Positions 1-64,000 of a stretch of DNA of 64,000 bases are shown one piece after another (position 1 is the stretch's first letter; each line of letters starts with the position of its first letter). The position numbers were made by a program, and so were the translations under genes. The DNA lies in NCBI GenBank assembly GCA_902581145.1, contig CACHNE010000006.1, positions 1-64,000 on the forward strand. Direction: 5' to 3'. The notes beneath the pieces are model-generated. The model made no database searches. It saw only the letters and a list, made by a program, of their open reading frames with translations, and was not told the origin of the DNA. This DNA is from an uncultured Bacteroidota bacterium. GTDB taxonomy: Bacteria > Bacteroidota > Bacteroidia > Flavobacteriales > Flavobacteriaceae.

Positions 1-57
1 AGTTAGTGTCAAATAAAAATTACAGGAAACATGTTATTAATAAAATTTTAAATATCT

Positions 58-1044
58 CTACTCAGAATAAAAAATAATATCATCTTTATTTTTTTCTAAA
101 AACTCATAATCTAAAGTATTCTTAAGCCCTTGTTCTAATGTGTATGGTGGTTTAAATATTAAATTCATTTTTTTAGAATTGAACTGTGTGGTTGCGCAAA
201 ACTTCTTAACTCTTACAGATGAAATTGACAATTTTTTTTTGAAAAAAATAGAGATTAAATCAAAAAAATGCCCACCAATCATTCCTATCCAAAATGGGAT
301 AGAAAAAGAAGGTACTTTTATTTTTATATGCCTCTCAATTAAATTTACCAAATCGCTCATGCTAAAATCTGGCTTATCAACATAATTATAAATACTATAA
401 CCAATTTGATTTAAATTGGCAGTCTTTTTTATAAAAGCAACCACATTTCCTACGTATGCCATTGATTTTTTATTAGTACCTCTACCAATCATTAAGAATT
501 TACCTGAGCTTATTTGCTTCAGTAAATTGTATACATTTCCTCTATTTCTTTCGCCAAAAATTACGGTAGGTCTTATAATAACAGCACTTTTATTTTTTTT
601 GTCTTTGTTTACCCAATTAATAATTTCATTTTCTGCTAACAACTTACTTTTTCCATAATGATTAAATGGATCTGCTTTGTGCGTCTCACTTGGATTTTTC
701 TTGTTTAGGCCGTAAATTGCCACAGAGCTTGTAAATATAATTTTAGTAATACCTAATTCATCCATTTTTTTAAGTACATTTCTAGTTCCCTCAACATTTA
801 CATCATAGTAGAGTTTTGTGGGTGAAACATCGTCTCTGTGCTCTGCTGCTAATAAAATTACACAATCACAATTAGGATCAAGAATTATCTGCTCATAGTG
901 TCTTATATCACCGATTTTAGTTATTGATTTATAAAAAGGACTATTTTGTTTATCTAAATTTGAACAATTTTCTTGATCTAATAAAGAAATTAGTCTTGAG
1001 CCAACAAATCCTGAACCCCCAATTATTTGATATTTATATTTCAT
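58..1044 (-). CDS. NAD-dependent epimerase/dehydratase family protein (surface polysaccharide cluster)
   Basis: ORF; N-terminal GGSGFVGSRL Rossmann motif, YGKSK active-site motif. Confidence 0.85.
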   Translation of the reverse strand: MKYKYQIIGGSGFVGSRLISLLDQENCSNLDKQNSPFYKSITKIGDIRHYEQIILDPNCDCVILLAAEHRDDVSPTKLYYDVNVEGTRNVLKKMDELGITKIIFTSSVAIYGLNKKNPSETHKADPFNHYGKSKLLAENEIINWVNKDKKNKSAVIIRPTVIFGERNRGNVYNLLKQISSGKFLMIGRGTNKKSMAYVGNVVAFIKKTANLNQIGYSIYNYVDKPDFSMSDLVNLIERHIKIKVPSFSIPFWIGMIGGHFFDLISIFFKKKLSISSVRVKKFCATTQFNSKKMNLIFKPPYTLEQGLKNTLDYEFLEKNKDDIIFYSE

Positions 1045-2215
1045 TTATTTTACTTTTAAAATTTTTAAACTGATCACTATAGTTTAATTGATCTCTAGAA
1101 ACCCTAATACAATTATTTACTAATTTTTCATATTTATAATTTGATAAACTAATGCACTTATCAACTACGTTATTTAATTCTATTAAATTTTCAGGAAAAA
1201 TTGAGTAACCTAATCTGTTTTCATCGATAAATTTCTTAGGCTCCCCGGAACCAATAAAAATAATTGGGATATTAAATAAAATTAATTCATATATTTTTGA
1301 TGGGAAAGCACCTCTTATGTGTTTTGCTAATGGAACAATTGCAAAATCATACATTGGCAAACTTTCGTGTAATATTTCTTTTAATACTGAACCCTTATAT
1401 TTTATATTATTTTTCTGATTTGTGTCAATAAGATCTAAAATTAGATTTTTTTCATTACCATCTCCGTAAATATCTATTTGAAAATCTTTAGAATTATTTT
1501 TAATTAATTCTAATAAAATCTTATAAACACCTTGTGCAACTCCCAAGAGACCTGAGTAAATAAATCTTACCTTTTTATTCTTTTTCTTTTTTTCTTTTAA
1601 ATTAGGTTTAAAATCCTGAATGTTTCTATAAAGAAATGTCGGTTTTTTCACTAAACTATCAATATGATTTAATATTGCTTTAGACTGTCCAACTATCAAA
1701 TCTGAGGAATTATAATTGAATAACTCAATTTTGGTCAAAATATTAGTGAAACTTCCTTTTTTTAAAACCCCAAGATCAATACCACTTATTGGCCATAAAT
1801 CAGAGACATTTAAAATTAATTTATTTTTTAATAATTTCTTGTAAAGAATAATTGCAGAAAAACTTACCAATAAAGGAGAGTTTTGAACGATAATAAGATT
1901 ATAATTCGATTTATCCTTAATTCCCATCAGCCATAATGATATGGCAAATGAAAACATCGAAATGGCACGTAAAAGTATATTTTTTGAGTTACTAGGCTTA
2001 ATATAAAATCTGTGAACTTTAAGTTCTTCTATTGCCTCAAATTTATATAAACCATTATAGCCAGCATACACCTTTCCCAGTGGATAGTTAGGAAAAGGGC
2101 AGACAATACTAACTTGATTTCCAGAATTTTTTAAGCTTCTGGCTAACATAAATATTCTGTTAGCTGCAGCACCAATTTCAGGGGGGAAATAATTTGTAAT
2201 AATTAAAATATTCAT
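1034..2215 (-). CDS. Glycosyltransferase family 4 (WbuB-like)
   Basis: ORF; N-term NILIITNYFPPEIGAAANRI and C-term GT-B pattern (FIYSGLLGVAQG ... FPSKIYELILFNIPIIFIGSGE). Confidence 0.85.
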   Translation of the reverse strand: MNILIITNYFPPEIGAAANRIFMLARSLKNSGNQVSIVCPFPNYPLGKVYAGYNGLYKFEAIEELKVHRFYIKPSNSKNILLRAISMFSFAISLWLMGIKDKSNYNLIIVQNSPLLVSFSAIILYKKLLKNKLILNVSDLWPISGIDLGVLKKGSFTNILTKIELFNYNSSDLIVGQSKAILNHIDSLVKKPTFLYRNIQDFKPNLKEKKKKNKKVRFIYSGLLGVAQGVYKILLELIKNNSKDFQIDIYGDGNEKNLILDLIDTNQKNNIKYKGSVLKEILHESLPMYDFAIVPLAKHIRGAFPSKIYELILFNIPIIFIGSGEPKKFIDENRLGYSIFPENLIELNNVVDKCISLSNYKYEKLVNNCIRVSRDQLNYSDQFKNFKSKINEI

Positions 2216-3802
2216 TTATGTAAAATTATAGGTAGTAATTAGATTTTCCACAAAATCAATTTTGAGTTTTGTTGCCTCAACGGTTGAATTGTAGCCCAAC
2301 GGATAATTATATTTAATTAATTCAACACTAAAATTATCGTTTTTGATCTCAATATTAAGACAGTTATTAATCTTAATTAAATTATTATTTTGTATTTGAA
2401 TATTACAACTAGGATGAAAATGGATATAGGCACTAGATATTCTTTTACTGCAATCTATATTGTCAATAATTTTAAATCCATTACTCAAAATTTTAAATAT
2501 TCTTCTGTGGTTTACCCCGACAAAATTATAACCATTATGGGAAACATCAATTAATTTTTCACTTTCTTCGTTAATCAAAACCTTCGCTCTTCGACCAACT
2601 CTGAATGCAGCCCAAACTTCAGAACTATTTTTTGAATCATATACAACAGTATTATGAAATTTTGTGGATCTTTCTTCATGTCTCTCAGAAACGTTATCAT
2701 ATGTTGAAATTCCAGGATCTACAATTATTGGAATATCATTATTATATAGCAAAAAATTAAAAGTATCTGCATGAGAATGGCCTGGTTGAAATGATGGATT
2801 TATATCAGCAATATCAACAATTATAAAATTATCACCAATATTAAAAGTCCTTATCCCACTTTCATTTAGTACTATTTTTTTTGGTTTAATTTTTAGTTTA
2901 TTCATAAGTTGGTAAATATTTTGATATTCAACCGAAATTCCTTCAACTGAATCATTTAACCTGGGAAAAATATCTTTATAATTATTAATTTTAATCATCC
3001 ATGAAAACATTAGGGATATTTTATCTTGTATTAATTCACGTAAATTATTATTCCAATTATTAGTATTAGAATTAATCAATGATAATAATTACATTAACCT
3101 TGACATAATAATTATATGGTACATTGTGGATAACTCATAATGAGCGCCATCATCTAATATTTGTTCATTTATTTGTTTAGATAAAATATTCAAGGATGTT
3201 TTAATAAGTTTTTTATTTTGGAAAATATGTGCACCAAAAGTAAGTGCAATTGCATTTTCTAATAAATGATTTCCCATTAGATGATACTCAAGATTTTTTG
3301 AAAGATATTGAATATCATCTTTTAACAATTTTAATATGAAATTATAATCATCATTAGGTTTTAGAGTAGAATAAAACTTTACGATATTGATTATTCTTAG
3401 GGATGTTGGATATGGTTCTCTTCCGTGAATTAAATTATGATAGTCGTTTGAAAAATCTTTGAGTAAATTAAGCTTTTGTTTAATGCTTAAATTTTCTTGA
3501 TTTAAATATTCAAAATAATTCAAGTTATAAATCCATAATTTCCCTTCAACTGAGTAATTCCAGTCTATTTTTTTTTTAAAATAAACTACTTTATTTAAAA
3601 ATTTAAACGAAAAATTATCAACATCAAAAATATCTTTTTTTGAGAAAAAATAGAAGGATTTTAAATTAGAATATTCATTCTGATTAATAATAATTTTATT
3701 GAAACAGGATTTTATTTTTAATCTATTTTTTATCAGATAGACAACCTGAATTGGTTTTAAATAATAGATTGTTATAAAAAATTTACATAGAGAATTAAAC
3801 AT
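2216..3802 (-). pseudogene. Heparinase II/III family protein, split by a single in-frame TAA (3089-3091)
   Basis: ORFs 3089..3802 and 2216..3079 are in the same frame; reading through gives ...MYHIIIMSRLM*LLSLINSNTNNWNNN...; second half has heparinase-like PGHSHADTFNF and HNTVVYD motifs. Confidence 0.8.
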
Positions 3803-5909
3803 CTATCCAAGTACCTTTTTTAAGTGATTCAATTGCTAAAATTGAAGCTCGAGAAGTATTGTAAATACTATTAAATGGAATCGTAGAAGTACCACCTTTC
3901 TTTATGAAATTATACCAATTCTCAAACTGAGTTTTATGTCCCTTATCCTGAGTTCTTTTATAACCACTTTTTTTATATCCGTAAAACTGAATTTTCTTAA
4001 AATTTTCGATAACAATATTTTTACCTGACTGAAATATTTCAATTCTTTCCTTTTGATAAGATTTACTACCATTTGAAAAATAATTTATTACTCCTAATGA
4101 TCCGTTTGCATATTTTAAAAAAATTGAAGCATTATCGGTGTTGACTTTTGGACTAATTCCATTAGCACACATATTCACCGAGATTACATCAGATGAGGTA
4201 AAGTAAGAAATAAGATCGATGTAATGACAGGCCTCACCAATAATTCTACCTCCACCTATTTCAAAATCTTGAGTCCAATGATTTTCTGGAATATATCCAG
4301 CATTCATTGTTGCTACCACATTAATAGGTCCAGGATTATCTCCTAAGAGGCTTTTTGCATCAACAGAGAATGGAGAAAATCTTCTGTTAAATCCGACTGT
4401 TAAACTTTTTTTAGAAATTGAAATTTTTTCAGAAATTTTTTCTAAATCATTAATACTTATTGCAATTGGTTTTTCAACAAAAACGTGCTTATTGGCATTA
4501 ATGCCTTTCAAAATCTGTGAAGCATGTTCGTTGTGTCTAGTTGTAATAATTACAGCATCAATATCTTTGTCTTTTAAAATATTATTGTAATCAGTTGTTG
4601 AATTAGAAATAGAATATTTTTCTGCTAATAATGTACCTGAAAGACCCTTGGATGAAGCAATAAATTTAATTTTTACCTTGATTTTCTTTAAGATTGGCAA
4701 CAAAGTAGATGATGTAAAATTACCAGCGCCGATTATTCCAACAACGCCATTTGATGATGCATAATCTGAGTTGTTTAGTTTAATTGAAGAAAATTTAGAA
4801 TGATTATTATTTGAATATTGTAATATTGATGCGATGGAACCTTTTTTTGATAAATTATTGTAAATTTTATTAAAATCTTCCAGCTTCACTCTTTCAGTGA
4901 TTAATTTTTTCACATTAATTGAATTGCTTGACAGTGCATTCAAAAATGCTTGAAAATTTCTTTTCTCAGTCCATCTTACAAATCCAATTGGATAATCCAT
5001 TCCTTTTTCCTCATAATTATTTTCATATCTTCCAGGCCCATAGCTGCAGGATACTTGAAAAGTTATTTCTTTTTCATAAAAATCTGAACGATTTAGATTC
5101 AAACCAATAACCCCAATGAGTACAACTTTTCCTCTTTTTCTGCACATTTTTGCCGAATCACTAATAATTTGATTTGTTTTTGCAGAAGCTGTAATCAGAA
5201 CAGAGTCGGCACCAAAACCATAAGTTAAATCTTCGATTTTACTTATAATATTTTCATCGCCAGCATTTAACGCGATTGCTCCAAATTCTTTGGCTAATGA
5301 TAATTTCTTCTTATCATAATCAATTCCAATAACATTACATCCATTTGCTTTCAATAATTGTAAAGAAATTAGTCCAATCAATCCCAAACCAATAACTACA
5401 ACTGTTTCCCCAAAATTTGGAGAAAGAAGTCTAATTCCTTGTAAACCAATTGCTCCAACCACCGTAAAAGAAGCATCCTCAAAATCTACATCATCAGGAA
5501 TTTTAGCTACTAAGTTTTCAGGAACATGAACAATTTCTGCATGATTGCCGTTACTAATTACCCTATCTCCTATTTTTAAACCATGAACATCACTGCCAAC
5601 TCCAACAATTACGCCTGAATTACAATAGCCTAGTGGTAAAGGTTCATTTAATTTTCTAAAAACTGCATCAAGCGTAGGTACTAATCCATCAGTTTTAATT
5701 TTATCAATTACCTGTTTAACCTTTTCAGGCTGTTGTCTAGCTTTATCTATATAGCTGGCTTTACCAAAATTTACTAACATTTTTTCAGTTCCTAAAGAAA
5801 CCAAACTATTTTTTGTTTGTATTGTGACATGCCCTGACTTTGGTATAGGCGAAGGAATATCAATTAAACGAGTTTGTCCGCTATTTAAGTCTTGTATTAT
5901 TTGTTTCAT
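3795..5909 (-). CDS. Fusion protein: MDR zinc-type dehydrogenase domain + Gfo/Idh/MocA oxidoreductase domain
   Basis: Start set at MKQIIQDLNSG; N-half GVIVGVGSDVHGLKIGDRV and VVVIGLGLIGLISLQLL; C-half VGIIGAGNFTSSTLLPIL and HVFVEKPIAI. Confidence 0.85.
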   Translation of the reverse strand: MKQIIQDLNSGQTRLIDIPSPIPKSGHVTIQTKNSLVSLGTEKMLVNFGKASYIDKARQQPEKVKQVIDKIKTDGLVPTLDAVFRKLNEPLPLGYCNSGVIVGVGSDVHGLKIGDRVISNGNHAEIVHVPENLVAKIPDDVDFEDASFTVVGAIGLQGIRLLSPNFGETVVVIGLGLIGLISLQLLKANGCNVIGIDYDKKKLSLAKEFGAIALNAGDENIISKIEDLTYGFGADSVLITASAKTNQIISDSAKMCRKRGKVVLIGVIGLNLNRSDFYEKEITFQVSCSYGPGRYENNYEEKGMDYPIGFVRWTEKRNFQAFLNALSSNSINVKKLITERVKLEDFNKIYNNLSKKGSIASILQYSNNNHSKFSSIKLNNSDYASSNGVVGIIGAGNFTSSTLLPILKKIKVKIKFIASSKGLSGTLLAEKYSISNSTTDYNNILKDKDIDAVIITTRHNEHASQILKGINANKHVFVEKPIAISINDLEKISEKISISKKSLTVGFNRRFSPFSVDAKSLLGDNPGPINVVATMNAGYIPENHWTQDFEIGGGRIIGEACHYIDLISYFTSSDVISVNMCANGISPKVNTDNASIFLKYANGSLGVINYFSNGSKSYQKERIEIFQSGKNIVIENFKKIQFYGYKKSGYKRTQDKGHKTQFENWYNFIKKGGTSTIPFNSIYNTSRASILAIESLKKGTWIDV

Positions 5910-6669
5910 TGTATAATGGTTTTCTTTCGGTTTTATTAGGGTAGTTAATAAGTACAGCTTTATATTTCCCTTTGAAGACAAAAAGACTTCCAGCGCCTGC
6001 ACCAATTATTTTATATTTGTTAATAAGATTTGAAATGTCATTTAAAGATCCCGCTCCGCCTAAAACTGTAATTGGTCTTTCGGTTAAATTTCTACAAATT
6101 TCAATCAAATTATCATCATAGCCAGAGCATGTTCCATCTCTATCAATTGAATTTATAACTAGTTCTCCGAAGGGAAAATTATCTATATTATTTAAAACTT
6201 TTTTTAAAGATTCTTTATGTTTTTTGGTTGCATTGTGCGTAAATATATTGTAATCAGAAGAAAATAACTTTTTTTTTACATCTAAAACAATTGATATGCT
6301 TTGAGCTCCAATTACATTTGAAATTTTATTACAAATTTCAGGGGATTCAAGAAATATACTAGATAAGGCAACTTTTTCAACCCCCATCTCAATTATTTTG
6401 ACAGCTTGATCTAAAGTTTTAATTCCACCCCCATAACACAATGGCATTCTGCTTTCATTTGCTAATTTTTGAATTAATTGAAAATCAGGAATAATATTAT
6501 TTCTTGTTTTATCAATATCAATAACCATAAGCTCATCAACTTCCTTTTCGTTAAATATTTTTACCGCATTAATTGGATCTCCAACATATTTTGATTGCTT
6601 AAAATTTACGGTTTTAACCAATCCTTTTTTGTGAATCAATAAACAAGGAATTATTCTAGATCTTAACAT
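5881..6669 (-). CDS. HisF-like imidazole glycerol phosphate synthase cyclase paralogue (polysaccharide amidination type)
   Basis: HisF-like MLRSRIIPCLLI, PLCYGGGIKTLDQA, VINSIDRDGTCSGYD; located in a WbpG-HisH-HisF set. Confidence 0.85.
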   Translation of the reverse strand: MLRSRIIPCLLIHKKGLVKTVNFKQSKYVGDPINAVKIFNEKEVDELMVIDIDKTRNNIIPDFQLIQKLANESRMPLCYGGGIKTLDQAVKIIEMGVEKVALSSIFLESPEICNKISNVIGAQSISIVLDVKKKLFSSDYNIFTHNATKKHKESLKKVLNNIDNFPFGELVINSIDRDGTCSGYDDNLIEICRNLTERPITVLGGAGSLNDISNLINKYKIIGAGAGSLFVFKGKYKAVLINYPNKTERKPLYNETNNTRLK

Positions 6670-6670
6670 C

Positions 6671-7288
6671 TTATTTTAGATTATAAAAATTTTCAAAAAA
6701 TTTTAAACCATTTGAATGACTTTTTTCAGGGTGAAATTGTGTAGCTAAAATATTTTTATGAACGATTGATGATGTAAATGGTATGCCATATTTTGAGGTT
6801 GATAAAATATTTTCATTGTGCTTGGTTTCAAAATAATATGAGTGAACAAAGTAAAAACCAAAGTCCAAATCAATACCTTTAAATATGGGATGGCTGTTAC
6901 TTGGAGCGACACTATTCCAACCCATGTGAGGAAGATATGGTCTGTGATGCAAATCGTTTTTATCTATTTTTTTGACCTTTCCTTCAATCCAGCTCAATCC
7001 ATCGATTTTACCCTCATCACTTGAATTGGCCATAACTTGCATTCCTACACAAATTCCTAGCACATATTTTTTTTTTGAAAAAACTTGTTCATTTAAAACT
7101 TTAACAAGTCCAGACGTGTTTAACTTACTCATTACCTGATCAAATGAGCCAACTCCAGGTAATATTAATTTTGTAACATTATTAAAATCTTCAGGCTTGC
7201 TAATTAGACAACATGGAATATTAAGTTTTTTGTAGGCCCTTGTTATTGCACCCGTATTTCCAGAACCATAATTTAAAACTCCAATCAT
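6671..7288 (-). CDS. HisH-like glutamine amidotransferase subunit
   Basis: IGVLNYGSGN, LGICVGMQVM nucleophile elbow, TQFHPEKSHSNGLKFFENF. Confidence 0.88.
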   Translation of the reverse strand: MIGVLNYGSGNTGAITRAYKKLNIPCCLISKPEDFNNVTKLILPGVGSFDQVMSKLNTSGLVKVLNEQVFSKKKYVLGICVGMQVMANSSDEGKIDGLSWIEGKVKKIDKNDLHHRPYLPHMGWNSVAPSNSHPIFKGIDLDFGFYFVHSYYFETKHNENILSTSKYGIPFTSSIVHKNILATQFHPEKSHSNGLKFFENFYNLK

Positions 7289-8415
7289 CTTTTTCCACCT
7301 TTTTCTAATCCTAGTCCCTTCATTACATAAGCACCAATTCTGTATATATATTCTTGAGATTTATAGTCTTTGTGGGTTTTTTTGGGCAGATTAAAATATG
7401 ATTTTAATTCATCGGAACTAATACCAATTTTATCAGCTACGTATTCAAAATCATGAACTATGTTTTTTATATCATAAGGTTTTTTCTTCAATAAATTTAT
7501 AGCCTCATCTCTTTTCATTTGCCCGGTTAAAATTAAGCTAGAGTATTGAACTCTTCTTGTGTCATATCCAAATCTCTCATATAGCCAATAACTTTCATAG
7601 AATCTAGTAAATCTAGATTCAAAATGTTTTTGCGGATACTCTTGAAAACCATATTTTTTCACTAGTTCTTTAGTAGCTTTATTTTTGTTGTAATCGATTA
7701 AATCCAAAGGTCTAATTAATTTTATCCCTTTAATGTATGGGAGATAAAACTTATGCCATAAAATATTAGTAATTGGATAAGAGGCTAATTCTATACTCCC
7801 AAATTTATTATGTATATCTCTTAACTGGGCTGAATCGGATTGATACCACATCCATTCTAGAGGATTTCTAACACACTCGGTTGAATAATTCCCTCCGGTT
7901 AGTATATATTTTATATTATGCTTGTGGGCAAACTTATACATAGTAGCAAAAAATGCATGATCTTGCGGGGCATCAATGTGAGATACACCGGATTTAAAAA
8001 AAGAAAGTTGAAGATCTTTCATTTCCTCCCAGTTTATTACCTCGGTATATAAATCCAGGCCTAATCCATCAACTATTCTTTCTATATTATTGACAGCTAG
8101 TTGTGAATTCCATCCTGCATCAACATGAAAAACTAAAGGTCTTAAATTAAATTCAGAAACCATTTTATGCAATAAAAATGAACTGTCAATACCACCACTC
8201 ATTCCCATCAAGCAATCAAAATCTTGATTTTTACCTGATTTTTTTATTTTATTTACCAATTTGAAAAGTTTTGCTTTAGAATTAGAATCTATTTTCCAGT
8301 GAGGTTTGATTTTTACATCAAAAGTGTTGCAATGATCACATACACCATCCGAATCAAAAGAAATATTGGAATCTGAAGAGTCCATTACACATCTTTTACA
8401 AATCTTATAATCCAT
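7285..8415 (-). CDS. N-acetyl sugar amidotransferase (WbpG/PseA-like)
   Basis: Start set at MDYKICKRCVMDSSD; Cys-rich zinc motif (CKRC...CDHC), PP-loop MGMSGGIDSSFL. Confidence 0.88.
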   Translation of the reverse strand: MDYKICKRCVMDSSDSNISFDSDGVCDHCNTFDVKIKPHWKIDSNSKAKLFKLVNKIKKSGKNQDFDCLMGMSGGIDSSFLLHKMVSEFNLRPLVFHVDAGWNSQLAVNNIERIVDGLGLDLYTEVINWEEMKDLQLSFFKSGVSHIDAPQDHAFFATMYKFAHKHNIKYILTGGNYSTECVRNPLEWMWYQSDSAQLRDIHNKFGSIELASYPITNILWHKFYLPYIKGIKLIRPLDLIDYNKNKATKELVKKYGFQEYPQKHFESRFTRFYESYWLYERFGYDTRRVQYSSLILTGQMKRDEAINLLKKKPYDIKNIVHDFEYVADKIGISSDELKSYFNLPKKTHKDYKSQEYIYRIGAYVMKGLGLEKGGKR

Positions 8416-9400
8416 TATAGCCAAGTTTAACTGCGATTGGTTCAATAGTTTTTCTCATTATCTGCAAATAAGCATTTTTAATTTCATTTTTATATTTTGA
8501 ATTTAAATCCCTTTTTATAGGATACCATCTTGAATTATATCTAGTAAAATAAGGAATTTTTTGGTTTTTTTTGGGTAACATATCACCAGAAAATTGCAAA
8601 TTCAGGAATTTACATAATTCCTTAGTCTTTATTTCAGGATCTATCAAGAAATCTTCAATTCTTAAAATATGAAAATTATTTACATTTAATGAGTCTTTGA
8701 GAGAATGAGACATAGAGTTATTCCAGTGTTCAGAACAGTATCTTAGTTTTTCCTCAAATTTTAATTCTTTATTTTTTTTTAAATCATCTCTGTCCATCAA
8801 CATAGCAGCTCTATATATAGAGACATATGGGTTTCTCGTGATAAGAATAAAATAAGGATTAGATTTAACAAGAATTTGATTTATACATTTTAAATTAATT
8901 GTGAAGATTTGACTTTTGTCAATAAATCTTTTAGAGGTTCCAAATCTTTTTAAAGCTAATTTAATAGAATTTATAAATCTATGTATTTCCCATGATTTTA
9001 AGTTTGAGTATTCAATTCTGTAGTGTTGTATTAAATCATTGTTTGCATATGTCCAACTTCGAGGGGATTTAAAAATCGGATGATTTACTTTGTCCCTTGT
9101 TAAAAAACCACTCGATCTAAGATTTTTACTTAAATAAGGTTCGTAAATAGCAGCCATTTCATCTGCACCAGTCCAATATTTAGAATTTCCTGTTGATGAT
9201 ATAATATTAATATTTCTTCTTAAAACTCTTGAAATAAAGGTTAAACCATCGCCTTGACACCCAAGAAGAAAAATTGGATCTTTAATATTAACTCCCTTTA
9301 AATCTCTGAAAAGATGGAATACCCAAGAATTTCTTTTTAAGAAATAGCCTATAAGATGAGGTTTCAAAAATTTATAAAAACTTTTAGATTTTATTTTCAT
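8405..9400 (-). CDS. Sulfotransferase family protein
   Basis: FLLGCQGDGLTFISRVL PAPS-binding-like N-terminus, ITRNPYVSIYRAA, IEDFLIDPEIKTKELCKFL. Confidence 0.75.
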   Translation of the reverse strand: MKIKSKSFYKFLKPHLIGYFLKRNSWVFHLFRDLKGVNIKDPIFLLGCQGDGLTFISRVLRRNINIISSTGNSKYWTGADEMAAIYEPYLSKNLRSSGFLTRDKVNHPIFKSPRSWTYANNDLIQHYRIEYSNLKSWEIHRFINSIKLALKRFGTSKRFIDKSQIFTINLKCINQILVKSNPYFILITRNPYVSIYRAAMLMDRDDLKKNKELKFEEKLRYCSEHWNNSMSHSLKDSLNVNNFHILRIEDFLIDPEIKTKELCKFLNLQFSGDMLPKKNQKIPYFTRYNSRWYPIKRDLNSKYKNEIKNAYLQIMRKTIEPIAVKLGYNGL

Positions 9401-9434
9401 TTTAAAATTTGACTAAGTATTTATATAAACAATA

Positions 9435-9442
9435 CAAAAGTA
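9435..9442 (-). promoter_or_regulatory. Candidate Bacteroidota -7 box TACTTTTG (TAnnTTTG) upstream of the sulfotransferase
   Basis: Minus-strand TACTTTTG in the 101-bp gap, the longest gap inside the cluster; no convincing -33 TTG at ideal spacing. Confidence 0.4.
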
Positions 9443-9460
9443 AAAAACGAATATCAATAT

Positions 9461-9479
9461 ATATCATTTAGAATGATAT
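9461..9479. other. Inverted repeat ATATCATT-TAG-AATGATAT
   Basis: Perfect 8-bp arms read directly, 3-nt spacer. Confidence 0.7.
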
Positions 9480-9486
9480 TATATAT

Positions 9487-9501
9487 GACATAAGTTATGT
9501 C
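9487..9501. other. Inverted repeat GACATAA-G-TTATGTC
   Basis: Perfect 7-bp arms, 1-nt centre, abutting the wzy-like stop codon. Confidence 0.7.
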
Positions 9502-10647
9502 TTAATTTTGTTCATAATTATTTAAAATGAACAGACATCCAAAAGAGAAAGGGATCATAGGGTTACTTAAAGAACCTTCAAAGAATGATATTATTAGTAT
9601 ACAAAAAAATATTTTTTTACTATTATTGTGAATAGCTCTATTATAAACTCGTGATAAAATGATTATTAACCATATCATACCGACTATTCCGAAGTAATAA
9701 ATTAATGAAATCAGGCCGCCAGAAATTGTTCCGTTTGAGTTAGGGTGATATTTTAGATATTTATAGCCGAAAAAATCAAATTCTGTTTTTTTTAAAGAAA
9801 TGTCAAATCCATTGCCTAAAAGAAATGTTTCAAATAACCCAGATTTCACAGCTAACGGGGCATTAAGAACTCGTGTTGAAAAAGCACCATACTCAGAAAG
9901 GGATTCGTATCCGGAGGTTTGATATGAGCTAATTACCTGTGATGCTCTTATACCTTGAAATCTTTCCAAAACTGAAATTGTGATAATAAATATTGTTATT
10001 GACGTAAAAATACTTCTCAGATTAAATGAAGTAATATTTAATATTATTATGATTAAAATAAAATATATATAGATGGTAAATGAACCACTTAAAAAAATCA
10101 TAAAGGTTATGAGCAGAATATAAAAATAATCTTGAGGGACCAATTTATTTTCTTTCGATACCATTAAATAAATTAAAAGCAAAAACAGATTTGTTCTTCC
10201 AAACCATACGGGTTCTGGTGAAAAAGATGTAAAACTCAATCCTTCATAAAATCTCACTTCACCAATAAAAAAATTAATAATTTCAGGTGAAAAATATTGT
10301 ATAATAACCCCAAAAAACCAAAATAAAATGATAAATCTTAAAAAAGACTTGGTGATTAGAGGGTAGTTTATTGTAGCAATAAATACTGCAGGATATATTA
10401 ATGTATATGTGAAAATTCTAATTGCAGAACTGCTATTTCCATTTTTTAAAAATAAAAACGTTAAGTAAATTAAGAAAATTAAAAAAAAGGAAAAACTTTT
10501 TGGGATTTGAATAGTTTTATTTGTTAGAATTAAAAATGTTATTAAAAAAATTGAAATAAAAAAGGCCGTGGGTTGGGTATCTAGAGAATTCAATCCAAAA
10601 CTGAAGTACAATAAAAAAGAACATGATAAGTAAAGAAGGTATTTCAT
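9502..10647 (-). CDS. O-antigen/capsule polymerase-like multi-TM protein (Wzy-like)
   Basis: Multiple hydrophobic segments; HPNSNGTISGGLISLIYYFGIVGMI resembles the Wzy C-terminal region; next to Wzx-like gene. Confidence 0.7.
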   Translation of the reverse strand: MKYLLYLSCSFLLYFSFGLNSLDTQPTAFFISIFLITFLILTNKTIQIPKSFSFFLIFLIYLTFLFLKNGNSSSAIRIFTYTLIYPAVFIATINYPLITKSFLRFIILFWFFGVIIQYFSPEIINFFIGEVRFYEGLSFTSFSPEPVWFGRTNLFLLLIYLMVSKENKLVPQDYFYILLITFMIFLSGSFTIYIYFILIIIILNITSFNLRSIFTSITIFIITISVLERFQGIRASQVISSYQTSGYESLSEYGAFSTRVLNAPLAVKSGLFETFLLGNGFDISLKKTEFDFFGYKYLKYHPNSNGTISGGLISLIYYFGIVGMIWLIIILSRVYNRAIHNNSKKIFFCILIISFFEGSLSNPMIPFSFGCLFILNNYEQN

Positions 10648-11846
10648 TTTAGATCAAAGTTTGACTTAATATCATTATTTTTAAATATTAGTACCCATAA
10701 TAAAAAAAGGCCTATAAATATTGTATAATAATCAAAATTACTGATCCCAATAAGGTGATATGGGGAAAAATAAATAAAACAGATAATTATAAAAATAAAA
10801 AACATTCTTTTCAGTATTAAAAGTTCCTGATTTCTTGAAGAGTAAATGTATGCTTGGGCTGTGAGAAAAATAATTAAGGTTTTACTGATGATATTAAAGA
10901 ACAAAAATAAATAAACACCAGCAGAATCGATACTTAGAATTTCTAAAAAAAGTGTAATTATAAATGACAAAAACAAACTAATAAATATTAGGAAAATTGA
11001 TATATATATGAATTTAAATAAACTTAGTCCTATAATTTTTATTTTTGATTTAGAGTCAAAAAGTAATGGAGTTGAATACATCAATATTGACTCTAGACCT
11101 ATAGCAATTCCTTCTGAAATTGTATTTGATAATTGAAACTTTCCGACTAATAAATCTGGGTACGTCTTTATAAAAAACCTATCTATACCAGCATATGCGG
11201 TAATATTAAAATTTATGAATAAAAGCATAAATGAGTCCTTATTCAATAATGATTTTTTAAAAAAAATAGAACCAATTAAGGCTTTTGAAGTAAAACTATT
11301 TCGGCATGAAAATAAAAAATGAAGAAAACTTAAAGCTGAAGCAAAACAGTAAATTATCAAATAGCTGTTGATGTCACTCACAATAAATAGTGATAAAATC
11401 AAAAGAGTAAATGCAAAAATTACATTATTCCAACTAATTGAATCCAAATCATTTTTCAATCTTAAATCAGCGTTAAAAAAACTTCGTATAATATTAAAAA
11501 ATCCGATTAAAGCTGTTAGAAAAACAAATTCATTAAGTAAAAAAAAACTAATTGGAAAAATCAGTAATGAAAGAAAAAATATTTTAATTATTGTTTCTGT
11601 AAAAAAATATTTTTGATTGATTTTAATATTTATTTTAGCCGAGCGCTTAAAATAATCCTCTTTTAATCCAAAAGATAGATATATAGTAAATGACAGTAGC
11701 AAGAAAACCTCAAGAAGTCTGGAATATTCCTCCAAACCTATTTTTTTTATTATAATTAGGTTAACAATAGCTACAATTAATGTCCTCAGATATCTTGAAA
11801 ATATGAAATAAAATTTACCACTATTTATAAAATTTATAATTCTCAT
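10644..11846 (-). CDS. Polysaccharide flippase-like multi-TM protein (Wzx-like)
   Basis: About 12 hydrophobic segments, overlaps the Wzy-like gene by 4 nt. Confidence 0.7.
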   Translation of the reverse strand: MRIINFINSGKFYFIFSRYLRTLIVAIVNLIIIKKIGLEEYSRLLEVFLLLSFTIYLSFGLKEDYFKRSAKINIKINQKYFFTETIIKIFFLSLLIFPISFFLLNEFVFLTALIGFFNIIRSFFNADLRLKNDLDSISWNNVIFAFTLLILSLFIVSDINSYLIIYCFASALSFLHFLFSCRNSFTSKALIGSIFFKKSLLNKDSFMLLFINFNITAYAGIDRFFIKTYPDLLVGKFQLSNTISEGIAIGLESILMYSTPLLFDSKSKIKIIGLSLFKFIYISIFLIFISLFLSFIITLFLEILSIDSAGVYLFLFFNIISKTLIIFLTAQAYIYSSRNQELLILKRMFFIFIIICFIYFSPYHLIGISNFDYYTIFIGLFLLWVLIFKNNDIKSNFDLK

Positions 11847-12028
11847 TATATTATGTAACCTGCACCAACTGTATTATTATTATGCGAATCAATGATAATA
11901 AAACTACCTGTATTTTTATTTTTTTTACGTTCGATCAGTTCTTGTAATATTGTCATACCAACAATACCTGACCCTACAATTACATAATCATAATTAGCTT
12001 TAATTTCTTGAAATTTAATCCTCATCAA
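11846..12028 (-). pseudogene. Truncated N-terminus of an FAD/NAD(P)-binding oxidoreductase
   Basis: 60 aa with dinucleotide-binding YDYVIVGSGIVGMTILQELIE...FIIIDSHNNNTVGAGYII then stop; no catalytic part follows; stop overlaps the wzx-like ATG (TAATG). Confidence 0.65.
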
Positions 12029-12031
12029 ATA

Positions 12032-13237
12032 TTAATTTAGATTACAAAAGTCTAGAATTACTTTATTAGGATCAAAATTGATTTTTTTAAATTCTTTATG
12101 AGCAACTAAAAAAACAATTATATCAGCTTTTTCTATAGCTTCTTTGTAGTCGGTTAATTTATAAATGGAATGAGACTTAATATTAGGCTCAACAATAAAA
12201 TAGTCATTATTATTAGAATTTTGTATAACCTTTTGAATAATAAATTTTGCAGGCGACTCTCTTAAATCGTCAATATTAGGCTTAAAAGCTAATCCCATTA
12301 GGGCTGTTTTTGGTTTTCTGCCATATTTTAATTCAAATTGAAGTTTCTCATTTTGAATTTTCTCAGCACACCAAAAAGGTTTGTAATTATTTACTTCTCT
12401 TGCAGCACCTATAATTTTTGATTCCATTGGATAGTCTGAAACTATAAAGTATGGGTCAACAGCTATACAATGACCTCCCACTCCACAACCTGGCTGAAGT
12501 ATATTCACTCGTGGATGCTTATTCGCAAGATTTATTAGTTCCCAAACATTAATATCTGCCTTATCACAAATTAATGAAAGTTCATTTGCAAAAGCTATTT
12601 GAACATCCCTTGATGAGTTTTCTACTAATTTACACATCTCAGCAGTGCGAGCATTTGTTCCGTATAATTCTCCTTTAACATATTTAGAGTAGAAAGCAAT
12701 TGCTTTCTGCGTAGACACTTCGTTCGCACCACCTATCACACGATCATTATAAACTAGCTCATGCATTACATTTCCAGGTAAAACTCTTTCAGGACAATAT
12801 GCTATATAAATTTTTCCCTCTAAATCAGGTCTTTCATTGTAAATTAATTTTTGCATTTTTTCAGTTGTACCAATAGGAGAAGTTGATTCAATAATATATA
12901 AATCCCCTTTCTTCATTAGTGGTATAATTCCTTTAGTTGCAGATTCAACAAATGATATATCTGGCTCATGATTCCCTTTGAAAGGTGTAGGTACAACAAT
13001 CAAATATGTATTTGCAGATTTGGCTTTAGTTGATGCTTTGAGATTTCCTTGTTTAACGGCAGATGATACAATATGTTCAAGATCAGCTTCAACAATATGA
13101 ATTTCACCTTTGTTAATGGTATCAACAACATTTTGGTTTATATCAACCCCTAAGACTTTAGTTCCACATGATGCTATTAGTGCCGAAGTTGGCAACCCAA
13201 TATAACCTAATCCTATTGTTACTACTTCTGGTTTCAT
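12032..13237 (-). CDS. wecC: UDP-N-acetyl-D-mannosamine dehydrogenase
   Basis: VVTIGLGYIGLPTSALIA, LQPGCGVGGHCIAVDPYF; next to wecB. Confidence 0.92.
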   Translation of the reverse strand: MKPEVVTIGLGYIGLPTSALIASCGTKVLGVDINQNVVDTINKGEIHIVEADLEHIVSSAVKQGNLKASTKAKSANTYLIVVPTPFKGNHEPDISFVESATKGIIPLMKKGDLYIIESTSPIGTTEKMQKLIYNERPDLEGKIYIAYCPERVLPGNVMHELVYNDRVIGGANEVSTQKAIAFYSKYVKGELYGTNARTAEMCKLVENSSRDVQIAFANELSLICDKADINVWELINLANKHPRVNILQPGCGVGGHCIAVDPYFIVSDYPMESKIIGAAREVNNYKPFWCAEKIQNEKLQFELKYGRKPKTALMGLAFKPNIDDLRESPAKFIIQKVIQNSNNNDYFIVEPNIKSHSIYKLTDYKEAIEKADIIVFLVAHKEFKKINFDPNKVILDFCNLN

Positions 13238-14355
13238 TCTTTTATATTTTTTATGAAGTTTACAATTTTTTTTGATGCTTTTCCATCCCCGTAAGGATTA
13301 TGTAATTTTGACATTTTTTCAAAGTTTTCGTTGTTGTTCAATAAGTCCAATGCTTTAGAAACTATCAACTCTTCATCAGTACCTACTAACAATACTGTTC
13401 CTACCTCTACTGCTTCAGGTCTTTCAGTTGTGTCTCTCATAACAAGGACAGGTTTTCCTAAACTTGGAGCTTCCTCTTGAACACCTCCACTATCAGTGAT
13501 AATAATTTTAGATCTGTTCATTAGCCATATAAAATCTTGGTATGCTAAAGGTTTAATTAATATTATATTTTTAGAATGAGATAAAATTCTATTGACTGGT
13601 TCTTGTACTTTTGGGTTTAAATGAACCGGATAAATAATCAAACGACTTGAATCATCTTCAGCAATTTTTTTAAGTGCTAAACAAATTCTTTCAAAACCAT
13701 CACCATGGTTTTCTCTTCTGTGCCCAGTAACCAAAATAACTTCCTTATTACCAATTACAGATTTAAGATCTGAAACTCTTTTGCTAGGTCTTTTCTCAAC
13801 TTTTTTAATTGATTGCAATAATGCATCAATTACTGTGTTCCCAGTTATTAATATTGATTCTTCTTTAATATTTTCTTTAAGGAGATTATTTTTTGATTTT
13901 TGGGTCGGTGCAAAATGGAAGTCAGATATTCTTGACGTAACCTGACGATTTATCTCCTCTGGAAAGGGTGATAACTTGTTATATGTTCTCAACCCAGCTT
14001 CAATATGACAAACTTTTGATCCTGAATAAAAACTGGCAATTGATGCAGCCATTGTTGTAGTTGTATCTCCATGAACAAAAACATAGTCAGGATTAAATTC
14101 TTCTAATACAAATTTCAAAGATTCAATTATGCTTGAAGTAACTGAATATAAAGTTTGATTAGGCTTCATTAAATTTAAATCATAATCAGGATTTATATCA
14201 AAAAAACTTAAAACTTGGTCCAACATTTCTCTATGTTGAGCAGTAACACATACTTTTGTTTGAAAAAATTTATTATTATTCTTAAACTCTTTAACAAGTG
14301 GAGCCATTTTTATTGCCTCAGGTCTTGTTCCAAAAATTAAAAGTATTTTCTTCAT
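13234..14355 (-). CDS. wecB: UDP-N-acetylglucosamine 2-epimerase (non-hydrolysing)
   Basis: LLIFGTRPEAIKMAPLVKE, HVEAGLRT-like CHIEAGLRTYNKLSPFPEEINR, TDSGGVQEEAPSLGKPVLVMRDTTERPE. Confidence 0.95.
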   Translation of the reverse strand: MKKILLIFGTRPEAIKMAPLVKEFKNNNKFFQTKVCVTAQHREMLDQVLSFFDINPDYDLNLMKPNQTLYSVTSSIIESLKFVLEEFNPDYVFVHGDTTTTMAASIASFYSGSKVCHIEAGLRTYNKLSPFPEEINRQVTSRISDFHFAPTQKSKNNLLKENIKEESILITGNTVIDALLQSIKKVEKRPSKRVSDLKSVIGNKEVILVTGHRRENHGDGFERICLALKKIAEDDSSRLIIYPVHLNPKVQEPVNRILSHSKNIILIKPLAYQDFIWLMNRSKIIITDSGGVQEEAPSLGKPVLVMRDTTERPEAVEVGTVLLVGTDEELIVSKALDLLNNNENFEKMSKLHNPYGDGKASKKIVNFIKNIKE

Positions 14356-14367
14356 TTATATTTATTT

Positions 14368-15156
14368 CTATTTATTGACTATAAACCAATTATTTTTTAA
14401 TTCTTCTCTGTTATAAAGCATCTCTTTTTTTGTTTCATAGTCAATTAATTTATATCCTGCACCATTACATATTGCATGGCCAGCAGCAGTATCCCACTCC
14501 ATTGTAGGAGCAAATCTTGGATATGAATCAGCTTTTCCTTCTGCAACCAAACAAATCTTTAGAGAGCTTCCTTTTGAAACTATTGAAATATTTTTGTGCT
14601 TTTTCTTCAACATATTGATGTATTTATCCGTCTCTTTAGACATATGACTTCTGCTAGCAACAACAGTATATTTTCGATCAGCAACTGTTACAGGTAATTT
14701 AATTGAATTTTTAATCAAATTATTAATATTATATGAACTATAATTTAAATTTTCACATTTGAATGAACCAAATTCAATAGTTGAAAAGTATATACATTTT
14801 AAAACAGGAGCAACAATAACACCTAAAATTGGTTTGCTTTCTTTAACCAGAGCTATATTAACGGAGAACTCACCATTTTTTTTTATAAATTCTTTTGTTC
14901 CGTCAATTGGATCTATAATCCAAAGTAAATCCCAATTCTTTCTAATTTTATAAGGTGTTTGAATTTCCTCTTCAGAAAGAATTGGTATGTTTGTTTTTTT
15001 TAAATAATTCTTAATAATTTTATTTGAAACAATATCTGCCTCTGTTAAAGGGGAGTTATCATCTTTTGTAAATACTTGAAAATCTTTATGATATATTTCA
15101 AGTATTTTTTTTGACGCCTCAATCGCAGCTTTAATAGCAATCTTTAAATTTTCCAT
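14368..15156 (-). CDS. cysQ: 3'(2'),5'-bisphosphate nucleotidase
   Basis: Inositol monophosphatase fold: LLWIIDPIDGTKEFIKKNGEFSVNIAL, ASRSHMSKETD, APTMEWDTAAGHAIC. Confidence 0.92.
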   Translation of the reverse strand: MENLKIAIKAAIEASKKILEIYHKDFQVFTKDDNSPLTEADIVSNKIIKNYLKKTNIPILSEEEIQTPYKIRKNWDLLWIIDPIDGTKEFIKKNGEFSVNIALVKESKPILGVIVAPVLKCIYFSTIEFGSFKCENLNYSSYNINNLIKNSIKLPVTVADRKYTVVASRSHMSKETDKYINMLKKKHKNISIVSKGSSLKICLVAEGKADSYPRFAPTMEWDTAAGHAICNGAGYKLIDYETKKEMLYNREELKNNWFIVNK

Positions 15157-15594
15157 TTAACCAAAATATTTTTTTACGAATTTTCGATTTTTATCTAAAC
15201 CATAATTAATTCTATACCAAATTTTTTCATGTAAATAATACACTAACATTTTTGTTATTGTTTCAATCATACCAATTTGAAGGCCCGAGGAAAAATCTCC
15301 AATAATAATTAATGAAATTAATATTGTATCAGTTGTGCCAATAAATCGCCATGTAAATGTTTTTAATAAATGTCTTACCCTGTGGTTAGAGAAATTTGAT
15401 TTAAACCATAATCTTTCATGCAAATAATATAAAATCATCTTGCTAAAAATTTCAACTATCCCTATTTGCATACCAAACTTCATACTCCCAGAGATAAAGT
15501 AAGCTATTATAATTGTGTCAGTAGTGGCAAAAAATCTCCAACTTAATGTTTTAGCTAAGTGTCTTCTTGAAAATTTATATTTAAATAATTTCAT
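15157..15594 (-). CDS. Tandem DUF2061 membrane protein
   Basis: Two internal repeats: RRHLAKTLSWRFFATTDTIIIAYF / VRHLLKTFTWRFIGTTDTILISLI. Confidence 0.85.
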   Translation of the reverse strand: MKLFKYKFSRRHLAKTLSWRFFATTDTIIIAYFISGSMKFGMQIGIVEIFSKMILYYLHERLWFKSNFSNHRVRHLLKTFTWRFIGTTDTILISLIIIGDFSSGLQIGMIETITKMLVYYLHEKIWYRINYGLDKNRKFVKKYFG

Positions 15595-16600
15595 AAAACT
15601 TTTTATACCAGTTAATAAATTTTTTAACGCCTTTTTTTATATCAGTATTAGGCAAATAACCATAATCATCATTAAGTTTTTTACAGCAAGCATACGTTTG
15701 ATACACGTCACCAGGTTGTTTGGGTTGAAAATTTTTATTTGCTTTGATGCTTAGTTCATCTTCTAATAAACTAATGAAATTTAAAAGCTTTATTTTTTTT
15801 CCACGTCCAATATTATACACTCGAGATTTATTCTTTTTTGTTAATTGGTTGTAGACAGTCTTCTTCAACCCCTCGATAATATCATCTATATATGTAAAAT
15901 CTCTATAAAGTTCACCGTTATTAAATACATTAATTGTTTCATTTTCTAAAATGGCTTTAGTAAACAGAAATAAAGCCATATCTGGTCTACCCCATGGGCC
16001 GTAAACAGTAAAAAAACGCAACCCTATTGTTTCAAATTTATATAAATGGCTATATGTATATGCAATTAACTCGTTAGAAAGTTTAGTTGCAGCATATAAA
16101 CTAATCGGTTTATTCAAAAAATTATCTTCCGAAAAAGGTATTGTTGTGGCATCACCATAAACACTAGAGCTACTAGCATAAATAAATTTCTTAATTCCAA
16201 ATTGTTTACACATTTCACAAATATTTACAAACCCAACTACGTTTGACTGAATGTATTGTCCTGGATTTATCAATGAATATCGTACACCAACTTGTGCAGC
16301 TAAATTACAAACAACATCCACCTTATTAGATTTAAATATGTACTCTAAAGTCTCTTTGTCTTCAATGCTAGTTCTGTAAAACTTTAACCAATTATTATAT
16401 TTATTAGAAATAACTTCTTTATTAAATTCACTTGAAAATGAAGAATTAATTCCAAGTTTCTTTAATCTGGCAAATTTTAATTTTTGATCATAATAATCAT
16501 TAATATTATCAATACCTATGATGTTATGACCATCTTTAATACATGACTTAGCTAAATGATATCCGATAAATCCCGCTACCCCCGTGATTAAAATATTCAT
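15581..16600 (-). CDS. NAD-dependent epimerase (UDP-glucuronate 4-epimerase-like)
   Basis: ILITGVAGFIGYHLAK, GIDNINDYYDQKLKFARL, LRFFTVYGPWGRPDMALFLFT. Confidence 0.88.
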   Translation of the reverse strand: MNILITGVAGFIGYHLAKSCIKDGHNIIGIDNINDYYDQKLKFARLKKLGINSSFSSEFNKEVISNKYNNWLKFYRTSIEDKETLEYIFKSNKVDVVCNLAAQVGVRYSLINPGQYIQSNVVGFVNICEMCKQFGIKKFIYASSSSVYGDATTIPFSEDNFLNKPISLYAATKLSNELIAYTYSHLYKFETIGLRFFTVYGPWGRPDMALFLFTKAILENETINVFNNGELYRDFTYIDDIIEGLKKTVYNQLTKKNKSRVYNIGRGKKIKLLNFISLLEDELSIKANKNFQPKQPGDVYQTYACCKKLNDDYGYLPNTDIKKGVKKFINWYKKFYEII

Positions 16601-17589
16601 TTCTTATTTATTTGTTGATTGATATAATTTTTTAATGAAATTTTAAATTCATTGGTAGGGAACCAGCCTAAATCTTTTTTAATTTTTTCAGTATTTAAAC
16701 TGTAACGAAAGTCGTGACCAAGTCTATCACTTACAAAATTTATCTTATATTCAATCAACATAATTTCAGAAATTAGACTTACTAGCTCTAAATTTGTTAA
16801 TTCATTGCCACTAGCGATATTATATTCTTCACCACTCTTTGCACAATTAAAAATTAAATCAATCGCAGAGCAATTATCTTCAACAAATATCCAGTCTCGA
16901 GAGTTAGAGCCATTTCCATATATCGGGATTTCGGAATTAGTTTTCAAGCAATTTAAAATTTTGGGAATAAGTTTTTCATCATTTTGATTAATTCCAAAAT
17001 TATTTGAAGAAATAGATACGGTGGTATTTAGACCATAAGTTTTATTGAAACTTCTAACCAGCATATCAGCAGATGCTTTGGATGCCGAGTAAGGAGAATT
17101 AGGTTTATATTTGTCTGCTTCTGTAAAACTTCCAACATCAATACTACCGTATACTTCATCTGTTGATATTTGATGAAATCTTGAATTCTTGAATTCTTCT
17201 TTATAGTCGTAATTTTTATCCATCCAAAAATTACAAGCAGCTTTCAAAAGTTCAAATACTCCCAATATATTTGTATTTACAAAAATATTGGGGTTTTCAA
17301 TTGAATTATCTACATGACTCTCCGCAGCAAAATTAATAACTCCGTCAATTTTATACTTTTTAAAAATTTCATGTAATAAGTTGCTGTCACAAATATTTCC
17401 TTTGATAAAATTGTACCTTCTATTTTCTTTAAATGCGTTTGTGTTGCTTTTATCACCAGCATAGGTCAAATCATCAAGATTGTATATCTTAACTTCATTA
17501 TATTTATTTAAAACATAATTGATAAAATTAGAACCAATGAAACCTGACCCCCCTGTGACTAAAAGATTATTACATCTAAATTTCAACAT
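16597..17589 (-). CDS. rfbB: dTDP-glucose 4,6-dehydratase
   Basis: LVTGGSGFIGSNFINY, AAESHVDNSI, ISTDEVYGS, YSASKASAD. Confidence 0.95.
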   Translation of the reverse strand: MLKFRCNNLLVTGGSGFIGSNFINYVLNKYNEVKIYNLDDLTYAGDKSNTNAFKENRRYNFIKGNICDSNLLHEIFKKYKIDGVINFAAESHVDNSIENPNIFVNTNILGVFELLKAACNFWMDKNYDYKEEFKNSRFHQISTDEVYGSIDVGSFTEADKYKPNSPYSASKASADMLVRSFNKTYGLNTTVSISSNNFGINQNDEKLIPKILNCLKTNSEIPIYGNGSNSRDWIFVEDNCSAIDLIFNCAKSGEEYNIASGNELTNLELVSLISEIMLIEYKINFVSDRLGHDFRYSLNTEKIKKDLGWFPTNEFKISLKNYINQQINKK

Positions 17590-18455
17590 AAGTTCTTATT
17601 TTTTTTAAAAAAAGATTTTAAACTGGTTTTCCAATCAATCATATCTACAGCAAATTTAATTTTAGTTTTTGAAAGATCAAGTGCCGAAAATCTAGGTCTA
17701 ATTACATCTGATGATGATGAAAATATCGGTTCAATTACTTTTGATTCTCCAAAGAGACTCATAATTTCTTCTGCAAATTCAATTCTAGAGCAAATACCAG
17801 AATTGGAGAAATTATAAATTTCAGTTTTTGTGTTGTTTATATATGGTAAAATTTCCAAGATAAATGAAGCAACATTATCAGAATTAGTTGGTGAACCAAA
17901 TTCATCTAGAACAACATTTAATCTATCATTCTTTTTAATTTTATTTATAATCTTATAAACAAAATTATTCTTTTGTTTAGAGTACAACCATGAGGTTCTA
18001 ATTATTATTGAACTTTTGAGTTTTTTTTCTAAAATTCTTTTTTCACCTTCAAGTTTTGTAAATCCATAATAATTTAAAGGATTAGTTTGATCATTCTCTT
18101 TATACGGACTTTCCTTCTTCCCGTCAAAAACAAAGTCAGTTGAAATATGAATTAATTGAATATTTTCTTTAGAGCAGATTTTGGCGATATTTTCAACTGC
18201 TATATTATTAACAATATTAGCTGTTTGTTTCTCTTTTTCGGCTTGAGCAACATTTGTATATGCAGCACAATTGATTATAATATCAACCTTCATTTTTTTT
18301 ATTTCATTTTGTAAAAGTGAAAAATTAGAAATATCCAGCTGATTTTTATTTTTAAAAAAAAATATGTGAGAATTATATTGTAAACTTTCACTTTTTATCG
18401 CATTTCCTAATTGACCATCCGAGCCAGTTACTAAAATTCTTTTACTAGTCACCAC
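17583..18455 (-). CDS. rfbD: dTDP-4-dehydrorhamnose reductase
   Basis: ILVTGSDGQLGNAI, ISTDFVFDG, YGFTKLEGE, RTSWLYS. Confidence 0.93.
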   Translation of the reverse strand: MVTSKRILVTGSDGQLGNAIKSESLQYNSHIFFFKNKNQLDISNFSLLQNEIKKMKVDIIINCAAYTNVAQAEKEKQTANIVNNIAVENIAKICSKENIQLIHISTDFVFDGKKESPYKENDQTNPLNYYGFTKLEGEKRILEKKLKSSIIIRTSWLYSKQKNNFVYKIINKIKKNDRLNVVLDEFGSPTNSDNVASFILEILPYINNTKTEIYNFSNSGICSRIEFAEEIMSLFGESKVIEPIFSSSSDVIRPRFSALDLSKTKIKFAVDMIDWKTSLKSFFKKNKNLC

Positions 18456-18985
18456 TTAAATTCTTTTAAATTTTTATCCTTATCTGAAATAATTAATAGG
18501 TCTTTGTCTACCCCCCAATCAATTTCTAAATGCTTATCATCATATTTGATACCCCTTTCTGATTCTTTGTTATAATATGCATCAACTTTATAATTTACGT
18601 ATGCAAATTCTGTTAAAGTAAGATAGCCATGAGCAAAACCTTTTGGAATTAGCAATGATTTATTACAATTTTCAGATAATTTATAAGAAAAATATTTACC
18701 GTATGTTGGTGAGTCTATCCTAATATCAACAGCGATATCTAAAATTTCACCTCTGACTACAGTTAAAAGTTTAGTTTGAGCAAAAGGTTCAATTTGAAAA
18801 TGAAGCCCTCTCATCACCATATATTTTGATTTTACATTATTTTCTTGACAAAATTTAAATTTTGATTTCAAAGCTGTCTCTATTTCATTAAGTCTAAAAA
18901 CTTCTTTGAATTCACCTCTATTATCAAAAAAAACATTGTGATTTAAAATTAATAAATTATCAAATGTTGTCTTTTCAATCTTCAT
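18449..18985 (-). CDS. rfbC: dTDP-4-dehydrorhamnose 3,5-epimerase
   Basis: FFDNRGEFKEVF, MRGLHFQ, GEILDIAVDIRIDSPTYGK, PKGFAHGYLTL. Confidence 0.95.
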   Translation of the reverse strand: MKIEKTTFDNLLILNHNVFFDNRGEFKEVFRLNEIETALKSKFKFCQENNVKSKYMVMRGLHFQIEPFAQTKLLTVVRGEILDIAVDIRIDSPTYGKYFSYKLSENCNKSLLIPKGFAHGYLTLTEFAYVNYKVDAYYNKESERGIKYDDKHLEIDWGVDKDLLIISDKDKNLKEFKW

Positions 18986-19862
18986 TAATTGCTAAATTAT
19001 TTAAGTACTTACCGTAATCACTATTTATCATAGATTGTGCAATTTCTTTTAGTCTAAATTCATCAATATACCCCCTTCTATATGCAATTTCTTCAATACA
19101 TGCTATCTTTTTAGAATATTTAATTTCATAATCTTTAAAATATTGTGACGCAGAAATCAGGGAATTGTAAGTTCCGGTATCAGTCCAAACTATTTCTGAA
19201 TTTAATCTGATTAGCTTTAACTTATCTTGGTTTAAAAATGAGTTATTAATATCGGTTATTTCTAATTCACCGCGCAAACTTGGCTTTAGATTCTTAGCTA
19301 TTTTTATAGCGTCATTTGTAAAATAATAAAGACCTGTAACTATCAGACTACCAAAATCGGTCTTTGGTTTTTCTATAATCTTTTTTATTTTATTTTTTGA
19401 ATTTAATTCAATAACACCAAAATCATTTGGGTTTTCAACATCAATCCCAAAAATAGTTGAATACCCTTGAGATAAATTAACTTTCGCTTTTTCAAGATTA
19501 TGAATAAAATTATCTCCATGAAAAATATTGTCACCCAAAATTAGACATATATTCTCATGCAAAATGAAATCTGAAGCAATGATTAAAGCTTCAGCAATTC
19601 CGTTTGGATTTTCCTGTATCGCATAAGAAAGTTTAATTCCTAAATTAGTACCGTTCCCCAGAAGTTTTTCAAATTTACTTATATCATTTTTTGTTGAAAT
19701 AATTAATATATCTATTATTCCAGCTTGCATTAGGGTTGATAAAGGATAATAAATCATTGGTTTATCATAAACTGGCAATAATTGTTTTGATACTCCCAAG
19801 GTTAAGGGGTAAAGTCTTGAACCATAACCACCAGCTAATATTATTCCTTTAATAGATTTCAT
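18975..19862 (-). CDS. rfbA: Glucose-1-phosphate thymidylyltransferase
   Basis: [41 protein letters not shown]. Confidence 0.96.
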
Positions 19863-20799
19863 TAACTTCTTTAAAATAACTTATTGTTTTTAGTAACCCA
19901 TTTTCTAAATCAAATTTAGGATTCCAAGCTAACAACTTATTAGCTTTTGAAATATCTGGTTTTCTTTTTTTGGGGTCATCCTTTGGTAAATTTTGATATA
20001 TTATTTTAGAACTTGAATTAGTTAATTTTAAAATTAAAGAGGCTAGGTTATTCACGGAGATCTCAGTAGGATTACCAATATTAATCGGACCTGTAAAATT
20101 TTTTTCAGTATTCATTACTTTTAATAATCCTTGTACCAAATCGTCAATATATTGAAAACTTCTTGTTTGTTTACCATTTCCGTAGATACTGATATCTCTA
20201 TTATTTAAAGCCTGAATTATAAAATTTGACACAACCCTTCCGTCATTAGAACTCATATTTGGCCCATATGTGTTAAATATTCTAACAATCTTTATTCTTA
20301 AATTGTGCTCTCTGTGATAATCCATAAATAATGTTTCTGAACACCTTTTTCCTTCGTCATAACAAGACCTAGGTCCAGTAATATTAACGTTTCCATAGTA
20401 ATTTTCATCCTGTGGGTGAATCAATGGATCACCATAAACTTCACTTGTACTAGCCTGTAAGATTTTTGCATTATTCTTTTTTGCCAAACCAAGAACATTA
20501 ATTGTTCCAATTGTACATGTTTTTATTGTTTTAATAGGATTCATTTTATAGTGGACAGGCGATGCTGGGCATGCTAGATTATAAATTTCGTCTATGTTAT
20601 TTCTGTAATACGGTTTAATAATATCATGATTAACAAATTCAAAATTTTGATTAGTTTCTAGGTTTTTAATATTACTTAGTGATCCAGTGAATAGATTATC
20701 TAAGCAAATAACATTATTTCCACCTTCCAAAAGACGTTTACAAAGGTGTGAACCAATAAACCCAGCCCCACCAGTAACCAAAATTGTTTTACTTTTCAT
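19849..20799 (-). CDS. UDP-glucuronate decarboxylase (UDP-xylose synthase-type)
   Basis: [77 protein letters not shown]. Confidence 0.92.
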
Positions 20800-22193
20800 T
20801 AGTGTTTGCCGATACCTTTATAAATAAATCCTATTTTTTCTAACTGGTTTTTTTCAAGAATATTTCGTCCGTCAAAAATAAACGCAGGTTTTTTCATACT
20901 ATCATAAATTTTATGCCAATCATACTTTTTAAACTCATCCCATTCGGTTAAAATTGCAACAGCATGTGAGTTTTTACATGCATCATAAGGGTTATTTAAA
21001 ACACTCAGAAATTCTCTGTTTTTTTTGTCTGATCTTGTCTCAAGATAATTTAAATCAGAATAGATTTGATCTTCTGATACTTTTGGATCAAAAACATCAA
21101 TCTTTGCTAATTCGTCTATCAATAGGTTTGCCACATATATAGCTGCAGATTCTCTTGTGTCGTTTGTATTTTTTTTAAAAGACCAACCCAAAAAACAAAT
21201 TTTTTTATCAGCCACAGTATTGTACAATGAATTCAAAATATTTTTTGCAAATCTTTTCCTTTGATGCTCATTGTATAATATAACCTGATACCAATAATCA
21301 GCAACATTATTTAATCCTAACGATTTTGATATATAAACCAGATTCAAAATATCTTTCTGAAAACAACTACCACCAAAACCAACAGATGTTTTTAAAAATT
21401 TAGGACCAATTCTCGAATCCATGCCAATAGCTTTTGCTACCTCATCAACATCAGCACCTGTATTTTCACATAACTCTGAAATAGAATTAATCGAGGAAAT
21501 TCTTTGGGCTAAAAAAGCGTTAGCTACTAACTTTGATAATTCAGAGGACCACAAGTTAGTTGTTAAAATATTTTCTTTAGGGACCCAGGAGGAATAGATT
21601 TTTAGAAGTGCATCAACTGCGATTTGTCCACTTGTATCTTGCCCACCACCAATCAAAACCCTATCAGGAACTTCTAAATCTCTCATAGCAGTACCCTCTG
21701 CTAAAAATTCTGGGTTTGATAAAATTTCAAATTTAACACCAGAACCTGTTTCGTCTAAAATATTTTTAATTGCAGCCGCCGTCTTCACTGGCAAGGTTGA
21801 TTTTTCAACAACTATCTTATCAGTCTTAGCCACCTCAGCAATTTTTCTCGCACACAATTCAACATATCTAAGGTCAGCTGCCATTCCCTTTCCGTCGCCA
21901 TATGTTTTTGTGGGAGTATTTACCGAGATAAAAATCATTTCAGAGTTGTCTATATTTTTTTCAATTTCAGTTGAAAAAAATAAATTTTTATTTCTCGTTT
22001 CAGAAACTACTTTGTCAAGTCCTGGCTCAAAAACCGGTAATTTTGATAAATCTTTAGAATTCCATAATTCAATTCTTTCCTTGTTGATGTCTACAACTGT
22101 AACATTAATATCTGGATTTTTTTGTGCGATTACAGCCATAGTTGGACCTCCAACATAGCCAGCACCAATACAACAAATGTTTTTTATTTTCAT
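20799..22193 (-). CDS. UDP-glucose 6-dehydrogenase, eukaryote-like type
   Basis: [63 protein letters not shown], recognisably close to animal UGDH. Confidence 0.93.
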
Positions 22194-23311
22194 TTAAAAA
22201 ATTTTATAATGTTTTCAATTATGTATTCCTGACTTGAGGTTTCCAACTCAGTATGTATCGGTAACGAAATTACCTCATCAGAAAGTATATCAGTATTCTT
22301 CAAAATTTGGTCATTTCTGTAGGGTTTTTGTTTATGAATCGGAATCGGATAGTATATCATACTAGGAATGGCTAAATCATTTAAATAGGAACTAAAATCA
22401 TCTCTTTTGCCATTCAAAACTCTAAGTGTATATTGATGATATACGTGTTCTGAATTATCAAGAACTTTTGGTGTTACTAATTCGTTGATTCCAGAAAGTG
22501 CTAAATTATAGTTATTCGCCATTATTTTTCTGTTTGAATTATAAGTATCTAAATAATTTAATTTGATATTTAAAATTTCAGCTTGTATAGAATCTAATCT
22601 AGAATTACATCCAATAATTTCGTGATGGTATTTAATTTTTTCACCATGATTTACTGTCATTCTTATTTTTTCCGCAAGGGTGTCATCATTTGTAAAAATT
22701 GCACCTCCATCACCATAGCACCCCAAATTTTTTGACGGGTAAAATGATGTAGTTCCAATATGGCCTAATGTACCCGTAAATTTAATATCTCCATTTGGAA
22801 ATGTATATTTACAACCGATTGCTTGAGCGTTATCTTCAATAATTTTAAGATTATACTTACTAGAAAGTTTAATTATTGCAGCCATATCACAGGATTGACC
22901 ATATAAATGAACAGGAACTATTGCTTTTGTATTTTTATTTATATGTGGTTCAATTAAATCAGCTCTTGTATTAAATGTATCCAAATCAACATCACAAAAA
23001 ACAACTTTAATTCCCAATATGGCAGCAGCTTCAGCGGTTGCGATATATGTCCATGATGGACATATTATTTCATCTCCAGGTTTTAAATCTAATGCCATAA
23101 AAGCAATTTGTAAAGCATCAGTTCCATTTGCACATGGAATTACATTTTTAACATTCAAATAATCTGATAGATTTTCAGAGAATTCCTCAACGATCGGTCC
23201 ATTTACAAATCGACCTGATTCGATTGATGATATAATATTTCTGTCAATTTCATTCTTGATTTTAGAGTATTGACCCATTAAATCAACCATTTGAATATTT
23301 ATTTTTTTCAT
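22190..23311 (-). CDS. DegT/DnrJ/EryC1/StrS family PLP aminotransferase
   Basis: [48 protein letters not shown]. Confidence 0.93.
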
Positions 23312-23383
23312 TTATTTTTTTTAAAGCTTCGCCAACGTCAGTCACAATTATAACTAACAAAAATAATACTTATTTATTGTTAA

Positions 23384-23845
23384 TTAAGCTAATTTTAGCT
23401 TAACACTATATCCAATAGATTTCAAATAAATCCAAATATTATTATTTGAAATTCTATTAACAATTCCTTTTTCGTTGTTAAAAGATGATAAACTAAAATT
23501 ATCACCAACTTTAATATTCGAAAGATTAGTATTTATCAAATTATAATCTCCATTTAAATATTTTTTTAAAATATCAACTTCTGATTGCCTAACTAATGCC
23601 CTTTTACCTAACCAAAACATATACCTTACAACTCCTGGACATTCAAAAACCCTATTAATATCTTTATCTTCTATATTTACTAGTACGATTGAAGGCATTA
23701 CTGGAACTTGAATTCTTTTTTTACGATCACTCCAAAGTCTAATTTCATTTCTGGTTGGACAATAAGCATTAATTCCCATAGCCAATAACTGTTCCTCAAC
23801 TTTTTTCTCACCTCTTGGTTTTGTGTGTATTACGTACCAATTCAT
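23384..23845 (-). CDS. UpxY/RfaH-type NusG-like transcription antiterminator
   Basis: MNWYVIHTKPRGEKKVEEQLLAMGINAYCPTR NGN-domain N-terminus, KOW-like C-terminus; upstream of polysaccharide genes. Confidence 0.9.
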   Translation of the reverse strand: MNWYVIHTKPRGEKKVEEQLLAMGINAYCPTRNEIRLWSDRKKRIQVPVMPSIVLVNIEDKDINRVFECPGVVRYMFWLGKRALVRQSEVDILKKYLNGDYNLINTNLSNIKVGDNFSLSSFNNEKGIVNRISNNNIWIYLKSIGYSVKLKLA

Positions 23846-24354
23846 TTAGATTTTTTATTGTAAAGAATAATTGTGTTTAAATCTGGTTTTTGATTTACAA
23901 GGAAGCTTACTTCTCTTCCAATTTTCTTTTTGATTTTTGATTTAATACTATTTAAATAATCTTCGTTCACGTCTAGACCATTAATAATTATCTCAATATT
24001 TCCACTATCAATTCCCTCTGCATATTCACCAGTCAAAGCAATCTGATCAACATCTCCAATTCGATCAATCACAGTTTCAACAATATCCTCTAAACCCAAA
24101 TGTTGTCTTACAATCTTTTGCAAAACATCGAACATTGGGTGAGATGTATTAGCATTATAAATAATCCTGTTATTTTCTTTTGATTTCAAAAGGTATCCTG
24201 CGTTGGAAAGATTATTTAATTCCTTTCTTATTGAATTGGTAGATTCGTTGAATTCGTTGGCAAGACCATTTAGATATCCATTATTAGCAGCACTAATAAA
24301 GAATTTTATAAGCATCCGTAACCTGGTTTTAGATGTAATTAATGAACCTAGCAT
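23842..24354 (-). CDS. Winged-helix regulator fused to degenerate nucleotidyltransferase-like domain
   Basis: Start set at MLGSLITSKTRLRMLI (ATG at 24352-24354); wHTH ANEFNESTNSIRKELNNLSNAGYL; C-term ALTGEYAEGIDSGNIEIIINGL resembling the NTase GS..G..D.D motif with changes. Confidence 0.75.
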   Translation of the reverse strand: MLGSLITSKTRLRMLIKFFISAANNGYLNGLANEFNESTNSIRKELNNLSNAGYLLKSKENNRIIYNANTSHPMFDVLQKIVRQHLGLEDIVETVIDRIGDVDQIALTGEYAEGIDSGNIEIIINGLDVNEDYLNSIKSKIKKKIGREVSFLVNQKPDLNTIILYNKKSK

Positions 24355-24366
24355 AATATTAAGTAA

Positions 24367-24374
24367 CAAAAGTA
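24367..24374 (-). promoter_or_regulatory. Candidate -7 box TACTTTTG for the regulator/UpxY/polysaccharide operon
   Basis: Minus-strand TACTTTTG, 12 bp upstream of the predicted ATG. Confidence 0.45.
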
Positions 24375-24405
24375 CTTATTTTTGAGTAAAAAAAGTACTT
24401 ATTTT
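24368..24405. repeat. Two direct copies of AAAAGTACTTATTTT (24368-24382, 24391-24405), 23-bp period
   Basis: Read directly; each copy carries the palindrome AAGTACTT. Confidence 0.85.
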
Positions 24406-24461
24406 ATGAAATTAAATATAAAATATGTGTTTAAAATGAAAATTAATCTGAATTACAATGT

Positions 24462-25778
24462 CTAATATCTGTAATCATTAGATTTATACGGACCATTTTT
24501 ATCTACCCCAATATATTTAGACTGAATGTCATCAAGAGTAGTAAGCTCTACACCTAATTTTTCAAGATGTAACTTTGCAACTTTTTCATCTAAGTGTTTT
24601 GGTAATGTATAAACCTTGTTTTCATATTTTGATGAATGGTTCCAAAGTTCAATTTGGGCTAATACTTGATTAGTAAAAGAATTACTCATGACAAAACTTG
24701 GGTGACCTGTAGCACAACCTAGATTGACTAATCTACCCTCAGCTAATACAACGATATCATTACCGTTAACGGTGTATAAATCTACCTGGGGTTTTATTTC
24801 TTTTTTAGTATGACCATAATTTTTATTTAACCAAGCCATATCAATTTCATTATCAAAATGACCAATATTGCATACTATTGCTTTATCCTTCATAGATTTA
24901 AAATGAATATCTTTAACGATATCTCTATTGCCTGTAGCTGTTATGATAATATCTGAATTTTCTATTACTGTTTCTAGCTTTTTGACCTCATACCCATCCA
25001 TTGCTGCTTGTAATGCGCATATGGGGTCTATTTCTGTAACAGTAACAATACTTCCTGCTGATTTAAAAGATGCAGCAGTTCCTTTTCCAACATCTCCATA
25101 GCCACACACAACAACCCTTTTACCAGCCATCATAATATCTGTAGCTCTTCTGACGGCGTCTACAGCACTTTCCTTGCAACCATATTTATTGTCAAACTTA
25201 CTTTTGGTTACTGAGTCATTAACATTAATAGCGGGTAAACTTAATGTTCCCTCTTTCATTCTATCATATAATCTCAATACACCTGTTGTGGTCTCTTCAG
25301 ATAAACCTTTTATTTTTTCTGTAAGCTCTTGATATTTGTCTAAAACCATATTTGTTAAATCCCCGCCATCATCTAAAATCATATTAAGAGGTTTTCTTCC
25401 CTCACCAAAAAACAACGTTTGTTCAATACACCAGTCGAATTCCTCTTCGTTCATTCCTTTCCAAGCATAAACCTGAACACCTGCTGCAGCAATTGCAGCA
25501 GCAGCATGATCTTGTGTTGAAAATATGTTACATGAACTCCAAGTGACCTCAGCACCTAACTCGATCAAAGTTTCAATTAAAACCGCCGTTTGAATAGTCA
25601 TGTGAAGACATCCAGCAATTCTTGCTCCTTTGAGAGGTTTCTCTTTTCTGTATTCTGACCTTAGAGCCATTAAACCTGGCATTTCAGCTTCGGCTAATTT
25701 AATCTCTTCTCTTCCCCATTTTGCCTGGTTAATATCTTTAACCTTGAAAGGCGTGTATTTTACATTACTTTTAATCAT
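24462..25778 (-). CDS. ahcY: Adenosylhomocysteinase
   Basis: [38 protein letters not shown]-terminal [13 protein letters not shown]. Confidence 0.97.
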
Positions 25779-27031
25779 TGTGCTAATTTAAAAAGTTTTT
25801 TAAGTTTATCTATGTAATCCAATTTTTCCCAGTTGAATAATTCTAACTCAAATTCCACAAATTTATTCTCAGAATTAACAAAAGTTTTTTTGACTTTTTT
25901 TGGTTCTCTACCCATATGACCATAGGATGCAGTTTCCAAATATATAGGCTTTCTTAAATCAAATAATTTTTCAATTGAATAAGGTCTCAAATCAAATAAA
26001 TCTAGAAGTATTTCTGAAATATCGCCGTCAGATAAGTCAACTTTTGAAGTACCGTATGTATTCACATATAATGCTAAAGGTTTTGCTACACCTATTGCAT
26101 AACTAATTTGAACAAGAGCTTCATCACAAATTCCCGCTGCCACTATATTTTTAGCAATATGTCGTGCTGCATAAGCTCCACTTCGATCAACTTTAGAAGG
26201 ATCTTTTCCAGAAAAGGCACCTCCTCCATGTGCACCCTTACCACCGTAAGTATCAACGATAATTTTTCTTCCCGTTAATCCTGTATCTCCATGTGGTCCA
26301 CCAATAACAAACTTGCCTGTCGGATTGATCAAGTATTCAATGTCATTATTGAATAAATTTTTCAAATCAGGATTTTTGCTTAATACTCTTGGAATAAGGA
26401 TGTTAATTATATCAGATTTGATTTTGTTAAGCATTATATCTTCAATATCAAAATCATCATGTTGTGTTGAAACAACAATTGTTTTTATTTTTTGTGGTTT
26501 ATTTTCATCAGAATATTCGATTGTAACTTGTGACTTTGAATCAGGTCTAAGATATTTGATTTCATCACTCTCCCTTCTTAGCAATGCTAATTCTTGCAAT
26601 ATTTTATTAGAAATATCTAAAGCAAGTGGCATGTAGTTCTTTGTTTCATTCGTAGCATAACCAAACATTATACCCTGATCGCCTGCTCCTTGTTCTTGGT
26701 TATTTTCATTGACTATGCCTCGGTTTATATCATCAGATTGCTCGTGAATCATTGAAAGAATTCCACATGATTTATAGTCAAACTTATACTCACTTTTAGT
26801 GTATCCAATTTTCTTTATTACCTCTCTTGCAACTTTCTGAATGTCAACATAGGTCTTTGATTTAACCTCACCTGAAAGGATGACTTGACCTGTAGTAACA
26901 AGTGTCTCACAGGCAACTTTAGAATCTGGGTCAAATGCTAGAAAATTATCCAGTATTGCATCACTGATTTGATCGGCAATTTTGTCTGGATGACCCTCAC
27001 TAACTGATTCAGAAGTAAATAGATAACTCAT
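25775..27031 (-). CDS. metK: S-adenosylmethionine synthase
   Basis: [59 protein letters not shown]. Confidence 0.98.
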
Positions 27032-27037
27032 AGAGAG

Positions 27038-27045
27038 CAAAAATA
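27038..27045 (-). promoter_or_regulatory. Candidate -7 box TATTTTTG for metK-ahcY
   Basis: Minus-strand TATTTTTG ending 6 bp upstream of the metK ATG; no -33 TTG at ideal spacing. Confidence 0.35.
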
Positions 27046-27084
27046 CTTCTTAACAAATGAAAAAAAAATATAAAATGATAAAAT

Positions 27085-27537
27085 TTATCCTAAATACCCC
27101 TTGATATCAATGTGTAGTGAATCATCTACCATTGATTTCCAAGTATCATCACCATTTTTAATAGACTCTCTAATTTTTGTTGCAGAAATAAACATAGCGC
27201 CACTATCAGCCGGAGGCTGAAACTCATTTATTTCGTAGCCAACTCCCCTGCCGTAATTCACTGACTCAATATCAGGAATTATCATAACCTCTACATCATC
27301 TCCGTGTGCAGCATGATATTTTTTTATCATACTAACTGTTTGTTCAGTTGTGAATGGGTTTCTTTCATCTGGTTCTATATTTCTAACCATGATAAGGGCT
27401 GGAATTCCCTCGTTTAATTTTTGTTTAATTAATTCGATATGACCAAAGTGATATGGTTGGTATCTACCAACAAATATTGCATATTTTTTATCTGCATTTT
27501 TAGTGGGCTCACCACCATGATTTATTTTATTCCACAT
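27085..27537 (-). CDS. NadM-like nucleotidyltransferase (HIGH superfamily)
   Basis: FVGRYQPYHFGHIELIKQKL and C-term ISATKIRESIKNGD. Confidence 0.8.
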   Translation of the reverse strand: MWNKINHGGEPTKNADKKYAIFVGRYQPYHFGHIELIKQKLNEGIPALIMVRNIEPDERNPFTTEQTVSMIKKYHAAHGDDVEVMIIPDIESVNYGRGVGYEINEFQPPADSGAMFISATKIRESIKNGDDTWKSMVDDSLHIDIKGYLG

Positions 27538-27540
27538 AAT

Positions 27541-27939
27541 TTATATTGATTTAGAAATTAAAGTTTTGAATTTAGTTGTTGACCATCCATGGTCTCTGTT
27601 GAGAAAGTGAATTTTTATATCCAAGTCATCGCCAGTATATTTTTGATTTTTGTAATCATTTCCAAGGAATCTAATATTATAATTTCCCTTCTTAATTAAT
27701 TCGTATAATTCAGATTCGTATGTATAAGTCTTGATGTCGGAAATATACTTTATAGATTCAAGAATTTCAATTCTTTCCTCAAGTGTTAGAATAGGCTTGA
27801 GTTTACTCGGTCTTTCGATTGAAGGATCGGAATGACGAAAGATTGTTAAATGATCACAATTTTGAAAACATTCTTTGAATAATTTGATGTAACCAGGATG
27901 AATTACGTCAAAGTTTCCAGCTGTAAAGCCTTTAATCAT
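27541..27939 (-). CDS. Cytidylyltransferase-like protein with atypical HPGY motif
   Basis: GFTAGNFDVIHPGYIKLFKE; ...RFLGNDYKNQKYTGDDLDIKIHFLNRDHGWSTTKFK. Confidence 0.78.
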   Translation of the reverse strand: MIKGFTAGNFDVIHPGYIKLFKECFQNCDHLTIFRHSDPSIERPSKLKPILTLEERIEILESIKYISDIKTYTYESELYELIKKGNYNIRFLGNDYKNQKYTGDDLDIKIHFLNRDHGWSTTKFKTLISKSI

Positions 27940-28513
27940 TTAGTTGTTTTATAAATTTTAGTAAATATTCAACCGATTCAGAAATTGACATATTTTTTAG
28001 GGTTACTTCAGCCATAGTAGGTTTTTCGTAAGGTGCATCGATCCCAGTAAACCCCTTTATCTCACCAGCTAATGCCTTCTTGTAAAGCCCTTTAGGGTCT
28101 CTTTTAATACATTCCTCTACATCAGTATCAACAAATACCTCTTTAAAGTCATCACCAATTAAATCTCTTGCGTCTTGTCTGTCTGCAATATATGGAGATA
28201 TAAAAGCAGTCAAAACGATAGTACCGGAATCAGCAAAAAGTTTAGCTACTTCACTGATTCTTCTGATATTTTCTTTTCTGTCTTCTGGGGAAAAAGATAA
28301 GTCTTTATTTAAACCCATTCTTATGTTATCACCGTCGAGGATATAAGTTTTCTTTCCTAGTTTATTTAACTCGTCGTCTAAAGCATTGGCAATTGTAGAT
28401 TTTCCTGAGCCAGAAAGTCCAGTAAACCATAGTACCATTCCCTTTTGACCGTTAACTTTCTCTCTTCTTTCTCTTGTAACAGTAAAATTATGCTTAGTTA
28501 AATTTGTTGACAT
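27932..28513 (-). CDS. cysC: Adenylylsulfate (APS) kinase
   Basis: KGMVLWFTGLSGSGKSTIANALDDEL, LDGDNIRMGLNKDLSFSPEDRKENIRRI, FTGIDAPYE. Confidence 0.96.
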   Translation of the reverse strand: MSTNLTKHNFTVTRERREKVNGQKGMVLWFTGLSGSGKSTIANALDDELNKLGKKTYILDGDNIRMGLNKDLSFSPEDRKENIRRISEVAKLFADSGTIVLTAFISPYIADRQDARDLIGDDFKEVFVDTDVEECIKRDPKGLYKKALAGEIKGFTGIDAPYEKPTMAEVTLKNMSISESVEYLLKFIKQLND

Positions 28514-28540
28514 ATTTTAATTTATTTGATGTACAGGGCG

Positions 28541-28571
28541 CAAATATAGTTAAAGGCTATGTCCATTTCAA
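28541..28571 (-). promoter_or_regulatory. Candidate promoter TTG-N20-TATATTTG upstream of cysC
   Basis: TTG (28569-28571 minus) and TATATTTG (28541-28548 minus). Confidence 0.5.
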
Positions 28572-28588
28572 ATAATAAACAAGATATA

Positions 28589-29407
28589 TTAATGTATGCT
28601 ATTTATTTTTATTTTGTACATCATTGGACTTCCAAAAGTTTCTGCTTCAGATGTAACCCAAAAAGTATTTTTATCAATTATTTTAATCGACTCAACTTGG
28701 GTTTTCTCTAAAGGAATTTTGTAAATATCAATATAATAGTTAATTGGTTTTTTGGGGTCAAAATCTTTTATTTTCAAAATATAATACTCATCACCTTTAA
28801 ATGAAAGACTTCCAGTTAATGCCAAAAGTTTGGTTTTGGAATCATAATCTGCTCCAGTAATAATTGATTGTGTATTTAAGCGACCTATTTTTTTGGCTTC
28901 ATATGTACCAGCTATTTTTGGTACAGTATAAATTTCTGTAATTTTTTTAAGCTTATTCTTTGTAAATATTATTAAACTATCATCTACTATAATTAACCCT
29001 TCTGCATCATACTGAGATGATTTTTCAAGTGTGATAAATTTATCTTGTTCAGGATAATGGAAATTAATAATCTCATAAGAATTGTTTTCAGAATTTACAG
29101 GAATCTTAATAATTCGTAAATTTTCTCTTGTATCAAAATTATTTCCTGTGTCAGCTATGTAAATAAATTCTTCGTCAGCAGTTAAATCCTCCCAATCATT
29201 ATTTTTTAAATCATTAAACATTCTTCTATTGAGCATTTCACCATCTTTATTTAAATAATATAAATTTGATGGGTTTCCTGAATCGTTAATAGTAATTAAA
29301 TTATTATCAACAATCTCTAATCCAGAAGTTTCATAGACTGATATTGGAAGTTCAGTTTCAGAGATAATGGTTTGTGCATCAAGTTTTGCTACAAGAAAAA
29401 AAAATAT
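28589..29407 (-). CDS. Putative secreted SdiA-regulated/esterase-like beta-propeller protein, start codon uncertain
   Basis: ORF track version (to 29500) runs through a tRNA gene, so the N-terminal 29 residues are not real; remaining LIFFFLVAKLDAQ looks like a signal peptide without an ATG/GTG/TTG start. Confidence 0.55.
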   Translation of the reverse strand: MFFFLVAKLDAQTIISETELPISVYETSGLEIVDNNLITINDSGNPSNLYYLNKDGEMLNRRMFNDLKNNDWEDLTADEEFIYIADTGNNFDTRENLRIIKIPVNSENNSYEIINFHYPEQDKFITLEKSSQYDAEGLIIVDDSLIIFTKNKLKKITEIYTVPKIAGTYEAKKIGRLNTQSIITGADYDSKTKLLALTGSLSFKGDEYYILKIKDFDPKKPINYYIDIYKIPLEKTQVESIKIIDKNTFWVTSEAETFGSPMMYKIKINSIH

Positions 29408-29414
29408 AAGTAAG

Positions 29415-29488
29415 TGGCCCAGGGAGGATTCGAACCCCCAACCCTCAGAGCCGAAATCTGATATTCTATCCAGTTGAACTACTGAGCC
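29415..29488 (-). tRNA. tRNA-Arg (anticodon TCG)
   Basis: GGCTCAGTAGTTCAACTGGATAGAATATCAGATTTCGGCTCTGAGGGTTGGGGGTTCGAATCCTCCCTGGGCCA; acceptor GGCTCAG/CTGGGCC pairs, anticodon stem TCAGA/TCTGA, loop TTTCGGC; no encoded CCA. Confidence 0.95.
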
Positions 29489-29496
29489 TTTTTTTT

Positions 29497-29946
29497 TCAT
29501 GATAAAAATTCTCTAACTATTGTAGATATCATCTTTCCATCAGCCTTACCCATAAGTTTCTTTGTTGATATACCCATAACTTTACCCATATCTTTCATTC
29601 CTTCTGCTCCTATTTCATCAATGACAGATTTTACAATATCTTTAACCTCATCTTCAGAAAGTGCTTTAGGCAAAAATTGTTGTATTAACTCTGCCTCTTT
29701 TAACTCAGGATCGGCTAAATCATTTCTGCCTTGACCTTTATAAATATCAGCGCTGTCTCTTCTCTGTTTTACCAGCTTTTGTAATAATTTCATTTCATCT
29801 TCCTGAGATAATTCTCCGTCGGATGACTTTTGTGTTTTATGTAATAAAATAGCTGACTTAACAGCTCTCAGCGCTGTTAACTTTGTTTGATCTTTACTTT
29901 TCATTGCCTCTTTTAGGGCAGTTGTAATTTTTAATTCTAAACTCAT
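29497..29946 (-). CDS. GatB/YqeY domain protein
   Basis: KSKDQTKLTALRAVKSAI, KLVKQRRDSADIYKGQGRNDLA, MGKVMG. Confidence 0.92.
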   Translation of the reverse strand: MSLELKITTALKEAMKSKDQTKLTALRAVKSAILLHKTQKSSDGELSQEDEMKLLQKLVKQRRDSADIYKGQGRNDLADPELKEAELIQQFLPKALSEDEVKDIVKSVIDEIGAEGMKDMGKVMGISTKKLMGKADGKMISTIVREFLS

Positions 29947-29978
29947 ATAAAATGTTTAAACTTTAAATATACTATTTA

Positions 29979-30980
29979 TTAATTTTTTAATTTTTCCCAA
30001 TTCCATGCACTCTCTAACCCTGACTCAAAACTCATAACTGGAAACCACCCCAATTCATCATTAATTTTGGTATTATCAGAATAAATTTTTTCAACATCAC
30101 CAGACCTTCTTGGACCTAATTCATATGAAATTTTTAAATTATTGACTTTTTGAAATGAGTCAATAACCTCTTGAACACTTACACCTTTTCCAACACCCAG
30201 ATTATAAGCGGTTTTTATTTTAGTATTATTCAAAATATGATTTACAGCCATAACATGTGCCTTTGCTAAATCAACTACATGTATGTAATCTCTTACACAT
30301 GTACCATCGATGGTATTATAATCGTTGCCAAATATTTGCATAGACTCTCTTTTACCACTTGCCACCTCACAAATAATCGGAACCAGATTGTTTGGTTTAT
30401 CGGCTGAGCAATCGCCTATCAAACTAGTAGGATGAGAACCAACTGGGTTAAAATATCTCAATGAAATACTATTAATTGTAGATTTTTCGATTAATTTTTC
30501 ACATAACTGTTTAGTTTCACCATAGGGTGATTCCGCTTTTCCAAAAGGTGCCAACTCATTAACAGGTAAAAATTCTGGTGTCCCGTATACGGTACAAGAA
30601 GAAGAAAAAATAATATTATTAACATTATGGCTATTCATTAAATCTATCAATGTTTCTAGTGATCGAATATTATTAGAAAAATATTTATCAGGATGTCTCA
30701 CGGATTCTTCAACAGATTTAAAGGCAGCAAAATGTATTACTGCATCAATATTTTTTTTCTCCTTGAATACCTTATTCATTTGCTCAAAATCTGTGCAATC
30801 AACTTTGTAAAAATCAATCTTACTTTTTATTATTTGTTCAGCCCCTGTGATGTTATTTAATGAGCTGTTTGATAAATTATCAACTACAATAGGTTTATAG
30901 CCAGAGTTGTATAACTCTACTAAAGTATGTGAACCTATATATCCCGCCCCACCAGTAACTAAAATATTTTTTCTGTTCAT
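29979..30980 (-). CDS. galE: UDP-glucose 4-epimerase
   Basis: [51 protein letters not shown]. Confidence 0.95.
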   Translation of the reverse strand: MNRKNILVTGGAGYIGSHTLVELYNSGYKPIVVDNLSNSSLNNITGAEQIIKSKIDFYKVDCTDFEQMNKVFKEKKNIDAVIHFAAFKSVEESVRHPDKYFSNNIRSLETLIDLMNSHNVNNIIFSSSCTVYGTPEFLPVNELAPFGKAESPYGETKQLCEKLIEKSTINSISLRYFNPVGSHPTSLIGDCSADKPNNLVPIICEVASGKRESMQIFGNDYNTIDGTCVRDYIHVVDLAKAHVMAVNHILNNTKIKTAYNLGVGKGVSVQEVIDSFQKVNNLKISYELGPRRSGDVEKIYSDNTKINDELGWFPVMSFESGLESAWNWEKLKN

Positions 30981-31012
30981 ATAAATAATTCAATTTTGAT
31001 TCTTGACTTAGA

Positions 31013-32941
31013 TTAGTCTACGTTGTCGTGAAGAAACGAATTGTTTTTTCTAATTTTCATGTCATCATTCTCATCTAACGTAATTGATGTCCTAGAAATT
31101 TCATTATCCTCTGAATAATTTTTATTTTCCAATTCGATCCCTCTTCTTTTGTATGCAGGTTCATTTTCAATATCATCAATTTTTGATTTATTAAACTTGT
31201 AGTTAAATTCCTTCATACGCAATCTTCTTTCTGCAGATCTTTGCTTTTGAAAATCTGAAACAGATGAATTAAAAGGATCTTGCAAATCATCTGTTTCAGA
31301 TTTGTCGACAGCTTCAATTGTTGTAGTGTCAATTTCAGATGAATTCATTTTACTTTCTATCTCGATTACAGATTCAAATAAATGATTTTCATCACTTTCA
31401 TTATTATAATTATCTTCATTATCAATAATATCGTCAATCTCATTTTCGTCTAATTCAGATTCTTGAGATTCAACATCAGAATTATTATTTTTTTCTTTTT
31501 CGTCAAATAATGACCATTCGATTGACGAAGATTCAGCTTCATAATCATTCTCAAATTTCTCAATTTCCTCTTTAGAATCATCCTCAAATGAATTAATACC
31601 AATTCTATTTGTTTCTGAGGTATTCAATGCAGAAATCTCATCTTCAATATCGAAATTGAAATCCTCTTCAACTTCTTCCACCTCATCTAGAATGTGAACT
31701 ATTTTCTCTTCTGAAACTTCATCTTCAATTTCTAACTCAGGTTTGTTTTCAAAATCTTCTTCACTATTAATTTCATTTTGAGTGTCAATTTCAGTTTCCT
31801 CCTCCAATACATGTATAATCCTATCGCTATTTTCAATTTCAGTTTCTTTATCAATGGTGTCATTTGTTTCATTAACTTCAGAAACATGGGAGAATAAATT
31901 ATCACCCTCTAACTCATGAACTATTTTTTCCGGTTCTGTGTTTGAAATCTCATTTTGCTGATCAACATTAAATCCTGTTGCGATTACAGTTACCGAAATT
32001 GAATCAAAGAGTTCAGGATCTTCACCTACACCCATAATTATATTAGCTCCATAACCAGCTTGCTCCTGAATGTAATCATTTATCTCGCCTATTTCATCAA
32101 TGGTTATTTCCTCATTTCCAGAAACAATTAACAATAGTACATTTTTTGCACCGGTGATACGGTTATCATTTAAAAGTGGTGAATCTAGTGCCTTTGTTAT
32201 TGCATCATTTGCTCTATTGGTTCCAGATGATGAAGCAGCACCCATAATAGCTGTACCACTATTACTTAGTACTGTTTTTGCATCTTTCAAATCAATATTC
32301 TGCGTGTAATGATGTGTGATAACCTCGGCAATTCCCTTAGATGCGGTTGATAATACTTCATCAGCTTTTGAAAAACCAGCCTTGAAACCCAGATTGCCAT
32401 ATACTTCTCTTAGTTTATTATTATTTATAATAATCAAAGAATCAACATGATTTCTCAATTTTTCGATTCCTGCCTGAGCTTGATCATTTCTTAATTTTCC
32501 CTCAAAACTAAATGGTGTTGTTACTATCCCGACAGTTAAAATATTCATTTCTCTAGCCATTTGGGCAATTATAGGAGCGGCACCAGTTCCTGTTCCTCCA
32601 CCCATTCCTGCGGTGATAAAAACCATTTTAGTGTTTACATTAAGCATTGCCATTATATCCTCAGCACTTTCAAGGGCAGCCTTTTCACCAACTTCAGGGT
32701 TTGCACCGGCTCCAAGTCCCTCAGTAAGATTAACCCCTAACTGAATTTTATTGGGTACTCCACTATTGTTTAGTGCTTGTGCATCGGTATTGCAAATCAC
32801 GAAATCAACACCTTTAATTCCTTGGCGATACATGTGATTGATAGCATTACTACCTCCACCTCCAACGCCAATTGCTTTAATTACGTTAGATTGATTTTTG
32901 GGTAAATCAAAACTAATTCCTAAATCTAAATTTTCATCCAT
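31013..32941 (-). CDS. ftsZ: Cell division protein FtsZ with very long acidic C-terminal linker
   Basis: IKAIGVGGGGSNAINHM, GGGTGTGAAPIIAQMA; then about 300-aa acidic region ending EPAYKRRGIELENKN...NNSFLHDNVD. Confidence 0.97.
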   Translation of the reverse strand: MDENLDLGISFDLPKNQSNVIKAIGVGGGGSNAINHMYRQGIKGVDFVICNTDAQALNNSGVPNKIQLGVNLTEGLGAGANPEVGEKAALESAEDIMAMLNVNTKMVFITAGMGGGTGTGAAPIIAQMAREMNILTVGIVTTPFSFEGKLRNDQAQAGIEKLRNHVDSLIIINNNKLREVYGNLGFKAGFSKADEVLSTASKGIAEVITHHYTQNIDLKDAKTVLSNSGTAIMGAASSSGTNRANDAITKALDSPLLNDNRITGAKNVLLLIVSGNEEITIDEIGEINDYIQEQAGYGANIIMGVGEDPELFDSISVTVIATGFNVDQQNEISNTEPEKIVHELEGDNLFSHVSEVNETNDTIDKETEIENSDRIIHVLEEETEIDTQNEINSEEDFENKPELEIEDEVSEEKIVHILDEVEEVEEDFNFDIEDEISALNTSETNRIGINSFEDDSKEEIEKFENDYEAESSSIEWSLFDEKEKNNNSDVESQESELDENEIDDIIDNEDNYNNESDENHLFESVIEIESKMNSSEIDTTTIEAVDKSETDDLQDPFNSSVSDFQKQRSAERRLRMKEFNYKFNKSKIDDIENEPAYKRRGIELENKNYSEDNEISRTSITLDENDDMKIRKNNSFLHDNVD

Positions 32942-32959
32942 GGTACAGTATTATTTTTA

Positions 32960-34312
32960 TTATTCAGCATTATCTAAAAAGTCTTGTAGATTCTTTGTTA
33001 ATTTATCTAAAAAAGACTCTCTCTTAATTTTTGTTTTTTCGGGTTTTTGTTCTTTTTCATTTAAATTGTCTTCTTCACTTGATTCAATCACACCATCCTC
33101 TCCATTTGAGTTTTCTAATTCTAAATTTTCTGTAGTATTTTTTTCAATTTTGGAAAGACCATCCATCACTAATCCAACGGCCGTAGCATAAAGTGGACTC
33201 GTGACATTTTTATCAGTATCTCCAGCCAAATGCTCATTTGGATAACCAACTCTAGTATCCATTCCAGTAACGTATTCAACTAATTGCTTCAAATGTTTTA
33301 ATTGGCTTCCCCCACCAGTTAGTACGATTCCCGCAATCAATTTTTTCTTTTGTTCCTCGTGTCCATAATTCTTGATCTCTAGATATACTTGTTCTATAAT
33401 TTCTACAGTTCTTGCATGAATTATTTTTGACAGATTTTTTAACGAAATCTCTTTGGGGTCTCTTCCTCTAAGACCAGGAATAGATACAATTTCATTTTCT
33501 TTATTTTCTCCTGGCCAAGCAGACCCAAATTTTACCTTTAATAATTCTGCTTGCTTTTCAATAATGGAACATCCTTCTTTAATATCTTCAGTAATGACAT
33601 TTCCTCCGAATGGTATAACCGCTGTATGCCTTATAATTCCATCTTTAAAAATTGCCAAGTCTGTAGTTCCTCCACCTATATCAATCAAGGCGACTCCAGC
33701 TTCTTTTTCTTCATTACTAAGTACTGCATTGGCTGATGCTAATGGTTCAAGTGTGATACCATCCAGATCTAAGCCAGCACTTTTTATACACCTTCCAATA
33801 TTCCTGATTGAAGAAACTTGACCAACTACAACATGGAAATTAGCCTCAAGTCTACCTCCGTACATTCCAATAGGCTCCTTAATCTCAGCTTGTCCATCCA
33901 CCTTGAACTCTTGTGGAAGAACATGTATAATTTCTTCCCCAGGAAGCATCACTAATTTATGTACTTGATTTATCAATTTCTCAATATCAGTTTCGTCAAT
34001 AACTTGTTCTGAATTATTTCGGGTTATGTAATCACTATGCTGAAGGCTTCGTATATGTTGTCCTGCAATTCCAACAGTAACACCATCTACTTTAATTCCA
34101 GAAAGTTCTTCTGCTTCAGAAACAGCTTGTTGAATTGATTGAATTGTTTGGGTAATGTTATTAACAACTCCTCGGTGAACACCTAAACTGATTGATTTTC
34201 CAACACCCAAAATCTTCATTTTATTATATTCATTAGTTTGTCCGATCATTGCAACTATCTTAGTTGTACCTATGTCTAATCCGATTGAAATCATATTTTC
34301 TTTCATAATCAT
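32960..34312 (-). CDS. ftsA: Cell division protein FtsA
   Basis: ISIGLDIGTTKIVAMIGQ, GVALIDIGGGTTDLAIF, IVLTGGGSQLKHLKQL. Confidence 0.96.
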   Translation of the reverse strand: MIMKENMISIGLDIGTTKIVAMIGQTNEYNKMKILGVGKSISLGVHRGVVNNITQTIQSIQQAVSEAEELSGIKVDGVTVGIAGQHIRSLQHSDYITRNNSEQVIDETDIEKLINQVHKLVMLPGEEIIHVLPQEFKVDGQAEIKEPIGMYGGRLEANFHVVVGQVSSIRNIGRCIKSAGLDLDGITLEPLASANAVLSNEEKEAGVALIDIGGGTTDLAIFKDGIIRHTAVIPFGGNVITEDIKEGCSIIEKQAELLKVKFGSAWPGENKENEIVSIPGLRGRDPKEISLKNLSKIIHARTVEIIEQVYLEIKNYGHEEQKKKLIAGIVLTGGGSQLKHLKQLVEYVTGMDTRVGYPNEHLAGDTDKNVTSPLYATAVGLVMDGLSKIEKNTTENLELENSNGEDGVIESSEEDNLNEKEQKPEKTKIKRESFLDKLTKNLQDFLDNAE

Positions 34313-35022
34313 TATTTTTTTACTGCCACAACTTGATTTTCAAATTGTAGATTAACCTCTTTGTATTTTTCAATATCATTTTTTCTGACAGCTCTATTGT
34401 AAAAAGCTTTTAGATTTTGAATTTTCTTTTCTAATTTATTGTTATGACCTAACTCAATAAATGTGTTTAAACCAATAAGCTTTAAATTAATCTGCTGATT
34501 TTCATCAATAATAATTTGAGTGATATTTTGATTCAAGAATTTATCATCTCTAATCATTAATGAAACTTTTGTTAAATAATCCAAATCAGAAAATTGATTG
34601 AATCCAAAAATTATCGGAACATCTGCTGAATGTAATTTTGAAAGACTCATAAAATTTGAATTTTTATCTAAATAAAAAATACTGTCGTTTGTAATTATTC
34701 TTGCAACAGGTTCCTTTTGTTTTACATTAATAAATAATTTATTACCTACCATAGTGAAAACCTGAGATTTTTCAACAAGAGTGTTTTTATCTAATTGATC
34801 TTCAATTTTTCTTATAGAAATAGAATCCTTTGTGGTATAAATATATCTTTTGATACTGTTTTTGATAGAGTCAATTGAAATGTAAAATGAAGAGTTGGGT
34901 TGAATTACTACATCAATATCTTCGATTAACCTGTTATTATTAAAATAATTAGAAGCGTATAATATTCCTATTGAAAATATAAATACAAAAAACAATAATA
35001 TTTTACTCCAGTTAAACCGCAT
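34312..35022 (-). CDS. ftsQ: Cell division protein FtsQ-like
   Basis: Position between murC and ftsA, single N-terminal TM segment, POTRA-like region. Confidence 0.8.
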   Translation of the reverse strand: MRFNWSKILLFFVFIFSIGILYASNYFNNNRLIEDIDVVIQPNSSFYISIDSIKNSIKRYIYTTKDSISIRKIEDQLDKNTLVEKSQVFTMVGNKLFINVKQKEPVARIITNDSIFYLDKNSNFMSLSKLHSADVPIIFGFNQFSDLDYLTKVSLMIRDDKFLNQNITQIIIDENQQINLKLIGLNTFIELGHNNKLEKKIQNLKAFYNRAVRKNDIEKYKEVNLQFENQVVAVKK

Positions 35023-36364
35023 ATTCTAACTCCCTTTTTATTTGTTCTACCTCTTTACCTATATCTCCTGCCCCAAGTGTTACATTGACTCTATAACCAA
35101 TATTTTTAATCATATCACTCAAATCCGATTTCTTTGACAGGTATTTATAATTTGATTTAATTTTTTGTAGTAAAATTTCTGAGCTTACTCCACTTATTGG
35201 CTCCTCTCTAGCAGGATATATATCCAATAAAATAACAGCATCAAATTCTGAAAGAACATCGGCAAATTCGTCCAATAAATCTCGTGTTCTCGAAAATAGA
35301 TGAGGCTGAAAAACAACTAATAAATGTTCATTTGGGTAAATTGATTTTAAAGTTTTAAACACCTGTTTTATTTCCTCAGGATGATGTGCATAATCATCAA
35401 TTAAGACTATATTCTCATTATCAATTTTATATGAGAATCTACGTTCTATTCCGTCAAAAGAATCTAAAGCGTTGAAAATTTGTTTTTCTGCTACACCTAA
35501 TTTAAGGGCGATGGAAACTGCAGCAACTGAATTCATAATATTATGAACACCCTGAAGCTTAATTTTTAAATTTTCTAGTCTAGCCCCGTTAAAATGCAAA
35601 TCAAATTGCGAAAAACTACTATTGCATTTGATGTTTTTAACGATATAATCTGAGACATCAGAAATTCCATATTTCAAAGACTTAATATCGACCTGTTCAT
35701 TTGAAATTAAAAACCCTCCATCTAACAAATTATTTTTAAATTCTATAAAGGCTTCATTTAGGTTTTCTGAATCTTCGTAAATATCTAAATGATCAACATC
35801 CAAAGAAGTTATACAAGCAAAATTTGGGTTTAAGTTTAAAAAAGATCTGTCAAATTCATCAGCCTCAACCAAAATAAAATCTTCACCATTATAAATAAAA
35901 TTTGAAGTGTAGTTTTCCATAATTCCTCCAACAAAAGCGCAAAAGGAAAAATCAGCCACTTTTAAAATATGGGCTAGTATTGCTGTTGTTGTGGTTTTCC
36001 CGTGAGTTCCAGCTATCGCAATACATTGACCAAATTTTGAGATTTTTTGTAAAATCTCTGATCTTTTGTGAACTTTAAATTTATTTTCAATAAAAACTTT
36101 AAGTAATGGATGTTTTTTTGAAATTGCTGATGTATAAACGATCAAAGTGTCTTTCTTGTTATCAATGAATTCACTTATATTTAGTTTGCTTGGGTCGTAA
36201 ATCACATTTGCTCCTGATTTTATAAGACCTTCAGTTATAAATGATTTTTCCCTATCATAACCCAAAACAGAAACGCCCTTTTCTATAAAATACTTAGCCA
36301 ATCCGCTCATGCCAATTCCTCCTATACCGATAAAAAAAACTTTATTTATGTTCTCTATGTTCAT
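35012..36364 (-). CDS. murC: UDP-N-acetylmuramate-L-alanine ligase
   Basis: VFFIGIGGIGMSGLAKYF, IAGTHGKTTTTAILAHIL, IDDYAHHPEEIKQ. Confidence 0.96.
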   Translation of the reverse strand: MNIENINKVFFIGIGGIGMSGLAKYFIEKGVSVLGYDREKSFITEGLIKSGANVIYDPSKLNISEFIDNKKDTLIVYTSAISKKHPLLKVFIENKFKVHKRSEILQKISKFGQCIAIAGTHGKTTTTAILAHILKVADFSFCAFVGGIMENYTSNFIYNGEDFILVEADEFDRSFLNLNPNFACITSLDVDHLDIYEDSENLNEAFIEFKNNLLDGGFLISNEQVDIKSLKYGISDVSDYIVKNIKCNSSFSQFDLHFNGARLENLKIKLQGVHNIMNSVAAVSIALKLGVAEKQIFNALDSFDGIERRFSYKIDNENIVLIDDYAHHPEEIKQVFKTLKSIYPNEHLLVVFQPHLFSRTRDLLDEFADVLSEFDAVILLDIYPAREEPISGVSSEILLQKIKSNYKYLSKKSDLSDMIKNIGYRVNVTLGAGDIGKEVEQIKRELEYAV

Positions 36365-37452
36365 CGGTTCATAAGATTTTTTATTTCATTAACAATATCA
36401 ATAGTAGCATTTGTATAAGCTGTTTTTTTGATATTTTTTGAAAGTTTATTTCTAAGCTCCGAGGATGAATTTAATTCAGATATTCTCTTTTTTAAATCAT
36501 CAATATTTTTTTCTTCAACCAATAGAGCTCCCTCGTTTTTTACAACTGCCATGGCATTTTTTAGCTGATGATCTTCGGCGACATTTGGTGATGGAATAAA
36601 AATCACAGGCTTTCCTACAATGGATAATTCTGATACAGAGCTTGCACCAGCTCTTGAAATTATAAAATCAGAAACTGAATAGGCTAAAGCAATATCATCT
36701 AAGAAGTCATATAGCTTTAAATCATAAGAAATTTCTTTTTGTTTGTACTCATCGTAATATAACTTTCCACATTGCCATATTACCTGCAGGTTGATATACT
36801 TCAAATAATCTTGAATAGAATAAATAGCTTTATTAATCTCTCTTGAACCTAAACTACCTCCAATGACAAGCATTGTTTTTTTATCGGCGTTTAAATCAAA
36901 AGACTTAATTCCTTTATCAAATAAATCCGAAAAATTATTAATATTTGATCTTACTGGGTTTCCTGTTAATACAATCTTATTCTTTGGGAAATACTTTTCC
37001 AAATTTTCATAAGCAACACAAACTTTATTTACCTTTTTTGACAATAATTTATTTGTGATACCAGGGTAAGAATTTTGCTCCTGAATTAATGTCGGAATAT
37101 TTAAAAGATTTGCCACATACATAATTGGGCCACTGGCATATCCGCCGGTTCCAATTACAATATTAGGCTTGAATCTCTTAATAATAATCAGTGATTGAAA
37201 AATACTTATCAATAATTTTAACGGAACTAAAATATTCTTTAAAAAATTTGTTCTATTAAATCCCGAAATCCATAAGCCCAATATATCAAATCCGTATTTT
37301 GGTACAATATTCATTTCCATTTTGTTATTTGCTCCGACAAATAATATCTCTGAATTCTTATCTCTAAACAACAATTCATTAGCAATAGAAATAGCAGGAT
37401 ATATATGTCCTCCTGTTCCACCACCTGATAATATTATTCTGTTTCTATTCAT
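36361..37452 (-). CDS. murG: Undecaprenyldiphospho-muramoylpentapeptide beta-N-acetylglucosaminyltransferase
   Basis: ILSGGGTGGHIYPAISIANEL, GGYASGPIMYVA, ISRAGASSVSEL. Confidence 0.96.
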   Translation of the reverse strand: MNRNRIILSGGGTGGHIYPAISIANELLFRDKNSEILFVGANNKMEMNIVPKYGFDILGLWISGFNRTNFLKNILVPLKLLISIFQSLIIIKRFKPNIVIGTGGYASGPIMYVANLLNIPTLIQEQNSYPGITNKLLSKKVNKVCVAYENLEKYFPKNKIVLTGNPVRSNINNFSDLFDKGIKSFDLNADKKTMLVIGGSLGSREINKAIYSIQDYLKYINLQVIWQCGKLYYDEYKQKEISYDLKLYDFLDDIALAYSVSDFIISRAGASSVSELSIVGKPVIFIPSPNVAEDHQLKNAMAVVKNEGALLVEEKNIDDLKKRISELNSSSELRNKLSKNIKKTAYTNATIDIVNEIKNLMNR

Positions 37453-38646
37453 TTATATTGTTTCTTTTAATATATCCAATGGGCTATCTTCATCAATATT
37501 GTTAATTTGAACTCCAGTACCATTCCTGACGCTTTGAATAATCCCTATAGCGATGCATGTCATCCAAATTGAGGTTCCACCACTACTAATTAGTGGAAGA
37601 GGCTGGCCGGTGATTGGAAATAGTTCGACTGAAACCCCTATATTAACTAGAGCCTGGAAGACGATAGGAACACCAAGAGCAATGACCAATAGTGAACCAA
37701 ATACACTTTCTGCTTTATTTGAAATGATGATTATCCTTAGTAGAAATAATGCATAAACGGTTAAAAGAAATAATCCCCCAATTAATCCGTATTCTTCTAT
37801 AATAATAGCAAAAATAAAATCTGATGAAGATTGTGGTAAAAAATTCTTTTGAACACTTTTTCCTGGACCTAAACCTCTGACGCCACCTGTCGCAATAGCT
37901 ATTTTTGCTTTCTCAATTTGATAATTTTCTGTAGTATTTTCTTTATTGACAAAATTTTCAATTCTACTTTTCCATGTATCAACTCTATTTGGAAAAATTC
38001 CTGGATAAGCTTTAATTGTTAAAATAAAAATTAACAACACAAGAATCCCTGATAAAACTATTCCTAGCAGATGTTTTATAGGGTATCCGCCTACAAAACA
38101 CAACAAAATAACCATACTAAATATTATCGCTGTAGTTGAAAAGTTTGCAGGAAGAATTAACAGTAATATAAATAATGTGGGAATCCATAGCGGTAATATA
38201 GTCTGACTAAAACGAACATCAATATCTTTAATTTTAGCCAAATATCTAGAAACATATATCATTAAAATTACACCTGCTAAAGTCGAAGGTTGGAATGTAA
38301 ATCCAACAAATGGAATTTTAATCCATCTATTTGTATTAGTTAATGAATCTGTAACGCTTGGCTGAAAGATTGTGTATAAAAGAAGAACTATCACTACAGG
38401 TATCATTAGTATAGAGATACCTCTAAAGTAGTGGTATGGGATTTTTTGCATTAAATACATAAATGTGAATCCAAGCGATAGGTGAATAAAATGCTTAAAC
38501 AAATAATTAAACGTATTCCCAGATCCTGAGACATATGCGAGGTTACTTGCCGCACTATAGACAGGTAAAAAAGAAAAGCCTGCAAGCAATATTAAAACTG
38601 CCCACAAAGTTTTATCCCCCTGTATGTTTGCAAAAATATTATTCAC
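37453..38646 (-). CDS. ftsW: FtsW-type SEDS glycosyltransferase
   Basis: Multi-TM; NTNRWIKIPFVGFTFQPSTLAGVILM, SDFIFAIIIEEYGLIGG, GQPLPLISSGGTS. Confidence 0.94.
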   Translation of the reverse strand: MNNIFANIQGDKTLWAVLILLAGFSFLPVYSAASNLAYVSGSGNTFNYLFKHFIHLSLGFTFMYLMQKIPYHYFRGISILMIPVVIVLLLYTIFQPSVTDSLTNTNRWIKIPFVGFTFQPSTLAGVILMIYVSRYLAKIKDIDVRFSQTILPLWIPTLFILLLILPANFSTTAIIFSMVILLCFVGGYPIKHLLGIVLSGILVLLIFILTIKAYPGIFPNRVDTWKSRIENFVNKENTTENYQIEKAKIAIATGGVRGLGPGKSVQKNFLPQSSSDFIFAIIIEEYGLIGGLFLLTVYALFLLRIIIISNKAESVFGSLLVIALGVPIVFQALVNIGVSVELFPITGQPLPLISSGGTSIWMTCIAIGIIQSVRNGTGVQINNIDEDSPLDILKETI

Positions 38647-39971
38647 TATAATTTTCTAACAGCTGTTTTAAATTGTCTTCCTCTATCCTCAAAATCATCA
38701 AATAAGTCAAAACTAGCACAAGCTGGAGACAGCAAAACACAATCACCAGAAGATGATATTTTATATGCTGCATTCACTGCTTCATCCATTGATTTTACCT
38801 CTACTATATACTCTACTACATTTTCAAAATGATCCATTATTTTTAGATTATTTAAGCCTAAACAAATAATTGCTTTTACTCTTTTATTTACAACCTTGGT
38901 TAAATCAGCGTAATTATTTCCTTTGTCGACTCCACCTACAATCCAAACTGTTGGCGACTCCATTGATTCAAGCGCATAATATGTTGCATTAACGTTTGTA
39001 GCCTTTGAATCATTTATATATTTAACCTTGTTAATGGTCAATACATTTTCTAATCTGTGTTCAACACCTTGAAAATGCTCAAGACTTTTTCTTATTGTTT
39101 CTTTTCTAATTTTTAACAAATTTGCAACTGTGGCTGCAGCCATTGCATTCTTAATATTATGATTTCCTTTTACTAAAAAATTATCTGTTGGCATATTAAT
39201 TATATTTTTATCCGTTATAATATTTATTTCATTATCTAAAAAGTATGCTCCTTGTTTGACTTTTTTTTTTATCGAAAAAGGGAGCAACCTAGACTTAATT
39301 TTTTTTGTTTTTATATACTTATTTATTGTCTCACAATCAAAATCATATATTAGATAATCATCATGTGATTGGTTTTTAATTATTTTAAATTTTGAATCTA
39401 CATATGCTTCAAAATTTTTATATCTATCAAGGTGATCTGGTGTAATCGAAGTTATTATAGCGATATGAGGCTTAAAATTTTCAATTCCGTCCAGTTGAAA
39501 ACTACTGACCTCAATGACACTAAAGTCAACATCTTCTTCACAAACACTAGAAAAACTATTACCTATATTTCCTGAAATTGAGCAAGAAAAACCAGCATCT
39601 GAAATGAGTTTGTGGGTTAAAGTGGTTGTAGTTGTCTTTCCATTACTTCCGGTGACACCAATTATTTTGGAATTGCAATAGTTAGATGCAAACTCAATTT
39701 CTGAGATTATTTTTAACTGCTTAGAATCAAGGAATTTTACAATATCACTAGTGTCTGAAATTCCTGGACTTTTTATCACTAAGTCCACATTTAGCGTCTT
39801 AGCTTTTTCATGTGAATTCTCTTCAAAATTAATTGATGAATTAATCAATTTTTCTTTCGTGGAATCAAGTATATCTCCAGCATCAGAGATAAACACATTA
39901 TAATTATTCTTTTTGGCCAGTAATGCACTACCCAATCCACTTTCCCCTGCTCCAAGTATTAGTATAGTCAT
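38646..39971 (-). CDS. murD: UDP-N-acetylmuramoylalanine-D-glutamate ligase
   Basis: Start set at [53 protein letters not shown]. Confidence 0.95.
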   Translation of the reverse strand: MTILILGAGESGLGSALLAKKNNYNVFISDAGDILDSTKEKLINSSINFEENSHEKAKTLNVDLVIKSPGISDTSDIVKFLDSKQLKIISEIEFASNYCNSKIIGVTGSNGKTTTTTLTHKLISDAGFSCSISGNIGNSFSSVCEEDVDFSVIEVSSFQLDGIENFKPHIAIITSITPDHLDRYKNFEAYVDSKFKIIKNQSHDDYLIYDFDCETINKYIKTKKIKSRLLPFSIKKKVKQGAYFLDNEINIITDKNIINMPTDNFLVKGNHNIKNAMAAATVANLLKIRKETIRKSLEHFQGVEHRLENVLTINKVKYINDSKATNVNATYYALESMESPTVWIVGGVDKGNNYADLTKVVNKRVKAIICLGLNNLKIMDHFENVVEYIVEVKSMDEAVNAAYKISSSGDCVLLSPACASFDLFDDFEDRGRQFKTAVRKL

Positions 39972-41182
39972 TATCTGATTTTTAATGTTATGATTGAAAG
40001 AATCGCAAGAAAAATTCCTACAATCCAAAATCTGGTTACAATCTTACTTTCGTGATATCCCTTCTTTTGAAAATGATGATGTAAAGGGGACATAAGAAAA
40101 ATTCTTTTTCCGATACCAAACTTTTTTCTAGTGTACTTGAAGTATAAAACCTGAATAATAACCGAAAGGTTTTCGATAAGAAAAATTCCACATATTAAAG
40201 GAATAAGCCATTCTTTTCTAACAGCGATTGAAATTACGGCTATAATTCCTCCAATTGTCAAACTGCCAGTATCACCCATAAAGACCTGAGCTGGATATGT
40301 ATTATACCACAAGAATCCAACAAGCGCTCCGACAAAAGCACCTATAAAAATTGTTATTTCTCCAACCCTTGGTATGTACATTATATTTAAATAATCTGAG
40401 AAGATGATATTTCCTGACACCCACGTAAAGACACCTAGAGTTAAAACAATTATTGCGGATGAACCAGCTGCAAGCCCATCCAATCCATCTGTTAAATTGG
40501 CTCCATTCGAAACAGCCGCAATAATTAGTACAACAAAAAATATAAACACAATCCACGTATATGATTCTAAACTTGGATCTATCCATGTTATTAAATCTGA
40601 GTAATTAAAAACATTATCCTTAACAAATGGAATAGTCGTTTCAGTCGACTTATACTCAGAAAGATTGTCCACTGATTGAAGTTCAATACCAAATGGACTT
40701 TGATCTTTAACAGTTACATCAGGATGAAAAAACAGAGTAGCACCAATAAATAAACCCAATAAAATCTGACCAATAATTTTATATTTACCTCTTAATCCCT
40801 CTTTGTCATTTTTGTGTAGCTTTATATAATCGTCTACAAAACCAATAATACCCATCCAAAGTAAAGTCACAATTAATAAAATGATGTATATGTTATTTAA
40901 GTTTGCAAAAAGAAATACAGGTATAATTGTGGCTAAAATGATGATTAACCCACCCATTGTCGGAGTACCTTTTTTTTCTATTTGGCCTTCTAATCCTAGA
41001 TCTCGTATCGATTCTCCAATTTGTTTTTTTCTTAAAAAATCAATTATTCTTTTACCAAAAATTGTTGAGATTAAAAGAGAAGTTATGATGGCAGCTGCAG
41101 CTCTAAAGGAAATATAGGTAAATAATGATGCTCCAGGAATTTGATATTGACTTTCTAAATATTCGAAAAAATAATAAAGCAT
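39971..41182 (-). CDS. mraY: Phospho-N-acetylmuramoyl-pentapeptide-transferase
   Basis: [48 protein letters not shown]. Confidence 0.97.
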
Positions 41183-41185
41183 ATT

Positions 41186-42643
41186 TTAATTTTTTTGGTT
41201 TAATAATTCCTTAACTATCTCAAAGTCGTCAAAGTCACTCCTCACACCTTTTACTTCCTGATATGACTCATGTCCTTTTCCTGCTACTAGAATAATATCA
41301 TTTGTGCGGGCAAATTGACATGCTGCTTTAATAGCTTCTTTTCTGTTTGATATTGATATTGTTTTGTTTGAATTCGTAGATCTAACTCCACTGATCATTT
41401 CTTCGATTATAATTTCTGGATCTTCAAATCTTGGATTGTCACTTGTAAAAATCACTTTTGAACTCAAATTACTAGCTATATCACCCATCAATGGTCTTTT
41501 TGATTTATCTCTGTTCCCTCCACATCCAACAACAGTTATCAAATTATTTTCTGAAGTCTTAATCTCATTTATTGATTTTAATATATTCTCAAGCGCATCT
41601 GGTGTGTGAGCATAATCAACGATAGCGGTAATTTTATTTTTTTTATAGAATTGGAATCTTCCTGCTACTGCATCTAAAGAACTCATAGCTTTAAGAAGTT
41701 CGTTTTTAGGTAATCCTAGAATTGAGGCAGCTGAGTAAACAGATAGTATATTATATGCATTAAATTTTCCAACCAATTTTGACCAAAATTCAGTGCTATT
41801 TATTTTAAGAAGCATACCATCAAAAGAAGATTCTAAAATTTTAGCTTTGAAATCTGAAACAGAATTTAAAGAATAGGTGTATTTTTCTGCTATTGTATTT
41901 TGAAGCATAACCATACCATTCTTATCATCATTATTAGTTAAGGCAAATGAGTTATTACTTAATAAATCAAAAAATTGTTTTTTTGTATCTCGATAATTTT
42001 CAAAACTTTCATGATAATCAAGATGATCATGAGTCAAATTTGTAAAAATACCACCCTTAAAAACCAATCCGTCTGTCCTGTTTTGATCAATTCCGTGTGA
42101 ACTGACCTCCATAAAGCAGTATCTAACATTTGAATTGACCATTTCACTTAAAAATCTATTTATCGAAAGTGAATCAGGAGTGGTTTGATTAGCTTGAAAA
42201 TTTTTATTATCATATGAAATCTTAACAGTTGAAATTAATCCTGATTTTATTTCTAGCTCAGTGTATAAATCAAATAATAAAGTAGCAATAGTTGTCTTTC
42301 CGTTTGTTCCTGTAACTCCTATTAAGTTTAATTTGGAAGATGGATTGTCAAAATAATTTGATGAAATAATTGCTAGAGCTTTTCTTGATGATTTGACATT
42401 AACATATACAACTCCATCGGTTTTGTTTTCAGGAGTTTTTTCACAAACAATACAGTTAGCACCATTTTGAATTGCTTGTGATATAAAACTATGACCGTCT
42501 ACATTTACTCCAGTAATAGCAATGTACATATCACCATCGCTTATTAATCTTGAGTCAAATCCAATTTTATTAATTGATAAAGAAGTACTCCCTACAACCG
42601 AATTAATTTCTACTTTATATAATATTTCTCTTAATAGCTTCAA
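41186..42643 (-). CDS. murE: UDP-N-acetylmuramyl peptide synthase MurE
   Basis: GVTGTNGKTTIATLLFDL, EVSSHGIDQNRTDGL, TSDNPRFEDPEII. Confidence 0.96.
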   Translation of the reverse strand: MKLLREILYKVEINSVVGSTSLSINKIGFDSRLISDGDMYIAITGVNVDGHSFISQAIQNGANCIVCEKTPENKTDGVVYVNVKSSRKALAIISSNYFDNPSSKLNLIGVTGTNGKTTIATLLFDLYTELEIKSGLISTVKISYDNKNFQANQTTPDSLSINRFLSEMVNSNVRYCFMEVSSHGIDQNRTDGLVFKGGIFTNLTHDHLDYHESFENYRDTKKQFFDLLSNNSFALTNNDDKNGMVMLQNTIAEKYTYSLNSVSDFKAKILESSFDGMLLKINSTEFWSKLVGKFNAYNILSVYSAASILGLPKNELLKAMSSLDAVAGRFQFYKKNKITAIVDYAHTPDALENILKSINEIKTSENNLITVVGCGGNRDKSKRPLMGDIASNLSSKVIFTSDNPRFEDPEIIIEEMISGVRSTNSNKTISISNRKEAIKAACQFARTNDIILVAGKGHESYQEVKGVRSDFDDFEIVKELLNQKN

Positions 42644-44634
42644 CTCAAATTTATTTTTACAGTTTGACCTTTTTTTAATTTTGTTCCTGCTTTAGTCAAT
42701 TGTTTAATTCTGTTACCATTTCCTTGGATTATTACCTGAAATCCAACATTTTCTATCAATGGAATTACATCCATAAGTTCATAACCAGAAATATCTGGCA
42801 TTATCATATTTTCAAGATTTACGATAACTTCCTCCTTAATTCTTTGGTTTTGGACCTCAAATTTCAACTCTTCATAACTTTCCACATTTGGAATATTCGA
42901 ATATATCTTTTGTGCAATTTCCTTGAACACTGGTGCTGCAACTACATTACCGTAATAACCCTTAGTCTTGTTTGGCTTATGGATGACGACTATACATGAA
43001 TATTTCGGATTATCAGCTGGAAAATATCCAGCAAAAGAGGATATATATAATCCCTCTGATTTCCAATATTCAGTTTGGCATGTACCTGTTTTTCCCGCCA
43101 TTGAAAAGTCTTCAGAATAAATATTATGAGCTGTACCATGTTCTTTTTCTACAACATTTTTCATCATATTTTTCACCTTATCAATTGTCTCTTTACTACA
43201 TATTGAATTTGAAATTATCTCAGTGTCAAACTTTTCAACCACCTGATCAAATTGCTTTACCTCCTTAATAAATCTTGGCTTCACCATGACTCCGTTATTA
43301 GCAATAGCATTATAAAATGTTAAGGTTTGAAGGGGTGTGAGGGAAATTCCGTATCCGAACGCCATCCATGGAAGATCTAATCCGTCCCAATTTACTTTGT
43401 CATTTGGATGCGTAAACTTTGGTACTCCCTCACCTAATATTGGTAAGCCCAAAGGAGTATTTATCTTCATATCAAACAGACCTTCAACAAATTTCTCAGG
43501 CTTATCCTGATAATTATCATTAATTATTTGAACCAATGCTGTATTTGATGACACCTCAAATGCTCTGGCTGCGGATATTTTTCCATATCCACCTTTTTTT
43601 GAATCCCTAACTTTTCTTCCGTAAAAATTTAGGATTCCATTTTTTGTGTCAATTACATCTGAAGTGTCAATTACATTATCTTCAAGAGCTCTTACCATAG
43701 CCATTAGCTTAAATGTTGATCCCGGTTCATGAGATTCACCAACAGCATAATTTAATTTTTCATAATACTTACCTTCTGAAGTTCTTCCTAAGTTTGAAAT
43801 TGCCTTAATTTCTCCGGTTTTAGTTTCCATTACAACCACACTTCCATGTTCAGCTTCATAAAACTCTAATTGACGTAAAAGTGAATGATGGGCTAAATCT
43901 TGGATTTCAATATTTAATGTGGTATGTAAATCGTAACCATCCCTTGGTTCCTTTTCATTATAATCTAATACCGGCTTCCACTGCCCTAAGCCTATTTTTT
44001 GAGAGAATCTAATTCCATTTTCCCCTTTTAGGTATTTTGGCCCGAAAGCCCCGTCAAGGCCTGGTCTCATTGCATTTCCAAAGTCATCATATCTTTCATA
44101 CCCCACTGTTCTTTGGGCAATTCCACCAATTGGATAGTCTCTTTTAGTGTATTGCTCAGTGATGAAACCTCCACGAAAACCACCTAAATTAAACAATGGG
44201 AAATTTTTAAATTTCTTAAAATCTAGATAACCTAAATTTCTGGCAATCAGTAAATATCTGTTTTTGTCTTTTCGAGCCTGCCTTAATTTATTGGAATATT
44301 TTTCAGATGACTCGCCGAAATAGACGGCAAGTTCTGATGCCAAAAGATCTACATATTTATTAAAGTTTGAGTCACTTGGAGCTAAAGCATCAAATCTGAT
44401 ATCATATTTTGGAACCGAGCTAGCAAGTAATTTTCCAGAGTCTGAATAAATATTACCTCTGTTTGCAGGGATTTCAATGTTTTTAAATTCTCTCTTTTCA
44501 GAAATACTTATATAATAGTCACCTTGAAAGAATTGCAAATCAATAATCTTGAAAACAATGGAGAAAATAATAACGATCAGAAACAAGCTGATAGCATAAA
44601 GTCTATTCGTTATTTTTTTCTTAGTTACTGACAT
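42640..44634 (-). CDS. ftsI: Division-specific transpeptidase FtsI/PBP with C-terminal PASTA domain
   Basis: EPGSTFKLMAMVRAL (SxxK), SSNTALVQI (SxN), AGKTGTCQ (KTG), C-terminal IMPDISGYELMDVIPLIENVGFQVII. Confidence 0.95.
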   Translation of the reverse strand: MSVTKKKITNRLYAISLFLIVIIFSIVFKIIDLQFFQGDYYISISEKREFKNIEIPANRGNIYSDSGKLLASSVPKYDIRFDALAPSDSNFNKYVDLLASELAVYFGESSEKYSNKLRQARKDKNRYLLIARNLGYLDFKKFKNFPLFNLGGFRGGFITEQYTKRDYPIGGIAQRTVGYERYDDFGNAMRPGLDGAFGPKYLKGENGIRFSQKIGLGQWKPVLDYNEKEPRDGYDLHTTLNIEIQDLAHHSLLRQLEFYEAEHGSVVVMETKTGEIKAISNLGRTSEGKYYEKLNYAVGESHEPGSTFKLMAMVRALEDNVIDTSDVIDTKNGILNFYGRKVRDSKKGGYGKISAARAFEVSSNTALVQIINDNYQDKPEKFVEGLFDMKINTPLGLPILGEGVPKFTHPNDKVNWDGLDLPWMAFGYGISLTPLQTLTFYNAIANNGVMVKPRFIKEVKQFDQVVEKFDTEIISNSICSKETIDKVKNMMKNVVEKEHGTAHNIYSEDFSMAGKTGTCQTEYWKSEGLYISSFAGYFPADNPKYSCIVVIHKPNKTKGYYGNVVAAPVFKEIAQKIYSNIPNVESYEELKFEVQNQRIKEEVIVNLENMIMPDISGYELMDVIPLIENVGFQVIIQGNGNRIKQLTKAGTKLKKGQTVKINLS

Positions 44635-44938
44635 TGATTATGATTTTGACGGGTGGTGTTTTTGATGATTTTATTCCTTGCTCAACTAATCTATTTTTAA
44701 CCGAAGATTCCATTTTATAAGTCATCAATCTGGTTCTTGTATCAACAAACTCAGATCTCAATGATTTAATTTCCTCGTTAAGTGCAGCTATTTTATAAAC
44801 TTTCTTATCAATTGAATGTGAAGATGATATCATAATAAGAGCGAGTATTAGAAAAAGAAAAATATACATCCAATTTGAGGCGGATTTTTCATCGACTAAA
44901 AAAGACCCTCCCATTATGTTAAATATTCTTCTTTTCAT
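44621..44938 (-). CDS. FtsL-like small division membrane protein
   Basis: Short protein, one TM segment then coiled-coil-like region, between rsmH and ftsI; start set at MKRRIFN. Confidence 0.75.
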   Translation of the reverse strand: MKRRIFNIMGGSFLVDEKSASNWMYIFLFLILALIMISSSHSIDKKVYKIAALNEEIKSLRSEFVDTRTRLMTYKMESSVKNRLVEQGIKSSKTPPVKIIINVSN

Positions 44939-44942
44939 ATAC

Positions 44943-45845
44943 TTAAATCTTTTCTGCAATTCTTAACTTTGCACTTCTTGCTCTAATATTTTCTTTAATT
45001 TCTGAGCCTGAAGGTTGAATCATTTTTCCAACTTTCCTGAAAGGAACTGAAAAATTCCCGTAAAAATCTTTTTCTTTATGATTTGAAAAACTTCCATTAT
45101 TAATAAATCGTTTAACAAGTCTATCCTCTAGTGAGTGATATGAGATGATACATAGTCTACCTCCAGGAACTAATAATTGACTAGATTGTTCCAAAAATGT
45201 CTTTAAAACATCAAGCTCTTTATTAACTTCGATTCTTATAGCTTGATAAATTCTTGAAAGATTTTTATTTAAATACCTTTCAGGGAATAGTGGACTTAAT
45301 ATTTTATTTAAATCAAAAGTTGTTTTTATTTTTTCTTTAGATCTAGCGGTAAAAATCTGATTTGATATTTTTTTTGAATTTTTTAAATCTCCGTATTCGA
45401 ATAATACTTTACTAAGTTTTTCTAATGAATATTCGTTTACAACCTTCATTGCGCAGTTGTCATTTTTTTTATTCATTCTCATGTCAAGGCCAGCATTATA
45501 TCTATATGAAAATCCTCTTTCTGGGGTATTAATTTGAAATGAGGACACTCCAAGATCAGCAAGAATTCCATTAACTTTTGAAAACCCTAAATTTTTTAAA
45601 AATCTCTTCATATGTTTAAAATTTTCATTGACGAAATAAAAATTGGTTTCGTCGAAAGTATTATTGAATGAATCTGGATCTTGATCAAAGGAAATTAAAC
45701 TACCCTCATTCGAAAGATTCTTCAATATTTCATAACTGTGACCACCTCCTCCAAAAGTTGCATCTACATAAACTCCTTTCGGATATACTTTTAAACCATT
45801 AATTGACTCCTCCAGTAATACCGGTAAATGATAACTACTCTTCAT
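44943..45845 (-). CDS. rsmH: 16S rRNA (cytosine1402-N4)-methyltransferase
   Basis: HLPVLLEESINGL, GVYVDATFGGGGHSYEIL, GILADLGVSSFQ, IISYHSLEDRLVKRFI. Confidence 0.97.
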   Translation of the reverse strand: MKSSYHLPVLLEESINGLKVYPKGVYVDATFGGGGHSYEILKNLSNEGSLISFDQDPDSFNNTFDETNFYFVNENFKHMKRFLKNLGFSKVNGILADLGVSSFQINTPERGFSYRYNAGLDMRMNKKNDNCAMKVVNEYSLEKLSKVLFEYGDLKNSKKISNQIFTARSKEKIKTTFDLNKILSPLFPERYLNKNLSRIYQAIRIEVNKELDVLKTFLEQSSQLLVPGGRLCIISYHSLEDRLVKRFINNGSFSNHKEKDFYGNFSVPFRKVGKMIQPSGSEIKENIRARSAKLRIAEKI

Positions 45846-46290
45846 CACCTCCCATAACTTCCTCCGCTAGCTTAGCAAAATCATCTCTTGAGTCAGCAAT
45901 CGCTTTTTCATAACTAGATCTATCCCATATTTCAATAATATTCACTGATGTGGAAAGAGTAACCTCCTTAGTAATATTTGAAAATTCAATGAGATCTTTA
46001 GGAATTAATAATCGTCCGTTACCATCCAGTTCAACGAATTTTACCCCTGCGGTAAATCTTCTAATGAAATCATTATTTTTTTTCTTAAATCTATTTAGTG
46101 AATTCACCTTATTGATAAGCTCCTCCCATTGATTTAATGGATATAGCTCTAGACAATTTTGAAAAACTGCTCTTTTGAGCACAAAACCTTTGGTAACCAC
46201 TGGGGCTAACTGTTTTTTAAATGCTGAAGGAATTAATAGCCTTCCTTTTACATCAATTTTGCACTCGTATGTTCCGATTAAATAGTTCAA
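45835..46290 (-). CDS. mraZ: Transcriptional regulator MraZ (TTG start)
   Basis: MNYLIGTYECKIDVKGRLLIPSAFK; start codon in DNA is TTG. Confidence 0.95.
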   Translation of the reverse strand: MNYLIGTYECKIDVKGRLLIPSAFKKQLAPVVTKGFVLKRAVFQNCLELYPLNQWEELINKVNSLNRFKKKNNDFIRRFTAGVKFVELDGNGRLLIPKDLIEFSNITKEVTLSTSVNIIEIWDRSSYEKAIADSRDDFAKLAEEVMGGDEE

Positions 46291-46313
46291 AGTATTTCTT
46301 AGTTATGTAATCT

Positions 46314-46321
46314 CAAATTTA
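46314..46321 (-). promoter_or_regulatory. Candidate -7 box TAAATTTG for the dcw operon
   Basis: Minus-strand TAAATTTG immediately downstream of the GTGGTAAAAT repeats. Confidence 0.45.
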
Positions 46322-46327
46322 CTAAAA

Positions 46328-46360
46328 ATTTTACCACATTTTACCACATTTTACCACATT
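46328..46360 (-). promoter_or_regulatory. Three direct repeats of GTGGTAAAAT (10-bp period): putative MraZ boxes
   Basis: Plus strand ATTTTACCAC ATTTTACCAC ATTTTACCAC; just upstream of mraZ. Confidence 0.8.
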
Positions 46361-46474
46361 GTTAATAAAATTAGAGTTTGATTAAGATTTTACTCATATT
46401 TTAAAGAAAAAAAAGGATTAAAATACTGATACACAGGTGGTTATATTTGTGCTGTAAGTAATTAACACCTGTTG

Positions 46475-46493
46475 TTGATTAATTGTTAATCAA
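46475..46493. other. Inverted repeat TTGATTAA-TTG-TTAATCAA in the mraZ/hydrolase divergent gap
   Basis: Perfect 8-bp arms, 3-nt spacer. Confidence 0.75.
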
Positions 46494-46544
46494 TGATTTT
46501 AAATATCAGTTTATCAATAAATTTGACTAATTTTGAATTAAACT

Positions 46545-47318
46545 TTGAAAATGGATTTTAATTTAACCGAAGAAAATGGCTATAAGTATATAGAAGAAGG
46601 AGAGGGCTTTCCTATAATTGTTCTTCATGGATTAATGGGTAATCTTAGTAATTTTAACGAGGTTACAAGTTTTTTCAGAGATAGAAATTTTAAAGTTATT
46701 ATGCCCGTCCTACCCATATACGATCTTCCATTACTTAAAACCTCAGTAAAAGAATTAGCTAAATTTTTAGAAAGATTCATAATCCATAAAAAAATAAAAG
46801 ATTTTGTCTTGATGGGCAATTCACTGGGAGGACATATAGGTCTTTACTACACAAAACTTTTTAATAAAGCCAAGGGATTAATTCTTACCGGAAGCTCTGG
46901 ACTTTATGAAAAAGGCATGGGAAGTGGGTACACTAAAAGAGGTGACTATAATGTGATAAAGAAAAAGGTTGAAGAGGTTTTTTATGATCCCAAAACAGCA
47001 ACAAAAGAGCTTGTTGATGATGTTTTTAAAACGGTAAATGACAGAAATAAGCTTATTAAAATTTTAGCTATGGCTAAAAGCGCAATTAGACACAATATGG
47101 CAGGGGATTTACCAAAAATGAAGCTCCCATCTTGTATAATCTGGGGTAAAAACGATAATGTAACCCCACCCGAAGTTGCTGATGAATTCCATAAACTTCT
47201 TCCGAATTCTGATCTTTTTTGGATTGATAAATGTGGTCACGCACCAATGATGGAGCATCCAGGTAAATTTAATGCCATTCTTATTGATTGGCTCACTTCA
47301 AAAATTACCGTAAAATAA
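46545..47318 (+). CDS. Alpha/beta hydrolase
   Basis: PIIVLHGLMGNLSNF, VLMGNSLGGHIGLYY nucleophile elbow, CGHAPMMEHP. Confidence 0.93.
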   Translation: MKMDFNLTEENGYKYIEEGEGFPIIVLHGLMGNLSNFNEVTSFFRDRNFKVIMPVLPIYDLPLLKTSVKELAKFLERFIIHKKIKDFVLMGNSLGGHIGLYYTKLFNKAKGLILTGSSGLYEKGMGSGYTKRGDYNVIKKKVEEVFYDPKTATKELVDDVFKTVNDRNKLIKILAMAKSAIRHNMAGDLPKMKLPSCIIWGKNDNVTPPEVADEFHKLLPNSDLFWIDKCGHAPMMEHPGKFNAILIDWLTSKITVK

Positions 47319-47938
47319 TGAATATTAAAAGTGCGAAATTTATTGTAAGCAATCAAAACGCCAAAGATTGCCCAAAAAGTGATTTGCCTGAATATGCATT
47401 TATCGGCAGAAGTAATGTTGGAAAATCATCTTTAATAAATATGTTGACCAATAATAAAAAACTAGCAAAAACTTCGTCTAAACCTGGAAAAACTAGACTA
47501 ATTAATCATTTTTTAATTGACTCGTCTTGGCATTTAGTTGATTTACCTGGTTATGGTTATGCTAGAGCTTCAAAATCTGAAAAGAAAAATTTTCAAAAAC
47601 TGATTACTGACTATTTTATTAACAGAAATCAATTGATTTCAGCTTTTATATTAGTCGATGTTAGACATGAGGCTCAAAGAATTGATGTTGAATTTATGCG
47701 TTGGCTAACAATAAATAAAATTGCCTTTTCAATAGTATTTACCAAAATTGATAAATTAAAACAGGATGGAAATCCAAATATTGGTATTGAGAAAAAAATA
47801 AAAAAATACAAGAGTGTAATATTAGAAAACTGGGAATATTTACCTGAAATATTTCTTACATCAAGTACAAAACATATCGGAAAGGAAAATATTCTTTACT
47901 ACATTAATAAGCTTAATAGTGATATTAATCAAAAATAA
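47318..47938 (+). CDS. engB: Ribosome biogenesis GTP-binding protein EngB/YihA
   Basis: Start set at MNIKSAKF; FIGRSNVGKSSLINMLT, KPGKTRLINHF, LVDLPGYGYARASK. Confidence 0.96.
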   Translation: MNIKSAKFIVSNQNAKDCPKSDLPEYAFIGRSNVGKSSLINMLTNNKKLAKTSSKPGKTRLINHFLIDSSWHLVDLPGYGYARASKSEKKNFQKLITDYFINRNQLISAFILVDVRHEAQRIDVEFMRWLTINKIAFSIVFTKIDKLKQDGNPNIGIEKKIKKYKSVILENWEYLPEIFLTSSTKHIGKENILYYINKLNSDINQK

Positions 47939-49553
47939 AATCTAAAGACTCCCCTGTTGAATTTTTTATTTTTTGTCCCAATATCTTTGAAATTGTTGGG
48001 GCAATATCTGGAATTTCGGTTATCCTTTCCGTTTCACCATTTCTGATTCCTGAACCAAAAAATATTAGAGGGACATGAGTGTCATAATTATATCCAGAAC
48101 CATGCGTGGTTCCTTTTCCGTCATAGAAAATAACATTAGGCTTAAGGATTAATGCTACATCTCCACTTCTTTTTTCATGAAAACCATTTTGAATCAATTT
48201 TTCATATCCATTCAGATCTTTGGAATTCAATATATAATCACTTGAATAGGCATTTGAAATAAAATCAAAAGACTCTAACACTTTAATAATCTCAGTTATT
48301 ACCTCATTTTTACTTAGACCTAGCTTACCAATTACCTCATCATTAAGATAGATTTGATTATTATCTACATTACTAATTATACTTTTTACATTGGTTTTTA
48401 AAACAGTTTCAAGCTGTTTTAAAACATCTCTTTTCAAATCCTTTTCGCTGATTGACATTGCATCAAATCCATTACTATTTAATAACGCAGGTATTTCAAG
48501 CACACCATGATCACCGGTCAAAAATAACGTGTATTGATTTTCACCAAGTTCGTTATCTAAAAACAATAAAAGTTTTTCGATTTCTTTGTCTAGACGGATA
48601 TATGTGTCCTGAGTTTCTACAGATGCCACCCCAAAACTGTGACCAATATAATCCGTTGAAGAATAGCTGATAGTTATTACATCAGTTACACCCCTTTTAC
48701 CTAACTTCTCATTTATTACTGCTTCCATTGCAAAATCAGTAGTCATTTCATTTCCATAGGGCGTTTCCTTTATCATATCAAAACAATCATTATGTTTCAT
48801 CAAAGATTTTGTGTCATATGGAAACGCTGAATCATCTTTTCCTTTGAATAATTTTTCAAAATTATTATTATCAATTTCAAAATTATCATAGGTTGAAATT
48901 TCATAAAGTGGCACCCATTCTTCTAGATATTTTTCTAAATTATCTTCCATATTGAAATTTTCAACCCAAGATGGTAATTTTTGCATATAATAGGTGCTAG
49001 TAATCCATTGCGCCCTTTCTTTTCCATAATACCAATACGCTGCATCAGCATTTTTTCCACCCATTAAAATTGATGCTCTGTCTTTAATGCCAACAGAAAT
49101 TGTCTTTGCATCTGGGTTGTAATACTTATTAATGTCAGCAAATGTTTCAACCAATAAATTGTTTGGGGATTTATTCCCAGAATAATCGTCACCACCTACA
49201 TGATTATAATTACTATCATCAGTGCAGTAGATAGATTTACTTTTTTCTCTATCATACCAGTTATTCCCGACTATTCCATGAGTCATTGGAGTCGATCCAG
49301 TAGACACCGAAGAATGTCCAGGGCCAGTAACTGTGGGTACATAATTAAAGAAGTTGTTTTTACAATTATAACCCTCATTTATTAATCGATTAAAACCATT
49401 TTCAGAAAATCTATGTGATAAATTTTCTAAAAAATCGTAACGCATTTGATCGACAACAATTGCAACAACTAGTTTTGGTTTTTCTAAATTCTTATTGTCA
49501 GAAGAACAAGATAAAAGAAATGAAAAAGAAAAAAGTAAAATAACCCTTAACAT
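47925..49553 (-). CDS. PafA-type alkaline phosphatase/phosphodiesterase lipoprotein
   Basis: Start set at MLRVILLF, lipobox FLLSCSS; VAIVVDQMRYDFLE, PTVTGPGHSSVSTGSTPMTHGIVGN, LTGDHGVLEIPALL. Confidence 0.9.
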   Translation of the reverse strand: MLRVILLFSFSFLLSCSSDNKNLEKPKLVVAIVVDQMRYDFLENLSHRFSENGFNRLINEGYNCKNNFFNYVPTVTGPGHSSVSTGSTPMTHGIVGNNWYDREKSKSIYCTDDSNYNHVGGDDYSGNKSPNNLLVETFADINKYYNPDAKTISVGIKDRASILMGGKNADAAYWYYGKERAQWITSTYYMQKLPSWVENFNMEDNLEKYLEEWVPLYEISTYDNFEIDNNNFEKLFKGKDDSAFPYDTKSLMKHNDCFDMIKETPYGNEMTTDFAMEAVINEKLGKRGVTDVITISYSSTDYIGHSFGVASVETQDTYIRLDKEIEKLLLFLDNELGENQYTLFLTGDHGVLEIPALLNSNGFDAMSISEKDLKRDVLKQLETVLKTNVKSIISNVDNNQIYLNDEVIGKLGLSKNEVITEIIKVLESFDFISNAYSSDYILNSKDLNGYEKLIQNGFHEKRSGDVALILKPNVIFYDGKGTTHGSGYNYDTHVPLIFFGSGIRNGETERITEIPDIAPTISKILGQKIKNSTGESLDFIFD

Positions 49554-49637
49554 AAAGAAATTTAAAATATAAAAATAGATATTCTGCATGGAATTTATTG
49601 TTAAATTATTGTAAATTAATTTTTCAATAAATTCTAA

Positions 49638-50375
49638 ATGAATTTTTTACATAACATAGGCTTATATATAATTATGTTGCAAAAAATGCTTCATAAACCT
49701 ACCAAATGGAAGGTGATGAAAGAGCTTATTTTAAAAGACACTGAAGATACCGTAATAAATTCATTGGGAATTATTTCATTTGTTTCTTTCTTTATTGGAG
49801 GTGTAATTACAATTCAATTAGCATTAAGTATGACAGGCTCTTTCTACCCTGATTATTTGGTTGGATTTGCTACAAGAGAAACTATTATACTTGAGTTTGC
49901 TCCAACGATTATTTCTATTATTATGGCAGGTAAAGTGGGGTCGTTTATTACTTCAAGTATCGGGTCAATGAGAGTAACAGAACAAATTGATGCTTTGGAG
50001 GTAATGGGAATTAACTCAATTAACTACTTAGTGTTTCCTAAAGTTATTGCATTACTGTTATATCCATTTTTAATTTCGATTGCAATGTTTTTAGGAATAT
50101 TGGGTGGTATGATCGCTTGTGTATATGGCGGCTACAGTACAATGAGTGCATTTATTGAAGGAATACAAACTGACTTTATTCCATTTCATATGACTTATGC
50201 TTTTATTAAAAGTTTTGTTTTTGCTTTTATTTTAGCAACTGTGCCATCCTTTCATGGTTATTATATGAAGGGTGGAGCACTCGAGGTTGGTAAAGCAAGT
50301 ACAAAATCATTTATATGGACCAGTGTTTCAATTGTTGTTTTTAACTTTTTAATAACTCAAATGTTGCTAGGATAA
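49638..50375 (+). CDS. MlaE-family ABC transporter permease
   Basis: IISFVSFFIGGVITIQLALSM, LEFAPTIISIIMAGKVGSFITSSIGSMRVTEQIDALEVMGI. Confidence 0.94.
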   Translation: MNFLHNIGLYIIMLQKMLHKPTKWKVMKELILKDTEDTVINSLGIISFVSFFIGGVITIQLALSMTGSFYPDYLVGFATRETIILEFAPTIISIIMAGKVGSFITSSIGSMRVTEQIDALEVMGINSINYLVFPKVIALLLYPFLISIAMFLGILGGMIACVYGGYSTMSAFIEGIQTDFIPFHMTYAFIKSFVFAFILATVPSFHGYYMKGGALEVGKASTKSFIWTSVSIVVFNFLITQMLLG

Positions 50376-51136
50376 TGATAAAGGTTAAAAACATAAAAAA
50401 ATCATTTAGTGAAAAACCTGTTCTCAAGGGAATCTCGTGTGAATTTGAAAAGGGAAAAACCAGTTTAATTATTGGTCAAACTGGTTCTGGTAAAACAGTT
50501 TTTATGAAATGCCTATTAGGTTTACATAAACACGATTCAGGAAAAATCATTTTTAACGACAGAGATTTTGAAAAAATGAAGGATAATCAAAAAATGGAAC
50601 TAAAATCGAGAATAGGCACAGTATTTCAAGGAAGTGCACTTTTTGATTCTATGTCAATTGAAGAAAATGTTATGTTTCCCTTGAAGATGTTTAAAAATCT
50701 TCCTTTTGATGAAATGCTTGACAGAGTGAACTTGGTACTCAAAAGAGTTGAGTTAGAAAACAGCAATAAGAAGATGCCTAGTGAAGCATCCGGAGGAATG
50801 CAAAAAAGAGTTGCAATTGCCAGAGCAATTGTCAATAATCCTGAGTATTTGTTCTGTGACGAACCAAATTCTGGTTTAGATCCAAAAACAGCTATTGTAA
50901 TAGATAATTTGATTAAAGAAATTACTGAAGAGAGAAATATAACTACAATAATAAATTCTCACGACATGAATTCAGTAATGGAAATAGGGGAAAAAATCAT
51001 ATTTCTAAAAAACGGAATTTTAGAATGGGAAGGTAGCAAATCAAATATATTTAAAACGGATAATCAGGCGGTTACCGACTTTGTCTACTCATCTAATTTG
51101 TATAAAAAAGTGAGAAAAATGTATCAAAAGAAATAG
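50375..51136 (+). CDS. MlaF-like ABC transporter ATP-binding protein
   Basis: IGQTGSGKTVFMKCLLGL (Walker A), EASGGMQKRVAIARAI, LFCDEPNSGLDP. Confidence 0.94.
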   Translation: MIKVKNIKKSFSEKPVLKGISCEFEKGKTSLIIGQTGSGKTVFMKCLLGLHKHDSGKIIFNDRDFEKMKDNQKMELKSRIGTVFQGSALFDSMSIEENVMFPLKMFKNLPFDEMLDRVNLVLKRVELENSNKKMPSEASGGMQKRVAIARAIVNNPEYLFCDEPNSGLDPKTAIVIDNLIKEITEERNITTIINSHDMNSVMEIGEKIIFLKNGILEWEGSKSNIFKTDNQAVTDFVYSSNLYKKVRKMYQKK

Positions 51137-51559
51137 CTACTTAATTTCTTTTAAACCAGTAAGGTTAGAGGAACTTCTTATCTTATCACCAAGTCCATCA
51201 ACCATTTTAATATTATATTTTTTACAAATAGGTGTCTCTGGAACTTCACTTGTTGCCCTGTCTCCACCATTTGCAAATATATTTGGTCTTACAGCCTCAA
51301 GAGATTTACATACAGTTCTGTCATTATCAATTGAAAGAAAAACCTCGTCAACAAATCTTAATGCTTTAACGATTTCAAGCCTGTCATTCTGATCCATAAA
51401 AGGCTTCCCTTTTTTTAGCTTACATTGATGGTTATTATTCACAATAACAACCAAAGAATCACCTAATTCTTTAGCCATCTTTAAATATTCTAAATGACCA
51501 ACATGTATCGGATCAAAATATCCACTCACGGCAACTCTAATTTTATTTTTATCACTCAT
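51137..51559 (-). CDS. RfaE2-like adenylyl/cytidylyltransferase
   Basis: VAVSGYFDPIHVGHLEYLKMAKELGD, intact HVGH motif, DRLEIVKALRFVDEV. Confidence 0.85.
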   Translation of the reverse strand: MSDKNKIRVAVSGYFDPIHVGHLEYLKMAKELGDSLVVIVNNNHQCKLKKGKPFMDQNDRLEIVKALRFVDEVFLSIDNDRTVCKSLEAVRPNIFANGGDRATSEVPETPICKKYNIKMVDGLGDKIRSSSNLTGLKEIK

Positions 51560-52148
51560 AAATAATCTCTTCAACTACAGCATTTGGGTTAAACAAATAT
51601 AGTTTTTTGCTTGATACGTCCATACATTCATACCTTTTTCTTAATTTTTTTATCATTTTATATTTTCTCTTGTTTGAGGCTCTAAAAATTTCACCATTAT
51701 TGAGATTAAAAACATGTTTTGACTTACTAATATTATAATTATTTAAAGCAAAACTTAAATCAGAATGTGAATCAGTTGATGCTTTTGGATTTTTAGCATA
51801 ATTAGAAAGAAACTTTAATATTTGATCAGGAAAAATATCATTATTTATTATAGGAAGTAATAGTTTTTTAAAAGTATTTTTCCATTCAATTCCGTGGGGT
51901 TTAATATGTACACCATGGTTTTTGACAGAGAAATAATGAGATATTTCATGAATTAATGTTATCAAAAATCTGTAAGCATTTAAATCTTCATTTATAGTGA
52001 TAATCACCAATCCATTTTTTTTGATTGAAAAATCACCATGTTTAGTTCTTCTTGATTTTTTTAGTTTAAAAATGATATTTTCGGAGGAAATAAGACACCT
52101 TACATACTCTACAGAAGATTTAGGTATTTTATCAAATATTTGTTCCAT
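51552..52148 (-). CDS. SprT-like zinc metalloprotease-fold protein
   Basis: LITLIHEISHYFSVKNHGVHIKPHGIEWKNTF: HExxH motif and downstream HG.EWK. Confidence 0.75.
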   Translation of the reverse strand: MEQIFDKIPKSSVEYVRCLISSENIIFKLKKSRRTKHGDFSIKKNGLVIITINEDLNAYRFLITLIHEISHYFSVKNHGVHIKPHGIEWKNTFKKLLLPIINNDIFPDQILKFLSNYAKNPKASTDSHSDLSFALNNYNISKSKHVFNLNNGEIFRASNKRKYKMIKKLRKRYECMDVSSKKLYLFNPNAVVEEIIYE

Positions 52149-52826
52149 TTACGGGGTGGTCGATGAAACTGATATTACTTTTCCATTCATCAACCTGTAA
52201 CCATTGGTAGAAAAATTATATATGTATTCTGCCATTTCTAACGCTGAAGTGGAAGCTGTAAAATTTGGAAAAGCTTTTTCTAACATCTTAGTTTGAACTG
52301 AACCTAAAGCAAGAGAATTAAAGTGAATTCCTCGATCTTTATATTCCTCCGCTAACATTTCGGTTAAAATATTCAATGCTCCTTTGCTTGAGCTGTAAGC
52401 TGAAAGACCTGGAAATTTTACACTTCCTTGGATGCCACCAATAGAACTAATATTTAAAACATTAGAACCTGATTCCATAAAATCGATTGTATTTTTGATA
52501 AGCATTGCAACCGAGAAAACATTTGTGGAATATACCATTTGAAAATCCTCAAGAGTAGTTTCTTTAAAAGGTTTATTTACAAGATAACCTGCGTTGTTGA
52601 TTAAAATATCAATTTTTTCAGCTTTTTTTAAAAACTCATTTATTTTTCCATAATCATTATGATTTAAATCAAAATCAATCGCATCAACACCATCTAACTT
52701 TAACTTTCTTAACTCAGAATTATCTCTTGATAAAGCTAAAACTCTGTGATTTTTTTTTGAAAAAATGTTCACTAGTTCAAAGCCAATACCCGAACTAGTA
52801 CCTGTAATGATTATATTTTTAGACAT
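52149..52826 (-). CDS. Short-chain dehydrogenase/reductase
   Basis: IIITGTSSGIGFELV, LINNAGYLVNKPF, YSSSKGAL. Confidence 0.93.
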   Translation of the reverse strand: MSKNIIITGTSSGIGFELVNIFSKKNHRVLALSRDNSELRKLKLDGVDAIDFDLNHNDYGKINEFLKKAEKIDILINNAGYLVNKPFKETTLEDFQMVYSTNVFSVAMLIKNTIDFMESGSNVLNISSIGGIQGSVKFPGLSAYSSSKGALNILTEMLAEEYKDRGIHFNSLALGSVQTKMLEKAFPNFTASTSALEMAEYIYNFSTNGYRLMNGKVISVSSTTP

Positions 52827-52836
52827 TTTGATATTG

Positions 52837-54432
52837 CTAAATTAGCATTGATAATGGATTTTCAATAAGAGGCTTTAGAGCTTGTAAAAATTTAGCCCCA
52901 GTCAATCCGTCAACAACTCTGTGATCACATGCCAAAGTTAATTTCATAGTATTTCCTACAACAATTTCTCCATCTTTGACAACAGGCTTCTGAACAATTG
53001 CACCAACCGAAAGAATTACTGAATTTGGTGGATTAATTATAGAAGTGAAACTTTCTATACCAAACATCCCAAGATTTGATATTGTAAAGGTACTACCCTG
53101 CATCATATCAGGTGTAAGTTTTTTATCCCTCGCTAAACCTGCCATCTCCTTGACTGAATTGCTAATGTCTGCAACACTCATTTTATCAGCATTTTTTAAT
53201 ACTGGGACTATTAAACCATCCTCCACCCCTACTGCAACTCCTATATTGACAAAATTATTATATCTAATCTTGTCATCAAACCACTGAGAATTTACACTCG
53301 GGTTATTTCTTAAAGCAACAGCACAAGCTTTTATGATAATATCGTTGAATGAGATTTTTGTATCTGGGATTGAATTACACTGTTTTCTAAACGCAATAGT
53401 TTCAGACATATCAAGCTCAATATTTAAATAATAATGAGGTGCTGAAAATTTAGATTCAGACAGTCTTTTAGCGATAACCTTTCTCATTTGAGAGTGGTTA
53501 ACCTCAGTATAGTCTTGAATAACATTGGAATCTGAAACAATATTAGTAACTGGCTGAACAATCGATGGTTCTTTGTAGTTTTCAATGTCAGTTTTAATAA
53601 TTCTTCCGCTGTCACCAGATCCTTGAATCATTGAAATATCAAGGTTCTTTTCCTTAGCTAATTTTTTAGCTAATGGTGAAATAAAAATCCGATCTGTTTT
53701 TGTTGTAGTTTTTGATGAATCATCAATTTTTTTCTCTGACTTAGTCTCAATAACTTCTTGAACAGCATCTTGAGTTTTTGGTTTTTCTGCAGTTTTTTTA
53801 CTGCCGCTTAAATAAGGATTAACATCTGTACCTTTTGGACCAATTATAGCAAGTAATGAATCAACTTTTGCAGAATCTCCTTCAGATAGACCAACGTGAA
53901 GTAATGTTCCTGAGTAAAAAGACTCAAATTCCATTGTAGCTTTATCTGTCTCAATTTCAGCTAAAATCTCGCCCTCCTCAACCTCATCACCAACTTTTTT
54001 GAACCAGGATGCAACTGTTCCTTCCTCCATAGTATCACTTAATCTAGGCATTGAAACAACGTGAACATCGTCACTTTCTGGTATTTCAATATCTTGAGTT
54101 TGTTCAAAAGGTGTGTCTTCTGGTTCTGAAATCTCACTTTTATCCTCTACAACTGATTCTTTACCACCGCCTAAAATAGACTCGATATCATCACCTGGAT
54201 TTCCAATAATAGCAAGAGGAGCATCAACTTTTGCGGTTTCATTTTCCTGAATTCCAATGTATAACAAGGTACCTTCATAGAATGATTCAAATTCCATGGT
54301 TGCCTTATCAGTTTCAATTTCAGCTAAAATCTCTCCCTCCTGTACAGTATCACCTACCTTTTTAAACCAGGTTGCAACTGTTCCTTCTTCCATGGTATCA
54401 CTCAAGCGAGGCATTTTAATTAACTCAGCCAT
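52837..54432 (-). CDS. pdhC: Pyruvate dehydrogenase E2 (dihydrolipoyl acetyltransferase), two lipoyl domains
   Basis: Two copies of MPRLSDTMEEGTVA(T/S)WFKKVGD...EIETDKATMEFESFY; C-terminal LACDHRVVDGLTGAKFL. Confidence 0.95.
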   Translation of the reverse strand: MAELIKMPRLSDTMEEGTVATWFKKVGDTVQEGEILAEIETDKATMEFESFYEGTLLYIGIQENETAKVDAPLAIIGNPGDDIESILGGGKESVVEDKSEISEPEDTPFEQTQDIEIPESDDVHVVSMPRLSDTMEEGTVASWFKKVGDEVEEGEILAEIETDKATMEFESFYSGTLLHVGLSEGDSAKVDSLLAIIGPKGTDVNPYLSGSKKTAEKPKTQDAVQEVIETKSEKKIDDSSKTTTKTDRIFISPLAKKLAKEKNLDISMIQGSGDSGRIIKTDIENYKEPSIVQPVTNIVSDSNVIQDYTEVNHSQMRKVIAKRLSESKFSAPHYYLNIELDMSETIAFRKQCNSIPDTKISFNDIIIKACAVALRNNPSVNSQWFDDKIRYNNFVNIGVAVGVEDGLIVPVLKNADKMSVADISNSVKEMAGLARDKKLTPDMMQGSTFTISNLGMFGIESFTSIINPPNSVILSVGAIVQKPVVKDGEIVVGNTMKLTLACDHRVVDGLTGAKFLQALKPLIENPLSMLI

Positions 54433-54434
54433 AA

Positions 54435-55433
54435 TTAAATTTTATGTTTTAAAAATGGATAATTATCCTGTTCATAAACAGAATCATACATAATATTTTT
54501 TTCAGGATAGGAAGATTCTTCAGCGAATTTTTCACATTCTTTAACCATATCTTTTACCCTTAAATCAATTTCATCTATTTGTTTTTGTGTTGCATATTTC
54601 TTTTTTAGAATAAGTTCCTTGACCTTAGTAATAGGGTCAATTTTTTTGTACTCTGCAACTTCATCCTTTGTTCTGTAATGTTGGGCATCACTCATTGAAT
54701 GGCCTCTATACCTATATGTTTTCATTTCTAAGAAAGTTGGCCCATCACCATTTCTAGCTCTTAATATAGCTTCGTCTATAGCCTTTGCAACCTTTACAGG
54801 ATCCATACCATCAACTGGCCCACATGGCATTTCGTAACCTAAACCTAATTTCCAGATATCAGTTGTATTAGATGTTCTTTCAACAGATGTCCCCATAGCA
54901 TAGCCATTATTTTCGCATATAAACACCACTGGTAGTTTCCACAACATCGCCAAATTGAATGTTTCATGTAATGATCCCTGTCTCGCAGCACCATCACCAA
55001 AATAGCATAGAGTTGCAGCATCACTCCCATTATATTTATCGCCAAATGCTATACCAGCACCAAGTGGAATCTGCCCACCAACAATACCATGACCTCCATA
55101 AAATCGATGTTCCTTGGAGAATATATGCATAGAACCTCCCAAACCTTGAGAAGTACCAGTCGCTTTACCATATAATTCAGCCATAACTCTTTTTGGGTCA
55201 ACTCCCATTCCGATTGGTTGAACATGATTTCTGTAAGCTGTAATCATCTTATCCTTGGATAAGTCCATGGCATGAAGAGAACCTGCAAGGACAGCTTCTT
55301 GGCCATTGTAAAGGTGTAAAAACCCTCTAACTTTCTGCTGTATGTAAACCGCAGCTAGTTTATCTTCAAACTTTCTCCAAAATAACATATCCTCGTACCA
55401 AGATAAATATGTGTCTTTAGTGATTTTCTTCAT
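54435..55433 (-). CDS. pdhA: Pyruvate dehydrogenase E1 component alpha subunit
   Basis: GFLHLYNGQEAVLAGSLHAM, GGSMHIFSKEHRFYGGHGIVGGQIPLGAGIAF, FGDGAARQGSLHETFNLAMLW, YRYRGHSMSD. Confidence 0.96.
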   Translation of the reverse strand: MKKITKDTYLSWYEDMLFWRKFEDKLAAVYIQQKVRGFLHLYNGQEAVLAGSLHAMDLSKDKMITAYRNHVQPIGMGVDPKRVMAELYGKATGTSQGLGGSMHIFSKEHRFYGGHGIVGGQIPLGAGIAFGDKYNGSDAATLCYFGDGAARQGSLHETFNLAMLWKLPVVFICENNGYAMGTSVERTSNTTDIWKLGLGYEMPCGPVDGMDPVKVAKAIDEAILRARNGDGPTFLEMKTYRYRGHSMSDAQHYRTKDEVAEYKKIDPITKVKELILKKKYATQKQIDEIDLRVKDMVKECEKFAEESSYPEKNIMYDSVYEQDNYPFLKHKI

Positions 55434-55451
55434 AGGTTAGTATTGAATCCA

Positions 55452-55481
55452 CAAAAATAAGACATAGATTGTCCATTGCAA
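55452..55481 (-). promoter_or_regulatory. Candidate promoter TTG-N19-TATTTTTG upstream of pdhA
   Basis: TTG (55479-55481 minus), 19-nt spacer, TATTTTTG (55452-55459 minus): exact match to the Bacteroidota sigma-A pattern. Confidence 0.7.
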
Positions 55482-55512
55482 AAGACAAAATAAAATATTT
55501 TAATAAGAAAAA

Positions 55513-56751
55513 CTAGTATTCTAAATATGAGTTGGAGCCGAAATCAAAGGTAAGAGAAAATCTTAGAGTATTTTCAAGGGGGCTTGGAACCTTAGAGGCA
55601 GAGAAAAGATATGATAAATCTACTCTAGTTCCAGAAAACTTAAAACCAGCACCAAGAGCTAAAAATTTTCTTGCTCCTTTATCCTCACTTTCGTTAAAAT
55701 ATCCAGCTCTTAAGGCAAAAGAATCATCATAAACATATTCAGCACCAAGAGCCCAAGTAAATTCTTTTAATTCTTCACTAAATCCACCTGGAGCATCTGA
55801 AAAAGATTGAAAAACACCAGACAAAAAATCAACATCAGTAGACTGACCGTCAACAATTCCTGTGTAGGAGTTGCCTGACTGCTCATCACCCTCATCAAAA
55901 AGTCCGTTTTGATTGTTATCAATGTAATCAGTAAATGTTCCGTATAATGGAGGAGTGGGGACTAATAATTTCGTAACCTCTGCAGTAACTGCAACTTTGT
56001 TATATTGATCTAGCAGAAAATCAAATCCACCACCAACTCTAAGATTGGTAGGTAAAAAAGTTTCAGAACCGGATTCATCATATTTTATTTTTGGACCAAG
56101 GTTTTGAATAATCATTCCGGCCCTCCATCTACCATCAACATCGCCATATGTTTGTTCTTCGCCCTGGTAATAAGCAGAAATATCAACAGCATATGAACTG
56201 GCAGCTTTTGCAGTTTCATCAACTGCTTGTATTCTTAAATCAGATCTTAAATAACGAAGTGCAACACCCATTGAAAATTGATCTGCCAATCTTAGTGAGT
56301 ATGAAATATCCATTGTCAACTCATTAGGTTTTTCAATTAAGGCTTGTGAAAATTCATCTTGAATGATTTCAATCTCACCTAAAGAAAAATATCTTAAACT
56401 GACTGCAAATGCGCTTCTTTCATTAATTCTATTGAAATAAGTTAAATTTCCAAGAGAAATGTCATTTACCAATTTACTTAGATATGGTGTATAACTGAGT
56501 CCAAATCCGGATTTAGTTTCTGAAAAAACATATTTCGAAGGATTCCAAAATTGTGAATATGTATCAACTGAGGTTGCAACACCCATATCACCCATACTTG
56601 CAGCCCTAGCATCAGAAGCAATTAAAAGAAATGGAACTCCAGTTGTGATAACCCTGCTATCATTAGGATTAGGAATAATTTCCGTAGATGTTTGAGAGTT
56701 TATTTTTAAAGCAAAAAAAGTTGTTATAAAGAATAATATGTATTTTTTCAT
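55513..56751 (-). CDS. porV: T9SS outer membrane protein PorV (LptO)
   Basis: Signal peptide; GVPFLLIASDARAASMGDMGVATSVDTYSQFWNPSKY; adjacent to porU. Confidence 0.92.
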   Translation of the reverse strand: MKKYILFFITTFFALKINSQTSTEIIPNPNDSRVITTGVPFLLIASDARAASMGDMGVATSVDTYSQFWNPSKYVFSETKSGFGLSYTPYLSKLVNDISLGNLTYFNRINERSAFAVSLRYFSLGEIEIIQDEFSQALIEKPNELTMDISYSLRLADQFSMGVALRYLRSDLRIQAVDETAKAASSYAVDISAYYQGEEQTYGDVDGRWRAGMIIQNLGPKIKYDESGSETFLPTNLRVGGGFDFLLDQYNKVAVTAEVTKLLVPTPPLYGTFTDYIDNNQNGLFDEGDEQSGNSYTGIVDGQSTDVDFLSGVFQSFSDAPGGFSEELKEFTWALGAEYVYDDSFALRAGYFNESEDKGARKFLALGAGFKFSGTRVDLSYLFSASKVPSPLENTLRFSLTFDFGSNSYLEY

Positions 56752-56779
56752 TTTCATAATAGTTAGCAAATATACTGTT

Positions 56780-59700
56780 TTATAGTATTACAAGTTTTTC
56801 GATTTTTGATACACTTTTATTTAGTACTTCAGACCTTACACTTAACTTATATATGTAAACACCTTTAGCAACTTTGTCTCCAAAATCATCCCTACCGTCC
56901 CAGTAAAAATCTCTCGAAAAACTATTATTTCCAGTTGAATCAGTTGCTCCAAACATCGTTTTCACCAATCTTCCTGAAATAGTAAATATTTGTATTGTAA
57001 CGTTCAAAGGAGTAGAACTATTGTGATTAAACCAAAATTCTGTGTAATCAATAAAGGGATTTGGATAATTCAAAACATTTTCAATAACTAAATCTTCATC
57101 TTCATCAAACACCATAAATTCGATTTCAGATTCAGAGGAGTTATTATAAACATCCCACGCTTTTAATTTGAGGGTATGAACTCCAGCACTGATATTATTG
57201 AGGGGGAAATTTATAGTTCCATTCTGAAAATCATCAATGTTTGCCTGGTAATAATCATTTAATATGTAAGAATTAGCCTGATCTGAATCTATAGTTGCTA
57301 CAATATCATGACCTACTCCACTTGAAGTATTAATTCCATTCTCGTCAAAAAGTTTCACAATCAAATTTGGGTTTTCGTTAGTAATTCCACCGTTAATAAA
57401 GGATTCGTCGTTCATAAATAACTCTATTTCAGGACCAAGATTATCTTCCTCAGCATTTTCATTGATACCTCCAACTTGAACCGTAAGATCATATCCATTA
57501 TTATCTTTTAAACTATTGTATTGTTTTGAATAAAAACTGAATTTCCCAAAATCTACTTCCATTCCAACATCTTTAGGAACAATAAAATCAAAATCAAACT
57601 CTCCATCTACAACACTTGACTTACCTCTAAAAAGAGTTTCTCCCAAGGTTTTAAAATTCAATAAAATTTGATTCCCAAGATTATCAGTTGTACCATCATT
57701 TCCTAATGTTGTTCTGTCAATTTCTTTATCATAAAAAGTTACGGTTAATTCTCCCTGGTAATCATTAGCTATCTGTCCCTGAGAATCAATTATATTTCCC
57801 TTTACATTTACCAAATCAAGACCTCGAATATTAGAATCAAATTCATCAATTGGTATATCATTAATTTTTGTAATAATTATCTGAGGTTCAGGAATAGCTA
57901 ATTTCATTGCAGGATCACCAATAAAAAAAACCAGTCTTCTTTGATCTGATGCTGAAATTGAAGGGTCTATTTTTGTTTGTCTTAAAGCTTCTGCCATCGA
58001 AACATAAGAATCTGAATCGAGTGAGAATAAATAATTCTCAAGAGTCAAATTAAAATTTACTCCAACTGAAACGAAAATTTGTCTAGTCGTTGTTATAAGT
58101 GCAATTGAACCCCCATTTTTATTCCAATACAAATATTCGCCGGCTGTTTCTCTGTTAGGGTTGTCAAATTTTGTAAACTCACAGGTGACTGAAACAAAAC
58201 AATTAAATTTATCGTTTGTAATTTCTTCTGCATCAATTTTATCAAATATTCTTTCCCTTGCTAGGCCATCTTCACCACCATGTCCAAAGTAATTTACAAC
58301 TAATGCGCCTTGCTTCATCCCATTAATAATTTGATTTTTAACCTCAGGATATCTTTCACCACCAGATGATGTTTCTTGATTAAATGCATCAGACAGTATT
58401 TTTTTTGCATTAAAAAATGGCTTATTTTCAGAAATTAAGTCTGCTATGTCATTTGAAGTAGATTGAATAATATTTTCCCAAGGCTCATCTACATCATCAG
58501 AAATAACTATAATTTTATTTCTCCAATCACTAAAAGAATTTTGATTGTAGTAAGTTTCAACTTTGTCTACCAAATCTCTTGCTCTAATATTGGAATCAGC
58601 TAAAATTCTACCAACAGCAATATCAAGTTTATTTGAATTTGTCATCAATCCTTCTCCAATATCCATCATTCCATAAAAATCATCAGAAACATATGAGCTT
58701 GAGAGGCTAAAACTATTAATGGAATTCCATGAAGGGATTATATTTGTATTATTAGGTATTCTATCTTTATAATCATAAGATGCATCACCAAACAAACAGA
58801 GATATTTTAAAGCATTGTTATTACTTGAATTGTTATACACATATCTGACAAAATTTCTAATAGCTGAGATATCTTGATTTCCAGAACTAAACTCATTGTA
58901 AATTTTGTTTAATTCAACAACTTTGACATTAAGTCCATTAACTTCCCTGTTAATATCAGCCAATCTTTCTGCTTGTAAAAGCATATCTGATCTGGCAATA
59001 ATTAGATAATCAACTGGTTCAATTTCGTTTTGAGAATTTATAAATATATTTTCTTTAATATTTTGATTAGGTATTTGAGAATCTCCTTCAAGTGTTGGTA
59101 CAAGAAAATTAGAATCATCAAATGCAATAAATTTATTTGATGCAGAAAAGATTGACTTAAAAGAAAAATCTGATAATTGGTTTGGTGAGATTTCAGAAAT
59201 GTTTGAAGTATTTGAAATATTCCAAATACTAGAAATATTATTAGCATTTGATATTTCATAATTTACAATCTCCGAATCTAAATCCAAGTCATTATTGTAA
59301 AAAGTTAATTGTCCCTCAGTGAAATTCAAGCTTGAGCTTGCCTCAATTGAGATATAATCTAAATATGCTGATGAGGCTGGGTTTCCATTGTTGTTATATG
59401 TCAATAATAAGTTTGCGGTAGATGAATTTAAATCAATATTTGACATGTAATTATCACCTGTAGCTAAAATTGGATCTCCAATTGGTCCAAAAATCATGGT
59501 GGATAAAGGAGATCCGTTTAATTCAACAGACATAGTAGTAACTATTTCTGATGTAGCAGCTGCACTAATTTTTAAACTTACTGGTTTATCAACTAATAAA
59601 TTATCAAAATCAAAGCTAAAAGATTTGACATTTTCGAAATCAAATCTGTCACCAAACCATCTTCTTCCAATTTTAGCTAGATTATAATCATCATTTTCAT

Positions 59701-60604
59701 GAAATTGATAGTTCGTGTAATAATCAATTGAAAAAACCGATTCTCCAACTGGCTCAATAAATTCAGTTGTTCTAATTCCATTTTGCGATCCAACAGCCAA
59801 AAAATAAGAAGTTTTGTCCTCGAATAAATTGATGTTTGTATTGTTCTCAGAATTATATCCTTTTGGACCACTTGCATAAAATAGAATGTAATCACTTGAA
59901 TCAAAACTACCATCTTCTTCACCAATAATTTTGATTGCATTTTCAACAGGGTCAATTAAAAAATCTTCTTCATTTTGCATTTTCAACATTTTACCACCAT
60001 GGCCAAAAATCTTAATTTGTTTAGGGTCAATTGATTGAACATCAATTCCCATACCTTCCAAAAAATTTCTGTCAATTCTATGAATACCTGATTCGTGTAC
60101 ATAAAACTGGTACCAATCTCCGTTTCTCATAACAGATGGTTGTAACAAGTTTTTTATGTTATTCACATTATTAGAATATCTGTAGCTAATTTCAAAGCTT
60201 TTGACTTTTTTATAAACCCCATTTTTAAAAATTATTGGATCAAGTTCAAGAAAGGAAAATATTTTTCTCTCAGAAATCGACGAATTAAACCTAACGTTGA
60301 TGTTATTGTTAAAATTAACCTTTTGTAATCCAGAATATAGGCTTAAATCAAAATCTTCATATAAAATATTTGAAATTACGACAGATGAATCATCAATAAT
60401 TTTATCACTATCCCATTGCATCGTAATTCTAAAATAATCTCCGTAGATAAAATTATTTTTAAAGTTTTTAGTTTCAGGGACTGTAAACGTATTACCACCC
60501 AAAGTATAAGACTTTTCTCCATCCCATTCAACATCAATTTTTAGAGATTGGGCGAAGAAATTTGCAGAAATTAAAATGAGACTGCATAAAGTGAAAATTC
60601 TCAT
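56780..60604 (-). CDS. porU: T9SS C-terminal signal peptidase/sortase PorU
   Basis: Start set at MRIFTLC; gingipain-like C25 motifs VVNYFGHGGEDGLARERIF and CFVSVTCEFTKFDNPNRETAGE; C-terminal beta-sandwich. Confidence 0.93.
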   Translation of the reverse strand: MRIFTLCSLILISANFFAQSLKIDVEWDGEKSYTLGGNTFTVPETKNFKNNFIYGDYFRITMQWDSDKIIDDSSVVISNILYEDFDLSLYSGLQKVNFNNNINVRFNSSISERKIFSFLELDPIIFKNGVYKKVKSFEISYRYSNNVNNIKNLLQPSVMRNGDWYQFYVHESGIHRIDRNFLEGMGIDVQSIDPKQIKIFGHGGKMLKMQNEEDFLIDPVENAIKIIGEEDGSFDSSDYILFYASGPKGYNSENNTNINLFEDKTSYFLAVGSQNGIRTTEFIEPVGESVFSIDYYTNYQFHENDDYNLAKIGRRWFGDRFDFENVKSFSFDFDNLLVDKPVSLKISAAATSEIVTTMSVELNGSPLSTMIFGPIGDPILATGDNYMSNIDLNSSTANLLLTYNNNGNPASSAYLDYISIEASSSLNFTEGQLTFYNNDLDLDSEIVNYEISNANNISSIWNISNTSNISEISPNQLSDFSFKSIFSASNKFIAFDDSNFLVPTLEGDSQIPNQNIKENIFINSQNEIEPVDYLIIARSDMLLQAERLADINREVNGLNVKVVELNKIYNEFSSGNQDISAIRNFVRYVYNNSSNNNALKYLCLFGDASYDYKDRIPNNTNIIPSWNSINSFSLSSSYVSDDFYGMMDIGEGLMTNSNKLDIAVGRILADSNIRARDLVDKVETYYNQNSFSDWRNKIIVISDDVDEPWENIIQSTSNDIADLISENKPFFNAKKILSDAFNQETSSGGERYPEVKNQIINGMKQGALVVNYFGHGGEDGLARERIFDKIDAEEITNDKFNCFVSVTCEFTKFDNPNRETAGEYLYWNKNGGSIALITTTRQIFVSVGVNFNLTLENYLFSLDSDSYVSMAEALRQTKIDPSISASDQRRLVFFIGDPAMKLAIPEPQIIITKINDIPIDEFDSNIRGLDLVNVKGNIIDSQGQIANDYQGELTVTFYDKEIDRTTLGNDGTTDNLGNQILLNFKTLGETLFRGKSSVVDGEFDFDFIVPKDVGMEVDFGKFSFYSKQYNSLKDNNGYDLTVQVGGINENAEEDNLGPEIELFMNDESFINGGITNENPNLIVKLFDENGINTSSGVGHDIVATIDSDQANSYILNDYYQANIDDFQNGTINFPLNNISAGVHTLKLKAWDVYNNSSESEIEFMVFDEDEDLVIENVLNYPNPFIDYTEFWFNHNSSTPLNVTIQIFTISGRLVKTMFGATDSTGNNSFSRDFYWDGRDDFGDKVAKGVYIYKLSVRSEVLNKSVSKIEKLVIL

Positions 60605-60721
60605 AAAATGCAAAACGCTATACTATTATAAATATTATTCGACTTATAGAAATAGCAAAAATAACATAATATAATGATTGGCTATCCGTTAATTTAAAGA
60701 AATCAATATGATTAAAATATA

Positions 60722-60751
60722 TTGTGAAATGAGTATTAATTATTATATTTG
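60722..60751 (+). promoter_or_regulatory. Candidate promoter TTG-N19-TATATTTG for gldJ
   Basis: TTG 60722-60724, 19-nt spacer, TATATTTG 60744-60751: exact match to the Bacteroidota sigma-A pattern. Confidence 0.75.
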
Positions 60752-60780
60752 GAAGCTCTACATGGGTAAAAAGATTTGCT

Positions 60781-62487
60781 ATGAGAAGAAAATTTAAATT
60801 TTATGCTGCAATTTTATTCAGCTTTGTTATACTTTTTTCCTTTGAAAGTTGCAACAAATCTCAATTTTCAGATAATAGAAATGTATCATCCGCTACTGGG
60901 TGGGCTATAAACAACAAGAAAGGTGGTTTTCAGTACAACACCAACTACAAAGGACAACAAACACCACCAAATATGGTTTTAGTTGAAGGAGGAACTTACA
61001 CTAAAGGCCGAGTTCAAGATGATCCTATGAGAGATTGGAATAACTCTCCCAACCAGCAACATGTTCAATCTTTTTACATGGATCAAACAGAAGTTACCAA
61101 TGTTATGTATCTAGAATATCTTGATTGGTTAAAAAGAAATGAGGATTATGGTGTATACATGGGAGCACTTCCAGATACCCTCGTTTGGAGAAATAAACTT
61201 GGATATGCTGAAGAAATGGTAAACAGTTATTTAAGACACCCTGCGTTTTCAGACTATCCAGTAGTTGGCGTTAGCTGGGTTCAAGCTTATGAATATGCTG
61301 AATGGAGAACTGACAGATATCAAGAGTTAATTCTAGAAAACAGTGGATGGCTTTCAAAAGGAGCCACACTTACAGACAAAGGTGGTAAAATAGCTAACAA
61401 TGATAGTTTAGTTAAATCTGGAAATTTCAACCAGGATGCATATGTTCAAATTCCTAATAAAAGTTTTGGTGGTGAGAATAACATAGGGGGATGGTCAGAA
61501 CTGCTTAAAGGCAGCTCCAGTAGAAAAGAATCAAACAGAATAGCTAACATTAAAGGGTTTTCAGCAGACTCAATTGCTCCCTCATCTGCAAATAGAGAAA
61601 CAGGGTTAATTACACCAAAATTTAGACTTCCTACTGAATCAGAGTGGGAATATGCTGCTCTTGGATTAAAAGAAGTTAGAGAATTTAATGTTTATCAAGC
61701 AAGAAAAAAATATCCATGGCAGGGGCAATATACTAGAACTGGTCAAAGAAAAAACCTTGGAGATCAGCTAGCAAACTTTAAAAATAGTGATGGAGATTAC
61801 GGTGGAATCGCTGGATGGTCTGATGATGGTGCTGACATTACCAACAGAGTTGGTTCTTATAATGCAAATGCTTTTGGTTTATATGATATGGCAGGAAATG
61901 TTGCTGAATGGGTAGCTGATGTATATAGACCAATCGTTGATGATGAATTTAACGACTTTAACTACTATAGAGGAAATGATTATAAGAAATTTGTTATAAG
62001 TGGTGAAGGTGAGGTTGAATTAGCGGAAGAAACCGAGTATAAAACTCTTTCAAACGGAAAAAAAGTTGCAATTGTAAGAGAAGGCGAAATAAGATCTATG
62101 GATTTAGAGGATTCTGATCTTCAAAATAGAACTCAATTTGATAAAAGCTATAATATTAATTATAGAGATGGAGATATTAGATCTTCAAGAAGTTTTAGCT
62201 CGGAAGAAGTTAGAAGTGTTAGAGCTGATGCTGAAGATGGTGAGACTCAAACAATGTATAAATCACCAAACTTAAATAATATTTCAGATTCTGGTGAAAC
62301 TACACTGATCAGTGATCAGGTAAGAGTTTACAAGGGTGGATCTTGGAAAGATAGAGCATACTGGTTAGATCCAGCACAAAGAAGATTTTATCATCAGGAC
62401 CAAGCAACTGATTTTATTGGATTTAGATGTGTAATGTCAAGATTAGGTGGTAAATCGCTAGACATGAAAAGAAGATCCAGAAATTAA
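60781..62487 (+). CDS. gldJ: Gliding motility lipoprotein GldJ (FGE-sulfatase fold)
   Basis: Lipobox FSFESC; VEGGTYTKGRVQDD, SFYMDQTEVTNVMYLEYLDWL, GLYDMAGNVAEWVADVYRP, YKGGSWKDRAYWLDPAQRRF. Confidence 0.93.
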   Translation: MRRKFKFYAAILFSFVILFSFESCNKSQFSDNRNVSSATGWAINNKKGGFQYNTNYKGQQTPPNMVLVEGGTYTKGRVQDDPMRDWNNSPNQQHVQSFYMDQTEVTNVMYLEYLDWLKRNEDYGVYMGALPDTLVWRNKLGYAEEMVNSYLRHPAFSDYPVVGVSWVQAYEYAEWRTDRYQELILENSGWLSKGATLTDKGGKIANNDSLVKSGNFNQDAYVQIPNKSFGGENNIGGWSELLKGSSSRKESNRIANIKGFSADSIAPSSANRETGLITPKFRLPTESEWEYAALGLKEVREFNVYQARKKYPWQGQYTRTGQRKNLGDQLANFKNSDGDYGGIAGWSDDGADITNRVGSYNANAFGLYDMAGNVAEWVADVYRPIVDDEFNDFNYYRGNDYKKFVISGEGEVELAEETEYKTLSNGKKVAIVREGEIRSMDLEDSDLQNRTQFDKSYNINYRDGDIRSSRSFSSEEVRSVRADAEDGETQTMYKSPNLNNISDSGETTLISDQVRVYKGGSWKDRAYWLDPAQRRFYHQDQATDFIGFRCVMSRLGGKSLDMKRRSRN

Positions 62488-62504
62488 ACGAAATTTTTTA
62501 ATTT

Positions 62505-62537
62505 AAAAAAGCCCTATTAAAAAATTAGGGCTTTTTT
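62505..62537. terminator. Intrinsic terminator after gldJ
   Basis: AAAAAAGCCCTA-TTAAAAAAT-TAGGGCTTTTTTT hairpin. Confidence 0.85.
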
Positions 62538-62551
62538 TATACATTTATTAT

Positions 62552-63835
62552 ATGTCAATTCAAGATTTACATGAATTATTTATGAAATCTTCAGGTGTTG
62601 TGACAGACTCCAGAAAAATAAAAACCAACTGTATATTTTTTTCTCTAAAGGGAGCGAATTTTAATGGAAATGAATTCGCAAAATCTGCGATAGAAAATGG
62701 GGCAATATACGCGGTTATTGACGAAAAGAAATATCTTGGTGATAAGGAAAATTATATACTGGTTAAAAACTCATTAACTACTCTACAACAACTTGCAAAC
62801 TTTCACAGAAAGAAAGTTAAAACTAAAATAATTGGAATCACAGGAAGCAACGGTAAAACTACAACGAAAGAACTGATTAATTCTGTATTAAAAACACATT
62901 TTAAAACCTATTGTACAAAGGGAAATCTCAATAATCATATTGGTGTTCCATTATCTCTTTTAGAAATTGCGGATAACACAGAATTTGCAGTTATTGAAAT
63001 GGGTGCAAATCATATTGGTGAGATTGAATTGCTCTCAAAAATAACCGAACCTAATTATGGTTATATAACCAACTTCGGCAAGGCTCATTTAGAGGGTTTC
63101 GGAAGTGAGCAAGGGGTAATAAAAGGAAAGTCTGAATTATATGAGTTTCTTATTGAAAACTCTGGTTTTATTTTTTATAATTCAGATGATGAAAAACAAA
63201 AAAATATTTTGTCAAATTATAAGAATAAATTTGGTTTTGGAAAAGATGCAAGTGATCTAAACTATTTAGTTAAAGCGGAAAACCCAAATATAATTATTGA
63301 AGTAAATAATAATACTTTCGAAAGCTCACTTTTTGGAAACTATAACATTACTAATATTATTTCTGCAATTTCCATTGGTATATTTTTAGGTGTACCTATC
63401 AAAAAAGTAAAAAATGGGGTTTCAAACTACATATCTTCAAATAATAGATCCCAAATTTTGAAAATTAACTCGAATAATATAATTCTGGATGCATATAATG
63501 CTAATCCATCAAGCATGCTTTTAGCTATAAAGGCATTTCAAAATGCTGAACTTGAAAATAAGATATTAATTCTTGGCGATATGCTTGAGCTAGGTAAGGA
63601 TGAAAATAAATTTCATCAAGAAATTGTAGATTATTGTAATGATCTTGACATAGAAAGGGTGTTTCTTGTTGGTAAAATTTTTTCTAAAACAAATTATTCA
63701 AATAAATTTATCAGTACTAATAATTACATTGAATTGTCAAATAATAAAGAGTTCAAAAAAATTAAGGACTCGAGCTTATTAATTAAAGGATCTCGTGGAG
63801 TTAAACTTGAAAAAATTGTTGACTATATTTCCTAA
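62552..63835 (+). CDS. murF: UDP-N-acetylmuramoyl-tripeptide-D-alanyl-D-alanine ligase
   Basis: GVVTDSRKIKTNCIFFSLKGANFNGNEF, GITGSNGKTTTKELINSV, DAYNANPSSMLLAI. Confidence 0.95.
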   Translation: MSIQDLHELFMKSSGVVTDSRKIKTNCIFFSLKGANFNGNEFAKSAIENGAIYAVIDEKKYLGDKENYILVKNSLTTLQQLANFHRKKVKTKIIGITGSNGKTTTKELINSVLKTHFKTYCTKGNLNNHIGVPLSLLEIADNTEFAVIEMGANHIGEIELLSKITEPNYGYITNFGKAHLEGFGSEQGVIKGKSELYEFLIENSGFIFYNSDDEKQKNILSNYKNKFGFGKDASDLNYLVKAENPNIIIEVNNNTFESSLFGNYNITNIISAISIGIFLGVPIKKVKNGVSNYISSNNRSQILKINSNNIILDAYNANPSSMLLAIKAFQNAELENKILILGDMLELGKDENKFHQEIVDYCNDLDIERVFLVGKIFSKTNYSNKFISTNNYIELSNNKEFKKIKDSSLLIKGSRGVKLEKIVDYIS

Positions 63836-64000
63836 CTAATTTCCAATTAAAGTGATAATAATTCTTCTTTTTGATGCATAATTCCTATGCTCACAAAGAT
63901 AAACTCCTTGCCATGTACCAAGCTGCGGAATACCATTTTTAATTGGAAAACAAACAGATGAACCAAGCAAACTACTTTTTATATGAGAAGTCATATCATC
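63836..64000 (-). CDS. YjbQ family protein (UPF0047), partial at window edge
   Basis: Minus-strand translation ending ...KNGIPQLGTWQGVYLCEHRNYASKRRIIITLIGN*. Confidence 0.85.
   Translation of the reverse strand, partial: DDMTSHIKSSLLGSSVCFPIKNGIPQLGTWQGVYLCEHRNYASKRRIIITLIGN

Follow-up and report, generated by a model that had tools for sequence, protein, structure and literature searches.

The first two genes of a surface-polysaccharide cluster of about 23 kb in a marine Bacteroidota bacterium probably belong to a cis-encoded two-level control unit, wherein a winged-helix regulator would act at transcription initiation and a UpxY-family antiterminator at elongation of a variable surface-polysaccharide operon. 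ORF and profile analysis of the window (the whole stretch of 64,000 nucleotides analyzed here) places the regulator gene and then upxY, both on the minus strand, at the head of the cluster (Table 1), and comparisons between genomes give good support to the proposed logic of the circuit. At the first level, the regulator, presumably as a dimer, would bind palindromes lying over the -7 box (site 1) and the -33 region (site 2) and would repress regulator-upxY transcription from its own promoter, P1, with an inducer, likely a nucleotide-type metabolite, bound in its degenerate nucleotidyltransferase (MNT) pocket. At the second level, derepression would allow UpxY to be made and to load onto RNA polymerase paused at an ops-like element, where it would recognize an exposed non-template mini-hairpin (GCGNAGC) in a manner resembling that of RfaH at ops, before carrying polymerase through the 23-kb cluster.

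Table 1. Features of the predicted control unit and its polysaccharide cluster (positions in the window).
Feature	Position	Strand	Basis and remarks
Surface-polysaccharide gene cluster	58-23311	-	Pfam
ops-like element TGTGACTGACGTTGGCGAAGCTTTA	23322-23346	-	Between upxY and the first sugar gene; predicted UpxY loading site
Predicted mini-hairpin GGCGAAGCT within the ops-like element	23325-23333	-	GCGNAGC core
Possible P2 -7 box TATTTTTG	23358-23365	-	Matches the consensus; retained in most members of the genus; 12 nt 5' of the ops-like element
upxY	23384-23845	-	153 aa; NF033644, PF02357
Regulator gene	23842-24354	-	170 aa; ORF, ortholog starts, AlphaFold, Foldseek
Pseudo-nucleotidyltransferase (MNT-like) domain of regulator, ~residues 101-166	23857-24054	-	AlphaFold, Foldseek
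Degenerate active-site motif GEYAEGIDSGNIEI, residues 109-122	23989-24030	-	Alignment with 2rff and MntA
Winged helix of regulator, ~residues 1-68	24151-24354	-	AlphaFold, Foldseek
Near-invariant DNA-binding region EFNESTNSIRKELN, residues 34-47	24214-24255	-	Alignment, 63 orthologs
Operator site 1 AAGTACTTTTGTTACTT (- strand)	24361-24377	.	Over -7 box; palindrome conserved in orthologs
Predicted P1 -7 box TACTTTTG	24367-24374	-	TAnnTTTG register; transcription start ~24362, leader ~8 nt
Operator site 2 AAGTACTTTTTTTACTC (- strand)	24384-24400	.	Over -33 region; tandem copy, 23-bp period, genus-conserved

A sequence-only reading of this DNA had described a 4-nt overlap between the two genes, which is genuine (23842-23845), and had placed them at the start of a 24-kb cluster, a position that holds, the downstream Pfam matches being to sugar genes of a long polysaccharide cluster. 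The start codon of the regulator has been corrected: the ORF begins at TTG 24369, but this TTG lies within the predicted -7 box and orthologs share an ML-codon start position, so translation is assigned to ATG 24354, where the orthologs begin. The same reading had called the module self-contained; regulator, upxY, and operator are all present, but the module is incomplete without the ops-like element 3' of upxY, a third part that falls just beyond the segment then considered (23384-24405). A consensus scan of the coding strand near the module found no intrinsic terminators. The host genome assembly is 68.5% complete.

The predicted UpxY-like antiterminator proved to be a genuine UpxY-family NusG paralog (NF033644, 104.5 bits against a cut-off of 100, the model spanning residues 3-151), with a NusG N-terminal domain (PF02357, 2.7e-16); for a KOW-type C-terminal domain, the sole match is a weak one to the SPT5 KOW (E 0.06). 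Divergent specialized NusG paralogs have been reported from about half of Bacteroidota (PMC7593976).

The ops-like element, whose core is present as a single copy in the host genome at up to three mismatches, also stands beside upxY in distant Bacteroidota of many families. Among 63 non-redundant upxY loci, 31 carry the exact element on the sense strand and none carries it on the antisense strand, these counts becoming 42 and 0 with one mismatch allowed. As many of the 63 loci had been picked through the regulator, an unbiased set was needed; 30 loci selected by UpxY alone yielded nine exact sense elements and no antisense ones, and eight of the nine lie in genomes devoid of the regulator, indicating that the element tracks UpxY and not the regulator. 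A strict element pattern gave 14 matches (reversed control, 1) in 11 of 295 Bacteroidia genomes, all 11 of which have a UpxY above the cut-off (P 2e-6); seven of the matches pair with UpxY and eight with the regulator within 5 kb, the strand always being shared. The consensus of 59 copies, T-G[TG][GA]ACT-[GTC]A-N3/4-[GA]GCG[AG]AGC[CT]-[GA]T[GA], includes conserved positions outside the search pattern (T at -1 in 58 copies, the spacer A in all 59, and T two bases past the hairpin in 57), and its outer stem pair is G-C in 28 copies, G-T in 23, A-T in 6, and G-A in 2. The element is probably the UpxY loading site. About half of the UpxY-selected loci have no recognizable ops-like element, which implies that other UpxY clades need another signal; several loci with a strong UpxY and no recognizable element within about 1.5 kb (L107, L108, L109, L111, L114, L116, L117, L121, and L122) probably use a different loading sequence. 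Exact elements also occur with no upxY or regulator within several kilobases (L087, L088, L089, L090, and L091), and these may possibly be served in trans by a distant UpxY, as with RfaH.

The manner in which the element would be read can be approached through known DNA hairpins. Exceptionally stable mini-hairpins arise in DNA where a GNA or GNNA loop is closed by two or more G-C pairs, and GCGAAGC melts at about 78 degrees C (PMC4686876). The ops element of E. coli, GGCGGTAGCGTG, folds in the non-template DNA into a hairpin, with C3:G8 and G4:A7 pairs, that is read by RfaH, and ops also pauses polymerase (PMC6391919). By analogy, the ops-like element may form a non-template DNA mini-hairpin. 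Both systems have a specialized NusG paralog and a promoter-proximal element, and the elements share their 12-nt length, their ends (GGCG....CGTG in the commonest copies), and the GNA/GNNA mini-hairpin class; nevertheless, the ops-like element has a GNA triloop in place of GGTA and an additional conserved GTGACTnA box upstream, and UpxY is encoded in cis, next to the element. The 12-mer is GGCGAAGCTTTA in the window and most commonly GGCGAAGCCGTG or GGCGAAGCCGTA elsewhere; neither the window element nor its commonest relatives (GGCGAAGCCGTG) are exact E. coli ops. A standard DNA folding model did not rank the hairpin above shuffles; folding energy, being non-significant, was thus rejected as proof, and the hairpin step rests on the sequence rule and the analogy.

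An alternative with a small but appreciable chance of being correct is that the element is a nascent-RNA signal, a hairpin or translation leader, and not a DNA loading site. The element does lie at transcript starts or between genes, and LoaP, another NusG paralog, relies on a leader RNA hairpin (PMC12691694); a stem of just three base pairs with a GNA loop nevertheless follows the DNA mini-hairpin rule, and the flanks are conserved like those of a pause site such as ops. Rfam matched no family, and a known RNA family was rejected for the element.

The loading-site reading can be set beside the arrangements in which the parts occur. They change places between loci, the strand staying common, and the arrangements include operator-regulator-upxY-ops (the window), operator-regulator-ops-upxY, upxY-ops-regulator, and operator-ops-regulator, in the last of which the element follows the operator at the transcript start. 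In several loci, the operator is immediately 5' of the element. Because the element lies 3' of upxY in the window, reading of upxY itself should not require UpxY. A second promoter, P2, may stand ahead of the element; a second operator at P2 (AAGTATTATTTTTGTTAGTT) was considered and rejected, as its spacing and half-site do not fit.

In an AlphaFold model of the regulator, built from 21 orthologs (mean pLDDT 88, pTM 0.78), an alpha/beta domain follows a winged helix. Foldseek matched the first domain to winged-helix regulators and the second to the MNT antitoxins 6m6w_F (TMt 0.57, rmsd 2.8) and 8xeo_B, which places the latter domain in the MNT fold; together with a profile match to the solved nucleotidyltransferase 2rff (E 0.002), these results agree with the domain pair first suggested from the translation, and MntA is also matched by sequence. 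The active-site motif noted earlier as degenerate, GEYAEGIDSGNIEI, aligns with GSRARG..TSDIDI of 2rff, but other residues stand in place of its Ser and its first catalytic Asp. In the alignment, the canonical GS..DxD motif is absent from all 63 orthologs: position 110 is mostly D or E in place of Ser, no ortholog has Asp at position 119 (that of the first Asp), and R or S usually occupies position 150, the approximate place expected for the third Asp. The residues retained are G109 and G114 (63/63), D116 (60/63), K140 (58/63), and R147 (53/63), the remaining orthologs having R at 140 and K at 147. This pattern fits a non-catalytic domain, and the polar set that is kept is compatible with a binding pocket, although not proof of one. 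In the winged-helix region, EFxESTNxxRxELN is almost invariant across the 63 orthologs.

No Pfam or NCBIfam family cut-off was reached by the regulator, those of ArsR/SmtB, DeoR, and MarR included (SdpR, 22 of 100 bits; HTH_metalloreg, 14 of 55; HTH_DeoR, 16.6 of 21), and nothing specific to this regulator family was found in the literature. The PADLOC PDC-M05A models match it almost over its full length (E 7.4e-17), assigning it to the M05A-type nucleotidyltransferases; PDC-M05 pairs a nucleotidyltransferase with a HEPN protein, and its antiviral role is unconfirmed (PMC12988326). No HEPN partner adjoins the regulator, whose neighbors are AhcY, MetK, UpxY, and DegT, and PADLOC found no M05 match among the neighbor proteins scanned; a defense or toxin-antitoxin identity was rejected despite the PDC-M05A match. 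The regulator shares the MNT-type fold and sequence matches with MNT enzymes and antitoxins (MntA of HEPN-MNT, PDC-M05A) but departs from them in its missing catalytic motif, its lack of a visible HEPN partner, its location in sugar operons, its fused winged helix, and its palindromic operator. Its fold is thus that of the MNT proteins, but its motif is not that of an MNT enzyme, and no HEPN pair that would include it is visible. Because of the PADLOC match, defense scans of Bacteroidota may score it, a polysaccharide regulator, as one of the two components of a candidate defense system.

The operator conserved upstream of the regulator is a 17-bp palindrome, RAGTA-N7-TACTY, of which the window holds two copies. 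The sequence-only reading had named absence of its repeats upstream of orthologs as evidence against it; a perfect palindrome is present within 200 nt upstream of 45 of the 63 non-redundant orthologs, where dinucleotide shuffles would give 0.15, and allowing one mismatch raises the count to 55 (2.5 expected). These counts are non-independent owing to shared ancestry. Two apparent exceptions (L015 and L072) have the palindrome farther upstream, beside the ops-like element, and the dyad extends to Sphingobacteriaceae and Melioribacteraceae loci (L036, L039-L041). The proposal of an operator over the regulator's own promoter likewise holds, with a TAnnTTTG -7 box in register inside the palindrome in 26 of 47 aligned operators (consensus and position taken from F. 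psychrophilum; PMC9723704). As the dyad persists where the -7 box is lost, the operator is separable from the promoter. It is improbable that the regulator is instead an activator or dual regulator whose palindromes help polymerase: the sign of control is unreadable from sequence and site 2 lies in the -33 region, but the palindrome encloses the -7 box in those 26 operators, and a protein bound there usually blocks polymerase. We infer repression, presumably by a bound dimer.

The regulator was found in 58 of 295 sampled Bacteroidia genomes, 52 of which have a strong UpxY (co-occurrence P 2e-25), and 28 regulator-UpxY pairs lie within 5 kb, both genes always on one strand; the other six regulator genomes have no UpxY above the cut-off, and some regulator loci have no UpxY nearby. 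Such close linkage, along with a first-two-gene placement resembling upxY-upxZ (PMC12632263), could be taken to mean that the regulator acts mainly on UpxY, as a partner, inhibitor, or stand-in for UpxZ, with DNA binding secondary. This is very unlikely, given that the regulator gene is also found at the start of sugar operons where the genome lacks a strong UpxY, that the operator persists there (L047, 5' of the G314 regulator), and that the DNA-binding residues are the most conserved part of the protein.

The two exact 15-mers first reported are present (24368-24382 and 24391-24405, start to start 23 bp), but the conserved unit is the overlapping palindrome; likewise, the 23-bp direct repeat is exact in the window, but the tandem pair is limited to this genus and a few neighbors, most orthologs having a single palindrome. 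The loose 15-mer (up to three mismatches) occurs at chance level in the window (21 versus 23.9 in shuffles), so the evidence is instead one of exactness, position, and conservation, and the 15-mer was rejected as the functional unit. A chance origin of the repeats in AT-rich DNA, as the unenriched loose 15-mer in the window and the lack of genome-wide enrichment of RAGTA-N7-TACTY might suggest, is very improbable in view of palindrome conservation 5' of orthologs greatly above dinucleotide shuffles. In those genomes of the genus in which the regulator is present, no exact operator sites occur elsewhere; this confinement to the regulator promoter suggests a local switch, a wider regulon in the genus being rejected, and supports local autoregulation by the regulator at its own predicted operator.

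The cluster encodes a DegT aminotransferase, UDP-sugar dehydrogenases, Rml-type genes, a UDP-GlcNAc 2-epimerase, a glycosyltransferase, and others, and nucleotide-sugar and polysaccharide genes also lie downstream in other genomes. Identity to six relatives is 68-91% over the regulator, upxY, and the DegT gene, but for the distal part of the cluster the stretch compared in them holds no counterpart; by this comparison, a conserved control head sits on a variable locus. Within the cluster, a heparinase II/III-like gene (2216-3802, minus strand) is divided into two ORFs (N-domain 3089-3802, C-domain 2216-3079), which may reflect a frameshift, pseudogenization, or an error of assembly, and a sulfotransferase gene lies at 8405-9400. 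At three loci of relatives (L028:2938-3975, L031:2935-3974, and L037:1-973), the regulator-upxY-ops unit is immediately 5' of metK; the window differs in having metK and ahcY upstream of the regulator. These SAM-cycle genes travel with the module. Upstream of metK (27085-37452, minus strand) are an APS kinase gene and two cytidylyltransferase-like genes, then ftsZ, ftsA, and mur genes of a division and cell-wall cluster, and the sugar locus thus adjoins cell-wall genes.

In B. fragilis, capsule operons are under UpxY/UpxZ control (Chatzidaki-Livanis 2009, 2010; Saba 2024; as related in PMC12632263 and PMC12691694), and there, too, a UpxY-family NusG paralog is encoded at the head of the polysaccharide operon that it should serve. 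In the window, however, a winged-helix regulator that has an operator of its own occupies the first position, and the ops-like element is 3' of upxY, whereas the Bacteroides element is in the leader 5' of upxY; upxZ is absent after the window upxY, the next gene being the DegT aminotransferase (345 bits). The window system is therefore distinct from Bacteroides upxY-upxZ, set apart by the lack of an adjacent upxZ and by element position. With respect to the Bacteroides recruitment sites (Saba 2024), the claim of novelty for the ops-like element is a limited one.

A broader and tentative reading is that Bacteroidota have widely domesticated a wHTH-MNT protein of toxin-antitoxin type, turning it into a repressor that has lost catalysis, senses nucleotide sugars, and gates a UpxY loaded at a non-template DNA mini-hairpin with a GNA triloop. 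If so, precursor supply would decide both the start and the completion of a very long surface-polysaccharide operon. The cited work on the UpxY mechanism was performed on Bacteroides, and the element is found with upxY in many families; this compact element is a direct candidate for the place where UpxY loads, and seems to share a DNA mini-hairpin principle with RfaH at ops. Likewise, a predicted operator for an unnamed regulator family would make surface-polysaccharide control predictable from sequence. As the parts of the control unit recur across Bacteroidota, the predicted start-and-run switch is open to direct testing.
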